Source: Hymenobacter sp. 15J16-1T3B
GTDB taxonomy: Bacteria > Bacteroidota > Bacteroidia > Cytophagales > Hymenobacteraceae
DNA: 64,000 nucleotides
Direction of reading: 5' to 3'
Assembly (NCBI RefSeq): GCF_020711235.1
Contig: NZ_JAJFAV010000008.1
Location: forward strand, 1-64,000
Part shown: in pieces, positions 1 to 64,000 of the stretch
How positions within the stretch are numbered: position 1 is the stretch's first letter
How the letters are laid out: the number at the start of each line of letters is the position of its first letter
Program-made: the position numbers and the translations under genes
The notes under the pieces: generated by a model
Database searches by the model: none
Seen by the model: the letters and a program-made list of their open reading frames with translations, nothing else
What the model was told of the DNA's origin: nothing

Positions 1-732
1 GTCGGAGCCGGCTTCGGCGGCTTTCTGGGCCGCCTCGGCGGCCGGCGCAGGCGCGGCGGCTGGTTCGGCGGATGCTTTGGGGGCAGCTTCGGCGGCCGGA
101 ACGGCCTCGGCGGGCCGCTCTTGCGCTACGGCCAATTGGGTGGCCGGCGCCGCAGCAGCCTCCGTCGTTACTGCGGGTGCAGCGGCCGGAGGCGCCGCTA
201 CCGGCGCTTCGGCGGTACCGGCGGCCGGCACCGGGCTGGCGGCGGGAGCAGCCGGGCTAGTGGCCGTCACCGGGCTAGTGGCGGGGGCGGCCGTAGCCAC
301 CGGCACTGCCGAAACCGCATTGCCACTCGGTGCTACCGCCGGTGCGGGGTTGGCGACCGGTGCCGCGGGGGCCGGCGCTGCCCCTGCGGGGGCGGCAGCC
401 GTTTGCTCGGGCACGTTGAATTTTTCCCGCCGGCCCTTCTCGTAGATAATCATCCACACGTCCGTCTTGCGCACGTTGTAGAGCGGGCCTTCCAGGAAAT
501 CGAACAACCGGTACTTGATGTGGTCCTCGGTTATTTCGATGACTTTCGCGCTTATTTCCGACTTGTCGTTTTTGATGATGACATCCTGGGCCTGGGCGCC
601 GGAAGCTAACAAAGCCCCGCCAATGACGGCCGCCACGCGGACCGCGCCCAGCCACCGACGCCACCGCACCGGCACCGAGCCGGCGGCTAGATGCTGACCA
701 GGAAAAACGAGTTGGGTAGAGCGTTGCGACAT
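1..732 (-). CDS. Exported protein with Ala/Pro-rich tail, 3' end cut by window edge
   Basis: Only the first 244 codons are visible; the gene runs off the left edge. It starts at ATG 732 (MSQRSTQLVF) and has a hydrophobic stretch near residues 30-45 ending in SGAQAQ, a likely signal peptide. A compact domain follows (DVIIKNDKSEISAKV, then YRLFDFLEGPLYNVR and DVWMIIYEKGRREKF), a pattern common in Bacteroidota envelope proteins of unknown function. From about residue 105 on, it is almost only Ala, Pro, Val, Thr and Glu, like a TolA-type or cell-wall-spanning linker, so another domain may lie beyond the edge. A good promoter and an operator-like palindrome lie upstream. Function unknown. Confidence 0.8.
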   Translation of the reverse strand, partial: MSQRSTQLVFPGQHLAAGSVPVRWRRWLGAVRVAAVIGGALLASGAQAQDVIIKNDKSEISAKVIEITEDHIKYRLFDFLEGPLYNVRKTDVWMIIYEKGRREKFNVPEQTAAAPAGAAPAPAAPVANPAPAVAPSGNAVSAVPVATAAPATSPVTATSPAAPAASPVPAAGTAEAPVAAPPAAAPAVTTEAAAAPATQLAVAQERPAEAVPAAEAAPKASAEPAAAPAPAAEAAQKAAEAGSD

Positions 733-802
733 AGGTATGTGAGTGCAGTCGGGGGCAAGGCAAAAAGCTGCACCTACACCTGCTGATAATGCAGGGCAAT
801 TC

Positions 803-817
803 TTTGCATAATGCAAA
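803..817. promoter_or_regulatory. Operator-like palindrome TTTGCATAATGCAAA
   Basis: Two perfect 7-nt arms (TTTGCAT and ATGCAAA) flank one central base. The palindrome overlaps the -7 element and predicted start site of the promoter at 814-844, where a repressor would sit. Additional half-sites (ATGCA near 789, TTTTTGCATT near 830) lie on either side. Regulation by a dimeric repressor is inference. Confidence 0.4.
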
Positions 818-844
818 TATAACAAAATGTTTTTGCATTCCCGC
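814..844 (-). promoter_or_regulatory. Bacteroidota-type promoter for the gene starting at 732
   Basis: Reading the minus strand, TATATTTG (814-821) matches the Bacteroidota -7 consensus TAnnTTTG exactly. A TTG lies 22 nt further upstream, inside the usual 17-23 nt spacing. The predicted transcript would start near 807, giving a leader of about 75 nt before ATG 732. Confidence 0.55.
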
Positions 845-1081
845 AATCAGTCTTCCTGTTTCTCAGCTCATTACTCATAACAGCCACGCCCGTTTCACAC
901 CACTTATTAGTGCTGAAATACCAAGCTGGCACACTCAAAACTGCCATTTCGCTGTTCCCTCACATGAAAATGCTATAGACAATAATGGTTAAATGCAGCT
1001 AGACTTGCATCGCCGATTGACGCTGCGGATTGCGCAGTTGCCTCGGCGTTTTGCTTCGCTTCTTCCCATCAACCCCTTGCT

Positions 1082-2641
1082 ATGAAAACCAACCAAGTAG
1101 CCATCATCGGTGGCGGCCCGGCCGGTATTGCCGCCGCCAAATCCCTGCTGGAAGACGGCCTGACGCCCGTCATCATCGAACAAAGCGGCGCCCTCGGCGG
1201 GCAATGGAACGTGGGGGCAGCCCACAGCGGGCAGTGGCCGGGCATGCACGCCAACTCCTGCCACATCAAAATGTCCTTCTCGGACTACGACTACCCCACC
1301 GGCACGCAGATGTTTCCGACCAACGCGGAGGTGCTGGCCTACCTGCACGACTACGCCCACCACTTCGGTGTCGATGCCCACGTGCGCTTTCACACCCGCG
1401 TCGAGTTGATTGCCCGCGGCCCGGAAAACCAGTACGTGGTCTGGACGGTCAACAAAGACGGCGAGCGGCGCACCGAGCTGTTCGAGCGCGTTATCGTCGC
1501 CTCGGGCCGTTACAACAAGCCCAGCTACCCCGACACGCCCGGCCTCGACCACTTCCACGGGCGCGTTATCCACTCGATGGAGTACCGCGGGCGCGAGCAG
1601 TTCCGCGGGCAGCGGGTGCTGGTAGTCGGCAACAGCATCAGCGGGCTGGAAATTGCCAGCGACCTAGCCCAGGACGCGTCAATTACGGTCATTTCCTCGG
1701 CCCGCAAGCCGCGCTACATTGCCCGCAAAATCATGCACGGCCTGCCCACCGACCAGCTGGCCTTCACCCGTTTCGGGGCGTACATCAACCAGGCCCTGCC
1801 GCCCGCCGAGGCCGCCGAAGGCCTGAAGCAGCTCATCCTGAGCGCCGTGGGCAACCCCGCCGACTTTGGCGGGCTGCGCCCGGCCGACAGCCTGATGGAA
1901 GCCGGCGTGTCGCAGTGCCAGGATTACCTCGACCACGTGCAGAGCGGCCGCATCCGGGCCGTGACGGGCGTGCAGGCCTACGCCCCGGGCCGGGTCGTGC
2001 TCACCGACGGCGAAGTCCTCGAAGCGGACGCCATCATTCTGGCCACCGGCTACGACCTGCACCTGCCCTTCCTGCACGAAGACTTGCGCCGGGCCGTCAA
2101 CGCCGACCGCCAGCACCTGGAGCTGCACCACTTCACCTTCCACCCCGCCCTGCCCAACTTTGCGTTTATGGGCCTCTACGAGCAAATCGGGTCTTATTTT
2201 GTCACGGCCGAGCTGCAGGCTCGCTGGATAGCGGCCTGCTGGAGCGGCGCCCGCCCCGCTCCCACCGCCGTGGACATGGCCGTGGGCCTGGCCGAAGCGC
2301 GGCAGCAGAAGCAGCGCGGCCACGCCACCTGCCAGCAGGTAGCCGAGCTGATTTCGCACGACCTGGGCGTGGCGCCCAGCATCGAGCGGTACCCAGAGCT
2401 GGCCGCGGAGTTGTTCTTTGGCCTGCTGGCCCCGGCCCAATTTCGCATGGAAGGCCACGGCCAGCAGCCCGGCGCCCGCGCCCGCTTCGAGCGCAACGTG
2501 CGCCACTTCACCCAAGGCCAGCCCTTGCCGCTGGGCGAGCAGGAGATGGGCGGATTGCTGATGCTGGCCGCCAAGCTGCCGCAGCACCAGCCCCTGCAGC
2601 AACTGGTAAAGCACCTACAGCCGGCCGAAGCGGTGGTGTAA
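1082..2641 (+). CDS. Flavin-containing monooxygenase-like FAD/NAD(P) oxidoreductase
   Basis: 519 aa starting MKTNQVAIIGGGPAG. It has a Rossmann FAD site (GGGPAG, residues 10-15), the fingerprint FxGxxxHxxxY of flavin monooxygenases and Baeyer-Villiger enzymes (FHGRVIHSMEY, 158-168), and a second dinucleotide site for NADPH with the variant GNSISG (183-188). ATGYD near residue 322 is the usual late FAD motif. Members of this family oxygenate N, S or ketone groups; the substrate cannot be read from sequence. No signal peptide, so it is probably cytoplasmic. It stands alone, with no partner gene in the same direction. Confidence 0.85.
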   Translation: MKTNQVAIIGGGPAGIAAAKSLLEDGLTPVIIEQSGALGGQWNVGAAHSGQWPGMHANSCHIKMSFSDYDYPTGTQMFPTNAEVLAYLHDYAHHFGVDAHVRFHTRVELIARGPENQYVVWTVNKDGERRTELFERVIVASGRYNKPSYPDTPGLDHFHGRVIHSMEYRGREQFRGQRVLVVGNSISGLEIASDLAQDASITVISSARKPRYIARKIMHGLPTDQLAFTRFGAYINQALPPAEAAEGLKQLILSAVGNPADFGGLRPADSLMEAGVSQCQDYLDHVQSGRIRAVTGVQAYAPGRVVLTDGEVLEADAIILATGYDLHLPFLHEDLRRAVNADRQHLELHHFTFHPALPNFAFMGLYEQIGSYFVTAELQARWIAACWSGARPAPTAVDMAVGLAEARQQKQRGHATCQQVAELISHDLGVAPSIERYPELAAELFFGLLAPAQFRMEGHGQQPGARARFERNVRHFTQGQPLPLGEQEMGGLLMLAAKLPQHQPLQQLVKHLQPAEAVV

Positions 2642-2739
2642 CCCGCGGAATATTTCTCTAAACCGGCACCGGGCCGGCTGACACTTGCGTCGGCCGGCCC
2701 GGTTTGCTTGGTGGCCCGCTGGGTGGAGTGGACACAAAA

Positions 2740-2768
2740 AAAGAAGCATGCCGGCGGCATGCTTCTTT
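2740..2768 (-). terminator. Terminator of the first cold-shock gene
   Basis: A perfect 13-bp stem (AAAGAAGCATGCC with its complement) with a 3-nt loop. On the minus strand it runs into a T tract (A run at 2736-2742 on the plus strand), 24 nt past the csp stop. It could also stop plus-strand transcripts from the flavoprotein gene. Confidence 0.8.
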
Positions 2769-2792
2769 CACTCTGCGCAGAGTTCGGCGCAG

Positions 2793-2987
2793 TTACGCTA
2801 CGCGGCGCACTTTCACGGCGTTCAGGCCCTTGCGGCCCTGCTCCACCTCGAACTCTACCTTGTCGTTTTCGCGAACTTCGTCGATCAGTCCGGTTACGTG
2901 TACGAACACGTCCTGACCGGTTTCATTGTTTTTGATGAAACCAAACCCTTTGGTCTCATTAAAGAATTTTACGGTTCCCGTAGCCAT
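2793..2987 (-). CDS. Cold-shock protein, CspA family (copy 1)
   Basis: 64 aa, the full length of a single cold-shock domain. RNP1 (KGFGFI, 13-18) and RNP2 (VFVHV, 27-31) are intact. Such proteins bind single-stranded RNA or DNA and act as RNA chaperones in the cytoplasm. It is a monocistronic unit with its own terminator. A 98-nt leader (2988-3085) is shared with the two csp copies at 6436 and 6978, pointing to common post-transcriptional or promoter control. Confidence 0.97.
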   Translation of the reverse strand: MATGTVKFFNETKGFGFIKNNETGQDVFVHVTGLIDEVRENDKVEFEVEQGRKGLNAVKVRRVA

Positions 2988-3085
2988 GATGCATTAGGAA
3001 AGTGATGAAAATAAAGCAACTGGCAACGGCATTCTACTATCAATTCTGCAAGCGAATAAACGGTAGCAATGCGAGGCAACTTGCC
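2988..3085 (-). promoter_or_regulatory. Conserved csp leader element (copy 1)
   Basis: 98 nt directly upstream of the csp ATG. Four blocks occur in the same order and nearly the same spacing in all three csp leaders (minus strand): GGCAAGTTGCCTCG, then ATTCGCTTGCAGA, then CCGTTG(C/T)CAGTTGC, then TTCCTAA(T/A)GCATC next to the start codon. Sequence between blocks varies, which suggests selection on the blocks. Confidence 0.75.
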
Positions 3086-3095
3086 TTGAACGGAA

Positions 3096-3104
3096 GTAAA
3101 CGTA
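3096..3104 (-). promoter_or_regulatory. Possible -7 element of csp copy 1
   Basis: TACGTTTAC on the minus strand resembles the Bacteroidota TAnnTTTG box except for the last base. It lies 10 nt before the conserved leader block GGCAAGTTGCC; csp copy 2 has TATGTTTAC at the equivalent place with 9 nt spacing. No clear -33 TTG was found, so the call is weak. Confidence 0.35.
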
Positions 3105-3420
3105 CATCTTTTTTCTGATTGTTGCAGCCACCGTTAAGTTGATTTGCGGCGAACCAGGGCAGTTATTTCAGACGCGAGGGCAAACTCAAGCCTGTTAGGC
3201 CGCATGTTTTTTCACCGGTTCGTGCCGCCAAAACCAGCTGCGGTTGTGGTATGGCCGCGGTCCGAGCACCTGCCGCTGCCTTGGCGGTACCTCGTCCGCA
3301 CTCCCCCCCGTTCGGTGCGCAGAGCGAAGCCACGGGCCGGCCCTATTGCCTCAGCTCCGCCGCCGGCCGCAGCTACTCACGGCACTCGTAGCGGATGCCG
3401 TGGGACGGGGCGCCACCCGA
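3105..3420. other. Intergenic, nothing recognised
   Basis: About 315 bases between the csp promoter area and the end of the DUF1624 gene, both on the minus strand. No convincing gene, terminator or repeat was found. Open frames here are GC-driven antisense frames. Confidence 0.5.
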
Positions 3421-4614
3421 TTACACGTACGACAGCCACCAGTACCGGTGCCGCCGCTTGTAGCCTTCGTACCAGCGGCAGGGCCAATAAAGCAACAGCA
3501 CCACCGCCAGCCACACTGCGTAAGCCCGCAGCAGGTCGGGGTGGTAAGCAGCTGGCCACTGAGGCGAGGGCGTGAACGAAAGGTTGACGGCTTGGCCGAA
3601 AGCCAAGCGCGTCCACAGCCATGCCCCGCCGCTGATCAGCAGCAGGTGCGGCAGGTAGTAGAAAAACGGCACCCGCCCGAAGGTGCGCAACCAGCGTACG
3701 GGGCGGATGGTCAGGTTTTCGGCCAGGCTCAGCAGCCACAGCGCCACGCCCAGCGTGAGGCAATCAAACAGCAACGACGGCGGGTATTTGCTCACGTTCA
3801 GAAACGAGAGGACCGTGAACCACGCCCCGCGGGTCTGTGCGCTCCAGGGCGCCGGGTCGCCGTACCAGTTGGTGGCCCGCAGCACCCCGAACAGCACCAG
3901 CAACAGGGTACCGGCCAAGCGCAGCCGTTGGGTGCGGGCGGGCAGCGGCAGCCCAAACCAGGGCCCGATCAGGTAGCCCGCCAGCATCACGCCCAGCCAC
4001 GGCCCGATGGAATAGGCCACCAAAAACGGCGGCAAGGGCGGCAGCGACAACACAAACGGGCTGTTGTGCAGCAGGGCCGGCAAGGCATTGGCGGCCGTGA
4101 CGGGCTGAATCACCGGCAGCGCATCGTGGCCGAGCAGAATGAGGCCGGCCAGCCCAATCAGGACCGGGCGCGGTAGCCACAGCAGCCCGGCCAGCAGCAC
4201 CATGCCCCAGCCAATGGCCCAAATGACCTGCAGCAAGATCAGGCCGTAGCCCCAGTTGAGCACCGGCGCAATGAGCAGCAGTTCGGCGGCCACCAGCCAC
4301 AGGCCACGGGTGAGCAGAAACCGGCTGGTGGCCCCGCGACTCCCGCGCCGCTGCTGCGCCAGCCAGATGCTCGCCCCCGACAAAAACACGAAAGTGGGGG
4401 CACAGAAGTGGGTAATCCAGCGGGTGAAAAACAGTAGCGTGGTGGCCTGGGTCACGTCCTCGGGGCGGAAGGTCGTGGGGCTGAAATAGTCGCGCACGTG
4501 GTCCAGGGCCATGATGACCATGACCAGCCCGCGCACCACATCGATGGCTTGCACGCGGACGGGCGCCGGCACCGGCGGGGCGGAGTGCGGGGCAGCGAGG
4601 AAAGGTGGTTGCAT
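3421..4614 (-). CDS. DUF1624 / heparan-alpha-glucosaminide acetyltransferase-like membrane protein
   Basis: 397 aa, about ten predicted transmembrane segments. The N-terminus holds the family signature (AIDVVRGLVMVIMALDHVR, residues 23-41, then DYF), characteristic of DUF1624, whose eukaryotic relative HGSNAT transfers acetyl groups across a membrane to glucosamine. The His in ALDHVR is a good candidate for the acyl-carrying residue by analogy. In bacteria the family is thought to acylate cell-surface glycans; the substrate here is unknown. It lies 30 nt downstream of the GrpB gene on the same strand and may be co-transcribed. Confidence 0.85.
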   Translation of the reverse strand: MQPPFLAAPHSAPPVPAPVRVQAIDVVRGLVMVIMALDHVRDYFSPTTFRPEDVTQATTLLFFTRWITHFCAPTFVFLSGASIWLAQQRRGSRGATSRFLLTRGLWLVAAELLLIAPVLNWGYGLILLQVIWAIGWGMVLLAGLLWLPRPVLIGLAGLILLGHDALPVIQPVTAANALPALLHNSPFVLSLPPLPPFLVAYSIGPWLGVMLAGYLIGPWFGLPLPARTQRLRLAGTLLLVLFGVLRATNWYGDPAPWSAQTRGAWFTVLSFLNVSKYPPSLLFDCLTLGVALWLLSLAENLTIRPVRWLRTFGRVPFFYYLPHLLLISGGAWLWTRLAFGQAVNLSFTPSPQWPAAYHPDLLRAYAVWLAVVLLLYWPCRWYEGYKRRHRYWWLSYV

Positions 4615-4644
4615 ACGGAGCGCCCCGCCGAAAACCGGGGCCGC

Positions 4645-5280
4645 TCAAGTTAGCCGCCGCAATTGGTATTTCCCGGGGCCCGCTATCTGCCGGGCTTCGG
4701 CCGGCTGCTGCCCCCCCGTCAGGGCGGCCCAGTGCGTGGCGGCTTGGTAAATTAGGTGGAATACCGGCTCCTTCAGGTACAGGTAGCCCTCGATGCTGGT
4801 CGGAAACAGCGCGGCCGCGCGCTGCTTAAGCAGCGCGTACTCGTCCCGGGCGGCCGGTTCGGCGCGCAGGTAGTCGCGAAACAGCAGGGCAAAGCGGGCG
4901 TTGAAGCGGCCGGCCTCGCGCACGTGCAGGTGCAGGCGCCGCTCGCCCGCCGGTTCGCGCAGGTAGAGCTTGCGCAGTTCGGGCGAGGCGGCGGGCAGGT
5001 CGTGAAATTGGTCGTACTGCCACTCGCGCCCCTGCCGAAACCCCGCCTGCCACAGCGGCTGCAGCAGCCCCGCCGCGTCGAGGTCGGGCACGGTCAGCTG
5101 CACGTCGATGACGTCCTTGGCGCAGAGCCCGGGCACGGCCGTGGAGCCGATGTGCTCGATGCGGGCGCCCGCGGATGCAGCCCAGGCTTGTAGGCGAGCG
5201 GCTACAGCGGCGTATTCGGCGGTCCAGCGCGCTTGGTACGGCAGCAAAACAACCGGGCGGGACGGAGCAAATTCGGGCAT
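4645..5280 (-). CDS. GrpB family protein (UPF0157, nucleotidyltransferase fold)
   Basis: 211 aa from ATG 5280 (MPEFAPSRPVVLLPYQ); a start 30 bases upstream is possible but adds a non-conserved stretch. Family motifs are clear: PYQARW, RIEHIGSTAVPGLCAKDVID (residues about 36-55) and LHLHVRE. The GSTAVPG and DVID motifs match the nucleotidyltransferase-like core of GrpB/UPF0157, a family sometimes fused to dephospho-CoA kinase. The biochemical role is not established. Divergent from the NmrA-like gene. Confidence 0.88.
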   Translation of the reverse strand: MPEFAPSRPVVLLPYQARWTAEYAAVAARLQAWAASAGARIEHIGSTAVPGLCAKDVIDVQLTVPDLDAAGLLQPLWQAGFRQGREWQYDQFHDLPAASPELRKLYLREPAGERRLHLHVREAGRFNARFALLFRDYLRAEPAARDEYALLKQRAAALFPTSIEGYLYLKEPVFHLIYQAATHWAALTGGQQPAEARQIAGPGKYQLRRLT

Positions 5281-5417
5281 GGCGGCGAAGGGTCGGCGGC
5301 AAAGATGCACCGGCCGGGCCCGAACCCCGGAACCGGTTCACAACTTTCCCGCCCCCGGGCGGTATTGTAGCCGCTGCCGCCTCCGGCCGCGCGTTGCCGC
5401 CACCCTTCCCTCCCGTT

Positions 5418-6335
5418 ATGGATTCTGCTTCTTTCCTGCCCGCGCCCGTGGTGCTGGCCGGCGCCACCGGCCAGTTGGGCCTGCTCATTGCCCACCACCT
5501 GCGCCGCCTCGGTGCCCCGGTGCGGGCTCTCATTCGCCCCGCCGCCCGCCGCAGCGCCGAGGCCGAGTCTCTGCGCCTGCAAGGCGTGGAGGTGCTCGAA
5601 GTTGATTACCAGGACACCGCGGCGCTGACGGCGGCCTGCCGCGGCGCGGGCTGCGTGGTGTCGGCGCTGTCGGGGCTGCGCGAGGTCATCGTCGAGGCCC
5701 AGACGCGGCTGCTCGACGCGGCCGTGGCGGCCGGCGTGCCGCGCTTCATTCCCTCCGATTTCGCCGCCGACTTCACCCGCCTGCCCGAGGGCTCGAACCG
5801 CAATTTCGACCTGCGCCGGGAGTTTCTGCGCCGCCTCGACCGTGCCCCGATCCGGGCCACCTCCATTCTGAACGGCATGTTCATGGAGTTGCTCAAAGGC
5901 CAGGCCCCGCTCATTCAGCCCGGGCCGCGCCTGATTATCTACTGGGGCGACGCCGACCAGCTCTTGGACTTCACCACCATGCCCGACACGGCCGCCTTCA
6001 CCGCCCGCGCCGCCCTCGACGCCGACGCCCCGCGCTACCTGCGCATTGCCGGCGACGTGCGCAGCATCCGCGGGTTGCAAGCCGCTGCCACCGCCGATAC
6101 CGGCCTCCCCTACCGCCTGTTTCGAGTCGGCGGCCTGGGCCTTCTGGGCGGCCTGATCAAGCTCACGCGCACCCTGGTGCCCGCGCCGAACGAAGTATTC
6201 CCGCCCTGGCAGGGCATGCAGTACCTGCACAACATGCTCACCGGCCAGGCCAAGCTCGCCGCGCCCCTCGACAACGACCGGTACCCCGGCCTGCGGTGGA
6301 CCACGGTGCCCGAGCTGCTCAAGCCTGCGCGCTAG
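5418..6335 (+). CDS. NmrA-like NAD(P)-binding protein
   Basis: 305 aa starting MDSASFLPAPVVLAGATGQLG. The GATGQLG loop (15-21) is the NmrA/isoflavone-reductase version of the Rossmann glycine motif. The middle keeps the family pattern RFIPSDFAADF. An upstream in-frame extension to 5175 overlaps the GrpB gene antisense and is rejected. Members are either reductases of small aromatic compounds or redox-sensing regulators; the sequence does not decide. It is followed by a strong bidirectional terminator. Confidence 0.85.
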   Translation: MDSASFLPAPVVLAGATGQLGLLIAHHLRRLGAPVRALIRPAARRSAEAESLRLQGVEVLEVDYQDTAALTAACRGAGCVVSALSGLREVIVEAQTRLLDAAVAAGVPRFIPSDFAADFTRLPEGSNRNFDLRREFLRRLDRAPIRATSILNGMFMELLKGQAPLIQPGPRLIIYWGDADQLLDFTTMPDTAAFTARAALDADAPRYLRIAGDVRSIRGLQAAATADTGLPYRLFRVGGLGLLGGLIKLTRTLVPAPNEVFPPWQGMQYLHNMLTGQAKLAAPLDNDRYPGLRWTTVPELLKPAR

Positions 6336-6380
6336 GGCCTTGCCGAGCTGGCCCGGGTTGCACCGGCCGCAGCGGGCACA

Positions 6381-6417
6381 AAAAAAGCAGCCCCTCCGAC
6401 GGAGAGGCTGCTTTTTT
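6381..6417. terminator. Bidirectional terminator
   Basis: A 17-bp stem with one mismatch and a GAC loop, bounded by six A on one side and six T on the other. It can end both the plus-strand NmrA-like gene and the minus-strand csp copy 2, which stops 19 bases away. Confidence 0.85.
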
Positions 6418-6435
6418 AAGCGGTAGTCGCAGGGA

Positions 6436-6627
6436 CTAGGCGCGACGCACTTTTACGGCGTTCAGGCCCTTGCGGCCCTGCTCCACTTCAAACTCGACTT
6501 TGTCGTTGTCGCGGATTTCGTCGATGAGGCCGGTTACGTGGACGAATACGTCCTGGCCGGTGGTGGAGTCGTTGATGAAACCAAAGCCTTTGGTTTCATT
6601 GAAGAATTTTACGGTTCCCGTTGCCAT
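6436..6627 (-). CDS. Cold-shock protein, CspA family (copy 2)
   Basis: 63 aa with RNP1 KGFGFI and RNP2 VFVHV; nearly identical to copies 1 and 3 (for example NETKGFGFINDSTTGQ here). Single-stranded nucleic-acid binding RNA chaperone. It is monocistronic, with the shared leader at 6628-6724 and the terminator at 6381-6417. Its start codon region (GGCAACGG) is complementary to two of the conserved leader blocks. Confidence 0.97.
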   Translation of the reverse strand: MATGTVKFFNETKGFGFINDSTTGQDVFVHVTGLIDEIRDNDKVEFEVEQGRKGLNAVKVRRA

Positions 6628-6724
6628 GATGCTTTAGGAAAAAGGTGAAAAACGAGCAACTGACAACGGAACACTACGGTAGTTCGGCAAGCGAATGGGG
6701 GTAGGTAACACGAGGCAACTTGCC
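6628..6724 (-). promoter_or_regulatory. Conserved csp leader element (copy 2)
   Basis: 97 nt carrying all four blocks of the shared csp leader in the same order as copies 1 and 3. Block 1 (GTTGCC) and block 3 (CCGTTG) can each pair with the start-codon region of this mRNA (GGCAAC and CAACGG). This would allow mutually exclusive structures; the pairing is inference. Confidence 0.75.
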
Positions 6725-6733
6725 TTAAACAGT

Positions 6734-6742
6734 GTAAACATA
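6734..6742 (-). promoter_or_regulatory. Possible -7 element of csp copy 2
   Basis: TATGTTTAC on the minus strand, 9 nt before leader block GGCAAGTTGCC. It matches TAnnTTT of the Bacteroidota -7 box and sits where copy 1 has TACGTTTAC. If real, transcription starts close to the first conserved block. Confidence 0.35.
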
Positions 6743-6920
6743 CGCCTTTATTTCCGGCCTTCACAGGTTTCCCCGGTCTTTTCAGGTCGCGTTACGGGGA
6801 GCAAACCGGACTCGGGGTAGGAAAGTTCACCGGCGAAGTGCTTAAAAAGGGGCACCCAGGGGCTGATTCTGGATCCGGGGCCGCGGCAAAACACCGCCGC
6901 TTTACCGGCCCCCACCAGCG

Positions 6921-6951
6921 CAAAAAAGCAGCACCCGGAAAGGATGCTGCT
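6921..6951 (-). terminator. Terminator of csp copy 3
   Basis: Arms AGCAGCACCC and GGATGCTGCT (one mismatch) around a short loop, running into a T tract on the minus strand, about 27 nt past the csp stop. Confidence 0.7.
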
Positions 6952-6977
6952 CTTGCTTCAGACGGCGGTAGCCGAAA

Positions 6978-7169
6978 CTAAGCGCGACGTACGTTGACGG
7001 CATTCAGGCCGCGGCGGCCTTGTTCTACCTCAAACTGTACCGCGTCGTTGTCGCGGATTTCGTCGATGAGGCCGGTTACGTGGACGAATACGTCCTGGCC
7101 GGTGGTGGTGTCATTGATGAAACCAAAGCCTTTGATTTCATTGAAGAATTTTACGGTTCCTGTCGACAT
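6978..7169 (-). CDS. Cold-shock protein, CspA family (copy 3)
   Basis: 63 aa, MSTGTVKFFNEIKGFGFI, with both RNP motifs. It differs from copy 2 mainly at NEIKG for NETKG, DNDAVQF for DNDKVEF and RRGLNAVNVRR for RKGLNAVKVRR, so it is slightly less basic. It lies 350 bases upstream of copy 2 on the same strand and probably arose by tandem duplication including the leader. Confidence 0.97.
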   Translation of the reverse strand: MSTGTVKFFNEIKGFGFINDTTTGQDVFVHVTGLIDEIRDNDAVQFEVEQGRRGLNAVNVRRA

Positions 7170-7266
7170 GCTGCTTTAGGAAAAGAGTGTACAAAAAGCA
7201 ACTGACAACGGAACGCTACTTGGATTCTGCAAGCGAATGGGGGTAGAGGAAACGAGGCAACTTGCC
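7170..7266 (-). promoter_or_regulatory. Conserved csp leader element (copy 3)
   Basis: 97 nt with the same four blocks and the same length as copy 2. The similarity stops just upstream of GGCAAGTTGCC, where this copy has a run of T instead of the TAnGTTTAC box seen in the other two. Confidence 0.75.
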
Positions 7267-7511
7267 AAAAAAAATGTGACTCGCTGCGCGGCGACTGACA
7301 AGCCCGGTTGCGGGAGGGTACGGCGGCTGGCGGCAGGTTACATGGGGTTAACGGGGGACACCTATACTAAGTTCAATTCCAGATAAATTAAAGTAAAATA
7401 TACTTTTTCCTATCCGCCAATAGACAGTTGCTCAGGACCATAACACAACCGGCACCTGCTGCGGCCAGCCAGCGGTAGCAAGTGCCGCAGGCGTTGGCCC
7501 CCGGCGGGCTG
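7267..7511. other. Intergenic, AT-rich patch
   Basis: 245 bases between csp copy 3 and the end of the acetyltransferase gene. It holds an AT-rich patch (7365-7420). A weak hairpin (TGCGGC with GCCGCA, 7459-7490) could be the acetyltransferase terminator but has no T tract. Confidence 0.4.
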
Positions 7512-7832
7512 CTAGGCCGGCTGAAACCAGCGCAGGTAGGCGGGCGCCACCAGCCGCTGCCATTCCGGGTGCCGCTTCAGGTAGCCGGTCACGAAGGGGC
7601 ACAGCGGAATCAGCTGCTGCTGCCGGCGCTCCACTTCGGCCAGCACTTTTTCCACGATGGCCGTGCCCACCCCCTGCCCTTCCAGCTGGGCCGGCACTTC
7701 GGTGTGAAACAAGGCTAGGGCTCCGTCCCGGTCGCCGTACTCCATAAAGGCGGTGGCGTAGTTCACGGTCAGCTCGAAGCGGTGGCTGCTGCTGTTGTCG
7801 ACGAGGGGTAGGGCTTCAAATTCGGGTTTCAT
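7512..7832 (-). CDS. Small GNAT acetyltransferase (YjdJ type)
   Basis: 106 aa. The compact core has FMEYGDRDG, LFHTEVPAQLEGQGVGTAIV (acetyl-CoA loop EGQGVG) and the late motif PLCPFVTGYLKRHPEW, which define the small YjdJ/COG2388 branch of GNAT enzymes. These are single-domain proteins of about 95-105 aa, so the length fits. The substrate is unknown. Cytoplasmic, probably monocistronic. Confidence 0.88.
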   Translation of the reverse strand: MKPEFEALPLVDNSSSHRFELTVNYATAFMEYGDRDGALALFHTEVPAQLEGQGVGTAIVEKVLAEVERRQQQLIPLCPFVTGYLKRHPEWQRLVAPAYLRWFQPA

Positions 7833-7988
7833 CGGTTTGCGAAGGAAAAATGTGGGCGGTGCGCCGGGCTGGCGCGGGCCGGAAAACTACCACCGGGAAA
7901 GCACACGCCCAGATTGCGTGGCGCGTGAGTTGATTGGAGCCGATGCGGGCGCAGTAAACCACTGCTGCCCGGTTCGTGGGGGGCGGCG

Positions 7989-8420
7989 CTAGGCGCTTGC
8001 GCCGGGAGCCGTAGCGGCCGGGGGCTCCCGCTGCAGGGCCAGGCGGCAGCAGCAGAGGGCCAGCAGCAGCGTTAGGGGCGTGAAGAGCAGCCGCTCCAGG
8101 TCGGTTTTGGCGAATACGTTGCCCAGGGTGTTGAGGAAAAACAGCGCCGTCATCAGCCACAGGGTCCCCGTGATGAGTTGCCGGCTGACGCGCACCCGCA
8201 GCCGCCCCGAGGCCACGGCCACCACGGCCAGCATCAGCAGGTTCAGGCCGATGGATACGGTTTCGAACGTCAGCATTTGGTGGTGATTTTTCAGCCGCCC
8301 GCCCCACACGCTGGCAAACGGAATGACGCCCGTTATTATCAACACGTGAAATAGCACGATGAGGCTCAGAATAATGAATATCCCGTTGGCCGCAACTCGG
8401 GCAGTCAGGAAGTGCTTCAT
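7989..8420 (-). CDS. Four-helix membrane protein, unknown function
   Basis: 143 aa with four hydrophobic segments (about 10-33, 50-72, 82-102 and 110-126) and a short Pro/Ala-rich tail. The layout (ITGVIPFASVWGGR, then NHHQMLTFE) resembles small uncharacterised membrane proteins of Bacteroidota. No catalytic motif is visible. It is on the same strand as, and 86 bases downstream of, the heme-b-like membrane protein at 8507; linkage is possible but unproven. Confidence 0.7.
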   Translation of the reverse strand: MKHFLTARVAANGIFIILSLIVLFHVLIITGVIPFASVWGGRLKNHHQMLTFETVSIGLNLLMLAVVAVASGRLRVRVSRQLITGTLWLMTALFFLNTLGNVFAKTDLERLLFTPLTLLLALCCCRLALQREPPAATAPGASA

Positions 8421-8506
8421 GGAAAGAAACGGACAGGTGCCAAAGCTGCCGGTGGGCGCGGTAGCAGCGCAAAGCTACGGGGCGGGACGCCGGGCTCGTA
8501 GCGGAA

Positions 8507-9133
8507 TTAATTGCCCAGGGCGCGCAGGTATGACGCCGGAATCGGCAGGCCTTGCAGGCGGTTGGTCATGGCCACCAGGATGAGCAGGGCCAGCAGCACG
8601 CCCGTGCCACCCACGACCACGGCCTGCCGCCGCGCGCTTTTCTCACCCCAGATGCTGCGGCCCTTCTGGTAGTGCAGGCTGGCCAGGTGCAGAAAAACCG
8701 CCGTGACAGCCAGGAAGTAATACGGGATGAAAAAGAGGTTGTAGGGGAAAGTATTGATGCCCGCTGCGGCGAAGTACAGGTTGGTATCGAGCCCAAACCA
8801 GGCCCGGCCGGTGAGCACCGCCGCGGTATGCACCAACAGAAAGAAGGCCAGATACAGGCCCGAGTACATCTGCAGCCGCTCCGCCAACGGCCGCCACGGC
8901 TCCCGGCGGCCCCGCCAGTATAGGCGCAGGCCGCTGAAAACCTGCCCCGTTACGGCCAGCAGCAGGCCGGTTTCGAGCACCGGGTGCCGGTACGCCTGGC
9001 GCAGCGCGGTCATGGTGGCCACGTGGGCCGCCACGCTCCACAGCGCCACCAGGTGATTGGCCAGGTGCACCAGAATGAAAACGGCCAGTACGAGGCCCGT
9101 CCAGTAGTGGTAGGTTTTGGTAGATAACCGCAT
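8507..9133 (-). CDS. Membrane protein resembling cytochrome b subunits
   Basis: 208 aa from ATG 9133 (MRLSTKTYHYWTGLVLAVF); an ATG 27 bases upstream is possible. Five hydrophobic helices carry spaced histidines (HYWTG, LVHLANHLVAL, LLVHTAAV, FLHLASLHYQKG). This resembles the membrane anchor of succinate dehydrogenase/fumarate reductase and other diheme cytochrome b proteins. No catalytic subunit is adjacent, so a respiratory role is only suggested. Confidence 0.65.
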   Translation of the reverse strand: MRLSTKTYHYWTGLVLAVFILVHLANHLVALWSVAAHVATMTALRQAYRHPVLETGLLLAVTGQVFSGLRLYWRGRREPWRPLAERLQMYSGLYLAFFLLVHTAAVLTGRAWFGLDTNLYFAAAGINTFPYNLFFIPYYFLAVTAVFLHLASLHYQKGRSIWGEKSARRQAVVVGGTGVLLALLILVAMTNRLQGLPIPASYLRALGN

Positions 9134-9306
9134 CGGGTCAAATGGGATTCGCCACAGCAATATTAGTTTGATGGAATATTAATCTGCTTACGCTGCTGCG
9201 CAACCCCGCGCAGCAGGACGGCCGCGGCGTCTTGTATTGGCCGATCTGCGTATGCCGGATCAACCCGAACCGGCCGCTCTACGCCCTGGCTGGCTCCTGT
9301 TTTCCC

Positions 9307-10137
9307 ATGGATACTCGCCCCCGCGCCAGCGCTGCTTCCTGGCAACAAACCGCTTACCGCGTCATTTTCGAATCGGACACCCGGGCCGGGCAGTTGTTCG
9401 ACATTGCCTTGCTGGCGGCCATCCTGCTGAGCGTGGTGGCCGTGATGCTGGAAAGCGTCACCAGTATCAATGCCCGCTACGGCCCCGCGCTGCGGGCCGT
9501 GGAGTGGATGTTCACGGGCCTTTTCCTGCTGGAATACCTGATGCGCCTGCTGGTGGTGCGCCGGCCGCTGGCGTACGCGCTGAGCTGGCTGGGCATCATC
9601 GACTTTCTGGCCATTGTGCCCACGCTGGCGGCCCTGGTGCTGGCGGGCAGCCGCTACCTGCTCGTGATTCGGACGCTGCGGCTGCTGCGGGTGTTTCGCA
9701 TCTTCAAGCTGGGACAGTTCGTCGGCGAGGGCGAGTTTATCCTGAACGCCCTGCGGGCCAGCCGCTTCAAGATTATGGTGTTTCTGAGCTCGGTCATCAC
9801 GCTGGCCGTGGTGGTAGGCACGCTGATGTACGTGGTGGAAGGCGGCCAAAACGGCTTCACCAGCATCCCAAAAAGCATCTATTGGGCCATCGTGACCATG
9901 ACGACGGTGGGCTACGGCGATATTTCCCCGACGACGGTACTGGGCCAGACGCTGGCCTCGGTGCTGATGATTCTGGGCTACGCCATTATTGCGGTGCCCA
10001 CGGGCATCGTCTCGGCCCAGATGGCGCTGCCCGCCACCGGCAAGCCCGCCTACAAACAGGCCGTGTGCCACGTCTGCCAGGCCGCCGGCCACCGCGACGA
10101 CGCCGAGTATTGCTGGCGCTGTGGGGAAAAGCTCTAG
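9307..10137 (+). CDS. Voltage-gated K+ channel with C-terminal zinc ribbon
   Basis: 276 aa from ATG 9307. Six transmembrane helices; the S4 helix carries regularly spaced arginines (RTLRLLRVFRIFK, 122-134). The pore loop has the K+ selectivity filter TVGYGD (200-205), followed by the inner helix. After the pore the tail holds two CxxC pairs (Cys254/257 and Cys269/272), a zinc-ribbon arrangement in place of the usual RCK domain. One subunit of an expected tetramer in the inner membrane. Divergent from the minus-strand membrane proteins. Confidence 0.92.
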   Translation: MDTRPRASAASWQQTAYRVIFESDTRAGQLFDIALLAAILLSVVAVMLESVTSINARYGPALRAVEWMFTGLFLLEYLMRLLVVRRPLAYALSWLGIIDFLAIVPTLAALVLAGSRYLLVIRTLRLLRVFRIFKLGQFVGEGEFILNALRASRFKIMVFLSSVITLAVVVGTLMYVVEGGQNGFTSIPKSIYWAIVTMTTVGYGDISPTTVLGQTLASVLMILGYAIIAVPTGIVSAQMALPATGKPAYKQAVCHVCQAAGHRDDAEYCWRCGEKL

Positions 10138-10148
10138 ACCCCAGCAAA

Positions 10149-10177
10149 AGCGCCGCCCCGGAAACCAGGGCGGCGCT
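10149..10177 (+). terminator. Possible terminator of the K+ channel gene
   Basis: Perfect 10-bp GC stem (AGCGCCGCCC) 11 nt after the stop codon, preceded by AAAA but without a following T tract. Confidence 0.4.
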
Positions 10178-10440
10178 GATGGCGCGTATCGGGGCACTTG
10201 GGTGCGCGGCGTCGGGCGGTACTTTCCCTGGCTGCGCTGCCGGTTGGCCGGCGTGGCTTCGGGGCCGTGCGGAAAGCAGAAGGCTTGTTAGGGTTTTCTA
10301 CCTCGCTTCGCGGAGGGTTGAGTCAGAACTCCAAGCGGGCTGACCTTGGCTACAACGGGTAAGTAGATCCTAGCGCCCTAACCGCCGGCGCAGCGGGAGT
10401 TGACGACAAGCCAACCACCCGGCAAGCCGACGGCTGGCGA
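10178..10440. other. Intergenic, nothing recognised
   Basis: 263 bases between the convergent K+ channel and NADP-dependent oxidoreductase genes. No gene or clear structure was found beyond the hairpin at 10149. Confidence 0.5.
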
Positions 10441-11166
10441 CTACAGCTTGATGCCCTGCGCCGCCATGGCCTGCTCCTGCTTGGCGTGGTTGGCCTTAAA
10501 CTCCTCGTGCTGGGCCTGGGTACGCTTGGTGCCGAGGCTGGCCAGGTTCTCGCGCAGCTTATCGGCGGGCAGGTCGGCGCCGTAGGAGGGCGTGCCCGGC
10601 TGCTGCCGCCACGACTCGTGCAGGGTGCCGTCGTCCACGGCGTCGAAGCCCAACTCGTCGACCAGCTGCATGACTTTTTGCTTGGCGGCGGCATCGTCGG
10701 AGGCCACGGGCAGGCTGATGCGGCCGGGCGTGCCGGCGGGCTGGCCTTTCTCCACGATGTGGTGGGCGTAGATGTTGTTGAACACCTTCACTACCGGGCG
10801 GCCTAGGTGCTGCTGCACCCATTCGCTCTCGGTCAGGTCGCCGGTTTCCAGCTCCGCAATCTTGCCGTCGCGCAGCATGGGGTAGTAGTTGCTGGTGTCG
10901 ATGATGGGCACCTCCCGGGGCACGCTGGCCAGCAGGTCCTTGGGCAGGTCGGGAATGTTCTTGAGCGGGATGGTCACCACGATGAGGTCGGTACCGCGCT
11001 GGGCCGCTTCCTCGGCCGTCACGGCCTGGGCGCCCGTTTTCTGTTCCACGTCTTTGAGGGTTTCCGGCCCGCGGGAGTTGGCAATGTATACCTGGTGGCC
11101 GAGGCCCGTCAGCCGCACGGCCAGGGCGCTGCCGATGTGGCCCGCGCCGATGATTCCGATGTTCAT
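10441..11166 (-). CDS. NADPH-dependent F420-reductase-like oxidoreductase
   Basis: 241 aa from ATG 11166 (MNIGIIGAGHIGSALAVRL). The N-terminal Rossmann motif GxGxxG (Gly7, Gly9, Gly12) and ANSRGPETL match the F420_oxidored/NADP-binding family, in which the NSRGP stretch contacts the NADP phosphate. The later part (IDTSNYYP, KVFNNIYAHHI) is also typical. Members outside F420-using organisms are generic NADPH-binding reductases; the electron acceptor is unknown. A longer upstream frame exists but starts outside the conserved domain. Confidence 0.85.
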   Translation of the reverse strand: MNIGIIGAGHIGSALAVRLTGLGHQVYIANSRGPETLKDVEQKTGAQAVTAEEAAQRGTDLIVVTIPLKNIPDLPKDLLASVPREVPIIDTSNYYPMLRDGKIAELETGDLTESEWVQQHLGRPVVKVFNNIYAHHIVEKGQPAGTPGRISLPVASDDAAAKQKVMQLVDELGFDAVDDGTLHESWRQQPGTPSYGADLPADKLRENLASLGTKRTQAQHEEFKANHAKQEQAMAAQGIKL

Positions 11167-11365
11167 GGGTTGTCTGGTTTGGTTTGTGCGCCGCTGATGT
11201 GCCGGCGCAGGGTGGTAAACAATGGAAGTGGGCGTTTTGCTTTTTCCGTGCCGCTTCGACTCGCAAAAGCCGCTTATGTACTTCCCATCCCTTAGCGAAA
11301 GACGGGGCGGTTCAGCGCCGGTTTCCAAGCCGAGCTCCGGCTGCGCAGTTGTTCCGGTCGGGTTA

Positions 11366-11761
11366 CTATCGTGTTTGATGGGTTTGCCACCAAGCCCACC
11401 CGTAGCGCCCCAGGCCCAACAGCACGAGCAACCAAAGCCCCAAAATCAGCGCCCCAACGACCCAATTGGCTCGCTTCGATACGGGGATGGTAGCAGTTCG
11501 GTGCCGGGCTTCCCGCAGGACCTCGGCTGGCACGAGCTGGATGCTCAGGGCAATGCCGGCGGGCACCAATATCAAATCGTCGAGGTAGCCGAGTACGGGA
11601 ATGAAATCGGGTATCAGGTCAATGGGACTGGCGGCGTAGGCCAGCGTAGCCAGCATTACCAGCCGGGCGTACCACGGGGTGCGCGGGTCGCGGGCGGCGT
11701 AGTAGAGGGCCACCAGTTCGCTTTTTAGGGCGCGGGCACGGCTTTGTAGGGTAGACCACAT
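11366..11761 (-). CDS. YkvA-like DUF1232 membrane protein
   Basis: 131 aa. The signature YAASPIDLIPDFIPVLGYLD (residues 43-62) is the DUF1232/YkvA motif, a short hairpin inserted in the membrane. A second hydrophobic helix lies at about 103-121. The function of the family is unknown. It stands alone on the minus strand. Confidence 0.88.
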   Translation of the reverse strand: MWSTLQSRARALKSELVALYYAARDPRTPWYARLVMLATLAYAASPIDLIPDFIPVLGYLDDLILVPAGIALSIQLVPAEVLREARHRTATIPVSKRANWVVGALILGLWLLVLLGLGRYGWAWWQTHQTR

Positions 11762-11939
11762 GCCACGTATACGACCAACTGGCCAGACGGCTCATACCTG
11801 GTTACCCAAAAACATGCCTAGTCAAAGCGGCGGCCGGCAGCAGGTTTCGCCGGCCAATCATGGATGCTTTGAAAAAAGAATACCGGAGAGTTTGGCAGCT
11901 ATCAACGGATAACTAGAATGCGGGGAAGACACAAAAGCA

Positions 11940-11979
11940 GCAGCGGCGGCCGGCGGACTATTCCCCCGGCCGCCGCTGC
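11940..11979 (-). terminator. GC-rich hairpin downstream of hutU
   Basis: A 14-bp stem (GCAGCGGCGGCCGG and complement), 78 bases past the hutU stop. On the minus strand it leads into CTTTTGTG, a short T run. Likely the hutU terminator. Confidence 0.55.
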
Positions 11980-11992
11980 GGTGGCAATGCTA

Positions 11993-12041
11993 TCCTGCGT
12001 CAGCACGCCAGAAGCCTCAACAAGCTCGGCATGACGTGCCT
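11993..12041. repeat. Dispersed repeat skeleton at the hutU 3' end
   Basis: Contains GCTCGGCATGACG (12024-12036), matching GCTCGACATGACG at 20614 and GCTCAGGATGACG at 19116. It lies 20 nt past the hutU stop, between the gene and its terminator hairpin. The copy is degenerate on its other arm. Confidence 0.5.
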
Positions 12042-12056
12042 GAAGCAGCACTAAAA

Positions 12057-13820
12057 CTACATCTGCCCCGGAATTTTCACTCCCCGCTCCTCGGCTACCT
12101 GCTGGGCCAGCTCGTAGCCGGCGTCGGCGTGGCGGAAGACGCCCATGCCGGGGTCGGTGGTGAGCACGCGGCGCAGGCGCTCGGCCTTTTCGGGGGTGCC
12201 GGTGGCCACGATGACCATGCCCGCGTGGGTGGAGTTGCCAATGCCCACGCCGCCGCCGTTGTGCAGGCTCACCCAGTCGGCGCCGGAGGCGGTGTTGGCC
12301 AGGGCGTTGAGCAGGGGCCAGTCGGCCACGGCGTCGGAGCCGTCCTTCATGCCCTCGGTTTCGCGGTTGGGCGAGGCCACGGAGCCGCAGTCGAGGTGGT
12401 CGCGGCCGATGACGATGGGGGCCGAGACTTCGCCGCGGGCCACCAGGTCGTTGATAACCAGGCCGAACTTTTCCCGCTCGCCGTAGCCCAGCCAGCACAC
12501 GCGGGCGGGCAGGCCGATAAAGGGCACCTTGGCCTGGGCCTTCTCGATCCAGCGGGCCAGCATCTTGTTGTCGGGGAAAGTTTCGAGCAGGGCGCGGTCG
12601 ATGCGCAGGATGTCTTGCGGGTCACCCGAGAGGGCCGCCCAGCGGAAGGGGCCTTTGCCCTCGCAGAACAGCGGGCGGATGTAGCCGGGCACGAAGCCGG
12701 GGTAGAGGAATTGGCCGTTTTCGTCGCGCACTTGCAAGCCGCCTTTTTCGGCCTGCCCGCGCAGGTTGTTGCCGTAATCGAGGGCCACGGCCCCGCCGGC
12801 CTGCATGTCGATGATGGCCTGGCAGTGCTTCACGATGGAAGCCAGGGCCTGGCGCTTGAACTCCTCGGGGTTGTCCTTGCGCAGCTGCAACACGGCGTCG
12901 ATGTCGCCCTCGGGAATGTAGTCCATCAGGTCGTGGGCCGAGGTCTGGTCGGTGACGATGTCGGCCTTGTAGCCGCGGGCCAGCAGCTCGGGCAGCACGG
13001 TGGCGGCGTTGCCGGTCAGGCCGATGCTCCAGCCTTTGCGCGCCTGCTTGTACTGCTCGCACAGTTCCAGGGCGTGGTTTAGGTCGCGGGCCTGCTCGTC
13101 GAGGTAGCCCTCCTGCACCTTCTGCTTCACGCGGGCGTTGATGGGCTCAATGACCAGGCACACGCCGTCGTTCATGGTCACGGCCAGCGGCTGCGCGCCC
13201 GACATGCCGCCCAGACCGGCGGTGATGGTGACGGTACCGGCCAGCGTACCGCCGAAGTGCTTATCCCCTACTGCGGCGAAGGTTTCGTAGGTGCCCTGCA
13301 GGATGCCCTGGGTGGCAATGTAAATCCAGGAGCCGGCCGTCATCTGCCCGTACATCATCAGGCCGAGCTTGTCCAGTTCGTCGAAGTACTCCTGGGTGCT
13401 CCAGGCGGGTACGATGTTGGAGTTGGCAATGAGCACGCGCGGGGCGTGGGCCCAGGTGCGAATTACGCCCACGGCCTTGCCCGACTGCACCAGCATGGTT
13501 TCGTCGGCCTCCAGGTTTTTGAGGGTGCTGACGATGGTCTGGTACTCCTTCCAGTTGCGGGCCGCGCGGCCGGCGCCGCCGTACACAATCAGCTCGTCGT
13601 ACACCAGCGACACCGCGGGGTCCAGGTTGTTTTCGAGCATGCGCAGGGCCGCTTCGGCTTCCCAGGTTTTGCAGCGCAGCTCAGTGCCGTGCTTGGCCTT
13701 CACGGTTTCGGCGGGCTTGTACTCGTAGTACATGGGCCGGGTGGCGTGCTGGCCGGCGTCGGCCGATTTGCTGGTGGCTTCGAGGTTGAGTTCGGGCGTT
13801 TCGAGGGCGGAGTGCGACAT
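12057..13820 (-). CDS. hutU: Urocanate hydratase (histidine degradation)
   Basis: 587 aa from ATG 13820 ([14 protein letters not shown]). It converts urocanate to 4-imidazolone-5-propionate, the second step of histidine degradation, using tightly bound NAD+. Clear urocanase blocks: [55 protein letters not shown], the NAD-binding [10 protein letters not shown], and VTDQTSAHD. The extra length over the usual ~560 aa is N-terminal. It is separated from hutF and hutG by 5 kb of unrelated genes; hutH and hutI are not in the window. Cytoplasmic homodimer by family knowledge. Confidence 0.97.
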
Positions 13821-14178
13821 GGTCGGGGCGGGAAATTGGGGATTGGGTGGAGCGGCGAATATAGCGTTTTCGGCGGCTGGCAGCCGCATATCAGAAGCCC
13901 TGTGGAGGCGCAAAATGTGGCCCTAGCGCGCCCCGGGGCAGATGATGGTTGCATGATTGGAGCAGGCGTAACTCGGGGCTTTTCAGCCCTTACTGGCCCA
14001 AGCTCGACATTAAAATAATATAATCAACCAGCCTTATTGATGAGCTTTATCCAATATCATAAGAAATAATTTACAATTTCTGGGTTACATAACCACCGCG
14101 CCGGCATAAAGGCCACGGCGGCGGCTTGCGGGTCGGCACCGAACCACAACCATCTTTTCTACCCAACACCTTACATCC
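13821..14178. other. Divergent intergenic region hutU / lipoprotein
   Basis: 358 bases with a strongly AT-rich core (13995-14085). It must hold promoters for hutU (minus) and the lipoprotein (plus), but no exact TAnnTTTG box was found. TATATTCG (13855-13862, minus strand) is a one-mismatch candidate for hutU without a matching TTG. Confidence 0.4.
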
Positions 14179-14583
14179 ATGAAAAAAGTATTGTTTCTGG
14201 CTTTGGCCGCGGCTTCCTTGAGCTTTACCTCCTGCGGCAACAACCAGCAGGAAAACGGCGGCACTTCCGGCACCGAAAGCGGCACCGGCTCGGGCACCGA
14301 TGCCACCGGCGGCGACGCCGGCATGAACGCCGACACCAGCATGAGCGGCGGTACCGATGCCAGCACCACCGGCAGCGCCAGCACTACAGGTAGCGCCACT
14401 ACCGGTGGCACCATGACGGGCAGTGCCACCACCGGCACCACCACTATGGGCGGCACCGACGGCGGCAGCACCGGCACCACTACGGCGGGCACCACGGGCG
14501 GGGCTACCACCGGCAGCACCACCACGGGCTCAACGGCGGGCGGCACCGGCTCCACCGGTTCGGGCACTACCGGCGGCCGCTAA
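14179..14583 (+). CDS. Low-complexity Gly/Thr/Ser-rich lipoprotein
   Basis: 134 aa: MKKVLFLALAAASLSFTSC, a type II signal peptide with lipobox ending at Cys19. After the cysteine the protein is almost entirely Gly, Thr, Ser and Ala in TTGSA/GGTT units with a few Asp and Glu, so it is probably disordered. It shares its signal peptide, nearly residue for residue, with the 73-aa lipoprotein at 14822. Expected location is the outer membrane surface or periplasm. Function unknown. Confidence 0.8.
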   Translation: MKKVLFLALAAASLSFTSCGNNQQENGGTSGTESGTGSGTDATGGDAGMNADTSMSGGTDASTTGSASTTGSATTGGTMTGSATTGTTTMGGTDGGSTGTTTAGTTGGATTGSTTTGSTAGGTGSTGSGTTGGR

Positions 14584-14602
14584 CCTTACTTCCCCGATCG
14601 GC

Positions 14603-14632
14603 AAAGCCTCTCGCCCCGCGCGAGGGGCTTTT
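14603..14632 (+). terminator. Terminator of the low-complexity lipoprotein gene
   Basis: A 12-bp stem with one G-T wobble (AAAGCCTCTCGC and GCGAGGGGCTTT) followed by TTTTG, 19 nt past the stop. Confidence 0.8.
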
Positions 14633-14821
14633 GTGCGTTTTGGCCGGTCCAGGGGCGGCTTGGCCCACCAGGGCACGGTGGCTGCCGCACCAAATGCCCA
14701 GGTAGCCCCTACCCTAGGCCGCCAATTTGCGTATGGCAATTCCTATATACCACAACCACGGCTGCCGCCGACCGCCGCGGGCCCCAGCGCCGGTTGCCGC
14801 AGCCCAACCACCTACCCCCTC

Positions 14822-15043
14822 ATGAAGAAGATTCTGTTCCTCGCTCTGGCCGCCGCTTCGCTAAGCCTGGCCGCCTGCGACCGAGAAAAAGCCAACGGCG
14901 CCGAAGGCAGCGCCTCTGGCGCGGCCATGACCAGCACCCGCCTCGGCGACGCCGACGGCAACGAAGGCAAAGTCGACACGGTGCGCACCGACGCGGGCAC
15001 GCCCACCAACAACGCCGTGCCCGATACCATGGCCGGGCAGTAA
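14822..15043 (+). CDS. Small lipoprotein, paralogue of the upstream one
   Basis: 73 aa from ATG 14822: MKKILFLALAAASLSLAAC, lipobox Cys19, then a charged, Asp/Gly/Thr-rich mature part of 54 residues. The near-identical signal peptide to the 14179 gene suggests duplication, with free divergence of the mature part. A longer in-frame reading upstream overlaps the intergenic terminator and is not credible. Function unknown. Confidence 0.75.
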   Translation: MKKILFLALAAASLSLAACDREKANGAEGSASGAAMTSTRLGDADGNEGKVDTVRTDAGTPTNNAVPDTMAGQ

Positions 15044-15119
15044 GCCCGCAGTTGACGGGCTAGCCGGGCCACGCGCCGCTTGATCAAGTTGCCAGGCGGC
15101 CGTTGTTGGCCGGCTCGAT

Positions 15120-15178
15120 GGCCCCTGAAATGCATAATGCCTCCCGCTCGTGAGGAGGCACTATGCATTTCAGGGGCC
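15120..15178. repeat. Long inverted repeat between convergent genes
   Basis: Two 25-nt arms (15120-15144 and 15154-15178) match at 24 of 25 positions around a 9-nt loop. It lies 8 nt past the S41 protease stop (minus) and 76 nt past the lipoprotein stop (plus). Neither side has a real T tract, so it is not a textbook intrinsic terminator, although termination or RNA protection is the likeliest role. Confidence 0.75.
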
Positions 15179-15186
15179 GTTGTATT

Positions 15187-16563
15187 CTATCCGCTTTTTC
15201 CGCTGGTTTTCAACTGCTTTAGCGCCGCCTCGAGCACGGTGTCGCGGCCGCGGCGCACGTCCTGCACCGTGGGGTGCACCAGCACCTGCGGCTGCACGCC
15301 CACGCCCACAAATTCCTGGCCGTCGGGGTAGGCGTCGCGTTTGGAGCAGATGCGGGCCGAGCCGCCGCCGGGCAGGCTGAACGACAGCGGCTGCCCGGTG
15401 CTGCCGCCCGTCGGCTCGCCCACGATGACGCCGCGCTGCATCAGCTCGAAGGCCACGGCAAAGTCTTCGGCGGCCGAAAAGGTACGGGCGCCGGTCAGCA
15501 GGACTACCGGGCCGCGGTACGGATTCGCCCCCTTGGGCGGCACGGGCTCGACGGGCTCGGCGTACCACTGCGGGGGCCGCTCCCAGGGCCGAAACGTGGG
15601 GTGGTAGTCGCGCGTCATCCAGCGCGCCGTCGGGATGGGCTGGTCGGTGAGGTAGCTGAGCACGTCGAAGCCGTAGTCGCTGTTGCCGCCGCCGTTGGCG
15701 CGCACGTCGATGATGAGGGCGCGGGTCTGGCGAAGACGCGGGTACACATCGGCCATCAGCTGCTTGATGGCGGGGTCGCCGAACGAGTTGAGGGCCAGGT
15801 AGCCGACGTTGTGCTCGAGCACCCGAAACTCCAGCGGCGGCCGGGCCGGCGCCTGGTCGGCGTAGCCGCTGCGCGCCACGCTTTGCTCGGCCACGCGGCC
15901 CCGGGCGTCGCGCAGGGTCAGGCGCACCGGCTGCTGGGCGGGTCCCGCCAGCAGCGAGTAAGTGTAGGTGCGCACGAGGCGGTCTTGGGGCGTGGAGGCG
16001 CTTTGCCAAGCCAGGCGCGGGCGGGCGTAGTCGTGCACCGCCGTGCCGTCGATGGCCACCACCTCCTGCCCCGGCGCAATGCCCCGGCGCCGCAGGGTTT
16101 CGCTGTTGACTTCGGTGATGAGCACCTTGTCCTGGATCAGCGCGGTGCGCAGCGGCGGGCGCTCAAACACTTCCCCGAACAGCTCCTTGGGCGGGTACAC
16201 GTTGGTGTGGCCGTCGCGGAGTTGGGCGCACATTTCCTGCAGCAGCTGGTAGTAGGCCAGGGTGGTTGGGGCGGCTTGCACCTTCGGCAGGTACGCCACG
16301 TAGAGGCTGTCCCAGGCCAGGTGGGGCACTTTGTCGAAGAAGGGAAAATTGAATTTGGCCTCGGACCAGAAGCGCGAGAGGCCGGCTATTTTCTCCTCGT
16401 TGCTCAGCTGCGGGCGATAAGGCGTGTGCCAGGTGGGATTGTCCCAGAGGCGCGCTTCGGCCTGGGTTTGGGCCGCGGTGTAGGGCCGGTACTCGGGCGC
16501 CGGCTTGGCTTGGCTGGCCAGGCTGGCGCCCAGACCTAAGGCGGCTACCAAATACGATTTCAT
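15187..16563 (-). CDS. S41 family C-terminal-processing-like peptidase
   Basis: 458 aa from ATG 16563 (MKSYLVAALGLGASLASQA, signal peptide). A PDZ-like stretch (GIAPGQEVVAIDGTAV) precedes the peptidase core: LIIDVRANGGGNS, then VVLLTGARTFSAAEDFA with Ser363 as the likely nucleophile, then VGEPTGGSTG. In S41 proteases a Lys four residues after Ser completes the dyad; here that position is Asp (SAAED), as in the tricorn-like S41 branch that uses other residues. Periplasmic. It ends next to the 25-bp inverted repeat. Confidence 0.85.
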   Translation of the reverse strand: MKSYLVAALGLGASLASQAKPAPEYRPYTAAQTQAEARLWDNPTWHTPYRPQLSNEEKIAGLSRFWSEAKFNFPFFDKVPHLAWDSLYVAYLPKVQAAPTTLAYYQLLQEMCAQLRDGHTNVYPPKELFGEVFERPPLRTALIQDKVLITEVNSETLRRRGIAPGQEVVAIDGTAVHDYARPRLAWQSASTPQDRLVRTYTYSLLAGPAQQPVRLTLRDARGRVAEQSVARSGYADQAPARPPLEFRVLEHNVGYLALNSFGDPAIKQLMADVYPRLRQTRALIIDVRANGGGNSDYGFDVLSYLTDQPIPTARWMTRDYHPTFRPWERPPQWYAEPVEPVPPKGANPYRGPVVLLTGARTFSAAEDFAVAFELMQRGVIVGEPTGGSTGQPLSFSLPGGGSARICSKRDAYPDGQEFVGVGVQPQVLVHPTVQDVRRGRDTVLEAALKQLKTSGKSG

Positions 16564-16759
16564 AGCAGAACGGATGGAAACTGCGGCGACTGGAGCGGCG
16601 CCAACCGGCGGCAAAAATGCGGAATCAGCCGGCCCCGCGCACCTACATGTTCGGGTGAGGGCCGGGCCCATGGCGGCGAGTGGGCACATTTTCGCGCCGG
16701 AATGCACCCCCTCGCCCGGGCGCTGCGTACTCCCTGCTACACCAAACACCCCGACCCCG

Positions 16760-17842
16760 ATGAACCAGGTAGCCGCTGGCGTCACCCAGCTTCAGATCCA
16801 ACGCTTTGTCAACGTGTACTTTGTCGAATCGAGCAACCCCGGCGAGTGGGTGCTGGTCGACACCGGCCTGCCGGGCTCCGAAAAAGACATCATTGCTGCC
16901 GCCGACGCGCTATTTTACCCCGGCACCCACCCCACGGCCATCCTCCTGACGCACGGGCACATGGACCACTCGGGCTCGGCCCGCGCCCTGGCCGAGCATT
17001 GGAATGTGCCGGTGCTGGCTCACCCGCTGGAGTTGCCCTTTCTGCAGGCCAAAGCCGTGTACCCCCCCGCCGACCCCACCGTGGACCGCGGCGGCTCGCT
17101 GGCCTTCGTGGCGCGATTTTTCCCGCCGCAGTCGTTTCAGCTCAGCAACGTGGTGCAGCCCCTCGCCCTCGACAGCGACGAAACGCCCTACCTGCCCGGC
17201 TGGCGCTGGCTGCACGTGCCCGGCCACGCGCCCGGCCAGATAGCCCTGTTCCGTGCGGAAGACCGCACCCTGCTCGGTGCCGACGCTTTTGCCACCGCCA
17301 ACCACGAGTCGGTGCCTTCGCTGCTGCTGCAAGTGCCCAAAATCAGCGTGGCCGGCGCGCCCTTCAACTACAACTGGCAGCAGGTGCGCGACTCGGTGCA
17401 GACGCTGGCCGAGCTGGTGCCCCACGCCGTGGGATGCGGGCACGGGCCGGTTATTCAGGGCCCGGAAGCCGCCGTCGGCCTGCGCGAACTGGCCAACAAT
17501 TTCCCCATGCCCACGCACGGGCGCTACGTTGCGGAGCCGGCCGTAATCGACGCAGAAGGAGTGCAGTACCTGCCGCCGGCCCCCAAAGACACGCTGCCGG
17601 CCAAAGCCGCGCTGATCGGGGCGGGCGTGGCCCTGGCAGCAGTAGCCGGCGTGGCCCTGCTCGGCCGCGGCAAATCCGAGGGCACGAAATCCACCGGCCG
17701 CAAGACCGCGGCCAAGGAGCCGGCCTACAATTCGAAGGTGTACGATCTGGCCGCGCGCCGGGCCCGCAAATCCGGCCAGGCGTCCTGCGCGCCGTCGGCC
17801 GGCGCACTCGACGAATACCCCTACAAGGAAGTGCGCTTCTAA
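16760..17842 (+). CDS. MBL-fold metallo-hydrolase with C-terminal membrane helix
   Basis: 360 aa from ATG 16760. The metal site THGHMDHSG (His65, His67, Asp69, His70) and the later HVPGHAPGQ and GCGHGPV histidines give a complete two-metal beta-lactamase-like centre. After the domain, residues about 275-300 form one hydrophobic helix (AALIGAGVALAAVAGVALL), followed by a basic tail with RxxRKS. A membrane-tethered enzyme with the catalytic domain N-terminal is unusual for glyoxalase II-type hydrolases. Substrate unknown. Followed by a strong terminator. Confidence 0.85.
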   Translation: MNQVAAGVTQLQIQRFVNVYFVESSNPGEWVLVDTGLPGSEKDIIAAADALFYPGTHPTAILLTHGHMDHSGSARALAEHWNVPVLAHPLELPFLQAKAVYPPADPTVDRGGSLAFVARFFPPQSFQLSNVVQPLALDSDETPYLPGWRWLHVPGHAPGQIALFRAEDRTLLGADAFATANHESVPSLLLQVPKISVAGAPFNYNWQQVRDSVQTLAELVPHAVGCGHGPVIQGPEAAVGLRELANNFPMPTHGRYVAEPAVIDAEGVQYLPPAPKDTLPAKAALIGAGVALAAVAGVALLGRGKSEGTKSTGRKTAAKEPAYNSKVYDLAARRARKSGQASCAPSAGALDEYPYKEVRF

Positions 17843-17857
17843 CGAGGCGTAACGTTG

Positions 17858-17894
17858 AAAAGCCCCCGCGCTTCGCTGAAGCGCGGGGGCTTTT
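17858..17894. terminator. Strong bidirectional terminator
   Basis: A perfect 17-bp stem (AAAAGCCCCCGCGCTTC and complement) with a 3-nt loop, flanked by A4 and T4. It ends the metallo-hydrolase gene and probably also the minus-strand DUF4097-like gene. Confidence 0.9.
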
Positions 17895-17982
17895 CGTTGG
17901 CCGGTCCCATACGTCGGGCCGCCCCGCGGATGCGGAACGGCCCGGGCTTGTGTATGTGAGCGGATTGGGAATATACGATTTT

Positions 17983-18819
17983 TTATTTACCGCCGCGGCT
18001 AACCGTCACCCCGCCGTTGGTGGTAACGGCCTTCACCGGCGCGCCGCCCTTGCCTAACGCCACGGCTACTTCCGAGCGGCTGACGCTGCCTTGCACGTTG
18101 GAGGGGAAATCGGTGCGGATGGGGCCGTGCACGGTGCTGGTGAAAAACTGCGCCGAATAATCGGCCGGCAGCTTCCAGTTGATGCCCCCGTTGGTGGTGG
18201 CCACGTCGAGGCCGGGGCCGTCCCACTTGCTGCCGGTGAGCGTGATGCTCAGCCCGCCGTTCTGGGTGCGGCCCTTCACGTCGCCGCCGTCGCCGAGGAT
18301 GCTCACGCCGCCGTTTTGGGCCTCGAAAGTCACCGGCCCGCGCAGGTTTTCGAGGTGAATGCCGCCGTTGTGGGTGCTCAGGGCCAGGGCGGTTTTCTCG
18401 GGCACGAAGATTTCGTAGCTCACGGCGTAGCCCCCGTCGCTGACGGCGTAGCCGTCGTTTTGCCCGCGGCCGTCGGAGCCGGCGGCGCGCAGGGTGTTGC
18501 TGTCGGTGCTCACTTTCACGTCGGCCACGCGGGCTTTGGCGGTGGCTTCGTCCTTGGCCCAGGCTTGCACCTTGGCCCGCACCCGGATTTCGGAGCCGCT
18601 GTAGCCTTTCACCGTGATGCCGCCGTTGCGGCCGCCGTCCACCGTGAGCTTGCCCGACTTGATGGCCGGTAGGGTCAGGTCACGGGTTTCGCAGTAGCGT
18701 TTTTGCTCGGAGCTGCCCCACTTCCCTTCTTCGCAGGAGGAGGTGAAGGCCGGCGCGGTTTGGGCGTGGGCGGTGAAGGCAGCGGCGCTCAGCAGCAGGG
18801 CGGTCAGCAGGGTTTTCAT
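17983..18819 (-). CDS. Secreted DUF4097-like beta-repeat protein
   Basis: 278 aa from ATG 18819 (MKTLLTALLLSAAAFTAHAQ, signal peptide). The mature part is a series of short beta repeats with a recurring NGGI/NGGV turn (RNGGITVKG, HNGGIHLEN, QNGGVSILG, QNGGLSITL, TNGGINWKL, TNGGVTVSRG). This is the pattern of DUF4097/adhesin-like right-handed beta-helix domains. No enzyme motif. Such genes are often near anti-sigma factors in Bacteroidota, but none is adjacent here. An operator-like palindrome lies 74 nt upstream. Confidence 0.8.
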   Translation of the reverse strand: MKTLLTALLLSAAAFTAHAQTAPAFTSSCEEGKWGSSEQKRYCETRDLTLPAIKSGKLTVDGGRNGGITVKGYSGSEIRVRAKVQAWAKDEATAKARVADVKVSTDSNTLRAAGSDGRGQNDGYAVSDGGYAVSYEIFVPEKTALALSTHNGGIHLENLRGPVTFEAQNGGVSILGDGGDVKGRTQNGGLSITLTGSKWDGPGLDVATTNGGINWKLPADYSAQFFTSTVHGPIRTDFPSNVQGSVSRSEVAVALGKGGAPVKAVTTNGGVTVSRGGK

Positions 18820-18892
18820 AGTGTCAGAAAGGCTGTTTGGTTTGGAATGTTGCCCTACTGACGCCGCTGGAATATCCGCGGTTGCAGATACA

Positions 18893-18906
18893 ACGAAAAT
18901 TTTCGT
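18893..18906. promoter_or_regulatory. Operator-like palindrome ACGAAAATTTTCGT
   Basis: A perfect 14-nt palindrome 74 nt upstream of the DUF4097-like gene, followed by a related half (ATATTTTTCGAA). The position fits a transcription-factor site for that gene. No matching promoter box was identified. Confidence 0.35.
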
Positions 18907-18952
18907 AGATATTTTTCGAAGCGTCATTTCATACGGCATCCTCATCTGGCGT

Positions 18953-19128
18953 GGGCGCAGCGAAGGACCTTGCTCGAACTCTGCACCAATCAAAAAGCGC
19001 AGCCACCTACGCCCAATCGTCCAGGGCTCGGCGGCTGCGCTTTTTTTATTCAGAGGCCTTCGTTTGTTCTTTAGTGGTAGCAGCGGTGCCAGGTCGGAGG
19101 AAAGTCCTTCGCTCTGCTCAGGATGACG
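18953..19128. repeat. Inverted repeat element downstream of hutF
   Basis: Arms GCGCAGCGAAGGACCTT (18955-18971) and, inverted, AAAGTCCTTCGCTCTGC (19101-19117) flank about 130 bases that contain a terminator hairpin. The outer end carries GCTCAGGATGACG (19116-19128), related to the motifs near hutU and hutG. It resembles REP or MITE-type non-coding repeats. Confidence 0.5.
18992..19047. terminator. Bidirectional terminator, probably for hutF
   Basis: A 13-bp stem (AAAAAGCGCAGCC and complement) with a 28-nt loop, A5 on one side and T7 on the other. On the minus strand it lies 132 nt after the hutF stop. No plus-strand gene ends here, although the longer T tract is on the plus strand. Confidence 0.6.
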
Positions 19129-19178
19129 TTCTTCTCTATAGCGTCCTTGTCGACATCGGCTGCTCAGCTGCTCCTCTC

Positions 19179-20483
19179 CTACTCACCGGCCCGGTACGCC
19201 CACTGGCCGTCCACTAGCGTGCCGAGCACGGCCGATGGGTCGCTGGTGTAGACGAGGGCCGGCAGCAGGTGTTGGGGACCGGCCTGAGCCAGCAGCGGCT
19301 GCTGCAGGTCGTAGACCACGGCATCCAGCGGCTGGCCCAGGGCGAAGTAGTCGGCCACGCGGCGGCCGGCGGCGCGCTGCCCGGCCCAGAACGTGGTATC
19401 GACCAGCGCCGTGGCCCCGTCGGCGAAGATGTTGCGGCGGCGCTGGGTGAGGCGCTGCCCGTAGTCGAGCCAGCGCAGGTCTTCCAGCGGGTTCAGGCTG
19501 ATGTGGCTGTCGGTGCCGATGGACCAGCGGCCACCGGCCGCGGCGTAGTCGACCAGCGGAAAAATCCCGTCGCCGAGGTTGCCTTCGGTGCCGGGGCAGA
19601 GCACCACCTGCGCGCCCGACTGGGCCAGGCGGGTGGTTTCCTCCGGGGTCATGTGGGTGCAGTGCACCAGGTGAAACCGCTCGTCGAGCGGCAGGTGGTC
19701 GAGCAGCCACTCCACCGGGCGGGCGCCGAGGTGGGCCAGGCTGCGCTCCACTTCCAGGGTTTGTTCGGCGGCGTGCAGGTGGAAGGGCAAATCTTTCGGC
19801 CCCTGGGCGTGGGTGGCCAGCACGTCGGCGGCTTCCACGGCGCGCAGGCTGTGCACCCCGAAGCCCAGGCGGGCGCGCTCGTAGTACCCCACGGCCCGGC
19901 GGCTGGCCTCGAGCAGCTGCAAGTACGCCTCGAGCGTGGGCGAAATGAAGCGGCGCTGCCGGGGCTGCGGCTCGCGGCCGAAGTCGCCCTTCTGGTAAAA
20001 CACCGGCACCAAGGTGATTTTGATGCCGGCGGTGCGGGCGGCCGCCACCAGCCGCTCGCCCATTTCGGCCAGGTTGGCGTAGGGCTGCCCGCCGGGGGCG
20101 TGGTGCAGGTAGTGAAACTCGACCACCGAGGTGTAGCCGTTGCGCAGCAGATGCCGGTAGAGTGCCGTGGCCACCTGCTCGTTTTGCTCGGGCGAGAAGG
20201 TTTCGGCGCAGGCGTACATGGCCTCGCGCCAGCTCCAGAAGTCGTCGCGGGTGCCGGGCTCGTGCTGCTCGGCCATGCCGGCCATGCCGTACTGAAAGGC
20301 GTGGGAGTGCGCGTTCTGAAAGCCCGGCAGCGCGGCGCCGTTCACGGTTTCGACGGCAGCGCCGGGCTCCGGCGGGGCTTCCGCCGAGAGGTACTGAATC
20401 AGACCCTGCGCGTCGACGCCGACGTAGGCCGGGCGCAGCCAGCCGCTGCGCAGCAGCAGGGCGGAGAAGTGGTAGTAGTGCAT
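19179..20483 (-). CDS. hutF: Formimidoylglutamate deiminase (histidine degradation)
   Basis: 434 aa from ATG 20483 (MHYYHFSALLLRSG). An amidohydrolase-superfamily enzyme that removes ammonia from N-formimidoyl-glutamate to give N-formylglutamate. Zn ligands are visible: NAHSHAFQ (His59, His61), the HLHAAEQ histidine, VHCTHMTPEE, and the Asp of GTDSHISLNP. NAHSHAFQYGMAG and GTDSHISLNPLEDLRWLDYGQRL match the HutF branch rather than chlorohydrolases. It is followed by its partner's product HutG encoded 198 bases upstream on the same strand, giving the deiminase/amidohydrolase route of histidine breakdown. Confidence 0.95.
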   Translation of the reverse strand: MHYYHFSALLLRSGWLRPAYVGVDAQGLIQYLSAEAPPEPGAAVETVNGAALPGFQNAHSHAFQYGMAGMAEQHEPGTRDDFWSWREAMYACAETFSPEQNEQVATALYRHLLRNGYTSVVEFHYLHHAPGGQPYANLAEMGERLVAAARTAGIKITLVPVFYQKGDFGREPQPRQRRFISPTLEAYLQLLEASRRAVGYYERARLGFGVHSLRAVEAADVLATHAQGPKDLPFHLHAAEQTLEVERSLAHLGARPVEWLLDHLPLDERFHLVHCTHMTPEETTRLAQSGAQVVLCPGTEGNLGDGIFPLVDYAAAGGRWSIGTDSHISLNPLEDLRWLDYGQRLTQRRRNIFADGATALVDTTFWAGQRAAGRRVADYFALGQPLDAVVYDLQQPLLAQAGPQHLLPALVYTSDPSAVLGTLVDGQWAYRAGE

Positions 20484-20520
20484 GGGGTGGAATGAGGGGC
20501 GGCGGGAAGACGAAAACAGG

Positions 20521-20671
20521 TCGTCAGGTCGAGCTAGCCGAGACATCTCGCGTGCGGATATCTGGTAGAAACCTGCTGATTAGGGTTACTATCCGGCGTG
20601 ATGTCTCGGCTGCGCTCGACATGACGCTCTTATTTGGTTTATGCCCAGATGTCACGCCGTACTCGACATGC
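20521..20671. repeat. Imperfect inverted repeat between hutG and hutF
   Basis: Arms at 20529-20558 and 20592-20619 share CGAGC..AGCCGAGACATC in inverted orientation; the flanks CGTCAxG extend the pairing. A third, partial copy (GATGTCACGCC...ACTCGACATG, 20649-20670) follows. It is REP-like, and the palindromic ends include GCTCGACATGACG, shared with the hutU and hutF 3' regions. Confidence 0.6.
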
Positions 20672-20681
20672 CAGGGCGGGC

Positions 20682-21485
20682 TCAGGCGTCCAGCAAGCTT
20701 TGGCCCAGGGTAAGGAGCGTCTGGCGCAGCACGACTCGGATCTGCTCAGCCCGCGCGGGGGCGTAGGCTTGCTCGTTGTCGTCCATGTACACGTCCTTGG
20801 CCATTTCCAGCTGCAGGGCGTGCTGCTCCAGCTCGGGGCGGCCGAAGTGGCGGGTGATGTAGCCGCCCTTAAACGGGTGGTTGTGCTGCAGCGAGTACGG
20901 CCCGCTGCCCAGCTGCTCCAGCGCCTGCTGAATCAGCGCAGGCGCGGCGGCGGTTTCGTCGGCCGAGCCGAGGATGAGGTCGGGGAACGGGCCCGGGTGA
21001 ATGGCCGGCACCAAGCGGCGGATGCTGTGGCAGTCCCAGAGCAGCACCCGGCCGAAGCGGGCCCGGGTGTCGTCGAGCAGGCGCTGCAGGGCCTGCTGGT
21101 AGGGCGCGAAGTACAGAGCCCGGCGCCAGGCCACGTCGGCCGGCGCGACTTCGGCCCGCTCGTCCTGGTAAATCGGCTCGCCCAGAAAGGTGGTGGTGGT
21201 GCACAGGCCGGTGATGACGCGCCCGTCGTGGTAGAGCGGGGCGCTGTCGGGGTTGCGGTTCAAATCGATTACCCAGCGGCTGTAGCGGGCGCGCAGGATG
21301 GGAATGCCCAGCTCCGTAGCGAAGTCATAGAGCTGGTGCACAAACCAGTCGGTGTCGTCGGGCGGCAGCAGGTGGGGCTTCAGCTCGGCCCGGAGGTCGT
21401 CCGGAAATTCGGTGCCGGCGTGGGGCACGCTGATGACGATGGGCAGGCGCTGCTCGGCGGGGTGGGTGAGGTCGAAAAGCTGCAT
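20682..21485 (-). CDS. hutG: N-formylglutamate amidohydrolase (histidine degradation)
   Basis: 267 aa. It hydrolyses N-formylglutamate to glutamate and formate, the last step of the HutF/HutG route. FGase-family blocks are present: ISVPHAGTEFP, DTDWFVHQLYDF, VIDLNRNP, LLWDCHSIRR, NHPFKGGYITRHFG and LQLEMAKDVYMD; the His, Asp and Glu in these blocks are the expected metal ligands. It is upstream of hutF on the same strand but separated by the repeat element, so co-transcription would have to read through that hairpin. Confidence 0.95.
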   Translation of the reverse strand: MQLFDLTHPAEQRLPIVISVPHAGTEFPDDLRAELKPHLLPPDDTDWFVHQLYDFATELGIPILRARYSRWVIDLNRNPDSAPLYHDGRVITGLCTTTTFLGEPIYQDERAEVAPADVAWRRALYFAPYQQALQRLLDDTRARFGRVLLWDCHSIRRLVPAIHPGPFPDLILGSADETAAAPALIQQALEQLGSGPYSLQHNHPFKGGYITRHFGRPELEQHALQLEMAKDVYMDDNEQAYAPARAEQIRVVLRQTLLTLGQSLLDA

Positions 21486-21638
21486 GGAGGCGGGGGAAGC
21501 GGGCCACCGAGCGGGGCGGCCGGCGGGCTAAGGTAAGGCGGTGGGCCGGGAAGCCGCAACGCCGCCGGGCCGGCTACCCGGCGGCGGCGTAACTTGCGGG
21601 CCGGCCGCCGTGCGCCGCGGCCGGTTTTGCCTGTGCTT

Positions 21639-22145
21639 ATGCCGTATCGTTTGCTGCTTGCCGTAGTGCTGGGGCTGAGCGGGCTGCTGCTGCAGCGGCC
21701 CGCGCCGGCTCAGTCGCGCCCGACCGCACCCCCTACCCTGCCGCCGGCCGCGCCGGCCCCCGTCCTGCCCGCCGATAGCAGCCTGCGCTGCGGCACCTAC
21801 GCCTACCTCTCCTTCCTGATTTACGACTCGGAAGGCGGCCCCGAGCCCATTGCGGCCGAGGGCGTAGGCGGCACCCTCACCCTGCGCCCCGACGGCCGCT
21901 TCGAGCAGCGCCTGCGCATTGGCCTGGCCCCGCAGCTCAACGTGTTTGAGCGCAGCGGCGAGTACCAGCTGCTCAGCGGCCAAGGCATCCGTTTCAGCTA
22001 CCTCACCAAGCAGGGCCAGCCCCGCACCGACGCGGGCACCTACCGCTTCGACGCGCAGCAGGGCGGGCTGGTCGTTACCATCGAGGGTTTCCCGGCGGGC
22101 AGCCGCAGCGTCTACACCCTGGTGGCCCAGCCGGCCGGGCACTAA
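21639..22145 (+). CDS. Secreted protein of unknown function (tandem paralogue A)
   Basis: 168 aa from ATG 21639 (MPYRLLLAVVLGLSGLLLQ, signal peptide, then a Pro-rich linker). The globular part (about 50-165) has the pattern YxYLSFLIYD, GVGGTLTLRPDGRFEQ, SGEYQLLSGQGIRFSYLTKQGQP, GTYRFDAQQ, also found in the next gene (22262). This suggests a small all-beta, lipocalin-like fold. No catalytic residues stand out. Confidence 0.75.
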   Translation: MPYRLLLAVVLGLSGLLLQRPAPAQSRPTAPPTLPPAAPAPVLPADSSLRCGTYAYLSFLIYDSEGGPEPIAAEGVGGTLTLRPDGRFEQRLRIGLAPQLNVFERSGEYQLLSGQGIRFSYLTKQGQPRTDAGTYRFDAQQGGLVVTIEGFPAGSRSVYTLVAQPAGH

Positions 22146-22261
22146 CGCCGGCCACAGCGCCCCGCGCGGAAAAACCGACCAGCCGCTTGCGGAAGTACGC
22201 CGGTTGTAGCTATTTGGGCCACTCCCCAGCTAGCTACTCCCACGTCGTTTCTGCCTTTCCG

Positions 22262-22807
22262 ATGCGTTTCCGCTTTACGCTACTGGCCGCCCTGCTCGGC
22301 CTGAGTGCCGCCGCCAGCGCCCAGCACGCCCCTACCCGCCGCCCTGCGGCCCCCGCGCGGCCCGTGGCCCGCACCGCAGCGGCTCCCGCCGCCAAGTTGC
22401 CGGCGCAATTTTTCGGCAGCCACACCTACGTGGCCTACGTGATTTACGACCCGAGCATCAGCAAGGAGCCCACCAACACCCGCGGCGTGGGCGGCACGCT
22501 CTGGCTGGGCCCGGCCGGCACCTACGAAAAGAAGCTGGAGTTTCCGGGGCCCTACGGGCAGTTTCACTTCGACGAATCGGGTCGCTACAAGATTGAAGGC
22601 AACCGCATTAGCTTCACTTACGCCGACAGCAAAGGCCAGCCCGTGACCTACGGCGGCACCTTTCACTTCGACCAGAAATCCTTGAGCCTGGGCATGGTGC
22701 TCAACGAGGACGCCAAAGGCGGCCGCGAGGTGTACGGGCTCGTGGCAAAAGGCACCGAGAAGGTGAAGCGCAAATTCGACGCCGAGGGCAACGTCACGCT
22801 CGAGTAA
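22262..22807 (+). CDS. Secreted protein of unknown function (tandem paralogue B)
   Basis: 181 aa from ATG 22262 (MRFRFTLLAALLGLSAAASAQ, signal peptide). It aligns along its length with the upstream protein: YVAYVIYD, GVGGTLWLGPAGTYEK, ESGRYKIEGNRISFTYADSKGQP, GTFHFDQKSLSLG, then a longer basic tail (KGTEKVKRKFDAEGN). Probably an old tandem duplication and the same beta-rich fold, with a different expected ligand. Only 35 bases separate it from the SDR gene. Confidence 0.78.
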   Translation: MRFRFTLLAALLGLSAAASAQHAPTRRPAAPARPVARTAAAPAAKLPAQFFGSHTYVAYVIYDPSISKEPTNTRGVGGTLWLGPAGTYEKKLEFPGPYGQFHFDESGRYKIEGNRISFTYADSKGQPVTYGGTFHFDQKSLSLGMVLNEDAKGGREVYGLVAKGTEKVKRKFDAEGNVTLE

Positions 22808-22842
22808 CGCCCGCAAGCCCCCGGCGGCGCTACCTTAGGCCC

Positions 22843-23712
22843 ATGAGCACTTCCTCCAAGTCCGTCGTTATTACCGGCGTATCCACCGGCGTGGGGCAGG
22901 CCACGGCCCAGGCGCTGCTGCAGCGCGGCTACCGCGTGTTCGGCAGCTTGCGCCGCCCCGCCGATGCCGAGGCGCTGCGCGGCACGCTCGGGCCGCAGTT
23001 TACGCCCCTGCTCTTCGACGTGACGGACGCCGCAGCCGTGGCGGCCGCCGCCGCGCAGGTGGAAGCGGCGCTGGCCGGGCAGCCACTCACGGCACTCATC
23101 AACAACGCCGGTGTGGCCTTCGGCGGGCCGCTGCAACACCAGCCCATCGAGGTGGTGCGGCAACACTTTGAGGTGAATGTGGTGGGCTTGGTGCAAGTGA
23201 CGCAGGCCTTTCTGCCGCTGCTCGGCGCCCGGCCCGGGTTTGCGGGCACGCCGGGCCGCGTTATCAACATCGGCTCGGTGAGCGGGCAGGTGGCGGCCCC
23301 GTTTGTGGGCGCGTACGTCGGCTCGAAGCACGCGCTGGAGGGGCTGTCGGCCACTTGGCGGCGCGAGCTGCAGCTGTTCGGCGTCGACGTGGTTCTGATT
23401 GGCCTTGGGGTGACGCAAACGCCAATTTGGGGCAAGGGCATCGATTTGGACGCCTACCGGGACACGCCTTACTTCGCCCCGGCGCAGCGCTTCGTGCAGT
23501 ACGTGCACAAAACCATTGCCCAGGGCCTAACGCCGGCTTTCGTGGCCGAGCGGCTGGTCGGCATCCTGGAAGCGCGGCGGCCCAAGGTGCGCTACGCCCT
23601 GGTGCCCGACCTGCTGCGGGCCTGGGTGGTGCCGCGCCTGCTGCCGGCGCGCTGGCTCGACCGGCTGCTGGGCCGCGGCATCGGGCTGCTCCCGCCGCGC
23701 CGCCCGGCGTAA
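22843..23712 (+). CDS. Short-chain dehydrogenase/reductase
   Basis: 289 aa classical SDR. NAD(P) motif TGVSTGVG (11-18), NNAG (87-90), catalytic Ser145 and YxxxK as Tyr158/Lys162. FGSLRRP (33-39) with Arg after the second strand suggests NADP preference. C-terminal part resembles retinol-dehydrogenase-type or sterol SDRs with a hydrophobic end (PDLLRAWVVPRLLPARWLDRLL). Substrate unknown. Confidence 0.9.
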   Translation: MSTSSKSVVITGVSTGVGQATAQALLQRGYRVFGSLRRPADAEALRGTLGPQFTPLLFDVTDAAAVAAAAAQVEAALAGQPLTALINNAGVAFGGPLQHQPIEVVRQHFEVNVVGLVQVTQAFLPLLGARPGFAGTPGRVINIGSVSGQVAAPFVGAYVGSKHALEGLSATWRRELQLFGVDVVLIGLGVTQTPIWGKGIDLDAYRDTPYFAPAQRFVQYVHKTIAQGLTPAFVAERLVGILEARRPKVRYALVPDLLRAWVVPRLLPARWLDRLLGRGIGLLPPRRPA

Positions 23713-23831
23713 TGCCCGGCGGGGGTTGCCCTTGGCCGGCGTTTCGGCTAACTTGCGGCCCCTTCGGCAGCCGGCCCCTCGGCTGACCGGGCGTTAACTC
23801 ACAACTTCACAATCTCACAAGTTTACCATAG

Positions 23832-24566
23832 ATGGGACGCGCGTTTGAATTCCGCAAAGGCCGCAAAATGAAGCGCTGGGACCGAATGTCGAAAGACTTC
23901 ACCCGCATCGGGCGCGAAATCGTCATTGCCGTGAAAGAAGGCGGCGCCAACCCCGACACCAACTCGCGCCTGCGCACGGCCATGCAAAACGCCAAGGGCG
24001 TGAACATGCCCAAGGACCGCGTGGAGGCCGCCATCAAGCGCGCGTCGTCGAAGGAAGAGGGCAACTACACCGAGGTGGTGTACGAAGGCTACGCCCCGCA
24101 CGGGGTGGCCATCGTGGTGGAAACGGCCACCGACAACCCCACCCGCACCGTGGCCAACGTGCGCATGTACTTCAACCGCGGCAACGGTGCCCTGGGCACG
24201 GCCGGCTCCTCCGACTTCACCTTCACCCGCAAGGGCGTGTTCAAGCTGGCCGCCGACGGCCTCGACGCCGAGGAGCTGGAGCTGGAGCTGATTGACTTCG
24301 GCGCCGACGACATTTACGAGGACTCGGAGGAGGACGAGCACGGCAACGAGAAGCACTACATCGTGGTGGAAACCGCGTTTAGCGACTTCGGGCAGATGCA
24401 AAAGGCCCTGGAGCAAAAGCAGCTAAACGTCATCAGCGCCCAGCTGCAGCGCATTCCGAACACCACCGTGCACCTGGAAGGCGAGCAGTTGGAAGAGGTG
24501 ATGAACCTGATCGAAAAATTCGAGGACGACGACGACGTGCAGGCCGTGTACCACACGCTGGGCTAA
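23832..24566 (+). CDS. yebC: YebC/PmpR family (TACO1-like) protein
   Basis: 244 aa starting MGRAFEFRKGRKMKRWDRMS, the Bacteroidota version of the usual MAGHSKW start. Other blocks: GGANPDTNSRLRTAMQNAK, KDRVEAAIKRAS, YEGYAPHGVAIVVE, FNRGNGALG. Members act as transcription regulators or as translation factors that relieve stalling on proline runs; the cellular role here is not decided by sequence. Ends in a strong terminator. Confidence 0.95.
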   Translation: MGRAFEFRKGRKMKRWDRMSKDFTRIGREIVIAVKEGGANPDTNSRLRTAMQNAKGVNMPKDRVEAAIKRASSKEEGNYTEVVYEGYAPHGVAIVVETATDNPTRTVANVRMYFNRGNGALGTAGSSDFTFTRKGVFKLAADGLDAEELELELIDFGADDIYEDSEEDEHGNEKHYIVVETAFSDFGQMQKALEQKQLNVISAQLQRIPNTTVHLEGEQLEEVMNLIEKFEDDDDVQAVYHTLG

Positions 24567-24590
24567 GCCCCACGACGCTCAACCACTTGC

Positions 24591-24633
24591 AAGCTTCCCC
24601 GCCGGCCTACGGGCCGGCGGGGAAGCTTTTTTT
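24591..24633 (+). terminator. Terminator of yebC
   Basis: A perfect 17-bp stem (AAGCTTCCCCGCCGGCC and complement) with a TACG loop, followed by T7. Confidence 0.93.
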
Positions 24634-24781
24634 GGGCCCAAACGAAGCATGTGACGCGGCGCCGGGCTTGGCAGCGTCCAAGTAAATCGGTATTTTCCCC
24701 ACTGGTATCAACTACCGATAGATGAGTCTGATTGTACAACGGGGGGGGCAACGGCGGCGGCAAACGAGGGGGCGGCGCTGA

Positions 24782-25879
24782 GTGCGGGCGGTGCTACTGG
24801 TGTGGCTGCTGCTGCTGGGGGCCGCAGCGCAAGGACAGGTGTCGCCGGTGGCGGCCGTGCAGCTGCGCGCGCTTCTGGCCCTGACCGAGCAGTACCGCAT
24901 TCCGGGCCTGCAGCTAGCCTACACCGCCCCCAACGGCCGCACCACCACGCTCAGCCAGGGCGTGCAGTGCCAGGGCGAGCCGGCCGTGGTGGATGACCAC
25001 ACCGTTTTTCAAGCCGCGTCGCTGAGCAAGCCCGTGTTTGCCTACGCGGTGCTGCGCCTCGCCGACCGCGGCCTGCTCGACCTCGACGCCCCGCTGGCCC
25101 GCTACGGGCTGCCGCACAAGCACCCGCAAAACCAGCTGGTGGCCGCCCGCATCACCGCCCGCATGGTGCTGCGCCACACCAGCGGCCTCTCGCACTGGGC
25201 TGAGTACGGCGACACGAAGATTACCCGCTGGAACCAGGGCGTGCTGCAGCTCCGCTACCGCCCCGACAGCGTGTGGCACTACTCCGGCGAGGGCTACGCT
25301 TACCTGCAGCGCGTGGTCGAGCACCTCACGGGCAAGGGCCTGCAGCAATTGGCCCAGGAAGAAGTATTTACGCCCCTGGGCATGGCCGACAGCAGTTTCG
25401 GCTGGGACGCGCGCTTCGCCGGCCGCCTCTGCGCGGGCCACGACAGCACCGGCGCCCCCACCCTGCGCCGCCGCTTCCACGAGCCCAGCGCGGCCTTCAG
25501 CCTCGTCACCACCGCCGCCGACTACAGCCGCTTCGTGCGGGCGCTGGCTCGGGGCACGGGCCTGACGCCGGCCACCCACCAGCTGCTGCTCACGGCCAGC
25601 GGCCCGGCCACGCACTGCGGCCCGCCTGGCACCGCCGGGGCCCACCTGGGCTGGGGCCTGGGCGTGGGCTTGCAGCAGAGCAGCCGCGGCCTGGCCCTCT
25701 GGCACTGGGGCGACAATGTGGACTTCAAGAACTTCTTTCTGGTCTTCCCCGACACGGGCGAAAGCGTGGTGTTTCTGACCAACGGCGAAAACGGCCTGCG
25801 CGCCGCCCCGCCGATTCTAAGCCTTTTCCTGGGCCCCGACGAGTACTGGGCTCTGCAGTGGCTGCTGGCGCGGCCGTAG
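24782..25879 (+). CDS. Exported serine hydrolase, beta-lactamase family (tandem paralogue A)
   Basis: 365 aa with a GTG start (24782), chosen because MRAVLLVWLLLLGAAAQGQ is a good signal peptide. The penicillin-binding/class C beta-lactamase fold is clear: SxxK as SLSK (Ser80, Lys83), YSG (Tyr167) as the YxN-equivalent, and a late LALWHWGDN with HWG in place of KTG. Such periplasmic hydrolases act on peptides, D-amino acids or esters; true beta-lactam cleavage is unlikely without KTG. The neighbour at 26004 is a close paralogue. Confidence 0.9.
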   Translation: MRAVLLVWLLLLGAAAQGQVSPVAAVQLRALLALTEQYRIPGLQLAYTAPNGRTTTLSQGVQCQGEPAVVDDHTVFQAASLSKPVFAYAVLRLADRGLLDLDAPLARYGLPHKHPQNQLVAARITARMVLRHTSGLSHWAEYGDTKITRWNQGVLQLRYRPDSVWHYSGEGYAYLQRVVEHLTGKGLQQLAQEEVFTPLGMADSSFGWDARFAGRLCAGHDSTGAPTLRRRFHEPSAAFSLVTTAADYSRFVRALARGTGLTPATHQLLLTASGPATHCGPPGTAGAHLGWGLGVGLQQSSRGLALWHWGDNVDFKNFFLVFPDTGESVVFLTNGENGLRAAPPILSLFLGPDEYWALQWLLARP

Positions 25880-26003
25880 CCGCCGGCCTTGGCGCTTCTG
25901 AGCCGTCCCGCTATTTTTCCGGCCCCGCGGCCCGCCTTGCCGCCGGCGGGGCTTACCCGGTTGTCGTGTTATGTTTCCCGCTCTATCCCCTTTTTCCTAT
26001 TCC

Positions 26004-27068
26004 ATGATCCGAATTCTGACCGCTTTGCTCCTGCTCAGCGCGCTGGCGTGCCAAGCCCAACAGGCGCAATTGCTGGTGCTGCTCAAGCAACACCGCGTGC
26101 CGGGCCTGCAACTGGTGCACGCCCGGGGCAAAAGCCAGCAGCGCTACGCCCTGGGCCTGCGCCGCGCCGGTGACCGGCCGCCGGTGGACGCCAGCACTGT
26201 GTTTCAGGCCGCCTCGCTGAGCAAGGTGGTACTGGCTTACGCGGCCCTGCGCCTGCACGACCGGGGCCTGCTCGACCTCGACCGGCCCCTGCAGGAGTAC
26301 TACGCCAACCCGCGCCTGCAGGCCGAGCCCCGGGCCGCGCGCATCACCGCCCGCATGGTGCTTACCCACCGCGCCGGCCTGCCCAACTGGGCCGCCAACC
26401 CGCTGAGCGCGCAGTGGGCCGGCTCGGCGCTGCAGCTGAAAGTGGCCCCCGATAGCTGCTGGAACTACTCCGGCGAGGGGTTCGTGCTGCTGCAGCGCGT
26501 GCTGGAGCAGCTCAGCGGGCAGTCGTGGCAGGCGCTGGCGCAGGCCGAGGTGTTCGGGCCCCTGGCCATGGTCCGCAGCAGCTTCGTGTGGCAGCCCTGG
26601 TTTGCCCTCGATGCCAGCTGCGGGCACGACGCCCAGGGCCAGCCCACCGAGGTCAAGCAATTTGCCGCGCCCAACGGCGCCTTCAGCCTCATGACCACCG
26701 CCACCGATTACAGCCGCTTCCTGCAGGCGGTGCTGCGGGGCGAGGGGCTGCAGCCGGCCACGGCCCAGCTGCTGCGCACCCCCGCTACCGCCGCCAACCG
26801 CTGCGGCACCCCGCCCAGCCCCGCCGACGCCCACATCAGCTGGGCCTGCGGCGTGGGTCTGGTGTCGACCAGCCGCGGCCCGGCCCTCTGGCACTGGGGC
26901 GACAACGGCGACTTCAAGAACTTCTTTGTGGCCTTCCCCGACCGCCAGGAAAGCGTGGTGTTTTTCACCAACGGCGCCAACGGCCTGCAGCTCACCGACG
27001 ACATTCTGCGCCTGCTGCTCGGCCCGGGCGAGTATTGGACCTCGCAGTGGCTGGCGGCCGGGCAATAA
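26004..27068 (+). CDS. Exported serine hydrolase, beta-lactamase family (tandem paralogue B)
   Basis: 354 aa from ATG 26004 (MIRILTALLLLSALACQAQ, signal peptide). Same layout as the preceding gene: SLSK (Ser71, Lys74), Tyr155 in NYSGEG, and PALWHWGDNGDFKNFF. The shared blocks (RVPGLQL, VFQAASLSK, AARITARMVL, FSLMTTATDYSRF, GPGEYW) extend end to end, so this is a whole-gene tandem duplication. Periplasmic. Substrate unknown. Confidence 0.9.
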   Translation: MIRILTALLLLSALACQAQQAQLLVLLKQHRVPGLQLVHARGKSQQRYALGLRRAGDRPPVDASTVFQAASLSKVVLAYAALRLHDRGLLDLDRPLQEYYANPRLQAEPRAARITARMVLTHRAGLPNWAANPLSAQWAGSALQLKVAPDSCWNYSGEGFVLLQRVLEQLSGQSWQALAQAEVFGPLAMVRSSFVWQPWFALDASCGHDAQGQPTEVKQFAAPNGAFSLMTTATDYSRFLQAVLRGEGLQPATAQLLRTPATAANRCGTPPSPADAHISWACGVGLVSTSRGPALWHWGDNGDFKNFFVAFPDRQESVVFFTNGANGLQLTDDILRLLLGPGEYWTSQWLAAGQ

Positions 27069-27112
27069 TCTGTTAATCCGCTATACCTAGCTGCTTTTCA
27101 TTTCCTTAGCCG

Positions 27113-27721
27113 ATGAGAGCGTACTTGCTCCTGTTCCTGGTCTTGGCGGCGGCCGCCTGCCAGCGCGGCCCCGACGAGGCCACCCAGCGCCAGCTGGCCC
27201 AGCTGCGCCAGCAGGTGGCCCGGCAGAGCGACACCTTGGACCGCTTGCACCAGGAGTTGCGGCGGGCCGCCGCCGCGGCCAATCACCCCTGCCCAGCCGA
27301 TTCCGCGGCCGCCCGGCCCCGGCTCCGGGAGCTGCCGAGCGGTACGCTCTACGGCACGCCCGCCGCGGTGGAGCTGCCTGACGCCGAACTGGCCGAGGTG
27401 CTGAGCGTGGCCGACACCAGCGTCTACGCCCAGGCCGACGACTGCGCCGTGCGGGCCTACCTGCTCTGCAACGGCCCCGGGGATGCCACCCTCGACTACT
27501 GCACCTGCTCGCACTACGTCTACCTGGCCCTCACCGGCGGCGACGCGGTCGAGGAGTACAAGCTGTTTCGCGTGGGGCCCTTCTTCGAAGCCAAACTGGT
27601 CGGCTGGGAAAACAACGATGCGAAAAGCAGCCCGCTGACCCTACGCATCCGCCACAACCAGAAGGGCCGCCCCAAGACCGACGCTTTCCGCGTCAGCTGG
27701 CGGGGCGTGCGGCGGCTGTAG
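27113..27721 (+). CDS. Lipoprotein of unknown function
   Basis: 202 aa from ATG 27113: MRAYLLLFLVLAAAAC with lipobox Cys16. Residues 20-55 form a short coiled-coil-like Gln/Arg/Leu stretch (QRQLAQLRQQVARQ). The rest contains six more cysteines (for example CAVRAYLLCNGPG and DYCTCSHYVYL), which may form disulfides in the periplasm. No known domain recognised. It follows the serine hydrolase gene by 44 bases and may share its transcript. Confidence 0.72.
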   Translation: MRAYLLLFLVLAAAACQRGPDEATQRQLAQLRQQVARQSDTLDRLHQELRRAAAAANHPCPADSAAARPRLRELPSGTLYGTPAAVELPDAELAEVLSVADTSVYAQADDCAVRAYLLCNGPGDATLDYCTCSHYVYLALTGGDAVEEYKLFRVGPFFEAKLVGWENNDAKSSPLTLRIRHNQKGRPKTDAFRVSWRGVRRL

Positions 27722-27790
27722 CCGGCCGGCGCAGTTGCAAGAGCCTCGGCAATACCCTAGGTTTAGGGGCTTCTCAACGGCCTTCTGACC

Positions 27791-28843
27791 ATGCACCTTT
27801 CCCGCCTCCTCCCCGCCGCCCTGCTGCTGGCCGCCGCCTGCACCGCGCCCACCAAGCCTGCACCCGCCGCCGACGCGGCCGCCTCCACGCTCGCCAGCTA
27901 CTTTGCCGGCGACACGGCCCGGGTGAAAACCGGCGGCGTGCAGGTCATTCCCATCAGCACGCCCAAGGGCACGTTCAACGTGTGGACCAAGCGCTTCGGA
28001 AATAACCCGCGCATCAAGCTGCTGCTGCTCAACGGCGGGCCCGGCGCCACCCACGAGTACTTCGAGTGCATGGAGAGCTTTCTGCCGCAGGAGGGCATCG
28101 AGTTTATTTACTACGACCAGCTCGGCTGCGGCAATTCCGACAACCCCAAGGACACGGCTATGTGGAGCCTGCCGCGCTACGTGGAGGAAGTGGAGCAGGT
28201 GCGCCAGGCCCTGAAGCTCGACAAGGACAACTTCTACCTGCTGGGCCACAGCTGGGGCGGCATCCTCGCGGCCGAGTACGCACTGAAATACCAGCAGCAC
28301 CTCAAGGGGCTGATCATCTCCAACATGATGATGAGCATTCCGGCCTACAACAAGTACGCCGACGAGGTACTGGCCCCGCAGCTCAAGCCCGAGGTGCTGC
28401 GCGAAATTCGGCAGATCGAAGCCAAGAAAGACTTCCAGAACCCGCGCTACATGGAGCTGCTCGAGCCCAACTTCTACGCCGAGCACCTGTGCCGCGTGCC
28501 CCTGCCCGAGCCGGCCGCCCGCTCCCTGGGCAAAACCAACCAGTCGCTCTACGTGACCATGCAGGGGCCCAGCGAGTTTGGCGCCTCCGGCAAGCTGGTG
28601 AACTGGGACCGGGTGGCCGACCTGCCCAAGCTCGCGGTGCCGGTGCTCAGCATCGGCGGCAAGCACGACACCATGGACCCCGAGCACATGCGCATGGTGG
28701 CCCAAAAGGTGCAGAACGGCACCGCCCTAATTTGCCCCAAGGGCAGCCACATGAGCTTCTACGACGACCAGCCGACCTACATGGCGGGCCTGACGAAGTG
28801 GATTCTGGGCGTGGACCAGGGCGAAAAGAAGGTGGCCCTGTAA
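27791..28843 (+). CDS. Proline-iminopeptidase-like alpha/beta hydrolase (S33), lipoprotein
   Basis: 350 aa. Lipobox LLLAAAC (Cys17) puts it in the envelope. The S33 pattern is complete: NGGPG (81-85) oxyanion motif, DQLGCGNSD, nucleophile Ser154 in GHSWGG, a late GKHDTMDPEH with the acid, and His in CPKGSHMSF. Proline iminopeptidases remove N-terminal proline or other residues from short peptides. An envelope location fits peptide scavenging. Confidence 0.92.
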   Translation: MHLSRLLPAALLLAAACTAPTKPAPAADAAASTLASYFAGDTARVKTGGVQVIPISTPKGTFNVWTKRFGNNPRIKLLLLNGGPGATHEYFECMESFLPQEGIEFIYYDQLGCGNSDNPKDTAMWSLPRYVEEVEQVRQALKLDKDNFYLLGHSWGGILAAEYALKYQQHLKGLIISNMMMSIPAYNKYADEVLAPQLKPEVLREIRQIEAKKDFQNPRYMELLEPNFYAEHLCRVPLPEPAARSLGKTNQSLYVTMQGPSEFGASGKLVNWDRVADLPKLAVPVLSIGGKHDTMDPEHMRMVAQKVQNGTALICPKGSHMSFYDDQPTYMAGLTKWILGVDQGEKKVAL

Positions 28844-28932
28844 CCGGCCTCCCTGCTCCCCTTCGCCTAACTCAACTTCCTTCTTTCAACTTTTATCCCA
28901 AATCACCGGTGCCCACGCGCCTGCCGCTTGTA

Positions 28933-29484
28933 ATGTCCACGCACGTACCCCTGCCTATTCCGCCGGTACAGTTTGACTCCGCTGGCGAGTTGATGCTGAC
29001 CGCATCCCCCACCTCCTCCAAGCATGATTTCGACTTTTACGAGGGCAAATGGCGCCTGCGTAATCGAAAATTGAAAGCGCGGCTGGAAAACTGCACGGAG
29101 TGGATTGAGTTTGAATCGACCCAGGAAATGTACCGGGTCTTGCACGGGCTGGGCAACATCGACAACTACCTCGCGACGTTTGACGGCGTGCCATTCGAGG
29201 GCATGTCGGTGCGGCTGTTTAACCCCCAGACCCGCTTGTGGAGCATTTACTGGGCAGATAGCACCGCCGGCAGGCTAGACCCGCCGGTGGTCGGCTCCTT
29301 TGATCAGGACGTGGCCCACTTTTTTACCAAGGATACCTTCCAGGGAAAGAATATCCTGGTAGCCTTTCGCTGGGATGCCCGGGACAAGGACAACCCCGTC
29401 TGGAGCCAAGCTTTTTCCGACGACAACGGTCAGACCTGGGAATGGAACTGGTATATGTACTTCACCCGGTACAGCGGCAATTAA
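28933..29484 (+). CDS. DUF1579-like protein of unknown function
   Basis: 183 aa from ATG 28933 (MSTHVPLPIPPVQFD); no signal peptide. KHDFDFYEGKWRLRNRK, TQEMYRVLHGLGNIDNYLATFDG, MSVRLFNPQTRLWSIYWADS and WSQAFSDDNGQTWEWNWYM are typical of DUF1579-like lipocalin-fold proteins of about 150-190 aa. The base composition is less GC-rich than the neighbours. Its stop codon lies in a 20-bp perfect palindrome. Confidence 0.75.
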   Translation: MSTHVPLPIPPVQFDSAGELMLTASPTSSKHDFDFYEGKWRLRNRKLKARLENCTEWIEFESTQEMYRVLHGLGNIDNYLATFDGVPFEGMSVRLFNPQTRLWSIYWADSTAGRLDPPVVGSFDQDVAHFFTKDTFQGKNILVAFRWDARDKDNPVWSQAFSDDNGQTWEWNWYMYFTRYSGN

Positions 29485-29502
29485 CGGCTTGGCCAAGCCG
29501 TT
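29483..29502. repeat. Perfect 20-bp palindrome at the gene end
   Basis: AACGGCTTGG followed immediately by its complement, overlapping the TAA stop. There is no loop and no T tract, so it fits a protein-binding site or weak hairpin better than an intrinsic terminator. Confidence 0.5.
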
Positions 29503-29667
29503 ACCATTAGACTCTGAAAAGAACAGCCAGCCCGGCCGGGCCTCGAAGAGTGTATAGCTTTGACAACCAGAATACTGGACACAACATTACCAGTGTTTCA
29601 ACGAAAAAAGCGCGTATTGAGCGGTATACCTTCAAGCGGTAAGTCGATTCTTCACGCCAGCAACCTT

Positions 29668-30162
29668 ATGATTCACCTCCTCTCTGCCTGGCGCAGCAGC
29701 CTATTGGTTGCTAGCCTGCTGCTCGGCTACACCGCCCAGGCTCAGACACCGCGGCCTGGCGCCGTTAAGTATCTCAATCCCACCACCGTGCACCCGCCCA
29801 AGGGCTATTCGCAGGCGGCAAGCTTGGACCTGGGCCCCGTCACCATGCTCATCATGTCGGGGCAGGTGGCGCTGGATACCCAAGGCCGGGTGGTGGGCGC
29901 CGGCGACGTGGGCCAGCAAGCCGACCAGGCTTTCCGCAATATCCAGCGCATCGTGGAGGCGGCGGGCGGCACAATGCAACACGTGGTGAAGCTGAATTAC
30001 TTCTTGCTCGATGCAAGCCAGCTACCCGCCGTGCGCACCGCCCGCGACCGGTACGTGAATACGGCTACGCCCCCGGCCAGCACCGCCGTGCAGGTCAGCA
30101 AGCTGTTTCGCGAGGAGCTGCTGATCGAAATCGAAGCTACGGCCATCATTCCGAAGAAGTAG
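29668..30162 (+). CDS. Exported RidA family protein
   Basis: 164 aa from ATG 29668: MIHLLSAWRSSLLVASLLLGYTAQA is a signal peptide; the longer in-frame start at 29560 would bury it. The RidA domain (about 35-163) shows PPKGYSQAASLDLG, MSGQVALDTQGRVVG, QADQAFRNIQRIVEAAGG and PPASTAVQVSKLFREELLIEIEA, including the Arg equivalent region near RDRYV. Cytosolic RidA hydrolyses reactive enamine/imine intermediates; exported members are common in Bacteroidota and their substrate is unknown. Only 9 bases before the Crp-like gene. Confidence 0.88.
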   Translation: MIHLLSAWRSSLLVASLLLGYTAQAQTPRPGAVKYLNPTTVHPPKGYSQAASLDLGPVTMLIMSGQVALDTQGRVVGAGDVGQQADQAFRNIQRIVEAAGGTMQHVVKLNYFLLDASQLPAVRTARDRYVNTATPPASTAVQVSKLFREELLIEIEATAIIPKK

Positions 30163-30171
30163 CCGCCGGCC

Positions 30172-30771
30172 ATGCACGCGCTGCGCCCCTTTCTCGACGG
30201 CCTTTGGCCCCTGCGTCCGGACACCTGGGCGCGGGTCGAGCCGCTGTTTACGCCGCAGGAGCTGCCCAAAGGCCAGTACTTTATCGAGGCGGGGCAGACG
30301 GCGCGGCAGGTGGGCTTTCTGGCCGAAGGTGTGATGCGCGCCTTTTACCGCAACGCCCGCGGCACCGAGTACAACAAAACCTTTTTCGTGGCGCCGGCCA
30401 TCGTGGGCACCTACTCCTCGCTGATAACCGGGCAGCCGGCCGCCATCAACCAGCAGGCCCTCACCGACTGCCAGCTGCTGGTGGCCGACTACCCCGCCCT
30501 GCGCGCCCTCTACGACCAGCACCCTGACCTGGAGCGGCAGGCCCGCCTGCACGCCGAGCGGCAATTCGTGACCAAGGAGCAGCGCGAACTAGAAATCGTG
30601 CTGCTCGACGCGGAGCAGCGCTACGCCCTGTTTCGGCAGCAGTTTCCGGGCCTGGAGCAGCTCGTGCCGCAGTACCACGTGGCCTCGTACCTAGGTATCA
30701 CCCCCACCCAGCTCAGCCGCATCCGCCACAAGCTCAGTCGCGGCGGCCCCAGCACTTCTTTACCTATGTAA
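30172..30771 (+). CDS. Crp/Fnr family transcription regulator
   Basis: 199 aa. N-terminal cyclic-nucleotide-binding-type beta barrel (KGQYFIEAGQTARQVGFLAEG, 35-55; GTEYNKTFF, 63-71) and a short C-terminal winged helix with recognition helix ITPTQLSRIRHKL (176-188). The effector-binding residues of true CRP (RxE for cAMP) are not obvious, as is usual in this Bacteroidota group. It is 9 bases downstream of the RidA gene and may regulate it or sense the same stress; inference. Confidence 0.9.
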   Translation: MHALRPFLDGLWPLRPDTWARVEPLFTPQELPKGQYFIEAGQTARQVGFLAEGVMRAFYRNARGTEYNKTFFVAPAIVGTYSSLITGQPAAINQQALTDCQLLVADYPALRALYDQHPDLERQARLHAERQFVTKEQRELEIVLLDAEQRYALFRQQFPGLEQLVPQYHVASYLGITPTQLSRIRHKLSRGGPSTSLPM

Positions 30772-30833
30772 ATGCGCCGGCGCAGGGCGCGCAGTTGCTT
30801 TGCCAGCATCCTTCACGCTCAAGCAACTGCGCT

Positions 30834-31451
30834 ATGAATCAACAAACTGCCTCCCGCCTGCTGGGCCGCCTCGACCGGCTGGCCACCACCCGCAACACCT
30901 GGCTGGCCTACGCGCCCTTCGCCGCCGTGGGCACCTGGCTGATGGTAGCCGACGCCCGCCTGCAACGCCTCGCGCCCGGCCTGCCCAAGCTCGACTTCCG
31001 CCCGGCCGGCTACTCCCCGGCCGACGTGGTGCGCCTATTCCAAACCTACGGCCCCGCTGGCCGGGCCGAGTACGGGCAGCAGACGCTGGTCGACACCCTC
31101 TTCCCCGTGCTGGTGGCCGCGTTCGGGCTGCTGTTCTTTGCCCGCACCTGCCGCCGCTGGGGCTGGCGGGGGCTGGGCAACCTGCTCATCACGGGCTGCC
31201 TGCTGTTTATGGTGGTCGACTTGGCCGAAAACGCCTGCATTTTCGCCCTGCTGGCCCAGTTTCCGCACCCGTCCTGGACGGCCGCCACGCTCGGCAGCCT
31301 GCTCACCCAGTTGAAGCTGCCGCTGCTTTTCACCATCTACTTCTTCGTGTTGCTCAACGCGCTGCTGCTCAGCGGCCGGCTCGTGCGCGGCTGGTGGCGG
31401 GCCCTGGCCGAAACGCCGTGTTCGGATGCCGCCTGCGGCCCGCGGGCCTAA
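30834..31451 (+). CDS. Membrane protein, unknown function
   Basis: 205 aa from ATG 30834. Four hydrophobic segments (about 24-44, 84-106, 116-138 and 155-182) with a basic connector. DFRPAGYSPADVVRLFQTYGP lies in the large first loop, a pattern seen in uncharacterised bacterial membrane proteins. No catalytic motif. Confidence 0.7.
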   Translation: MNQQTASRLLGRLDRLATTRNTWLAYAPFAAVGTWLMVADARLQRLAPGLPKLDFRPAGYSPADVVRLFQTYGPAGRAEYGQQTLVDTLFPVLVAAFGLLFFARTCRRWGWRGLGNLLITGCLLFMVVDLAENACIFALLAQFPHPSWTAATLGSLLTQLKLPLLFTIYFFVLLNALLLSGRLVRGWWRALAETPCSDAACGPRA

Positions 31452-31607
31452 GCGCTGCGGGTGCCGATGCGCCGCCGCTTGCCGCTTTCTGGCCGCCGCA
31501 GCGCCGCTTAGTGCTCCTTCCCGAACGGCGGGCCGCCCGAAGCGGGCAGTCCGCCGTACCTTTGGGGTCGGCCGGCGCGTTGGCGGCCGACTTACCTTTC
31601 CGTTGCC

Positions 31608-32657
31608 ATGCCTACCCGTCTCAATAAATACATCAGCGAAAGCGGCATCTGCTCGCGCCGCGAAGCCGACCGGTTTATCGAGCAGGGCGTGGTGTTCGTG
31701 AATGGCAAGCGCGCCGAGGTGGGCACCCAAGTGGAACCCACGGATAAGGTGGTCGTCAACGGCAACCGCATCGAGCCGCGGGCGGCTGAGGACGCCATCT
31801 ACATTGCCTTCAACAAGCCGCCGGGCATCACCACCACCACGGAGCGGGGCGTCAAAGACAACATCATCCGCTACATCAAGCACTCGGAGCGGATTTTTCC
31901 CATCGGCCGCCTCGACAAGGAGTCGCAGGGCCTGATTTTGCTGACCTCGAACGGCGACATCGTCAACAAGATCCTGCGGGCCGGCAACCAGCACGAAAAG
32001 GAGTACATCGTGATGGTGGACAAGCCCTTGACGGACGCCGTGCTGGAGAGCATGCGCCAGGGCGTGCCCATGCTCGGCACCATCACCAAGCCCTGCCCGG
32101 TGCAGAAGGAAACCGACTACATCTTCCGCATCACGCTGGTGCAGGGCCTGAACCGGCAGATCCGCCGCATGTGCGAGTTTTTCGGCTACGAAGTGGTGCA
32201 GCTGGAGCGCATCCGCGTGATGCACATCACCCTGAAAGGCCTGGGCGTGGGCGACTGGCGCGAGCTGACCGACAAGGAGCTGAAGGTGCTCTTCGAGAGC
32301 ATCGAGCACTCCAGCGGCACCACCCGGCAGCGCCGCGCCCGCGGCGAGAAAACGCCCCAGCAGATAGCCAGCGAGGAGTGGCTCAGCGAGGCCCCGCGCC
32401 CCAAAGAGGCCAAGCCCCGGCCTAAAACCTACGGCGCCGAGGCCCAGGCCAAGGGCAGGCACCGGCCGGGCACGGGCAAGCCCAAGGCGGCCGGTGCGGC
32501 TGGCCCCGCAAAACCGGCTGGCAAAACGGCCGCAGCCAAACCCGCCGGTAAGGCCACTGCGGGCAAGCCGGCTGCTAAGGCCGCCCGCCCTGCCAGCAAG
32601 CCCGCCGCCCGCACCGGGCGCGGCAGCACCGGCGGGGGCCGCGGCCGCACCCGCTGA
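31608..32657 (+). CDS. rluF: 23S rRNA pseudouridine synthase RluF-like, with Lys/Ala/Pro tail
   Basis: 349 aa. S4 RNA-binding domain first ([21 protein letters not shown], 4-24), then the RsuA/RluB/E/F catalytic core with [10 protein letters not shown] (100-109; Asp103 is the catalytic aspartate). RNRQIRRMC-type motif [16 protein letters not shown] follows. The close match to RluF rather than RsuA suggests modification of U2604 in 23S rRNA. From about residue 240 on, a tail of more than 100 residues, rich in Lys, Ala, Pro and Arg, is likely disordered and RNA-binding, far longer than in E. coli RluF (about 290 aa). Confidence 0.92.
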
Positions 32658-32745
32658 TTCGCCCCGCTACAGGCGTCGGCCGACGGCTGGCTGCGCTTGG
32701 TTGGGCCACCGCTGGCTGTTTATTTTGGGCCTGCTTTATCCCAAA

Positions 32746-33228
32746 ATGCGCTACACTTCCGCTTTACTCGGCTTATCCGTGTGCCTCGGTCTGCTGGGCT
32801 GCCACAAAACCAAAGTGGACAGCCAGTGCTGCGACGATGCCGGCCGCCAGCAACACCTGACCACGCCGAATTTGACCGTGGTGCCGCCCAACGCCATTAC
32901 GCCCAACGGGGACGGCCTCAACGACAATTTTGCCGTCTTCGCCTTTGTGCAGGGCAGCTCGCCGCAACCCACTTTTACCCGCCGGATGCTCAAGATTTAC
33001 GAGCTGAAGGGGAAAAACCCGGTGTACGAAAAGGCGGATTACCGCAACGAGTTTCACGGCCAGGACAACGACGGCAAGGAACTCGCCGAGGGCAAATACC
33101 GCTACGCGCTGACCCTGGACGACAACTCGGTGGAAGGCACCGTGTGCGTGCTGCGCAGCAAATCGGCCTGCAACTGCCGCACCATCGACCCGAACGACCC
33201 GCAGGTCAACGGGGCGACCTGCCAATAA
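32746..33228 (+). CDS. Lipoprotein with gliding-motility-type C-terminal domain (CHU_C)
   Basis: 160 aa from ATG 32746: MRYTSALLGLSVCLGLLGC, lipobox Cys19. VVPPNAITPNGDGLNDNF (46-63) is the signature of the gliding-motility-associated CHU_C domain, normally found at the end of very large T9SS substrates. Here it forms nearly the whole protein, then LKIYELKGKNPVYEK. Six cysteines near the ends may form disulfides. A stand-alone CHU_C lipoprotein is short for the family; a role at the cell surface is inference. Confidence 0.82.
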   Translation: MRYTSALLGLSVCLGLLGCHKTKVDSQCCDDAGRQQHLTTPNLTVVPPNAITPNGDGLNDNFAVFAFVQGSSPQPTFTRRMLKIYELKGKNPVYEKADYRNEFHGQDNDGKELAEGKYRYALTLDDNSVEGTVCVLRSKSACNCRTIDPNDPQVNGATCQ

Positions 33229-33320
33229 GCCACGCCGCTGAAGCTGCGCCGGTTACGTTTCGAGCCGTTTGCCGCTGCGGCCGGCTTCATTTACCAAATC
33301 GAGCCGGCGCCCTACCTTCG

Positions 33321-33363
33321 GCCCGCCAAAGCAGCTTCCCCGGCTGCTGGCGGGCCGTTTTTG
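33321..33363 (+). terminator. Hairpin with T tract before bioB
   Basis: Stem GCCCGCC-AA-AGCAGC with GCTGCT-GGCGGGC (13 bp, AA bulge), loop TTCCCCG, then a T5 run. It lies 93 nt after the CHU_C gene and 46 nt before the bioB ATG. It may simply end the upstream gene or act as an attenuator in the bioB leader. Confidence 0.6.
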
Positions 33364-33409
33364 TTGCCCCAAGCGGCTCTTCGTATTCTCCACAACCTCT
33401 CCCACCGCT

Positions 33410-34402
33410 ATGCTCCGTACCGACTGGACGCTTGCCGAAGTTCACGCCCTCTACCACCAACCCGTCCTGCAGCTCGTGGCTCAAGCCAGCGAAGTGCACC
33501 GCCAGCACCAGACCACCGGCGAAGTGCAGGTGTGCACGCTGCTCTCGGTGAAAACCGGCGGCTGCCCCGAAGACTGCGCCTACTGCCCCCAGGCCGCCCG
33601 CTACCACACCGGCGTACAGGCCCACAAGCTGCTGCCCGACGCCGAAGTAATTGCTGCTGCCCAGCGCGCCAAGGACGCCGGCTCCACCCGCTTCTGCATG
33701 GGCGCTGCCTGGCGCGAAGTGCGCGACAACCGCGACTTCGACCGCGTGCTCGGCATGGTGACGGAAGTGAATAACCTCGGCCTGGAAGTGTGCTGCACCC
33801 TGGGCATGCTCAACGAGTACCAGGCCGAGCGCCTCAAGCAGGCTGGCCTCTACGCCTACAACCACAACCTCGACACCAGCGAGGACCACTACTCGAACAT
33901 CATCACCACCCGCACCTACGACGACCGGCTCGACACGCTGGAGCACGTGCGCAAGGCGGGCATTTCGGTGTGCTCGGGCGGCATCATCGGCCTGGGCGAA
34001 ACGGACGAGGACCGGGTGAAGATGCTGCACACCCTGGCCACGCTGCCGGCCCACCCCGAGTCGGTGCCGGTGAATGCGCTGGTGCCGGTGGCGGGCACCC
34101 CCCTGGCCGAGCAGCCCCGCGTGAGCGTGTGGGAAATGCTGCGCATGATTGCCACGGCCCGCATTCTGATGCCGAACACGATGGTACGCCTCTCGGCCGG
34201 CCGCCAAGAAATGCCGGTAACTGAGCAGGCGCTGTGCTTTCTGGCCGGGGCCAACTCCATCTTCTCGGGCGAAAAGCTGCTGACCACGCCCAACCCCGAC
34301 TTCGACGCCGACAAGGAAATGTTTGCCCTGCTGGGCCTCACGCCGCGCGCCGCCTTTAAAAACCACGTGCCCGAAGGCGCCACCGTGCTGGCGGCTGTGT
34401 AG
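33410..34402 (+). CDS. bioB: Biotin synthase
   Basis: 330 aa from ATG 33410 ([18 protein letters not shown]). A radical SAM enzyme that inserts sulfur into dethiobiotin. The [4Fe-4S] cysteines are GCPEDCAYC (Cys52, Cys56, Cys59); the [2Fe-2S]-related region RFCMGAAWR and [12 protein letters not shown] are present, as is [17 protein letters not shown]. It is the first gene of the biotin cluster, 148 bases ahead of the next open frame. Cytoplasmic. Confidence 0.97.
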
Positions 34403-34550
34403 GAGCTGCGGGTTTGCGGGCAGGAGTTCGGGAAGTAAGTGGGAAGTCCGGTTTGCTGCGCTTGCAGGAGCTTAGGCCCCGCTGCTTTTCGAACTCCTGC
34501 CCGACGCGACTCGTACCCTCCTACCCGCACACCCTCATACCCTACGACTT

Positions 34551-34817
34551 GTGGACATCCTTTTCGACCTCAACCTCGACCACGCTTACGCCGAGCACCT
34601 GCGCCAGCAGCAACCCGATTCGGTGGCTGCCCAGGAACTCATCACCGACCTGGAAGACAAAATCGGGGCGGCGGTGAACCTGGTGTGGCAGCGCCACCGC
34701 ACCCTGCCCGCCGTCGGCGACCGGGTGGAGGTGGACTCCGAGTGGGTCGTCATCACGGCCCGCACCTTTGGCCAGGACGGCTCGGTGTGGCTGGCGGCCG
34801 GCCGATTCGAAGTATAG
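34551..34817 (+). CDS. Small protein of unknown function inside the biotin cluster
   Basis: 88 aa with a GTG start at 34551 (MDILFDLNLDHAYAEHL). It is acidic at the N-terminus and has a compact beta-rich end (VGDRVEVDSEWVVITARTF, then GSVWLAAGRFEV). No known domain recognised. It lies between bioB and bioF with 39 bases to the bioF ATG, so it is probably part of the operon. Good coding composition and its fit between the genes support it being real, but no homologue was recognised. Confidence 0.55.
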   Translation: MDILFDLNLDHAYAEHLRQQQPDSVAAQELITDLEDKIGAAVNLVWQRHRTLPAVGDRVEVDSEWVVITARTFGQDGSVWLAAGRFEV

Positions 34818-34856
34818 TTGCCGCGGTGCCCGTCGGCGCCGCAGCCTTTTTTCCCA

Positions 34857-36020
34857 ATGCCCGACGCTTCACTTCTTCTCGAGCGGCTGGCCCGGCAGCT
34901 GCAGCAGCGCGAGCAGGCCGGTACGCGCCGCCGGCTGCCGCCCCCGCCCGCAGCCGGGCTGGTTGACTTTGCCTCTAATGACTACCTCGGCCTGAGCCGG
35001 CACCCGGCCCTGCGCCGCGCCGTGCAGCAGGCTGCCGCTGATGAGCAGGCGGGCACCGGCAGCACCGGCGCCCGCCTGCTCACCGGCAACTCGGCCGCCG
35101 CCGAAGCCCTGGAAGCGCAGATGGCCGCCCTGCACGGGGCCGAGGCCGCCTTGCTTTTCACTTCGGGCTACGCCGCCAACCACGGCTTTTTCGCCGCCGT
35201 GCCCCAGCGCGCCGACGTGATTCTCTACGACGAGGCCTCCCACGCCTCGGTGAAAGACGGCATCCGCGGGTCTTTTGCCACGGCCTACAGCTTCCGCCAC
35301 AACGACGTAGCCGACCTGCAGCGCCGCCTCGCCCGCCTGCAGTTGCCGGCCGGGGCCGCGGTGTTCGTGGCCGTGGAAGCAGTGTACTCCATGGGCGGCG
35401 ACCAAGCCCCGCTGCGCGAATTGGCCGCGGCTTGCCGGGAAGTCGGCGCGCACCTCGTGGTCGACGAAGCGCACAGCGTGGGCGTGTACGGGCCGCAGGG
35501 TGCCGGGCTGGTGGCCGAACTGGGGCTGACCGAGCAGGTGCTGGCCCGCGTCGTCACCTTCGGCAAGGCCCTGGGTGGGCAGGGCGCGGCTGTGGTGGGC
35601 CCCGTCCTGCTGCGCGACTACCTGCTAAACTTCAGCCGGCCGTTTATTTACACCACTGCCCTACCGGCGTACACCGTGGCGGCCCTGCAAGCCGCCTACG
35701 ACCTGCTGCCCACCCTCGACGCCGAGCGGCAGCTGCTGCGCGCCCGGGCCGCTTACCTGGCCGGGCAGTTAGCCACCTTGCCGGGCGCCGAGGTTTCGGC
35801 CAGCGCCGGCGTCATTCAGCCCCTGCGCCTGCCCCGGCTTAGCCCGGCCGAGGTGCGCAGCGTGGCCGCGCGGGTGCAGCAGGCCGGCTTCGACGTGCGC
35901 GCCATTGTGCCGCCCACCGTGCCCGCGGGCGGGCAGTGCCTGCGCCTGATCGTGCACAGTTTCAACTCCGAATCCGACATCGATGACCTCGTTTCCGCCC
36001 TCCGTTCGGCGCTGGCCTGA
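34857..36020 (+). CDS. bioF: 8-amino-7-oxononanoate synthase
   Basis: 387 aa from ATG 34857 (MPDASLLLERLARQL); an earlier TTG at 34818 is less likely. A PLP enzyme that joins pimeloyl-thioester and alanine. Lys237 in TFGKALGG binds PLP; His129 in EASHAS and the DEAHSVG motif (203-209) are the usual cofactor contacts. Its last 38 bases overlap the start of bioD in another frame, so the two genes are translationally linked. Confidence 0.96.
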   Translation: MPDASLLLERLARQLQQREQAGTRRRLPPPPAAGLVDFASNDYLGLSRHPALRRAVQQAAADEQAGTGSTGARLLTGNSAAAEALEAQMAALHGAEAALLFTSGYAANHGFFAAVPQRADVILYDEASHASVKDGIRGSFATAYSFRHNDVADLQRRLARLQLPAGAAVFVAVEAVYSMGGDQAPLRELAAACREVGAHLVVDEAHSVGVYGPQGAGLVAELGLTEQVLARVVTFGKALGGQGAAVVGPVLLRDYLLNFSRPFIYTTALPAYTVAALQAAYDLLPTLDAERQLLRARAAYLAGQLATLPGAEVSASAGVIQPLRLPRLSPAEVRSVAARVQQAGFDVRAIVPPTVPAGGQCLRLIVHSFNSESDIDDLVSALRSALA

Positions 36021-36684
36021 GCAGCCCGAGCGGCTTTTCGTTACCGGCATCGGCACCGACGTGGGCAAGACCGTGGCCGCGGCCATTCTCACCCAGAGCC
36101 TCGGCGCCGATTACTGGAAACCCGTGCAGGCCGGTGGCCTTGCCCATACCGACGCGGCCGAAGTGCGCCGCCTCGTTACGCACCCGGGCAGCTCCTTCCA
36201 TCCCGAGCGGCACCGCCTGCAGCTGGCCGCCTCGCCCCACCGCGCCGCCGCGGCCGAGGGTGTACTGATTCAGGCCGCCGACTTCACCCTGCCCGCCACG
36301 CCTAATCACCTGGTGGTGGAAGGCGCCGGCGGGCTGCTGGTGCCGCTGGCCCCCGGCCTGCTCGTGGCCGAGCTGGTGCAGCACCTCGGCTTGGCCGTGG
36401 TGGTGGTCAGCCGGCACTACCTGGGCTCCATCAACCACACCCTGCTCACCCTGGAGGCCTTGCGGCAGCGCGGCATTCCGGTGCGCGGGCTGGTCTTCAA
36501 CGGCCCCGACGACCCCATCACCGAAGCTGCCATCCTCGCCTACACCGACGCGCCGGTGCTGCTACGCCTGCGCCAGGAGCCCGAGCTGACGCCGCAGGTG
36601 GTGGAAGCCTACGCCCGGCAAGTGCAGTGGCAGCAGACTGACTCCGTGGGGCCAACCGTCCCGCCAAAACCTAAACCCAGCTAA
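35983..36684 (+). CDS. bioD: Dethiobiotin synthetase
   Basis: 233 aa. It closes the ureido ring with ATP and CO2. P-loop GIGTDVGKT (22-30), substrate-contact YWKPVQAG, and VEGAGGLLVP are diagnostic for BioD. The ATG at 35983 lies inside bioF; conserved sequence starts around residue 17, so an in-frame start closer to the bioF stop cannot be excluded. 162 bases separate it from bioA. Confidence 0.95.
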   Translation: MTSFPPSVRRWPEQPERLFVTGIGTDVGKTVAAAILTQSLGADYWKPVQAGGLAHTDAAEVRRLVTHPGSSFHPERHRLQLAASPHRAAAAEGVLIQAADFTLPATPNHLVVEGAGGLLVPLAPGLLVAELVQHLGLAVVVVSRHYLGSINHTLLTLEALRQRGIPVRGLVFNGPDDPITEAAILAYTDAPVLLRLRQEPELTPQVVEAYARQVQWQQTDSVGPTVPPKPKPS

Positions 36685-36846
36685 ACCTGGTTTTACGCCC
36701 GCGCCGACCGCAGCCGCTGCTTGAACGGTTTTACGCCGCCTGCGTGCTCAGTGCGCAGGTCTTGGTATTGCGGCAGCGCGGCTTGGTCGCGCACCTTTCG
36801 CCGGCCCCGCCGCGGGCCACTCATACCGCCGCTTTTTCTTCTCGAC

Positions 36847-38175
36847 ATGACCTTAGCCGAACGCGACGCTGCCGTCCTCTGGCACCCCTACACCCAGATG
36901 CAGACCGCCCCGCTGCCCATTGCGGTGGTTGGCGGCGAGGGCGCTTGGCTTGTAGCCGACGACGGCCGCCGCTACCTCGACGCCGTGGCCTCGTGGTGGG
37001 TGAACCTGCACGGGCACGCCCATCCCGTCATTGCCCGACGCGTGAGCGAACAGCTCGGTACGCTGGCCCACGTGATGTTTGCCGGCTTCACCCACGCCCC
37101 GGCCGTGGAGCTGGCCGAAGGGCTGCTGCGCGTGTTGCCCGCCAATCAGCGCCGCGTGTTCTACTCCGACAACGGCGCCACCGCCATTGAAGTGGCCCTG
37201 AAAATGGCCGTGCAGTACTTCTACCACCTGGGTCAGCCCGAGCGCCGCACCCTGGTAGCCTTCCGCGACTCCTACCACGGCGACACGTTCGGGGCCATGG
37301 CGGTGAGTGCGCGCTCGGCCTTCACCGCGCCCTTCGCCGAGCTGCTCTTCGACGTGCAGTACATCGACGTGCCGGTGCCGGGCCGCGAAGCCGAGGCACT
37401 GGCCCAGCTCGACGCCATTCTGCGGGAGCACGCCGTGGCCGCCTTCATTTTCGAGCCGCTGGTGCTCGGCACCGCCGGCATGGTCATGTACGAGCCCGCC
37501 GCCCTCGACGCGCTTATCCGCCGCTGTCACGCCGCCGGCGCGCTCTGCATTGCCGACGAGGTGATGACCGGCTTCGGGCGCACCGGCCGCCTGTTCGCCG
37601 CCGATTTTCTCACCGAGCAGCCTGATTTATTTTGCCTTTCCAAGGGCCTGACCGGCGGCACCATGGCCCTGGGCGCTACCACCTGCACGGTCGCCGTCTA
37701 CGAGGCCTTTCTGAGTGAAGACCGCGCCCGCACCTTTTTCCACGGCCACTCCTACACCGCCAACCCCGTGGCCTGCGCCGCCGGCTTGGCCAGCCTGGAG
37801 CTGCTGCTTACCCCGGAGTCGGGCGCCGACCGGGCGCGCATAGCCGCCCGGCACGCCGCCGTTGCCGAGGAGCTACGCGGGCAGCCGGGCATTCGGGCCG
37901 TGCGGCAGCGGGGCACTATCCTGGCCGTGGAGTTCGGGGCCGATGGCACTTCCTACTTCAGCCGCCTGCGCGACGAGTTTTACGCCCTGGGCCTAGCGCG
38001 CGGCGTGGTGCTGCGCCCGCTCGGCAACATCGTGTACGTGCTGCCGCCCTACTGCATCCAGGACGAAGAACTCGACCTAGTGTACGAGGTGCTGCGCGCC
38101 ATGCGGGCGCTGGTGCTGCGCCCCGCCGATACCGCCGCTGCCACGCATTTGCCCGAATTTCCGCTCAATGACTAA
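36847..38175 (+). CDS. bioA: Adenosylmethionine-8-amino-7-oxononanoate aminotransferase
   Basis: 442 aa from ATG 36847; a long in-frame extension upstream is rejected because LWHPYTQM (11-18), the conserved BioA start, follows directly. Class III PLP aminotransferase; Lys266 in LSKGLTGG binds PLP and Asp237 in DEVMTGFGRTG holds the pyridine N. It uses S-adenosylmethionine as amino donor, by family knowledge. The last 8 bases overlap the ketosynthase gene. Confidence 0.96.
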   Translation: MTLAERDAAVLWHPYTQMQTAPLPIAVVGGEGAWLVADDGRRYLDAVASWWVNLHGHAHPVIARRVSEQLGTLAHVMFAGFTHAPAVELAEGLLRVLPANQRRVFYSDNGATAIEVALKMAVQYFYHLGQPERRTLVAFRDSYHGDTFGAMAVSARSAFTAPFAELLFDVQYIDVPVPGREAEALAQLDAILREHAVAAFIFEPLVLGTAGMVMYEPAALDALIRRCHAAGALCIADEVMTGFGRTGRLFAADFLTEQPDLFCLSKGLTGGTMALGATTCTVAVYEAFLSEDRARTFFHGHSYTANPVACAAGLASLELLLTPESGADRARIAARHAAVAEELRGQPGIRAVRQRGTILAVEFGADGTSYFSRLRDEFYALGLARGVVLRPLGNIVYVLPPYCIQDEELDLVYEVLRAMRALVLRPADTAAATHLPEFPLND

Positions 38176-39385
38176 TTCCGTCCTGCCGGCCGTCGTCATC
38201 CGTGGCTGGGGCAGCGCCTCGGCCCTGGGCGTGGCTTTCGACGCCGCGGCCCCGTACCCGTTCGGCCCGGACGCGCACCACGCCGGCTTGGCCGTGGCCG
38301 CCCTGCCGCCCGCCGCCGAAGCCGCCGTGGAGGCCCTGCGCCGCAGCCGCCCCGCCTACCGCGCCCTCGACCGCAGCGTGCTGCTGGCCCTGCTCACGGC
38401 CCGCCAAGCCGTAGCGCAAGCGGGCTGGTCGGTTGCTGCTGATTCAACCCCAGCCCTGCTGCCGGCAGCTGCCGAACCGGCAACGCTGGCCGTCAGCATC
38501 GGTTCCTCGCGCGGGGCGACCGAGCGGCTCGAGGCCTTCCACGCCGAGTTTCTGCGCACCGGCAGCGCGGCCCCCGCGGCCTCGCCGCTCACCACGCTCG
38601 GCAACGTGGCCAGCTGGGTAGCCGACGAGTTGGGCGGCGCGCAAGCGGCCATCAGTCACAGCAGCACCTGCAGCACAGCCTTGCAGGCCCTGGGCAACGC
38701 CGTGGCTTGGCTGCGCGCCGGCCTGGCGCAGCGCTTCGTGGCCGGCGGCACCGAGGCCCCGCTCACCGCCTTTTCCCTGGCTCAAATGCAGGCCGTGGGC
38801 ATCTACTCCACCCTGCCGGCCGCGGACTGGCCCTGCCGCCCCGGCGCGGGCGGCGCGTCCACCTTCGTGTTGGGCGAAGGCGCGGCCGTGCTGGCTCTCG
38901 AAGCCGTGCCCGCCGAACAGCTGCGCCCCGGCGACTTGGTGCTGGAAAGTGTAGGTTTTGGCTTCGAAGCCACCGGCACCAAAACCGGCCTTACGCCCGA
39001 CGGCCGGCACTTCCAGCAGGCCATGCGGCAGGCCCTGCAGCTGGCCGGCCTCGCTCCCGCCGATATTGACCTGGCGGTGCTGCACAGCCCCGGCACCCGC
39101 GCCGGTGACGCGGCGGAGCAGGCGGCGCTAGCGGCCGTGTTCGGGGCTGACTTGCCGGCTTGTACTTCCAACAAGTGGCTGCTCGGGCACACGCTCGGGG
39201 CTTCCGGGGCGCTGAGCGTAGCTTGGGCGCTGGAGCTGCTGCGGCGGCAGGAGCTGCCGCCGGCGCTGCCCTTCGCCAGCTGGCTTAATGAGCACCCGCT
39301 CCGCCGGCCGGCCCGGCGGGTGTTCATCAACGCGGCTGGTTTCGGGGGCAACGCGGCCTGCGCGCTGGTGCGGCGGGTAGCGTAG
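38168..39385 (+). CDS. Beta-ketoacyl-ACP synthase-like protein of the biotin cluster
   Basis: 405 aa, start overlapping bioA by 8 bases (ATGACTAA), so probably translated with it. Ketosynthase fold with all three active-site positions: Cys168 in SSTCSTA, His306 in LHSPGT and His341 in KWLLGHTLGASG with Lys336. The full set supports a catalytically active condensing enzyme, but the sequence is divergent from FabF. A likely role is elongating the pimeloyl precursor for BioF; the alternative is an unrelated lipid step. Neither bioC nor bioH is in the window. Confidence 0.85.
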   Translation: MTNSVLPAVVIRGWGSASALGVAFDAAAPYPFGPDAHHAGLAVAALPPAAEAAVEALRRSRPAYRALDRSVLLALLTARQAVAQAGWSVAADSTPALLPAAAEPATLAVSIGSSRGATERLEAFHAEFLRTGSAAPAASPLTTLGNVASWVADELGGAQAAISHSSTCSTALQALGNAVAWLRAGLAQRFVAGGTEAPLTAFSLAQMQAVGIYSTLPAADWPCRPGAGGASTFVLGEGAAVLALEAVPAEQLRPGDLVLESVGFGFEATGTKTGLTPDGRHFQQAMRQALQLAGLAPADIDLAVLHSPGTRAGDAAEQAALAAVFGADLPACTSNKWLLGHTLGASGALSVAWALELLRRQELPPALPFASWLNEHPLRRPARRVFINAAGFGGNAACALVRRVA

Positions 39386-39448
39386 GGCGTGGACCGGGCG
39401 GGCAAAATGCCGTATGTTCGCCATGCCGCGCTTTTCCCACGTTGCTCC

Positions 39449-40804
39449 ATGAAATCATTCGCGCTTCTCTCCGCCGTTCTGGCCCTTCCCTTTGCCGCCG
39501 CTGCCCAGCTGGCCCCACCGCCCGCTGATGCCGACATCCAAAAGATGGTGGGCGAACTTTCGGCCGACCGTCTCAAGGACGACATCTACAAACTGGTGAG
39601 CTTCGGCACCCGCCACACGCTCTCCGACACCAAGGACAAAAAACGCGGCATCGGGGCGGCCCGGCGCTGGGTGGAAGACGAGTTTCGCAAGTACGCCAAG
39701 GCCAGCGGCGGGCGCCTGAAAGTGGAGCAGGACACCTTCACGGTGAAGCCCGACGGCCGCCGCGTCGACGTGAAAACCGTCATGGCCAACGTCATGGCTA
39801 CCCTGCCCGGCACCGACCCCAACGACAACCGCGTGTTCATCGTCAGCGGCCACCTCGACTCGCGCGTGACCGACGTAATGAACCGCACCGCCGACGCGCC
39901 CGGCGCCAACGACGACGGCTCGGGCGTGGCCACGGTGATGGAGCTGGCCCGCGTCATGTCGACGCGCAAGTTCCCCTGCACCATCGTGTTCGTGGCCGTG
40001 CAGGGCGAAGAGCAGAGTTTGATCGGCTCGGGCTACCTGGCCAAGAAAGCCAAGCAGCTGAACTGGAACGTGGTGGGCATGCTCAATAACGACATCGTGG
40101 GCAACTCCCACGGCCACGACCCGGACCTGAGCGACGCCGGCCGCGTGCGGGTGTTCAGCGAGGGTGTGCCCGCGAACGAGACGCCCGAGCAGGCCCAGCT
40201 GCGCCGGCAGCTCTCCTCCGAAAACGACTCGCCCTCCCGGCAGCTGGCCCGCTACGCCAAGCAGGCCGGCGAGCAGTACGTGAGCGGCCACCAGGTGGAG
40301 CTGGAGTACCGCCCCGACCGGTTTCTGCGCGGCGGCGACCATACGCCCTTCAACCAGCAGGGCTACGCGGCCATCCGCTTCTCGGAGATGAACGAGGACT
40401 TCACCCACCAGCACCAGGACCTGCGCACCGAAGCCGGCCGGCAGTACGGCGACCTGCCCGAATTCGTCGACTACGAATACCTACGCAAGAACACCGGCGT
40501 GAACCTGGCCACCCTGGCCGGCCTGGCCCTGGCGCCGGCGGCCCCGCAAAACGTGGGCGTGCTCACCGCCGGCCTCACCAACCGCACCCAGCTCAAGTGG
40601 GAAGCCCCCGCCACCGGCCGCCAGCCCGCCGGCTACGTGGTGCTAATGCGCGAAACGTCCTCGCCGGTGTGGCAGCAGCGTTTTCCGGCCCAGGGCCTCA
40701 CGGCGGATCTGCCCCACAGCAAGGACAACTACATCTTCGGTGTGGCCGCGGTGGATGCCCAGGGGCACGAGAGTTTGCCGGTGATTCCCAAGCCGGTGCG
40801 CTGA
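39449..40804 (+). CDS. Secreted M28 family aminopeptidase with Fn3-like domain
   Basis: 451 aa from ATG 39449 (MKSFALLSAVLALPFAAAA, signal peptide). Two-zinc M28 core: SGHLDSR (His, Asp), ANDDGSG (bridging Asp), GEEQSLIGS (catalytic Glu pair), NNDIVGN (Asp) and GGDHTPFNQQG (His). The C-terminal 90 residues (APQNVGVL, TQLKWEAP, GYVVLMRE, YIFGVAAVD) resemble a fibronectin type III domain. Periplasmic or secreted peptide degradation. It follows the ketosynthase gene but probably has its own transcript. Confidence 0.92.
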   Translation: MKSFALLSAVLALPFAAAAQLAPPPADADIQKMVGELSADRLKDDIYKLVSFGTRHTLSDTKDKKRGIGAARRWVEDEFRKYAKASGGRLKVEQDTFTVKPDGRRVDVKTVMANVMATLPGTDPNDNRVFIVSGHLDSRVTDVMNRTADAPGANDDGSGVATVMELARVMSTRKFPCTIVFVAVQGEEQSLIGSGYLAKKAKQLNWNVVGMLNNDIVGNSHGHDPDLSDAGRVRVFSEGVPANETPEQAQLRRQLSSENDSPSRQLARYAKQAGEQYVSGHQVELEYRPDRFLRGGDHTPFNQQGYAAIRFSEMNEDFTHQHQDLRTEAGRQYGDLPEFVDYEYLRKNTGVNLATLAGLALAPAAPQNVGVLTAGLTNRTQLKWEAPATGRQPAGYVVLMRETSSPVWQQRFPAQGLTADLPHSKDNYIFGVAAVDAQGHESLPVIPKPVR

Positions 40805-40916
40805 TGAACGGTTAAAGCCGTCTTGGGGTCAGCCGCCAGGGGTTGTAGACCCGCGCCAGAGCACGGGCGTTGTTGAGCGAAGGGCGTAGAGTACTCCGAG
40901 TTCAACAACGCTCTAG

Positions 40917-41609
40917 TCAATTTGGTATTCGCTCCCACACGTTTCCGTTCTTGGTCACGAATCGGACCACTCCTGACTGCTGGTCGTAGTCTACCTCGCT
41001 GGTTATTTCCCAGAAGGGGCTGCTACCAACGCGGTTTATGGCGATACTGCTTGCCCGGAAAGAAGTCACACTTGGGTACGTTTTTCCTCGAATGGTAAGC
41101 GCACGAAAATTCGTCACCGTCAAGTCCTCTCCAAATTCTAAATAATTAGAATAAGTCCCACCCATATCGTTGTGCTGCCCTGCATATCCAGGCCAGTAGA
41201 ACTCAGCATTCAATCGTGACCTGTCGTAATGCTGATAAACCGGTATTCTCCTCAGGTCAAAATAGCCCAATAGACCTACGGAGTCTACGCGCTCAATCCG
41301 CATACTCCAATCGTCAAAGTAATAATCTAGATACTCAGTCTGAGCCCCGGATTGCCATAGGGGTACCTTTTCCCTACTTTCTACCCTGCCGACGCGATAC
41401 TGCCGGCGCACATGCTGTTGATTCTCAAACGTCCATTGCTGCTCAGGAGCAAATTGTTGCCATTGCCGATCCGATGCAGTAAACGCGTAATATTTCTCCT
41501 CAGGGCACGGTGGCTCCGTTTGGAGCAGCCCGCATGAAGTCTGAGCCCCCGCTGCTACGATCAGAAATGGCAGAATTTTGGCGGCAGGCACTTTGAGAAT
41601 ATATTTCAT
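40917..41609 (-). CDS. AT-richer lipoprotein, intact member of a small family
   Basis: 230 aa from ATG 41609 (MKYILKVPAAKILPFLIVAAG, then lipobox QTSC). Mature part: YYAFTASDRQWQQF, WTFENQQHVRRQYRVGRVESRE, then beta-rich repeats ending VRFVTKNGNVWERIPN. The same pattern (YYKFSADDRRWMQH, RVYRVERVFEDAK, VRMESVTGGVWELVR) occurs in the decayed gene at 55630-56335, so this is the intact paralogue. Base composition is visibly more AT-rich than the neighbours, suggesting transfer or relaxed selection. Function unknown. Confidence 0.82.
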   Translation of the reverse strand: MKYILKVPAAKILPFLIVAAGAQTSCGLLQTEPPCPEEKYYAFTASDRQWQQFAPEQQWTFENQQHVRRQYRVGRVESREKVPLWQSGAQTEYLDYYFDDWSMRIERVDSVGLLGYFDLRRIPVYQHYDRSRLNAEFYWPGYAGQHNDMGGTYSNYLEFGEDLTVTNFRALTIRGKTYPSVTSFRASSIAINRVGSSPFWEITSEVDYDQQSGVVRFVTKNGNVWERIPN

Positions 41610-41944
41610 AGCATCCAGGAGCGGTGATGCGGAAATAAGTATACACCAGAACAGACCAAGACGGATGCAAAGAGTTTGTGTCTTCAGACTCCTGGCAGTC
41701 GCATCACAAATTGATAAATAATTGACAATCTTACTATTACAACCACAAGATTCAATTTTATATATTATTTTACTTTTAGGCAATAGAAATTGCAGCAGAA
41801 ACAAGGCAATGCGTACTTAGCCGATTGGCTGCGGCTACAGATTACATAGTGCGCGGCATACGGCACCTGTTGGTTACGACACTGTAGGCAACGCTGCTCC
41901 GGACGGATGGATAAGGCTCACTTGCCACCAATCACCCCAAAACC

Positions 41945-41982
41945 GAAAACCCTACCCTTTCATTTTGGTAGGGTTTTCTTTT
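41945..41982 (+). terminator. Terminator without an obvious upstream gene
   Basis: A perfect 12-bp stem (GAAAACCCTACC and complement), 10-nt loop, then TTTT. The nearest plus-strand gene upstream ends 1.1 kb away, behind an opposite-strand gene. Confidence 0.75.
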
Positions 41983-42070
41983 GCGCTCCGACCAACAAAC
42001 AAGCAACCATATACTAATCAAATATTTAGCAACAAGCACCCAACCCCGGCACACGGCGTGCGAAACACCC

Positions 42071-42094
42071 GGCACGAACGACGCTGTTCGTGCC
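42071..42094 (+). promoter_or_regulatory. Leader hairpin before the slipin gene
   Basis: A perfect 9-bp stem (GGCACGAAC and GTTCGTGCC) with a GACGCT loop, 17 nt before the slipin ATG. It is likely in the transcript leader; effect on translation is unknown. Confidence 0.4.
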
Positions 42095-42111
42095 TTACTT
42101 CGCCCCGAGTC

Positions 42112-42879
42112 ATGAGTACCTTCTTTATCCTAGTTATTGTCGTCGCCGTCTTCCTGCTCCTGGGCCTGCGCATTGCGCAGGAGTACGAGCGGGCCATTGT
42201 GTTCCGCTTGGGCCGTTTTATTGGCGTGCGCGGGCCCGGGCTGTACTGGATCATTCCTTTCATCGACCGGCAGCAAACCATCGACATGCGCACCAAGACG
42301 GTGGACCTGGAGCAGCAGGAAACCATCACCAAGGACTCGGTGACCATCAAAGTCAACGCGGTGCTCTGGTTTCGGGTGGTGAACCCGGCCGACGCGGTTA
42401 TCAAGGTGGCTAACTTCAACCAGGCGGTATACCAGCTTTCCGTCACGGCGCTGCGCAACATCATCGGCCAGCACCAGCTCGACGAGGTGCTCAAGTCGCG
42501 CGAGCAGATCAACCGCACCCTGCAGCTGATTGTGGATCAGGCCACCGAGCCCTGGGGCGTGAAGATTGAAATGGTGGAAATCAAGGACGTGGAAATTCCC
42601 GGCTCCATGCAGCGCGCCATGGCCCGCGAGGCCGAGGCCATCCGCGAAAAGCGCGCCCGCATCATCAAGGCCGAAGCCGAGCTGGAAGCCTCCGAGAAGC
42701 TCACCCAGGGCGCCCGGCAGATGCAGGACAGCCCCATGGCCCTGGAGCTGCGCCGCATGCAGATGCTCTCCGAAATTGGCATCGACAACAATACCACCAC
42801 CGTGGTGCTCGTGCCCTCCGACTTCACCAACGCCGCCCGCGCCTTCTCGCAGATGGCCGGCCAGCAGGCCGCTCAGTAG
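42112..42879 (+). CDS. Slipin (stomatin/SPFH family membrane protein)
   Basis: 255 aa from ATG 42112. One N-terminal membrane helix (3-22), then the SPFH domain: EYERAIVFRLGRFIGVRGPGLYWIIPFID, MRTKTVDLEQQETITKDSVTIKV, and LRNIIGQHQLDEVL. The helical end (REAEAIREKRARIIKAEAE) is the usual coiled-coil oligomerisation segment. Slipins organise membrane microdomains and often pair with an NfeD protease; no NfeD is adjacent here. Two small genes follow in the same direction. Confidence 0.93.
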   Translation: MSTFFILVIVVAVFLLLGLRIAQEYERAIVFRLGRFIGVRGPGLYWIIPFIDRQQTIDMRTKTVDLEQQETITKDSVTIKVNAVLWFRVVNPADAVIKVANFNQAVYQLSVTALRNIIGQHQLDEVLKSREQINRTLQLIVDQATEPWGVKIEMVEIKDVEIPGSMQRAMAREAEAIREKRARIIKAEAELEASEKLTQGARQMQDSPMALELRRMQMLSEIGIDNNTTTVVLVPSDFTNAARAFSQMAGQQAAQ

Positions 42880-42962
42880 GCCCCCTCCCCAACGTCGGCC
42901 CACCACGGGGCAGCTGTACCGCTCAAGTCACTTCACTCCTTCACCCAATCACGCTTTCACCG

Positions 42963-43313
42963 ATGGTCAACGTAACCCGCCAGGCCGACATGGTCGTCTT
43001 CGACGTGCAGGGCCTGCACAAGCTCTGGGCCTTCAAAAGCCAGCTGCAGATTCCGGCCGCGCACATCCGCTCGGCCCGCCAGGATGCCGCCGCGCTGGGC
43101 GGCTGGTGGAAGGGCTGGCGCATGCCCGGCACCCACGTACCCGGCCTGCTCACGGCCGGCACCTACTTCAAGGACGGCCGCACCATTTTCTGGGACGTGC
43201 ACGACGAGCATCAAGCCGTCATCATCGAGCTGGACCACGAAGAGTACGACCAGCTCATCATCGAAGTGCGCGACCCGGCCGCGGTGGTGCGGCTGCTCAC
43301 CGAGGACCGCTAA
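42963..43313 (+). CDS. PH-domain-like small conserved protein
   Basis: 116 aa. FDVQGLHKLWAFKSQLQIPAAHI, GGWWKGWRMPGTHVPGLLTAGTYF, FWDVHDEHQAVIIELDHEEYDQLIIEVRDP form a beta-rich protein ending in a helix, like the bacterial PH-type fold. It resembles a widespread uncharacterised family of about 115 aa in Bacteroidota and Actinobacteria. No catalytic motif. 83 bases downstream of the slipin gene and possibly co-transcribed. Confidence 0.78.
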   Translation: MVNVTRQADMVVFDVQGLHKLWAFKSQLQIPAAHIRSARQDAAALGGWWKGWRMPGTHVPGLLTAGTYFKDGRTIFWDVHDEHQAVIIELDHEEYDQLIIEVRDPAAVVRLLTEDR

Positions 43314-43388
43314 GGCTACCGCCGATTCGCCCCAACCCGCCGGCTTCAGTGCCTCGTTTTCTCCCACTCTCCAACCATTTCGTCATCC

Positions 43389-43571
43389 ATGGACTATAAT
43401 CACGAACAAACCGTTGGCTGGGGCACTCTGGCCCTGCTGAACGCCGGCCTGGCCCAAAGCAAGGGCCGCAGCGGACTCAACTGGTTTCTGTTGTCGCTAT
43501 TGCTGGGACCCGTGGCCACGTTGCTACTCGTCACGGCCTTTCGCCACCCGCCCGAGGTAATGGGCCGCTAG
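43389..43571 (+). CDS. Small membrane protein
   Basis: 60 aa. N-terminal amphipathic part (GWGTLALLNAGLAQSKGRSG) and one hydrophobic helix (LNWFLLSLLLGPVATLLLVTAF, about 29-51). The AQSKGRSGLNWFLLSLLLGP pattern occurs in small uncharacterised membrane proteins. Third in the row after the slipin and PH-like genes. Confidence 0.6.
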   Translation: MDYNHEQTVGWGTLALLNAGLAQSKGRSGLNWFLLSLLLGPVATLLLVTAFRHPPEVMGR

Positions 43572-43709
43572 CTCAGTCGATTCCGTTGCGGCGCCAAACG
43601 TAACTCGATTCGTTACTCGTTGACGCAGAAGTTGCCCGGCCGGCCCTTGTGGTGCCCGGCCGGGCGCTGTTATCTTCGGCCCGCTCCATTGCCACTCGAC
43701 CTATCCACT

Positions 43710-44243
43710 ATGAAGTTTCCGCTCTTGCTGGCGGCCGCCCTGCTGGCGCGGCCTGCCGTGGCCCAGACGCCCGCTGCCCCTTCCGATTCGCCGCCTTACC
43801 GGGTAGCCGTGGGCGTGCTCGGCTCTTACCGCACCGTGGGGCTGCTCGGGGAGGTGCGGGCCCGCGGGCCGTGGGCGCTGAAGCTGGCCGCCGTGCGCCA
43901 GTCCGACGGCACCGTGCCCGGGGAATACAGCGCGGCCGGCATCGGGCTGCTGACCTATTATCTGCCCACCGCCCTCAAGACCGTGGAGCCTATGATCGGG
44001 GTGGGCGGCCTGTACTCGCGCTACCACTGGCAGCAGCGCGGCGGCCGCGGCAACGTGCACGATGTGAACGTGGGCGGGAGCTTCGGGGCCAACGTGCGCT
44101 TCCACCCGCACCTGCGCACGGGCCTGCAGCTGTTCGTGGCCAACGGCTTCCGGGCCGAATACGACGAGGGCGCCGCCACCATGCGCAAAGCCGGCCGGCG
44201 CCTGCTCGTGCTGCCCGCCCTCGCGCTGGAAGTGCTGCTCTAA
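43710..44243 (+). CDS. Small outer-membrane beta-barrel-like protein
   Basis: 177 aa from ATG 43710 (MKFPLLLAAALLARPAVAQ, signal peptide). Alternating hydrophobic strands with Gly/Tyr turns (GVLGSYRTVGLLGEVRARG, YSAAGIGLLTYYLP, EPMIGVGGLYSRYHWQ, GGSFGANVRFHPHLRTGLQL) suggest an 8-strand barrel. It ends in a hydrophobic LEVLL, not the usual terminal Phe. Function unknown. Confidence 0.72.
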   Translation: MKFPLLLAAALLARPAVAQTPAAPSDSPPYRVAVGVLGSYRTVGLLGEVRARGPWALKLAAVRQSDGTVPGEYSAAGIGLLTYYLPTALKTVEPMIGVGGLYSRYHWQQRGGRGNVHDVNVGGSFGANVRFHPHLRTGLQLFVANGFRAEYDEGAATMRKAGRRLLVLPALALEVLL

Positions 44244-44299
44244 GCCCGGGCAGGCCGGGGTTTCAAGACGCCTGATTACAAAAGCCTCCTCAACCAGCT

Positions 44300-44749
44300 A
44301 TGCATTACCGCCAAGCCCTTCCCACCGACATTCCCGAACTGAGTCGGGTGCGCTTTGCCGTGCGCGAAAACGTGCTGAATAACCCGGGCCTCGTCACGCC
44401 CGCCGACTACGTGGACTACCTCACGCGCCGCGGCCAGGGCTGGGTGGCCGTAACCGATGACGGGCAAGTAGCTGGCTTTGCCATTGCCGACCTGCAGGGT
44501 CACAGCATCTGGGCCCTGTTCGTACACCCCGATTTCGACCAACGGGGCCTCGGCAAGCAGCTGCATGGGCTGATGCTGGACTGGTATTTCCAGCAAACCA
44601 CTGAAACCGTGTGGCTGAGCACCGCGCCCGGCACCCGGGCCGAGGAATTTTACCGCCGCCAGGGCTGGCAGGAAACCGGGCGCACCAGCAGCGGGGAGGT
44701 GCGGTTTGAACTGACGGCGGCGCGGTGGACAAATCAGAAACTACTATAA
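44300..44749 (+). CDS. GNAT family N-acetyltransferase
   Basis: 149 aa. Complete GNAT fold: MHYRQALPTDIPELSRVRFAV, the beta4 block AGFAIADLQGHSIWALFVHP, the acetyl-CoA loop QRGLGKQL (Q/RxxGxG/A), and the tail APGTRAEEFYRRQGWQETG. Substrate unknown. Its TAA stop overlaps the ATG of the next gene by one base (TAATG), so the two are translationally coupled, despite different base composition. Confidence 0.9.
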   Translation: MHYRQALPTDIPELSRVRFAVRENVLNNPGLVTPADYVDYLTRRGQGWVAVTDDGQVAGFAIADLQGHSIWALFVHPDFDQRGLGKQLHGLMLDWYFQQTTETVWLSTAPGTRAEEFYRRQGWQETGRTSSGEVRFELTAARWTNQKLL

Positions 44750-45345
44750 TGGCTAAGTCTCAACTTGAAGAACCCAGTAACGTTTACGAGTTATTGGACC
44801 TGGTTCGACGCCGCCCCGCGGCGTATCTCGGAGTCTTATGCTTGCAGCGGCTGATTGTCTTTATAGGAGGCTATTGTATGCACAAAGCATACAGTCGGCA
44901 AGGTGGCTCTGCGGAGGCCGAGCACTTTTTTCAGTTTCACGCTTGGGTTGCTCAAAAGCTGGGCTATGGGGAAAACTCTCGAGGGTGGGCCAGTCTGATA
45001 ACCGAACAAAGGCCTGAACCAATGGCAGCCATGCTGCTTTTTTATCAATTGCTAGATGAATACAGGGGCTTGCACCCACGCACATTGGCAGTAACTTCTT
45101 ACCAGCCTGCCGCCGCTCCGGATTCTTTCGTCGACTCCCTACATGCACCTGCAAAGGATAAAGGCCTGGTTACACTGACGATTGAAGAGGTTTTACCTAA
45201 TAAAGATTGGATAGCGCTATATGCGAGGCAGGAAGGCGTTATTCTCAACCAGCTCCACGCCGATACTGTGGAGGCAGCTATGGCTATAGCGGAACGTAGT
45301 TATGGGATAGTACCAGGGGCCTGGGAAACGAAACTACACCTTTAG
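44749..45345 (+). CDS. Unknown protein of the RPxxYLG/GW type (immunity-like)
   Basis: 198 aa from ATG 44749. Motifs ELLDLVRRRPAAYLG (residues 14-28), FIGGY, FFQFHAWVAQKLGY and NSRGWASLI...FYQLLDEYRG match my recollection of a widespread uncharacterised family seen near polymorphic toxins and phage genes, where it is thought to be an immunity protein. No toxin gene lies nearby. The gene is clearly more AT-rich than the surroundings and ends just before an unrelated GH97 gene, which suggests horizontal acquisition. Role is inference. Confidence 0.72.
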   Translation: MAKSQLEEPSNVYELLDLVRRRPAAYLGVLCLQRLIVFIGGYCMHKAYSRQGGSAEAEHFFQFHAWVAQKLGYGENSRGWASLITEQRPEPMAAMLLFYQLLDEYRGLHPRTLAVTSYQPAAAPDSFVDSLHAPAKDKGLVTLTIEEVLPNKDWIALYARQEGVILNQLHADTVEAAMAIAERSYGIVPGAWETKLHL

Positions 45346-45441
45346 TTGCGCCATTATTTTACCCATTCACTATCAACACCATCTGACCACCAAGCACATC
45401 AGCGGCCGCGCGAAATCCCAGCCGCCGCGTACTTTCGGGGC

Positions 45442-47550
45442 ATGACCCGCGCCTTGCTCACGCTGGCGGCCGCCCTGCTGGCCCTGCCCACCCTCGCCCA
45501 ACGCCTCCACTCCCCTTCCCACAAGCTCGCGCTGCAGTTCGGCCTCAGCCCCGCCGGCGAGCCGACCTACCAGCTCAGCTACGGCGCCCGCGCGGTGCTG
45601 CGGCCCAGCCGCCTGGGCGTGGCCGTGCAGGGGCAGGCGGGCTTCGTGCAGGGCCTGACGGTGGTGCGCGTCGACTCCACAGAGCACGACGACACCTGGG
45701 CGCCGGTATGGGGCGAGGTCAAGCAGGTGCGCAACCACTACAAGGAGCTGCTGGTGACGCTGCAGCAGCCCGGGGCCGAGCAGCGGCAGGTGCAGGTGCG
45801 CTTCCGCCTGTTCGACGACGGGCTGGGCTTCCGCTACGAGTGGCCGCGCCAGCCCAATCTGCAGTACTTCACCGTCACGGGCGAGCAAACCGAGTTCAAC
45901 CTGCCCGCCGACCACAAGGCCTTCTGGATTCCGGGCGACTACGACTCCAACGAGTACGCCTACACCACCTCGCGCCTAAGCCAGGTCAACAGCGCGAACA
46001 TCACCCCTATCCAGGAAAAATCGGCGCCGCAGCGGGTGCAGACGCCGCTGATGCTCAAATCGGCCGACGGGCTGTACGTGAACATCCACGAGGCGGCGCT
46101 GGTCAACTACCCGGCCATGATGCTCAGCGTGAACCCGCAGTCCTTCGGGCTGGCGGCGCAGCTGGTGCCCGCCGCCACCGGCGCCGCGGCCTACCTGCAG
46201 GCGCCCGAGCACACGCCCTGGCGCACGGTGGTGGTGGCCGACAACGCCCCGGCCATCCTGGCTTCCAAGCTCATTCTGAACCTGAACGAGCCGAGCAACA
46301 TCCAGGACCAGGGCTGGATCAAGCCGCAGAAGTTTGTGGGCGTGTGGTGGGAAATGCACGTGAACCGCTCCAGCTGGAACTACTCCGACGCCTCCAACCT
46401 CAAGCTGGCCGACACCGACTGGCAGGCGCTCAAGCCCAACGGCCACCACGGCGCCAACACGGCTAACGTGAAGCGCTACATCGACTTCGCGGCCAAAAAC
46501 GGGCTGCAGAGCGTGCTGGTGGAGGGTTGGAACGTGGGCTGGGAAGACTGGGCCGGCAACTGGAAGGAGGAGGTCTTCGACTTCGTGACTTCCTACCCCG
46601 ACTTCAGCGTGGCCGAGCTGCAGCAGTACGCCGCCAGCAAGGGCATCAAGCTCATCATGCACCACGAAACCTCCGGCTCGGTTACCAACTACGAGCGGCG
46701 CCAGGACCGCGCCCTCGACTTCATGAAAGCCCACGGCTACGATGCGGTGAAAACCGGCTACGTGGGCCGCATCATCCCGCGCGGGGAGCACCACGACGGG
46801 CAATGGATGGTGAACCACTACAACCGCACCGCCCAGAACATGGCCCAGCGCCAGATCATGGTCGACATGCACGAGTCGGTGCGGCCGACGGGGCTGCACC
46901 GCACCTACCCCAACTGGCTGGCCAACGAAGCCGCCCGCGGCAACGAATTCAACGCCTGGAGCGAGGGCAACCCGCCCGAGCACGAAACCATCCTGCCCTT
47001 CACCCGCCTCATGGGCGGCCCCATGGACTACACGCCCGGCATCTTCCGCATCAAGCTGGAAAGCTGGAACCCCGAGCGCAACAAGGGCCGACAGGTGCAC
47101 ACCACCCTCGCGAAGCAGCTGGCCCTGTACGTGACCATGTACTCGCCCCTGCAGATGGCCGCCGACCTGCCCGAAGCCTACGAGCAGCACCCCGACGCGT
47201 TCCAGTTCATCAAGGATGTGGCCGTGGACTGGGACGACACCCGCATCCTGCAGGCCGAGCCTGGCGAGTACGTGACCATTGCCCGCCAGACCAAGGGCAG
47301 CCGCGACTGGTACCTCGGCGCCATCACCGACGAGCAAGCCCGGCAGCAAACCGTGAAACTCGATTTTCTGCCCGCCGGCCAGAAGTACCAAGCTACCATT
47401 TACGCCGACGGCAAGGGCGCTTCTTGGGATAAAAACCCGGAAGCCTACCAGATCCGCCGGCAGACGGTGGACCGCAACACCACGCTCAAGCTGCAGCTGG
47501 CACCGGGCGGCGGCGCGGCCGTCAGCCTAAAGCCGGTCGGCGCCAAATAA
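45442..47550 (+). CDS. GH97 alpha-glucosidase (SusB-like), secreted
   Basis: 702 aa from ATG 45442 (MTRALLTLAAALLALPTLAQ, signal peptide). Domains: beta-sandwich (about 25-270), (beta/alpha)8 barrel (about 280-590) and C-terminal beta domain. In the barrel, VKTGYVG (436-442) has Gly where retaining GH97 enzymes carry the nucleophile Asp. Glu478 in DMHESVRPTG and Glu502 in ARGNEFNAW are 24 residues apart, as are the two catalytic Glu of inverting SusB (from memory 508 and 532). So an inverting alpha-glucosidase acting on starch oligosaccharides in the periplasm is most likely. No other sus gene is adjacent. Confidence 0.94.
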   Translation: MTRALLTLAAALLALPTLAQRLHSPSHKLALQFGLSPAGEPTYQLSYGARAVLRPSRLGVAVQGQAGFVQGLTVVRVDSTEHDDTWAPVWGEVKQVRNHYKELLVTLQQPGAEQRQVQVRFRLFDDGLGFRYEWPRQPNLQYFTVTGEQTEFNLPADHKAFWIPGDYDSNEYAYTTSRLSQVNSANITPIQEKSAPQRVQTPLMLKSADGLYVNIHEAALVNYPAMMLSVNPQSFGLAAQLVPAATGAAAYLQAPEHTPWRTVVVADNAPAILASKLILNLNEPSNIQDQGWIKPQKFVGVWWEMHVNRSSWNYSDASNLKLADTDWQALKPNGHHGANTANVKRYIDFAAKNGLQSVLVEGWNVGWEDWAGNWKEEVFDFVTSYPDFSVAELQQYAASKGIKLIMHHETSGSVTNYERRQDRALDFMKAHGYDAVKTGYVGRIIPRGEHHDGQWMVNHYNRTAQNMAQRQIMVDMHESVRPTGLHRTYPNWLANEAARGNEFNAWSEGNPPEHETILPFTRLMGGPMDYTPGIFRIKLESWNPERNKGRQVHTTLAKQLALYVTMYSPLQMAADLPEAYEQHPDAFQFIKDVAVDWDDTRILQAEPGEYVTIARQTKGSRDWYLGAITDEQARQQTVKLDFLPAGQKYQATIYADGKGASWDKNPEAYQIRRQTVDRNTTLKLQLAPGGGAAVSLKPVGAK

Positions 47551-47572
47551 CCCGCCTTTCTTACCGGCCAAT

Positions 47573-47609
47573 GCAAAAGCCCCGACCTGCAGCAGGTCGG
47601 GGCTTTTGC
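47573..47609. terminator. Terminator between convergent GH97 and DUF2911 genes
   Basis: An 18-bp palindrome (GCAAAAGCCCCGACCTGC and complement, one-base centre) with T4 inside the outer end. It serves both converging genes. Confidence 0.8.
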
Positions 47610-47633
47610 GTGAGAACGACGAATGCCGGCTTA

Positions 47634-48497
47634 CTACCGCTTGCCGCCGACTTCCTTGAGCAGTTGCTCGTTCAGGCGGGTGTACTCGTCCTTGGTACGG
47701 GCGTTTTTCTCGCTTTTGACCAGGGCCAACGACTGCCGGGCAGCCTCAGCGGCTTCGGTTTTGCGCTCGGCCTTTTGCAGCATCTTGCCTTTCCAGTAGT
47801 AGCCGTAGTAGCTGGGCTGCTGCTTGATGGCCTCGTCGAGCCAGCTGATGGCCTGGTTGAGGTCCTTGTTGGTGCTGTAGTAGTACTGCGCGGCGGCGAA
47901 GTAGGGCTTTTTGTCGCTCTTCATGGCCTCCTGAATCTGGGCCATGATGCGCGCGTCGGGGTCGGCCACGATGGGCACGCTCACCCGCACCTTGTCCCAG
48001 CGCAAGGTCAGCTCGGCGGCTTCGGGCTGCAGGTTTTCCAGGCCCAGCGAAAAGCTTTCCAAGGCGGTGTTGGAGGTGCGCGGCTTGGCCGTCACGCGCA
48101 GCAGGTCGAGCTCGGGCCGGTAGTCATAGGCGCCCCACTGCGAGGTATCCTTGTTCAGAATGAAGGTCCATTCCTTCGGATCGGGAATGGTAAAAAGGGC
48201 GTAGGTGCCGGCCGGCACGTTCTGCCCGCCGAATTTCACGTCTTCGCCGAAACGGATGCGCGTGGACGAATTAGCGCCGGTGCGCCACACTTCTCCGTTG
48301 GGCACCAGCTTGCCGAATACTTCCCGGCCGCGCTTAGAAGGGCGGGCGTAGGTCAGCTCGATGTAGGAAGTGGAAAAATCCTCGCGCAGGCGCACGGTCG
48401 GACTCATGGCGGGCAGGTGGAGCTGCTGCGCTTGCAGGGTGGGCACGGCCAAGCAACAAAGGCTGCCGGCGAGAACGAGGGTCGGGAGTGTTTTCAT
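47634..48497 (-). CDS. DUF2911 protein with TPR-like end
   Basis: 287 aa from ATG 48497 (MKTLPTLVLAGSLCCLAVPTLQA, signal peptide). DUF2911 core: MSPTVRLREDFSTSYIELTYARPSKRGREVFGKLVP, EVWRTGANSSTRIRF, GQNVPAGTYALFTIP, WTFILNKDTSQWGAYDY. The last 80 residues (AQYYYSTNKDLNQAISWLDEAIKQ, YYGYYWKGKMLQKAERKTEA) resemble one or two tetratricopeptide units. Function of DUF2911 is not known; expected in the periplasm. Confidence 0.9.
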   Translation of the reverse strand: MKTLPTLVLAGSLCCLAVPTLQAQQLHLPAMSPTVRLREDFSTSYIELTYARPSKRGREVFGKLVPNGEVWRTGANSSTRIRFGEDVKFGGQNVPAGTYALFTIPDPKEWTFILNKDTSQWGAYDYRPELDLLRVTAKPRTSNTALESFSLGLENLQPEAAELTLRWDKVRVSVPIVADPDARIMAQIQEAMKSDKKPYFAAAQYYYSTNKDLNQAISWLDEAIKQQPSYYGYYWKGKMLQKAERKTEAAEAARQSLALVKSEKNARTKDEYTRLNEQLLKEVGGKR

Positions 48498-49006
48498 GCA
48501 ACAGAAACGGTGGGAACCGGGGAAGCTTCCCGCAAACATCGGCCCATTCCGGTGGGTATGGGCCAGCCCTGACCAAATTGTATTGTCGCACTTAGGTGCA
48601 AGGCCGGGACAACCCACAACAGGCCCGGCGGGCCTCGGCAAGCAACGTGCGGGCTCCATTTTTATTGTGCGCCTTCACTGCTTATTCGGCGGGAGCTTGC
48701 ATTATTCATCGAAGCCCGCTGGCTGTCAGCCGATTCACCTCCCCTTTTCCGAACGAGCAGCGCATAATCACCTAGCAGACCAGGCCATAAGCATCCGCCC
48801 GCGAAATCGGCTGGCGAAATTCCCTGCTGCGCGAGCTGGCCCCGCCCGCCGCGGCGGAGGGCTTGCGCTTACATGAGTACTAGCAGTTGAAACCGCCCGG
48901 ATGCTAATTTTTTACCGGTCGCCGCTGGAAATGGCCCGTTTCTGTCCGTACTTGCGGCCGCTAAGCCGGCGCTGCTCGCGCCCACGGCCTTGCCAACTAC
49001 TGCACG

Positions 49007-49132
49007 ATGCCCCTGACCCCGCCTTTTTTCACCCTCACCGCCGCTGGCTCGCCGAAGTCGGCCCAGGGCGGCATGTGTCTGGTGAGCAAGAAACGCAAGG
49101 GCGCGAAACGGGTAAAACACACCCGAAGCTGA
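49007..49132 (+). CDS. Possible 41-aa basic peptide upstream of lysC
   Basis: MPLTPPFFTLTAAGSPKSAQ, then a strongly basic end (LVSKKRKGAKRVKHTRS). It is followed 47 nt later by a terminator-like hairpin, so it could be a short transcript of its own. Alternatively the frame is chance and the hairpin belongs to a lysC leader. Shine-Dalgarno cannot decide, as it is rarely used here. Confidence 0.3.
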   Translation: MPLTPPFFTLTAAGSPKSAQGGMCLVSKKRKGAKRVKHTRS

Positions 49133-49178
49133 CCGTCGTCGCCTAGTTGCTCGTCCTCCCCGACTTTCCCAAATAGCC

Positions 49179-49212
49179 GCGCCGGTCCTCTGCTGAGAAC
49201 CGGCGCTTTTTT
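49179..49212 (+). terminator. Terminator-like hairpin in the lysC leader region
   Basis: An 8-bp GC stem (GCGCCGGT and ACCGGCGC), 12-nt loop, then T6. It ends 69 nt before the lysC ATG, a position also used by transcription attenuators. Confidence 0.65.
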
Positions 49213-49281
49213 GTTGCGTTTCATTCTGCAGTCGGCCCCATCGGCGGCTGCGCTTTCTGACCTCTTCCTTTCACCGATTCC

Positions 49282-50619
49282 ATGAAAGTTCTCAAGTTCG
49301 GCGGTACGTCCGTCGGGACGGCCGAGCGGATGCGGGCCGTGGCCGGGCTGATTCAGGCCCCGACCGAACCGCGCATCGTGGTGCTGTCGGCCATGTCGGG
49401 CACCACCAACGCGCTGGTCAACATCGCCAAGCTGCTCTACGAAGGCGACACCACCGCCGGCTCGCTGCAGATCGAGGTGCTGCGCCAGCACTACCACATC
49501 GTGGCCCGGGAGCTGCTGCCCGAGGAACCCGTGGCCGCCGAGGGCCTGAAGCTGGTCGATGAGTCGTTCAAGAGCATTTTCGGCCTGACGCGCCAGCCCC
49601 TGTCGGCGGCCGGCGAAAAGGTGATTCTGGCCCAGGGCGAGCTGCTGAGCACCCGGCTGTTTCACCTCTACCTCACCCGCATCCGCGGCGAGCAAGCCGT
49701 GCTGCTGCCCGCGCTGGAGTTCATGCGCCTCGACGCCGACGAGGAGCCCGACGCGGCCTACATCCACGAGCACCTGGCCGAGCAGCTGGCCCAGCACCCG
49801 GACACCGAGCTGTTTATCACCCAGGGCTACATCTGCCGCAACGTGAACGGCGGCATCGACAACCTCAAGCGCGGCGGCTCCGACTACTCCGCTTCGCTGA
49901 TCGGGGCAGCGGCCGGGGCCTCGGAAATCCAGATCTGGACCGACATCGACGGGCTGCACAACAACGACCCGCGCGTGGTGCCCGGCACCTACCCCATCCG
50001 CGAGCTGTCGTTCGACGAAGCGGCCGAGCTGGCCTACTTCGGCGCCAAGATCCTGCACCCGAGCTCGGTGCTGCCGGCCCGGGAGCACGGCATTCCGGTG
50101 CGCCTGCTCAACACCATGCAGCCCGAGGCGCCCGGCACGCTGATTTCGGCCCACACCGGCGACGAGGCCATCAAAGCCGTGGCCGCCAAGGACGGGCTGA
50201 CGGCCATTCGCATCAAGAGCAGCCGCATGCTGCTGGCCTACGGCTTTCTGCGCAGCATTTTCGACGTGTTCGAGCGGTTCCGCACGCCCATCGACATGGT
50301 GACGACCTCGGAGGTGGCCGTGTCCTTGACCATCGACGACGCCTCGCACCTGCCGGATATTCTGGAGGCGCTGCGCCGCTTCGGCACGGTGGAAGTCGAT
50401 ACCGACCTGAGCATTGTGTGTCTGGTGGGCAACCTGGTGCAGGAGCACCACGGCGCCGCCGGGCAGGTGTTCGATACGCTGCGCGACGTGCCGCTGCGCA
50501 TGATCAGCTACGGCGGCTCGCCGAACAACATCAGCATCCTCATCAACACCGCCGACAAGCAGCGCGCCCTGCTGGCCCTGAACGAAGGCTTGTTTCGCCG
50601 CGCCACCGTCACGCCGTAG
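49282..50619 (+). CDS. lysC: Aspartate kinase
   Basis: 445 aa, monofunctional. It phosphorylates aspartate, the first step to lysine, threonine and methionine. Kinase motifs: MKVLKFGGTSVG (1-12), QGYICRNVNGGIDNLKRGGSDYSA and the catalytic-region IWTDIDGLHNNDPR. Two ACT-like regulatory domains follow from about residue 300 (TAIRIKSSRM; CLVGNLVQEHHGAAGQVF), so feedback inhibition by lysine or threonine is expected. 43 bases before lysA. Cytoplasmic. Confidence 0.96.
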   Translation: MKVLKFGGTSVGTAERMRAVAGLIQAPTEPRIVVLSAMSGTTNALVNIAKLLYEGDTTAGSLQIEVLRQHYHIVARELLPEEPVAAEGLKLVDESFKSIFGLTRQPLSAAGEKVILAQGELLSTRLFHLYLTRIRGEQAVLLPALEFMRLDADEEPDAAYIHEHLAEQLAQHPDTELFITQGYICRNVNGGIDNLKRGGSDYSASLIGAAAGASEIQIWTDIDGLHNNDPRVVPGTYPIRELSFDEAAELAYFGAKILHPSSVLPAREHGIPVRLLNTMQPEAPGTLISAHTGDEAIKAVAAKDGLTAIRIKSSRMLLAYGFLRSIFDVFERFRTPIDMVTTSEVAVSLTIDDASHLPDILEALRRFGTVEVDTDLSIVCLVGNLVQEHHGAAGQVFDTLRDVPLRMISYGGSPNNISILINTADKQRALLALNEGLFRRATVTP

Positions 50620-50662
50620 CCGCGTCGTTGCGCGCAGGCCTGTTTCTACTTACCCCGCTCCA

Positions 50663-51808
50663 ATGCCCCTGCATCTTCCGGCCGACCTTTCGACCCGGCC
50701 CACGCCCTTCTACCTCTACGACCTGGCCCTGCTCGGCCAGACGCTCGGGGCCGCCCGCGCCGCGGCGCAAGCGCACGACATTCAGGTGTACTACGCCCTG
50801 AAAGCCAACTCCAACGCGCCCATTCTGGCGCTGGTGCAGCAGCACGGCTTCGGGGCCGACTGCGTGAGCGGCAACGAGGTGCAGCGCGCCCTCGACAGCG
50901 GCTTCGCGCCCGACCACGTCGTCTTCGCCGGCGTGGGCAAGTCCGACGCCGAAATCAACCGCGCCCTGGACGCCGACATCTGGTGCTTCAACGTGGAGTC
51001 GGCGCCCGAGCTGGCCATCATCGACGAGCTGGCCGGGGCCCGGGGGCGCCGCGCCCGGGTAGCGCTGCGCCTGAACCCAAACGTGGACGCGCGCACCCAC
51101 CACTACATCACCACCGGCCTGGAAGCCAACAAGTTCGGCATCAACCTGGCCGACTTACCGCAGGTGGTGGAGCTGCTCGGGCGCCTGCCGAACGTGGAGC
51201 TGGTGGGCCTGCACGTGCACATCGGCTCCCAGATTACCGACCTGTCGGTGTTCGAGACGCTGGCCGGCCGCGTCAACGAGCTGCAGCAGTGGTTTGAGCA
51301 CCGCGGCATCCGGCTCGGGCACCTGAACGTGGGCGGCGGCCTGGGCGTGGACTACCACGAGCCCGACGCCCACTTGGTGCCCGACTTCGCGCAGTACTTC
51401 GGCATCTTCGGCCGGCTGCTGCAGCGGCGGCCGGGGCAGCAGGTGCACGTGGAGCTGGGCCGGGCCCTGGTGGCGCAGTGCGGCACCTTGGTGAGCCGGG
51501 TGCTTTACGTGAAGGAAAGCCAGCAGACCCGCTTCGCCATCCTCGACGCGGGCATGACCGAGCTGATCCGGCCGGCGCTCTACCAGAGCTACCACCGCAT
51601 CGAAAACCTCAGTAGCCAGGACCCGGAGCGGCTCTACGACGTGGTGGGGCCCATCTGCGAGTCGTCGGATACCTTCGGCCGCCAAGTAGCCCTGCCCGAA
51701 ACCCGCCGCGGCGACGTGGTCGTGCTGCGCACGGCCGGAGCTTACGGCGAGGTGATGTCCTCGCACTACAACTTGCGCGACAAAGCGGCGGCCGTGTACG
51801 TGGGGTAA
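50663..51808 (+). CDS. lysA: Diaminopimelate decarboxylase
   Basis: 381 aa. It decarboxylates meso-diaminopimelate to lysine. Fold type III PLP enzyme: Lys47 in YYALKAN binds PLP; LVGLHVHIGSQ, LNVGGGLGVDY and PICESSDTFG (with the active-site Cys from the second subunit) are typical. It sits directly behind lysC, so the first and last enzymes of the pathway share a likely transcript. The length is a little short against the usual 410-420 aa, but all motifs are present. Confidence 0.95.
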   Translation: MPLHLPADLSTRPTPFYLYDLALLGQTLGAARAAAQAHDIQVYYALKANSNAPILALVQQHGFGADCVSGNEVQRALDSGFAPDHVVFAGVGKSDAEINRALDADIWCFNVESAPELAIIDELAGARGRRARVALRLNPNVDARTHHYITTGLEANKFGINLADLPQVVELLGRLPNVELVGLHVHIGSQITDLSVFETLAGRVNELQQWFEHRGIRLGHLNVGGGLGVDYHEPDAHLVPDFAQYFGIFGRLLQRRPGQQVHVELGRALVAQCGTLVSRVLYVKESQQTRFAILDAGMTELIRPALYQSYHRIENLSSQDPERLYDVVGPICESSDTFGRQVALPETRRGDVVVLRTAGAYGEVMSSHYNLRDKAAAVYVG

Positions 51809-51836
51809 TTACTTTGCTCGGGGCCGCTGATAAAAG

Positions 51837-51871
51837 ACGGCCCGCCGTTCCGAGCAAGAACGGCGGGCCGT
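51837..51871. terminator. Terminator of lysC-lysA
   Basis: A perfect 14-bp stem (ACGGCCCGCCGTTC and complement) with a 7-nt loop and TTT after it; A4 on the other side. It lies 28 nt past lysA and 28 nt before the end of the minus-strand secreted protein, so it may serve both. Confidence 0.75.
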
Positions 51872-51899
51872 TTGGCGTGGTGGCAGCGGAAAAGCGGGC

Positions 51900-52829
51900 T
51901 TATTGCAGCAGCACGCGCTGAAGTAGCGGCGCGCCCTGAACTGGCTGTACCCGGATAAGATAGAGGCCCTTGGGCAAGGCCCGCAAATCGATCGGCTGAC
52001 CGACGGGCAGCGGCCCCTGCCAGGCCAAACGTCCCGCCAAATCGTGCACCTGCACGGTGCCGGCCAGGATGCCCGGGGGCAGCATCAACAGCCCGGTGCT
52101 CGGGTTCGGCGACACGCCCAGCGCGGCTGGCCGGGCCGCCGGCGCCGAGGCCGTGACCAACGTAGTGCAGTCCGTATATTGCGCATTAGTATACAGGTTC
52201 TGAGCGCCGGCGCTGTAGCACAGCAGCGCGCCGGTCAGCGGCGGATCGGAGCCGTCGCACCCAAAGTAGCCGGACCCGGAAACGAGCAGGAATGAGTTGA
52301 TCGGGCCCAGGCCTTCGTAGACCCGCCCCCAGCGCTGTACAACATGGCCGGAAACAGCCGGCGTGAGCGTGTAGCTGGCCCGAAACCAGCGCCGCAGCCG
52401 ACCCGCCACGAATTGTTGCCCCACGCTGTCGACGGTGACCCGGGCGCTGTACGAACACGCCGGCAGTATGCCGCCCACGACGATGGGCGTCGTCCACGAG
52501 TCGCCGGGCCCGACGCTGAAGTCGTACAGCTTCAGAAATTGGCCGCCCTCATAGATCCACACGGCGTTGGCATCGGCGGAAGTGTAGAGCGGCGGGTATG
52601 AATCCGCCGTGCTGCGGGAGTGAAACTTCAGCTGCCGCCGCAGTTTCTGACACGGCCGGCCCTGGATGGTCGTGTCGCCGACGTATTCCAGTCGCAAATC
52701 CCCGAGTCGGGGGCCCTGCACAAAAGTAAAATACGTCCAGCGCGAACCGGGCGCCCAGGCGGCGTTACGTTGGGCTTGAGCGCCCAGGCTGGCCAGCAAC
52801 AGGGGTATTACGAGTAAAAGTTGTCTCAT
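51900..52829 (-). CDS. Secreted T9SS cargo protein, unknown function (paralogue A)
   Basis: 309 aa (MRQLLLVIPLLLASLGAQAQ, signal peptide). C-terminal Por sorting domain: VSPNPSTGLLML, VHDLAGRLAWQ, PIDLRALPKGLYLIRVQ. It therefore leaves via the type IX system and may be anchored at the surface. The middle (RWTYFTFVQGP, GDSWTTPI, VTVDSVGQQFVAGRLRRWF, RVYEGLGPINSF) is shared with the next gene and is a beta-rich domain without known activity. Three cysteine pairs are likely disulfides. Confidence 0.85.
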   Translation of the reverse strand: MRQLLLVIPLLLASLGAQAQRNAAWAPGSRWTYFTFVQGPRLGDLRLEYVGDTTIQGRPCQKLRRQLKFHSRSTADSYPPLYTSADANAVWIYEGGQFLKLYDFSVGPGDSWTTPIVVGGILPACSYSARVTVDSVGQQFVAGRLRRWFRASYTLTPAVSGHVVQRWGRVYEGLGPINSFLLVSGSGYFGCDGSDPPLTGALLCYSAGAQNLYTNAQYTDCTTLVTASAPAARPAALGVSPNPSTGLLMLPPGILAGTVQVHDLAGRLAWQGPLPVGQPIDLRALPKGLYLIRVQPVQGAPLLQRVLLQ

Positions 52830-52906
52830 CGATCAAGCAGCAATAAAGGGTAAGCAAAGCCGATATCGAGCAGGCGGAGCGGTCTTGGTGCCCCACCCGG
52901 CGGCCC

Positions 52907-53830
52907 TTATTCCAGCACGATGCGGCGGCTCAACGTAGGAAAGCCGGCCTGCTGCACACTTACCAGGTAAAGCCCGCGGGGCAGTTGCTCCAGCCGCAGC
53001 CTGGCATCGGGGGTGCCCGCCAGCTGCCTAACCACTTGCCCCGCCGCGCTGAACACGCGCACGGTAGCGCGGGAGTAAGCCGCCGGCAGCTTCACCGTCA
53101 GCTCGCCCGGGCCCACCGTCGGGTACACCGCAAAGCCTTCGGAGGCCTTTGAGTTGCCGCACAGGCCGGTGGCCACGCCCTGGCAGTTGACCATCGTGCC
53201 CGTAATAATGAGTCCGGGCTGAGCGGCGGTGCTGAAACACTGGGCGAGGATCAAGCCGCCGAAATCGATGGCCTGACACGCACTGCTTACCGGCGTAAGG
53301 TAGTGCACCAGCGAGCCTACCCCCTCGTAGATGCGCGCGGAGCGGTAATAAGTCAGGGAAGGCCCAAGCTGGGCGTGCACCACAAACCAGCGCCGCAGCT
53401 GCCCGCCAATAACCTGCTGACCGACGCTGTCCACGGTCAGCTGCGTGGGGCCGCAGTGGTAGTTGCTCATCGGCGGGCCCTGGTAGGTCCACGAGTCGCC
53501 GGGCCGGGCGCTGAAGTCGTGCATCTTGTAGAACTGCCCGTTGGCGTAAATCCACACCCGGTCGGCGTCGGCCTTGGTGTACATGCGCCAGATTTGCGAC
53601 GAGTTGGTGTAGGTCGCGTGCAGCACCTGACTGCTCTGGCCACCAATCACGGTATCAGCTACGTACGCCGTGCGCATGGGTAAGAAAACGGGCGGTGAGC
53701 CCAGCCCGGCCCAGAAGGTCATGTGCTGCCACACGGCGCCCGGCGGGCACCATAGGCCCCGGCCGGTTGACTGAGCCCCGGCGGCGGCTCCCAAACAGCA
53801 CAACCAACAAACGAGTAACAGCTTTTTCAT
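52907..53830 (-). CDS. Secreted T9SS cargo protein, unknown function (paralogue B)
   Basis: 307 aa from ATG 53830 (MKKLLLVCWLCCLGAAAGAQ, signal peptide); another ATG two codons earlier is possible. Same architecture as its neighbour: FWAGLGSPP, DSWTYQGPP, LTVDSVGQQVIGGQLRRWF, RIYEGVGSLVHYL, and a C-terminal sorting domain VYPTVGPGELTVKLP, VFSAAGQVVRQL, LRLEQLPRGLYLVSVQ. A tandem duplicate, divergent in the N-terminal part. Probably exported by T9SS; function unknown. Confidence 0.85.
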   Translation of the reverse strand: MKKLLLVCWLCCLGAAAGAQSTGRGLWCPPGAVWQHMTFWAGLGSPPVFLPMRTAYVADTVIGGQSSQVLHATYTNSSQIWRMYTKADADRVWIYANGQFYKMHDFSARPGDSWTYQGPPMSNYHCGPTQLTVDSVGQQVIGGQLRRWFVVHAQLGPSLTYYRSARIYEGVGSLVHYLTPVSSACQAIDFGGLILAQCFSTAAQPGLIITGTMVNCQGVATGLCGNSKASEGFAVYPTVGPGELTVKLPAAYSRATVRVFSAAGQVVRQLAGTPDARLRLEQLPRGLYLVSVQQAGFPTLSRRIVLE

Positions 53831-53906
53831 AGGCATTCGAGCTAACGGAGTTCATACGCTCCAGCTTGCTCAAATACCATACCGCCACCGTTGAAAGCCA
53901 ATTTTC

Positions 53907-55580
53907 TTACCAGCGGCCGTAGAAAATCGTCCAGGGCCCCACGTGCTCGTGCTGGGGCAGGCGGCGGCGCAGGTACTCCCGCTCGGCCGGCAGTTCGCCC
54001 TTCACCAGCAGCACCGGGTGGCGGCGCAGCAGCGGTCCGAGCACGGTGGTATCGGCGGGGTCCTGCAGGTTGATGAGGTTTTGGTGCCAGGCCGGGCCAT
54101 GCTCAAACTGCGTTTCGCGCTGCAGGGCCTGGTTGCCGTCGTAGAGCGAGACGGGCAGGCGGCGCTGGGCAAAAGCCAGGGACGGCAGCAACTCGTTGTA
54201 GATGAGCACGGGGCGGTCAGCCAGGTTCAACTCCTTGAGCCGCTGCGCCACCGGGCGGCTGCCGTTGGCCCGCGCTTCGATCTGGCCCAGAATCGGCTTG
54301 GCCGCCGCCAGCAGGCCCGCGGTGAAGAGCACCGTCAGCACCAACAGGCGCGGGGCCACGCGAACCTCGTCCCAGAACATGTGGGTGAACAGCAGCACCA
54401 GCAGACCCGCCGCCGGCCACAGCGCCGTCCAAGGCGCCACAACCAGGCCGTAGCCCACGCCCAACAGCGGCAGCAGGCACAGGCCGCCCAGCAGCAGCCC
54501 GAACAGGGCCATGAAGCCCACGTACCAGCGCAGCAGCACGGCGTCGGTGCGGCGACCGAGCAGCTCCACCGTGAGCAGGGCCACGCCGGGGAAGATGGGC
54601 AGCACGTAGAGCAGCAGCTTGGACTTGGACAGCGAGAAAAACAGCAGCGGCACCAGCACCCACCACAGCAGTACCGGTTGCCAGCGCCGGCCCAGCCCGC
54701 GCCAGCCGGTGCGCACCAGCTCGGTTATCAGCGCCGCCGACCACGGCAGGGCACCCACCGGCGCCAGCACCAGGTAAAACCACCAGGGCTTGGCGCGGTT
54801 GAAGGTGGCCGCGTTGGCGAAACGCTCCACGGTGTGCTCGAACAGGAAGTAGCGCACGAAGGCGGGGTTATCGGCCACCAGCACCAAGTACCAGCTCAGG
54901 CCTACCAGCGCGAACAGCAGGCCCGCCGCCAGGTGGTGCCAGTTCCAGGCGCGGCGCGGGCTGCCCTTGGTCAGGTGCTGGCCGATGACCACCATGGCCG
55001 GCAGCACCACGGCCACCGGGCCTTTGGTGAGAAAACCCAGCCCCAGCGCCACCCAGCCCAGGTACAGCCAGCGGGCGGCGGGGCGGCCGGCCGGCGTGCA
55101 GTGGTAGCGCAAAAAGGCGTAGGCCGCCAGCAGCTCCAGGGTAGCCAGGTAGGCGTCGGTGGTGACGTTCAGGGCCGAAATCAGCACCACCGGCAGCGTG
55201 GCGTAGACCACGGCGGCGGCCAGGGCCCGGCGCCGGTCGCGGGCGAAGACGAGCAGACCCAGCGCGTACACCAGGGCCACCTGCGCCAGCACCGCCAGCA
55301 CCGGCAGCAGGCGCACCGCCCCGGCCGTGCCGCCAAACAGGCCCAAGCCTACGGCCGTGAGCCAGTAGGTGAGCGGGGGTTTGTGGAAGTGCTGAATGCC
55401 GAGCAGCCGCGGGTGCAGCCAGTCGCCGCCCGCCAGCATCTCGCGCCCGATTTCGGCGTAGCGGGCCTCGCTGCTCTCCAGCACGCCCCAGGCGTTGAGG
55501 TTCAGCAGGAAGGCCCCGCCGAGCACGGCAAGCAGCAGCCACAACCACAGGCGCGAGGACATCGGGGGCAAAGCAGGCAT
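53907..55580 (-). CDS. GT39 / ArnT-like membrane glycosyltransferase
   Basis: 557 aa from ATG 55580 (MPALPPMSSRLWLWLLLAV). About 12 membrane helices and a C-terminal periplasmic region. Signature in the first external loop: ESSEARYAEIGREMLAGGDW followed by HFHKPPLTYW, with the acidic residue (Glu of EARY) expected to bind metal or the lipid-phosphate donor. Such enzymes transfer sugars from polyprenyl-phosphate donors to lipids or proteins in the periplasm. Acceptor unknown. The decayed lipoprotein gene ends 50 bases upstream. Confidence 0.93.
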   Translation of the reverse strand: MPALPPMSSRLWLWLLLAVLGGAFLLNLNAWGVLESSEARYAEIGREMLAGGDWLHPRLLGIQHFHKPPLTYWLTAVGLGLFGGTAGAVRLLPVLAVLAQVALVYALGLLVFARDRRRALAAAVVYATLPVVLISALNVTTDAYLATLELLAAYAFLRYHCTPAGRPAARWLYLGWVALGLGFLTKGPVAVVLPAMVVIGQHLTKGSPRRAWNWHHLAAGLLFALVGLSWYLVLVADNPAFVRYFLFEHTVERFANAATFNRAKPWWFYLVLAPVGALPWSAALITELVRTGWRGLGRRWQPVLLWWVLVPLLFFSLSKSKLLLYVLPIFPGVALLTVELLGRRTDAVLLRWYVGFMALFGLLLGGLCLLPLLGVGYGLVVAPWTALWPAAGLLVLLFTHMFWDEVRVAPRLLVLTVLFTAGLLAAAKPILGQIEARANGSRPVAQRLKELNLADRPVLIYNELLPSLAFAQRRLPVSLYDGNQALQRETQFEHGPAWHQNLINLQDPADTTVLGPLLRRHPVLLVKGELPAEREYLRRRLPQHEHVGPWTIFYGRW

Positions 55581-55629
55581 AGGCGGAAGGCGGTTATAGC
55601 GGGCAAAAATAGCCCAAAACCGGCCCACG

Positions 55630-56335
55630 CTAGCGCACCAGCTCCCAGACTCCGCCCGTCACCGATTCCATGCGCACGATGCCGTTCTGCCGGTCGTAGA
55701 ACACGCGGCTAAACTTCGGGCGCGGCAGGCCCGGCCCGGTGCAGGCGGCCGTGGTGCCGCCGGCGGTAAAAGTCAGCACGTACTCGTAGCGCTGCCAGCG
55801 GGGCGTGCGGCAGCCGGTTCACGTCGGTGGTATCGGAGTGCCTATCCAGCGCGAAGCACGCCGGGCTCTCCAGTTGATCAGGGCCACCGATGTACTCTAC
55901 CCACTCCTCCGACGCGCCCACCCCCCCGGTGCTGAGCGCTTTGTCCGGCAGCAGGAAGTCGGGTGAGACGGGGCGCCGGAACCCGATGAAGCCGCTGGAG
56001 CGGCCCGCCGAATCAATGCGCTGAAAGGTCCTGGTCCACCGGGCGTAGTAGTAGGTGGGTTGGCCGCTGCTTAGCACTGACAGCGCGGGCCCGGCTACGG
56101 GGCAGCAGGAATAGGACTACTTCGCATCTTCAAATACCCGCTCCACCCGGTACACCCGTTGTTGGCCCCGGCCATTCTGAAAGCGCCACTCGTCGCCGAC
56201 GCGGTGCTGCATCCAGCGGCGGTCATCCGCACTGAATTTGTAATAGGCCGGCTCGGGGGTGTGCTTTCGGCAGCCGCCTACCAGCAACGGGCTCAACACC
56301 AGGCGCCAAGGGTTGATCCTAGCAAATCGTCTCAT
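55630..56335 (-). pseudogene. Decayed lipoprotein gene, paralogue of 40917-41609
   Basis: Reading from ATG 56335: MRRFARINPWRLVLSPLLVG, lipobox GC, YYKFSADDRRWMQH, VYRVERVFEDAK, then an in-frame TAG (56117-56119). The same frame goes on (TYYYARWTRTFQRIDSAG, GFIGFRRP, EEWVEYIGG) to near 55805, where a shift at a C4 run leads to RWQRYEYVLTFTAGG and the ending VRMESVTGGVWELVR (stop 55630). Similarity to the intact gene at 40917 runs through all three pieces. Two independent lesions argue against a single sequencing error, though both could be errors. Confidence 0.75.
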
Positions 56336-56518
56336 ATGTGATTGGTCTGATCATAACGACACCATTTCTGAGGGGTCACTACGGGCAAAGGTTGTAATGG
56401 CGCGTCCAATAAATCAGGCGCAAGAGGCTGGCTGCTACGGCGGCGTTTGCGTAGAGCATGGTATTACAACCAACCAAATCCGCTTGAAGTCAGGGGATTT
56501 CATACCTCATTCTGCCCC

Positions 56519-58015
56519 ATGCGCATCCTGCTCACCGGCGCCAACGGCTACATCGGCCAGCGCCTGCTGCCGCTGCTGGTCGAGGCCGGCCACGACGTGA
56601 CCTGTTTGGTGCGCGACCCGCGCCGCTTCGAGCCCCCGGCCCCGCTGCGCGAGCGGGTGCAGGTGGTGCAAGCCGACCTGCGCCAGCCCGCCAGCCTGCA
56701 GGCGCTGCCCACCGACTTCGACGTGGCCTACTACCTGGTGCACTCCATGAGCACCAACGGCCGCGACTTCGCCCGCGTGGAGCAGGAGTCGGCGCGCAAC
56801 TTCCGCCGGTTTCTCGACGGCAGCGCGGTGCGTCAGGTGATTTACCTCTCGGGCATCGTCAACGACCAGCACCTCTCGGCGCACCTTCGCTCCCGGCAGG
56901 GCGTGGAAGACGAGCTACGCCGCGCCGCCCGGGCCCGGCTCACGGTGCTGCGCGCCAGCATCATCATCGGCTCGGGCTCGGCTTCTTTCGAGATTATCCG
57001 CGACCTGGTGGAGAAGCTGCCGGTGATGGTGGGCCCGCGCTGGCTGAACTCGCGCTGCCAGCCCATCGGCGTGCGCGACGTGATGTACTACCTCACTGCG
57101 GTGCTCGACCGCCCCGATTGCCTGGGCCAGACCTTCGACATCGGCGGGCCCGACGTGCTGACCTACCGGCAGATGCTGGAAGGCTTTGCGCGGCAGCGCG
57201 GGTTTCGGCGCACCATCATCACGGTGCCGGTGCTCACGCCGCGGCTCTCGTCGTGGTGGCTGTTTTTGGTCACGCGTACCTCGTTTTCGCTGGCGCGCAG
57301 CCTGGTCGATTCGCTGCGCAACGACACGGTGGCGGCGGCCGAGCGAAGCATTGCGCGGGTGCTCCCGCACCGCTGCATGAGCTACGACGAAGCCCTGCGC
57401 CTCGCCTTTCAGCGCATTGAGCAAAACGAGGTGGTGAGCAGCTGGAAGGACGCGGCGAGCAGCGGCGTGGCCCGGCAGAACTACATGGACTACGTGCAGA
57501 TTCCGCAGCACGGCATGTTCTTCGACCGGCAGACGCTGCCCTTTACCCGTCCCGTGGCCGAGGTGCTCGACAACATCTGGCGCATCGGCGGGCAGCGCGG
57601 CTGGTACAAGGTCGACTGGCTGTGGCGGGTGCGCGGCGTGCTCGACAAGCTGGTGGGCGGCGTGGGGTTGCGCCGCGGCCGCCGCTCCCCCACCGACCTG
57701 CGCCCCGGTGACCCGCTGGACTTCTGGCGCGTGCTCGTGGCCGACCGCGCCGGGCGGCGCCTGCTGCTCTATGCCGAAATGAAGCTGCCCGGCGAGGCCT
57801 GGCTGCAGTTCCGCATCTGCGACAACGCGGATGGCTCGCATACCCTGGAGCAGCTGGCCGCGTTTCGGCCGAGCGGGCTGGCCGGGCGGCTGTACTGGTA
57901 CGCGCTGGTGCCGTTTCATTTCATCATCTTTCGGGGCATGATTGAAAACATCGGACAGTATCCCGCCAAGTCGGAAGGAAGCACCGCGGCCTCGCCTGCA
58001 CCGGAGGCCGCGTAA
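56519..58015 (+). CDS. SDR-type NAD(P)-binding protein with DUF2867 domain
   Basis: 498 aa from ATG 56519 (MRILLTGANGYIGQRLLPLLVE). GANGYIG (7-13) is the atypical-SDR motif; YLVHSMSTNGRDF and YLSGIVNDQ are typical of this family. The C-terminal half (about 320-480) is the DUF2867 domain, with KVDWLWRVRGVLDKLVGGVGLRRGR, PGDPLDFWRV and PGEAWLQFRI. The pair is a common bacterial fusion of unknown substrate, possibly binding a hydrophobic ligand in the DUF2867 part. Monocistronic as far as seen. Confidence 0.88.
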   Translation: MRILLTGANGYIGQRLLPLLVEAGHDVTCLVRDPRRFEPPAPLRERVQVVQADLRQPASLQALPTDFDVAYYLVHSMSTNGRDFARVEQESARNFRRFLDGSAVRQVIYLSGIVNDQHLSAHLRSRQGVEDELRRAARARLTVLRASIIIGSGSASFEIIRDLVEKLPVMVGPRWLNSRCQPIGVRDVMYYLTAVLDRPDCLGQTFDIGGPDVLTYRQMLEGFARQRGFRRTIITVPVLTPRLSSWWLFLVTRTSFSLARSLVDSLRNDTVAAAERSIARVLPHRCMSYDEALRLAFQRIEQNEVVSSWKDAASSGVARQNYMDYVQIPQHGMFFDRQTLPFTRPVAEVLDNIWRIGGQRGWYKVDWLWRVRGVLDKLVGGVGLRRGRRSPTDLRPGDPLDFWRVLVADRAGRRLLLYAEMKLPGEAWLQFRICDNADGSHTLEQLAAFRPSGLAGRLYWYALVPFHFIIFRGMIENIGQYPAKSEGSTAASPAPEAA

Positions 58016-58180
58016 AGTCTAATTGCCATCGGGTTTATTCTTTAAAAATCAATATATTATAACTGCTTCCCCGCCAGTTCCCGCATCTGATTAGGGCCGA
58101 CATTGCGGGACTAGGTGGGGCGCCGCAACCGTACCTTCCGCAGTTGCTACCGGCCCGGTAGCCCGCTAGTCCCGCCGCGT

Positions 58181-60043
58181 ATGCCGCACCTTTCCTCGCT
58201 TCTCCTTCCTTCCCCCGTCGGCCACCAGTACTACACCACGTTTTACGTGCTGGCCTTTCTGCTCAACCAGGCCCTGTTGCTCTGGGTGGGCTACCGGCGC
58301 GGCTACCCGCTGCGCTCCTGGCTGCTGCTGACCACCGGCGTCACACTGGCGTTTATCGTGGGCACCAAGCTCATTGCCGCGCCGGGCACCGACTGGGCCG
58401 CGCTGTGGCAGCATGGGCAGTGGCCGGCCGGCACGGCGCGCTCGGTGCTGGGCGGGGCCGTCGGCGCGGCGGTGGCAGGGCTGGTGCTGCGGCGCTGGCT
58501 GGGCTACAGCTGGCACGCGCTGGACGCCTTTTGCCTGCCCACGGCAGCGGCCTACGCCGTGCAATGCGTCGGCTGCCTGCTCACCGGCTGCTGCTTCGGT
58601 CACGTGGCCGAGTGGGGCGTGAGCTACGCGCCCGGTACTCTTCCATTTCTGGTACAAGTGCAGCGCGGCCTGATTCCGGCCACGGCGGCTCACTCGCTGC
58701 CGGTGCTGCCCACGCAGGCGGTGGCGGGGTTGCTGGTACTGGGCGTAGGCGGGCTGCTGTGGCACCTGCGCCACCGGCCCTGGCCGGGCGGCAGCTGGCG
58801 CCTGCTGCAGGTGGCGCTGCTGCTGGCCGGCCGTTTTCTAATCGAGTTCTGGCGCGACCCGGCCGGCGAGCAGGTGGGCGCTGGCCTGACGGCGGTGGGC
58901 GGCATAGCCCTGAAGCAAGTGCAATGGGCACTGCTACCGCTGCTGCTGCTGGCGGGTTGGGGGTGGTGGCGGCGCACCCGGCCGCGGGCCGCAGCCCCGG
59001 CGCCCGAGGCAGTGCCTGCGCAGCAATCGGTGCGCATTCTGCTGGGCGTGGCGGTTATGCTCGGCCTTACGGCCCTGCTGGGCCCGGCCGCCTTCACCTT
59101 GCCCGAGGTGCTAGTGATAAAATCCGGCCTGACGGTGGTGCTCCTCGCTGAAGCCGTGGCCCTGGTGCGCCGCCGCGCCGAAGCCGGACCGCACCGCCTG
59201 AGCGTGCCGCTGGGCCTGGCGTCGGTGGTGCTGCTCTTTACCAACCAAGCTCCCGCCCCGGTCGATTCGGCGGCGGGCCGCCACTACCTCACGCTGAGCC
59301 TGGGCAGCAGCGCGGGCGGCTACGACGAAGACCGCACGGTGGTGCCCCCGTCGGGCTGCTCGGGCTCGGGCGGCCCCACGCTGCGCAACGCCTATTACCA
59401 CCGCTACGCCGCGCACGGCGGGAGCGTGGCGTACACGGTAGATAACCCGCGCCGCGACTTTGCCGGCGCCGGCGTGGGCGTGTGGCTTGGCCCCGAGCAC
59501 CAGGGCGTGCGGGCCCTCACGCCCAGCGGGCCGTTCCTAACAGGCTCCCCAGACAGCACTACGACGCGGCGGCTGTTTTCCGTCAATCCGTACATCGAAT
59601 TCCACGAAACGAGCCCCAAGGGTCTGTTCTACATGGATTACCGTCTCGGGCTGCACATCGGCCGTTTGGCGTATCCGCACCGCAACAAGTCATTTGAGCT
59701 GCGCCCTGCGTACGTATTTCCCGACATGCTGCTGCGGGCCGGCAAGGCCGGGGGCTTTTTTGGGCAGATGGATACCGGCTACGGCCCCGCGGCGGTGGGC
59801 AATTTTTCGGCCCGCCTAGGCGTGGGCACGGGGTTGCGCTCGGCGCGCAGCAACTACGTCATGGCCGGCATCGGCGGGGCCCGCAACTACCCGCACGGGG
59901 CAATGGGGTTTGTCAGCGGGCGCCTGCGGCTCGGCGCCACCGGCTTGGTGCTGGAGCCGTATGCGGCCACCAACTTCGGCCGCTTCTACCAAGTGAGCGG
60001 GCAGCTGTTTTACAACCTGCCGCTGGACCGGCGCAAGCCCTAG
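58181..60043 (+). CDS. Lgt-like membrane protein fused to a beta-rich C-terminal half
   Basis: 620 aa from ATG 58181. Residues 1-260 form about seven helices related to prolipoprotein diacylglyceryl transferase: GCLLTGCCFG (131-140) in place of the GRxGNFxN motif, HSLPVLPTQ (171-179), and GRFLIEFWRDP (217-227), the Arg/Glu region of Lgt. The canonical Arg and Asn are replaced by Cys-rich sequence, so activity as Lgt is doubtful. Two or three more helices (to about 390) lead to about 230 residues with strand-like repeats (VNPYIEFHETS, YMDYRLGLHIGRLAY, RLGVGTGLRSARSNYVMAGIGG), like an outer-membrane or secreted beta domain. Confidence 0.8.
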   Translation: MPHLSSLLLPSPVGHQYYTTFYVLAFLLNQALLLWVGYRRGYPLRSWLLLTTGVTLAFIVGTKLIAAPGTDWAALWQHGQWPAGTARSVLGGAVGAAVAGLVLRRWLGYSWHALDAFCLPTAAAYAVQCVGCLLTGCCFGHVAEWGVSYAPGTLPFLVQVQRGLIPATAAHSLPVLPTQAVAGLLVLGVGGLLWHLRHRPWPGGSWRLLQVALLLAGRFLIEFWRDPAGEQVGAGLTAVGGIALKQVQWALLPLLLLAGWGWWRRTRPRAAAPAPEAVPAQQSVRILLGVAVMLGLTALLGPAAFTLPEVLVIKSGLTVVLLAEAVALVRRRAEAGPHRLSVPLGLASVVLLFTNQAPAPVDSAAGRHYLTLSLGSSAGGYDEDRTVVPPSGCSGSGGPTLRNAYYHRYAAHGGSVAYTVDNPRRDFAGAGVGVWLGPEHQGVRALTPSGPFLTGSPDSTTTRRLFSVNPYIEFHETSPKGLFYMDYRLGLHIGRLAYPHRNKSFELRPAYVFPDMLLRAGKAGGFFGQMDTGYGPAAVGNFSARLGVGTGLRSARSNYVMAGIGGARNYPHGAMGFVSGRLRLGATGLVLEPYAATNFGRFYQVSGQLFYNLPLDRRKP

Positions 60044-60080
60044 CGCGCCGCGTACGGCGGCACGTGCAGATGCCCCAGGA

Positions 60081-60311
60081 CTAGCCGCTCAGCCGCCGAA
60101 TCAGCCAGAGCACGGCGCTCAGCAGCAAGCTCACCAGCAGCATGGACGCCAGCGGGGCGTACAAGCGGAACCCAGGTCGCTCCACCCGAATGTCGCCGGG
60201 CAAGCGGCCGAACCAACTCAACAACGAGCCGCCGCCCAGCCAGACGACGGCGCCGAGCGCAGCCAGGCCAAGGCCCAGGATGACGAGGAGTTTGCCGAGT
60301 TGAGGAGTCAT
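60081..60311 (-). CDS. DUF2905 small membrane protein
   Basis: 76 aa from ATG 60311 (MTPQLGKLLVILGLGLAALG). The two-helix layout with the conserved connector LLSWFGRLPGDIRVERPGF (residues 30-48) is the DUF2905 family, about 65-75 aa. Function unknown. A 13-bp perfect inverted repeat lies 12 nt upstream, and the transglutaminase-like gene is 78 bases upstream on the same strand. Confidence 0.9.
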   Translation of the reverse strand: MTPQLGKLLVILGLGLAALGAVVWLGGGSLLSWFGRLPGDIRVERPGFRLYAPLASMLLVSLLLSAVLWLIRRLSG

Positions 60312-60322
60312 GGCCGACGCAA

Positions 60323-60368
60323 CAGTGCACCCGTTGGGTACGCAAGGGCGCGCCAAACGGGTGCACTG
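60323..60368 (-). repeat. Perfect inverted repeat upstream of the DUF2905 gene
   Basis: Arms CAGTGCACCCGTT (60323-60335) and AACGGGTGCACTG (60356-60368), 13 of 13 matched, with a 20-nt GC-rich loop. It is in the 77-base gap between two minus-strand genes and has no T tract, so it may be RNA structure or a binding site rather than a terminator. Confidence 0.6.
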
Positions 60369-60388
60369 GGGAGCTAGGCTCGGCGTCG

Positions 60389-61501
60389 TTACTCAGGCTT
60401 GGCGTAAAATGCTTCTACCGAGCGGGTGTACACGCAGTAGTCGATGGGCCTTTCCTTCTGGAATACCTTGGGCTCCTTAGCGCCGGCGGGCACCAGCATC
60501 AAGCTGCTCTTGCCGCTCACCTGGGCCCGCGTCAAATCCAGGCCTTCACGGTTGTCGAACTTCACGTCCAGGTAGTACAAGTAGGGCGTAATCCAGTTCA
60601 CGTACCCCATTTTGCTCGTTCCCGACAGGCTGCGGATTTCCAGGTCTGGGTAGTTGCGGGCAATGGTCTGCTGAAACTCCACCGCGTTCAGCGGCTTGCC
60701 CCGCAGCACGGGCATCACGTCCCACTGCCCGTCGAGCAGCACCCACTTTTGCTGGTCGGGCAGCCAGGTTTCGAGCAGCACGTGACCGGCGCCGAGCGTG
60801 GTGGTTTCCACGTCCTTGGTTTTCAGGGCCAGCACCCGCGACTTCAGCCCGTAGGCGTTCAGGCAAGACGTGGCCACGATGCCGTACTCCACGCAGCGAA
60901 ACTGCTTGCCCAGCTTCACCTCCTCCAGGATGGAAATGGCGTCCTTTTTCACGGGCTCGTTGCTGCCGTTGTGGTCCCATTGCTGGTGCACCCAGTGCAG
61001 CAGGCGCAGGGCCCGCTCGGTGTCGTTTTGGGCGCCCTGCACCACCGCGTCGAGGTTATACTGCCGGCGCAGCTGCGCGAGGTAGGCGTTGTCGCGGCCC
61101 GCGGTTTCGTAGCGGAAGGCAAACGGCGGGGTTTTGGGGGCTTTGTCGAAGCGCAGCGGCTCGGCGGCGAAGGCCGTGGCGCGCAGCTCCGTGAGGGCGT
61201 AGCGGCCGTCGTCGAGCCGCACGTAAAACCGCTGGGCGTCGCCGGGCTTCAGCGCGTAGCGCACCGAGTCCACGTCGGTGCGGAAGGTCACGGTTTCCGT
61301 GGCCGCGTGCAGGGGCAGCATCAGCACATCGGGGCTGGCGCTGGGGTCGATGCGCCAGCTGCCGCGCACCCATTCCCGGCCCAAGCGGTAATCGGCCCGC
61401 AGCTCGTGGGCGTTGATGACGGGCAGGCCCTGGTAGGTGTTGGTTTGGGCCAGGGCGCTGGCGCCGACCAGCAGCAGGCCGGGCAATACGAGTATTTTCA
61501 T
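60389..61501 (-). CDS. Exported transglutaminase-like protein
   Basis: 370 aa from ATG 61501 (MKILVLPGLLLVGASALAQ, signal peptide). The papain-like transglutaminase core keeps the triad: Cys203 in FRCVEYG, His240 in GAGHVLLETW and Asp257 in WVLLDGQWD. The N-terminal 130 residues are a beta domain (DYRLGREWVRGSWRIDP). Bacterial members are usually peptidases or structural cross-linkers; the substrate is unknown. Periplasmic. Confidence 0.88.
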   Translation of the reverse strand: MKILVLPGLLLVGASALAQTNTYQGLPVINAHELRADYRLGREWVRGSWRIDPSASPDVLMLPLHAATETVTFRTDVDSVRYALKPGDAQRFYVRLDDGRYALTELRATAFAAEPLRFDKAPKTPPFAFRYETAGRDNAYLAQLRRQYNLDAVVQGAQNDTERALRLLHWVHQQWDHNGSNEPVKKDAISILEEVKLGKQFRCVEYGIVATSCLNAYGLKSRVLALKTKDVETTTLGAGHVLLETWLPDQQKWVLLDGQWDVMPVLRGKPLNAVEFQQTIARNYPDLEIRSLSGTSKMGYVNWITPYLYYLDVKFDNREGLDLTRAQVSGKSSLMLVPAGAKEPKVFQKERPIDYCVYTRSVEAFYAKPE

Positions 61502-61632
61502 AGCGGGTGGGGAAATATTCATTTGGCCGCATAGATGGCCAAAAATCCACCACCGTTGCCTTGACAAGGAGTTTTTCTGCCGCCGCCAGCTGGTTACGCC
61601 CGAACTCTCATACCCTTAGCCCTTACTCCGGC

Positions 61633-61968
61633 TTAGCGCACCAGCGACAAAAACACCGCCGTTACGGCTACCACCAGCAGCGCGTAGGTGCCCAGTGCCC
61701 ACCACTCAGCCCGCTGCTTGAAGTCGTAGGGAAAGCGCTGCCGGATGCGCTGCTGCAGCCACACCGAGGCCATGAAACCGACGAACACCACCGCCAGGGC
61801 CACGTTGCTGGGCAGCACCTGCCGAAACATCAGCAGCAGGGCCAGCAGCGGCAGCAGACCCACTAAGTAGCCCAGCAGCCGGGCGCGAAACAGGGCAGCG
61901 GGCTGAACGGCGGGTGCGGGAGCCAGCGTGGGTTTGGTGGCGGGACGTTTGGAGGGTTTCTTAGGCAT
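61633..61968 (-). CDS. Small membrane protein
   Basis: 111 aa from ATG 61968 (MPKKPSKRPATKPTLAP). A basic, Pro-rich cytoplasmic start, then three hydrophobic segments (about 33-49, 55-72 and 90-109) with RQRFPYDFKQRAEWW between the second and third. No domain recognised. It lies 64 bases downstream of the topoisomerase gene on the same strand and may be read through from it. Confidence 0.7.
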   Translation of the reverse strand: MPKKPSKRPATKPTLAPAPAVQPAALFRARLLGYLVGLLPLLALLLMFRQVLPSNVALAVVFVGFMASVWLQQRIRQRFPYDFKQRAEWWALGTYALLVVAVTAVFLSLVR

Positions 61969-62032
61969 GGTCAAAAGTTGAAGCTTGGGAGCCTATTCAG
62001 CACCCACAGTCGCACAGAGGTTGCTCCTGCCC

Positions 62033-64000
62033 TCACGCCTTCTTCTCGAACACGAACTTCACCTCGCCCTCGGCCGTGACTTCCAGCGCGGCCTCGAACT
62101 TTTGGCCGGTGCGCTGGGAGGTGAAGCCGCGGATAACGTCGGATTTGCCGCGGCGCAGCAGCTTGGCCACTTGCGCGTCGGTGAGCTGGCGGCCGCACAG
62201 CTCCAAGGGCACCCGGAACTGGCAGTCTTCGCGGAAGCGGGAGCAGCCCCAGGCGGTTTTGCCCTTGAGCATGGTACCCAGGCGGCACACCGGGCAGGGA
62301 ATCTGCTGGGGCTTGTCTTCGGCAGCAGGCTTGCTTTCGGCGGCGCGCAGCAGCTCCGGCTCGTGCTTGGCGTTTAAGGCAATGGCTGCGTCAAACTTCT
62401 GGCCCACGTCGTCGACGAAGCCCTTGATGACGGGCGTGCGGCCTTTGGTGAGCAAGGCCGACAACTGCTTGTCGGTGAATTTCTTGCCCTCAAACACCAG
62501 CGGCAGGCGGAACTTGCAACCGTCTTTCCAGCCCGAGCAGCCGTAGGCCGTCTTGCCCTTGAGCACGTGGCCTTTGCCGCAGGCCGGGCAGGTGCCGAAG
62601 GCGCCCTCGGGCGCGGGCGCAGCGGTGCTGGCTGCGGCGGGTTTGGCGGCCGGTTTCGCGGGGGCCTTGCTGCCGCCGTTCTTGGCCGCCGATGCCGCGG
62701 CATCGGCCGCGGTGGGCGGCAGGGCGGTCATGCGGGCGCGGTCCTGCTTGACTTCCAGCACCATTTCCTGCACCAGCGCCTTCAGCTCGGCCAGGAACTG
62801 GTCGGATTCCAGGTTGCCGGCCTCGATCTGGCGCAGCTTCCGCTCCCACTGCCCGGTCAGCTCGGCCGATTTCAGCGTGGGGTTGCGAATCAGGCCGATC
62901 AGCTCGACGCCGGTGGGCGTGGGCACGATGCGCTTTTTCTCGCGCTGGATGTAGCCGCGCTTGAACAAGGTTTCGATGATGGCGGCGCGGGTGGAGGGCC
63001 GGCCGATGCCGTTTTCCTTCATGGCCTGGCGCAGCTCCTCGTCGTCCACGTTGCGGCCGGCGGTTTCCATGCCGCGCAGCAGCATGGCTTCGGTGTACTC
63101 GCGCGGGGGCTGGGTCATTTTCTGGTCCAGCTTGGGCTTGTGCGGGCCCGACTCGTCCTTCACGAACGAGGGCAGCACGGTATTCACCACATCGTCGTCG
63201 CCCTCGCCGGCCTTGGCCGTGCTCGGGGCCTGCTGCTGCGTGGGGTCGCCGTACACGATGCGCCAGCCGGGGTTCAGAATCTGTCGGCCGCGCACGCGGA
63301 AGGGGTAGCCGGCCGCCGCGGCCGTGACGGTGGTGTTCGAGACTTCGCAGTCGGGGTAAAACGCCGCCAGGAAGCGGCGCACGATGATGTCGTACACGTT
63401 TGACTCCCAGGTGCTCAGCCCGCCGGGCGCGTTGCCGGTGGGAATGATGGCGTGGTGGTCGGTGACTTTGTTGTTGTTGAAAACCTTCGAGGACTTGCGA
63501 ATCGGCTTGCCCAGCAGCGGCTGCACCAAGCTATGATACGGCCCGCTGATGCCCTGCAAAATGCCCGGAATCTTGGGGTACTGGTCGTCGGGCAGGAAGG
63601 TAGTGTCCACGCGCGGGTAGCTGACCACCTTCTTCTCGTAGAGGCCCTGCACCGTCTTGAGGGTGTCTTCGGCCGAGAGGCCGAGCTGGTTGTTGCACTG
63701 CACCTGCAGCGACGTGAGGTCGAACAGCGCGGGCGGCGACTCCAGCGCCTTCTTGATTTCGACGCCGGTAATAACCAGCGGCACGTCCTTCACGGCGGCC
63801 ATGGCCTTGTCGGCCTCCTCCTGGCTCACGAAGTAGCCGCGGGCCTTGAGGCGGGCTTTTTCGTCGGGCTCGTCGTCCTCCGCTTTGCCTTTTTTGGGCG
63901 GGGCCACGTGGCTGAACATGGTGCCGCGGTACTCGGTACGCAGCACCCAATAGGGCTCGGGCCGGAAGTTCTGGATTTCGTGGTGGCGGTCGACCAGCAG
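62033..64000 (-). CDS. topB: DNA topoisomerase III (type IA), 5' end cut by window edge
   Basis: The last 655 residues are visible; the start lies beyond the right edge (the open frame continues through LLVDRHHEIQNFRPEPYW). The active-site Tyr is in VSYPRVDTTFLP; LMRKGYI-like and TPTGVELI blocks follow. Missing here are the N-terminal Toprim residues. The C-terminus has two Cys4 zinc-finger units (CPACGKGHVLKGKTAYGCSGW..C and CPVCRLGTMLKGKTAWGCSRF..C), each followed by a short repeated domain (TPVIKGFVDDVGQKFDAAIAL and SDVIRGFTSQRTGQKFEAAL). An Ala/Lys-rich linker separates these from the core. TopB decatenates DNA and resolves recombination intermediates. Confidence 0.94.
   Translation of the reverse strand: MLVDRHHEIQNFRPEPYWVLRTEYRGTMFSHVAPPKKGKAEDDEPDEKARLKARGYFVSQEEADKAMAAVKDVPLVITGVEIKKALESPPALFDLTSLQVQCNNQLGLSAEDTLKTVQGLYEKKVVSYPRVDTTFLPDDQYPKIPGILQGISGPYHSLVQPLLGKPIRKSSKVFNNNKVTDHHAIIPTGNAPGGLSTWESNVYDIIVRRFLAAFYPDCEVSNTTVTAAAAGYPFRVRGRQILNPGWRIVYGDPTQQQAPSTAKAGEGDDDVVNTVLPSFVKDESGPHKPKLDQKMTQPPREYTEAMLLRGMETAGRNVDDEELRQAMKENGIGRPSTRAAIIETLFKRGYIQREKKRIVPTPTGVELIGLIRNPTLKSAELTGQWERKLRQIEAGNLESDQFLAELKALVQEMVLEVKQDRARMTALPPTAADAAASAAKNGGSKAPAKPAAKPAAASTAAPAPEGAFGTCPACGKGHVLKGKTAYGCSGWKDGCKFRLPLVFEGKKFTDKQLSALLTKGRTPVIKGFVDDVGQKFDAAIALNAKHEPELLRAAESKPAAEDKPQQIPCPVCRLGTMLKGKTAWGCSRFREDCQFRVPLELCGRQLTDAQVAKLLRRGKSDVIRGFTSQRTGQKFEAALEVTAEGEVKFVFEKKA

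Follow-up and report, generated by a model that had tools for sequence, protein, structure and literature searches.

How can a polytopic inner-membrane protein and an outer-membrane-type β-barrel be made as one chain, a combination that conflicts with the usual sorting logic? The question is raised by a gene in the window, the whole 64,000-nucleotide stretch of DNA that was analysed. The gene (58181..60043, + strand) is a single open frame of 620 residues plus a stop codon, has full-length relatives, and encodes an Lgt-like domain, three extra helices and a predicted 12-stranded barrel. An in-frame GTG lies 22 codons upstream of position 58181; close relatives align from the MPHLS start.

One reading frame for two membrane folds

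Residues 9-270 (58205..58990, +) form the predicted Lgt-fold inner-membrane domain. In Pfam, residues 16-262 hit LGT at 40.3 bits (cut-off 24.9), and the predicted model of the N half superimposes on E. coli Lgt (PDB ID: 5azb) with a Z score of 17.4 and an rmsd of 3.8 over 249 aligned residues. The NCBIfam Lgt equivalog model gives 29.3 bits, below its cut-off of 334, and in Pfam the second half of the 620-residue protein is without any family match. A PDB sequence search of the fusion protein yielded a ferritin match that we judged to be due to chance, and a search of a plasmid collection yielded no match to the fusion protein.

The preliminary description had proposed that a β-rich half of outer-membrane or secreted type follows extra helices, and structure prediction of the full chain agrees with the outer-membrane type. 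The full-length AlphaFold2 model (22 sequences; mean pLDDT 82, pTM 0.66) contains, in order, a seven-helix core with the Lgt fold, three extra helices (residues 283-304, 307-332 and 337-354; 59027..59242, +), a low-confidence linker at residues 358-364 and the strands. The best 50 Foldseek rows for this model are all barrel-containing proteins, and Lgt is found only in re-alignment. When residues 356-620 are predicted alone (25 sequences; pLDDT 88.1, pTM 0.83), DSSP assigns to the model a barrel of 12 strands, an even number, at residues 367-615 (59279..60025, +). The predicted barrel matches the translocators NalP (PDB ID: 1uyn; Z 14.1, rmsd 3.8, 191 aligned) and BrkA (PDB ID: 3qq2; Z 14.1, rmsd 3.8, 190 aligned), and also LpxR (PDB ID: 3fid; Z 10.4, rmsd 3.8, 187 aligned). 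Likeness of fold to autotransporter barrels and LpxR does not establish a function; from the models we infer that the second half would sit in the outer membrane.

The protein is matched in 54 of 150 family genomes and in four of six genera. Two of these genomes (G004 and G069) match by the barrel only, so the fusion itself is found in 52 of the 150. Splitting of the gene in all relatives, named in the preliminary description as the sign of a local fusion or assembly error, is not what we find: splits were seen in G028, one of the 52 family fusions, which is interrupted by an in-frame stop, and in L118, a fusion from another collection that carries a frame break. Among the 395 genomes of the phylum set, 33 match, the window's own genome, G011 and G378 over nearly the full length and the remainder over parts of the N half. 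The nearest named relative, at 68% identity, is from Hymenobacter gummosus, and the named relatives as a whole come from Hymenobacter species and from metagenome-assembled genomes labelled Hymenobacteraceae, Cyclobacteriaceae, Bacteroidales, Flavobacteriales, Cryomorphaceae and Bacteroidetes.

A quick tree was built from 71 N halves (15 fused, 53 stand-alone and three canonical rows). In it the 15 fused rows, drawn from several Bacteroidota groups, make up one side of a branch with an SH-aLRT value of 99, a result bounded by the taxon labels of the metagenome-assembled genomes, by the quick method and by row thinning, which left out 20 of the 57 stand-alone loci L125-L181 and 13 of the 27 Bacteroidota stand-alone loci. 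A fusion or assembly error is ruled out by the 52 family genomes, the named relatives and the supported fused branch. A conserved Lgt fold and outer-membrane-type barrel thus share one frame and, in the sampled tree, one supported fusion branch. The earlier idea of an Lgt-fold membrane protein with its own linked β-rich partner holds, and this covalent pairing is conserved and probably old.

Several individual loci deserve mention. The broken fusions at L055 5854-7689 (in-frame stop) and L118 7983-9886 (frame break) are each read as two frames, and in L055 the extra helices remain with the barrel frame. Tandem fusion copies are present at L038 6262-11127, L044 6526-10393 and L121 8004-11783, with a stand-alone barrel between the two fusions of L038. 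A barrel HMM detected no barrel in L123 or L124. Residues 187-368 of the L123 protein (7917-9785) give a sub-threshold Pfam YfhO match (E 4.5e-4; 19.1 of 28.5 bits) that covers the last portion of the Lgt part together with the extra helices.

No neighbouring gene is common to all lineages in the 63 stretches fetched (some from the same genome, four without the fusion), and a conserved operon was rejected on this ground. An SDR-DUF2867-like gene in 29 of these stretches and a topoisomerase-like gene in 38, both named by eye, are read as genus synteny. In the window, the fusion is immediately preceded, on its own strand, by a gene for a NAD-binding protein with a C-terminal DUF2867 domain (56447-58015). 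Further upstream, at 51900-53836 on the minus strand, lie genes for two neighbouring 309-residue proteins that look alike by eye, one with a sub-threshold match to a type IX sorting tail.

Residues kept and replaced in the Lgt-like half

Alignment with the canonical Lgt of the same genome and with stand-alone Lgts places Cys129 (58565..58567, +) where E. coli Lgt has its essential Arg143 and Leu90 (58448..58450, +) where it has the essential His103; Cys132, Cys137 and Cys138 correspond to Asn146, Glu151 and Leu152. As had been described, PTQ (residues 177-179) and GRFLIEFWRDP (217-227) are kept, the latter containing RFLIEFWR (Arg218-Arg225; 58832..58855, +), the conserved R239/E243/R246 stretch of Lgt. 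Throughout this section the fused proteins are the 54 rows of an alignment from which the barrel-only loci and the split fusion of G028 are excluded. Arg is found at the Arg239 place in 50 of the 54 (R218 in the window) and at the Arg246 place in all of them (R225). The Arg143 place is occupied by Cys in 36, Arg in nine, Gly in eight and Ser in one, and the His103 place, changed in every row, by Leu in 46, Phe in four, Val in two, and Ile and Pro in one each. The nine Arg143-keeping rows consist of an eight-row clade of two other genera and G378, and from this distribution it seems that Arg143 was kept at first and then lost in the clade that includes the window.

The variant signature GCLLTGCCFG (residues 131-140; 58571..58600, +) had been taken to replace the Arg/Asn segment of Lgt. 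The motif is present, with Cys132, Cys137 and Cys138 in all 54 fused proteins, and the arginine is lost; as a special feature, however, the CC motif was rejected, because stand-alone GCxxxGCCxG Lgts exist and keep Arg143. We fetched 57 such stand-alone loci (L125-L181) with the pattern GCxL[TA]GCC[FWY]G, so that their GCC is present by construction; Arg143 is kept in all 57 and a GRxGC precedes the GCC in 48. Replacement of Asn and Glu by Cys is common to stand-alone Lgts, and a 2026 paper, in the text available, prints Lgt variants with N146 changed to C, E151 to C or D, and His103 to Tyr, Trp or Phe (PMC13251419). Leu90 of the window falls outside these printed His103 variants. The unusual changes in the fused proteins are those at Arg143 and His103.

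Three observations from the wider set of Lgt-like genes stand apart from this comparison. The window's genome has a third, partial LGT match (L003 1501-1716, on G000:C8) with GRTGCLLAGLEDGTYG in the signature's place. In two Myxococcales loci (L146 6444-8531 and L164 6279-8534), the Lgt carries about 390-440 extra N-terminal residues with no Pfam match, which may be a start-codon artefact. In proteobacterial loci (L128 7060-10336, L125 and L129), GCC-type Lgt-like genes lie between a small gene whose start is lipobox-like by eye and an ABC-transporter ATPase gene, the latter accompanied by a probable permease, also by eye.

The losses at Arg143 and His103 suggest a dead Lgt, kept only as an anchor, chaperone or delivery aid for a chain that is still cut or otherwise released and whose loop cysteine serves the barrel. 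In E. coli Lgt the R143A, R143E and R143K variants are inactive and fail complementation, as do all H103 mutants tried, according to the available text of PMC4728403, and the equivalent residues are changed in 45 and 54 of the 54 fused proteins, respectively. A canonical lgt, sought elsewhere in the window's genome, is present on G000:C42 (235.6 bits) and fits this account as well. The N half is, however, better conserved than the barrel, with dN/dS of 0.17 as against 0.53-0.67 in three pairings of the window with near relatives, and the invariance of Cys132, Cys137, Cys138 and R225 would be needless for a mere anchor. We regard a dead Lgt as a serious but somewhat unlikely explanation.

An ordinary second Lgt that lipidates lipoproteins and carries an irrelevant tail would account for the fold, and the GCC signature is common to Lgts that are the sole LGT match of their genome: a GCC gene is the only such match in three genomes, two from Blautia and one from Vicinamibacterales (G542:C4:14492-15202 in the L181 gene, G553:C10:535283-535993 in L158 and G545:C22:109635-110381 in L161; completeness not given). 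The fusion itself is the only LGT match of a Flavobacteriales metagenome-assembled genome (G550:C60:1765-2502), again of completeness not given. The equivalog score, a small fraction of its cut-off, the loss of Arg143 in the window's clade and the maintenance of the tail across the fused clade nevertheless make this account highly improbable.

Exchange of the barrel as a cassette

The two halves of the fused gene have different histories in several pairs of relatives. For N half, extra helices and barrel, respectively, identity is 88%, 80% and 25% between L015 and L031, as against 74% (N half) and 83% (barrel) between L031 and L023. L009 and L012 give 93%, 90% and 41% for the same three parts. 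At the DNA level this last pair is the clearest, with borders at the Gln356 codon (59246..59248, +, in the window) and the stop codon: identity is mostly 0.73-0.92 up to the first, 0.33-0.67 within the barrel and 0.72-0.95 past the second. Between L015 and L031 identity drops near the Gln356 codon with no recovery downstream, and between L031 and L023 it rises there, while between L020 and L039 the drop starts at the beginning of the extra helices and identity recovers past the stop codon. A shift near the Gln356 codon is thus seen in three pairs and a recovery near the stop codon in two.

Tree comparisons give the same picture. In AU tests, the N-half data reject barrel types 0, 2, 3 and 6 as clades (p 9.3e-6, 2.7e-3, 8.3e-51 and 2.3e-50, respectively), these being four types hand-picked among those defined on the barrel data. 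Conversely, the barrel data reject the N-half pairs L015+L031 (p 5.8e-76) and L009+L012 (p 1.6e-4), p-values that are post hoc since the pairs were chosen after the identity table was made. When the 11 barrel types with at least two rows (50 of the 54 rows) are mapped onto the N-half tree, 14 changes are needed where the minimum is 10, which means at least four extra barrel switches and no rampant shuffling. These alignments and trees show that the barrel half was swapped as a cassette between related bacteria while the inner-membrane half stayed.

The exchange is demonstrated among relatives, and the window's own barrel lies outside that demonstration. The window and its two nearest kin share one barrel type, with 51% identity in the barrel as against 90-91% in the N half and dS of 0.69-0.86 as against 0.35. 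Adjacent stand-alone barrels were considered as donors in the swaps; those sampled do not support the idea, their best identity to a fused barrel being 44%. The swapping of barrels next to an inner-membrane half that stays the same may reflect selection, by phages or other contacts at the cell surface for example, on the part that is exposed there.

The junction, the loop cysteine and known systems

The mean number of Lys and Arg residues in the 54 rows is 2.56 before the first extra helix, 0.09 between the first and second and 2.07 between the second and third, a charge pattern that predicts a periplasmic position for the barrel. After the last helix comes Gln356, a glutamine in all 54 fused proteins, and from it to the first strand the linker measures 8-17 residues in every one of them. 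Given the general width of the periplasm, a stretch of this length is too short to cross it, and too short for an uncut chain to occupy both membranes. Gln356 is also the candidate +1 residue of an internal signal-peptidase I site, albeit one with a weak score. Signal-peptidase I products of Bacteroidetes begin mostly with Gln, at a predicted share of 71% as a mean across species, in the available text of PMC5837995.

A cleavage-site score was built from 107 signal peptides found in the same loci and selected by rules that favoured Ala at -1 as well as Gln at +1, which makes it partly circular. Among post-helix sites, the one near Gln356 comes first in only 30 of 69 fused proteins; its median across the 69 (3.8) is lower than that of the best control (4.8), and 49 of the 69 sites reach the 5th percentile of the training set and 14 the 25th. 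In the window's protein the site scores 0.6, with five control sites above it. Position -1 to Gln356 is Ser in 39, Asn in eight (the window included), Ala in six and Phe in one of the 54, while Ala occupies -1 in 98 of the 107 training peptides. Since the score does not single out Gln356, we infer cleavage there mainly from geometry.

These weak scores are what would be expected if the chain were left uncut, with the barrel tethered to the inner membrane and active in contact zones or the periplasm. Glu309 matches Gln356 in its invariance, both lie at the predicted periplasmic side, and both may accordingly serve something other than cleavage. Against a tethered barrel stand the match of its fold to outer-membrane barrels, the shortness of the linker and the stand-alone relatives. 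The stand-alone barrels collected number 18, of which 16 came from the family search and two adjoin named fusions; all 18 start with a signal-like hydrophobic stretch followed by Ala-Gln or Gly-Gln (by eye), the N-termini of L058 and L059 being unusually long. In Pfam and NCBIfam, six stand-alone barrels gave nothing above cut-off and one weak PagL match (E 0.0054). On balance an uncut chain appears unlikely.

A separate barrel product could also arise from an internal translation start before the last helix, which would then be an N-terminal signal sequence, or from another protease. The last helix is short and preceded by positive residues, and G028 has a stop with a new start after it, leaving two frames. 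The alignment holds, by eye, no conserved-looking start codon at this place, and we consider such an origin very unlikely.

The barrel has a single reactive near-invariant residue, a cysteine in the first loop, which is predicted to face outward (Cys393 in the window; 59357..59359, +); the other near-invariant barrel residues are Gly, Leu and Phe. A Cys within residues 386-402 is found in all 54 fused proteins and in all 22 of a second, overlapping set, and it is retained across all 15 barrel types. Among the stand-alone barrels only two of 18 have it; it is absent from 16, three of which have a Cys near the C-terminus. One barrel that has it, L058, comes from a genome (G069) in which no fusion was found. 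On the barrel tree, in which two stand-alone rows (L059 and L229) had lost too much of their start in trimming, there are four changes in fusion and three in the Cys, and the two agree in two of three independent pairs and oppose in none, too few for significance. Because Lgt chemistry acts on a cysteine thiol, action in cis on the loop-1 Cys is a natural hypothesis, and the N half may handle the barrel's own cysteine.

Of the readings considered, we favour one in which the chain is cut into two products, the barrel reaches the outer membrane and its cysteine is handled in cis by the Lgt-like half; we put this at roughly one in three. The single chain would give two products for two membranes. 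Its first half would be an Lgt-fold inner-membrane module with a cysteine-rich signature, and the three extra helices would lead the chain out of that membrane into the periplasm, with the last helix acting as an internal signal sequence that is cut near Gln356. The released second half would move to the outer membrane as a predicted 12-stranded barrel with its conserved loop-1 Cys. Before release, in what is the weakest step, the Lgt-like module would handle this Cys in cis, by lipid transfer in the members that keep Arg143 and by protection or thiol exchange in those that have lost it.

A more specific version is that an Lgt-family protein has been fused to its own substrate and modifies the loop Cys in cis, the barrel being freed by an internal signal-peptidase cut and forming a swappable surface cassette that is bound to keep the Cys; this we hold to be rather unlikely. 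If true, it would mean a lipid- or thiol-modified barrel served by a self-dedicated enzyme. Since its two halves defy the usual sorting logic, the protein offers a direct test of internal signal cleavage in diderm bacteria. It is also a natural case of an Lgt fold without its catalytic Arg and with other motifs kept, and so could reveal what else the fold can do.

We know of no experiment on an Lgt-barrel fusion. A literature search of open PMC papers (titles and the starts of abstracts) returned no paper on one, and the available part of PMC12636315 holds nothing on the fusion protein. Lgt itself (PF01790; E. coli 5azb) has the same fold and seven-helix core, the signature in the same place, the R239/E243/R246 stretch and PTQ; the fusion differs in the replacement of His103, and of Arg143 in the window's clade, and adds three helices and the barrel. 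The stand-alone GCxxxGCCxG Lgts of Myxococcota, Acidobacteriota, Bacillota and other groups have Cys at the N146, E151 and L152 places like the fusion but keep Arg143 throughout, with no barrel seen; 17 of 62 such loci have a neighbour from one protein cluster, of which two members (by L138 and L178) match signal peptidase II. The 12-stranded barrels of the translocators NalP, BrkA and EspP and of LpxR resemble that of the fusion in fold by structure comparison; the fusion's barrel is without a Pfam or NCBIfam match.

The Bradyrhizobium FbcH cytochrome b/c1 polyprotein is likewise one chain that becomes two products by a cut at an internal signal sequence, but both of its products stay at the inner membrane and the proteins are unrelated. 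Lipocone domains of the YfiM type have been found fused to outer-membrane barrels and are proposed to act in the outer membrane (PMC12419801, available text). They resemble the fusion in joining a lipid-linked domain to an outer-membrane barrel, and differ from it in that the enzyme part of the fusion has a polytopic inner-membrane fold.
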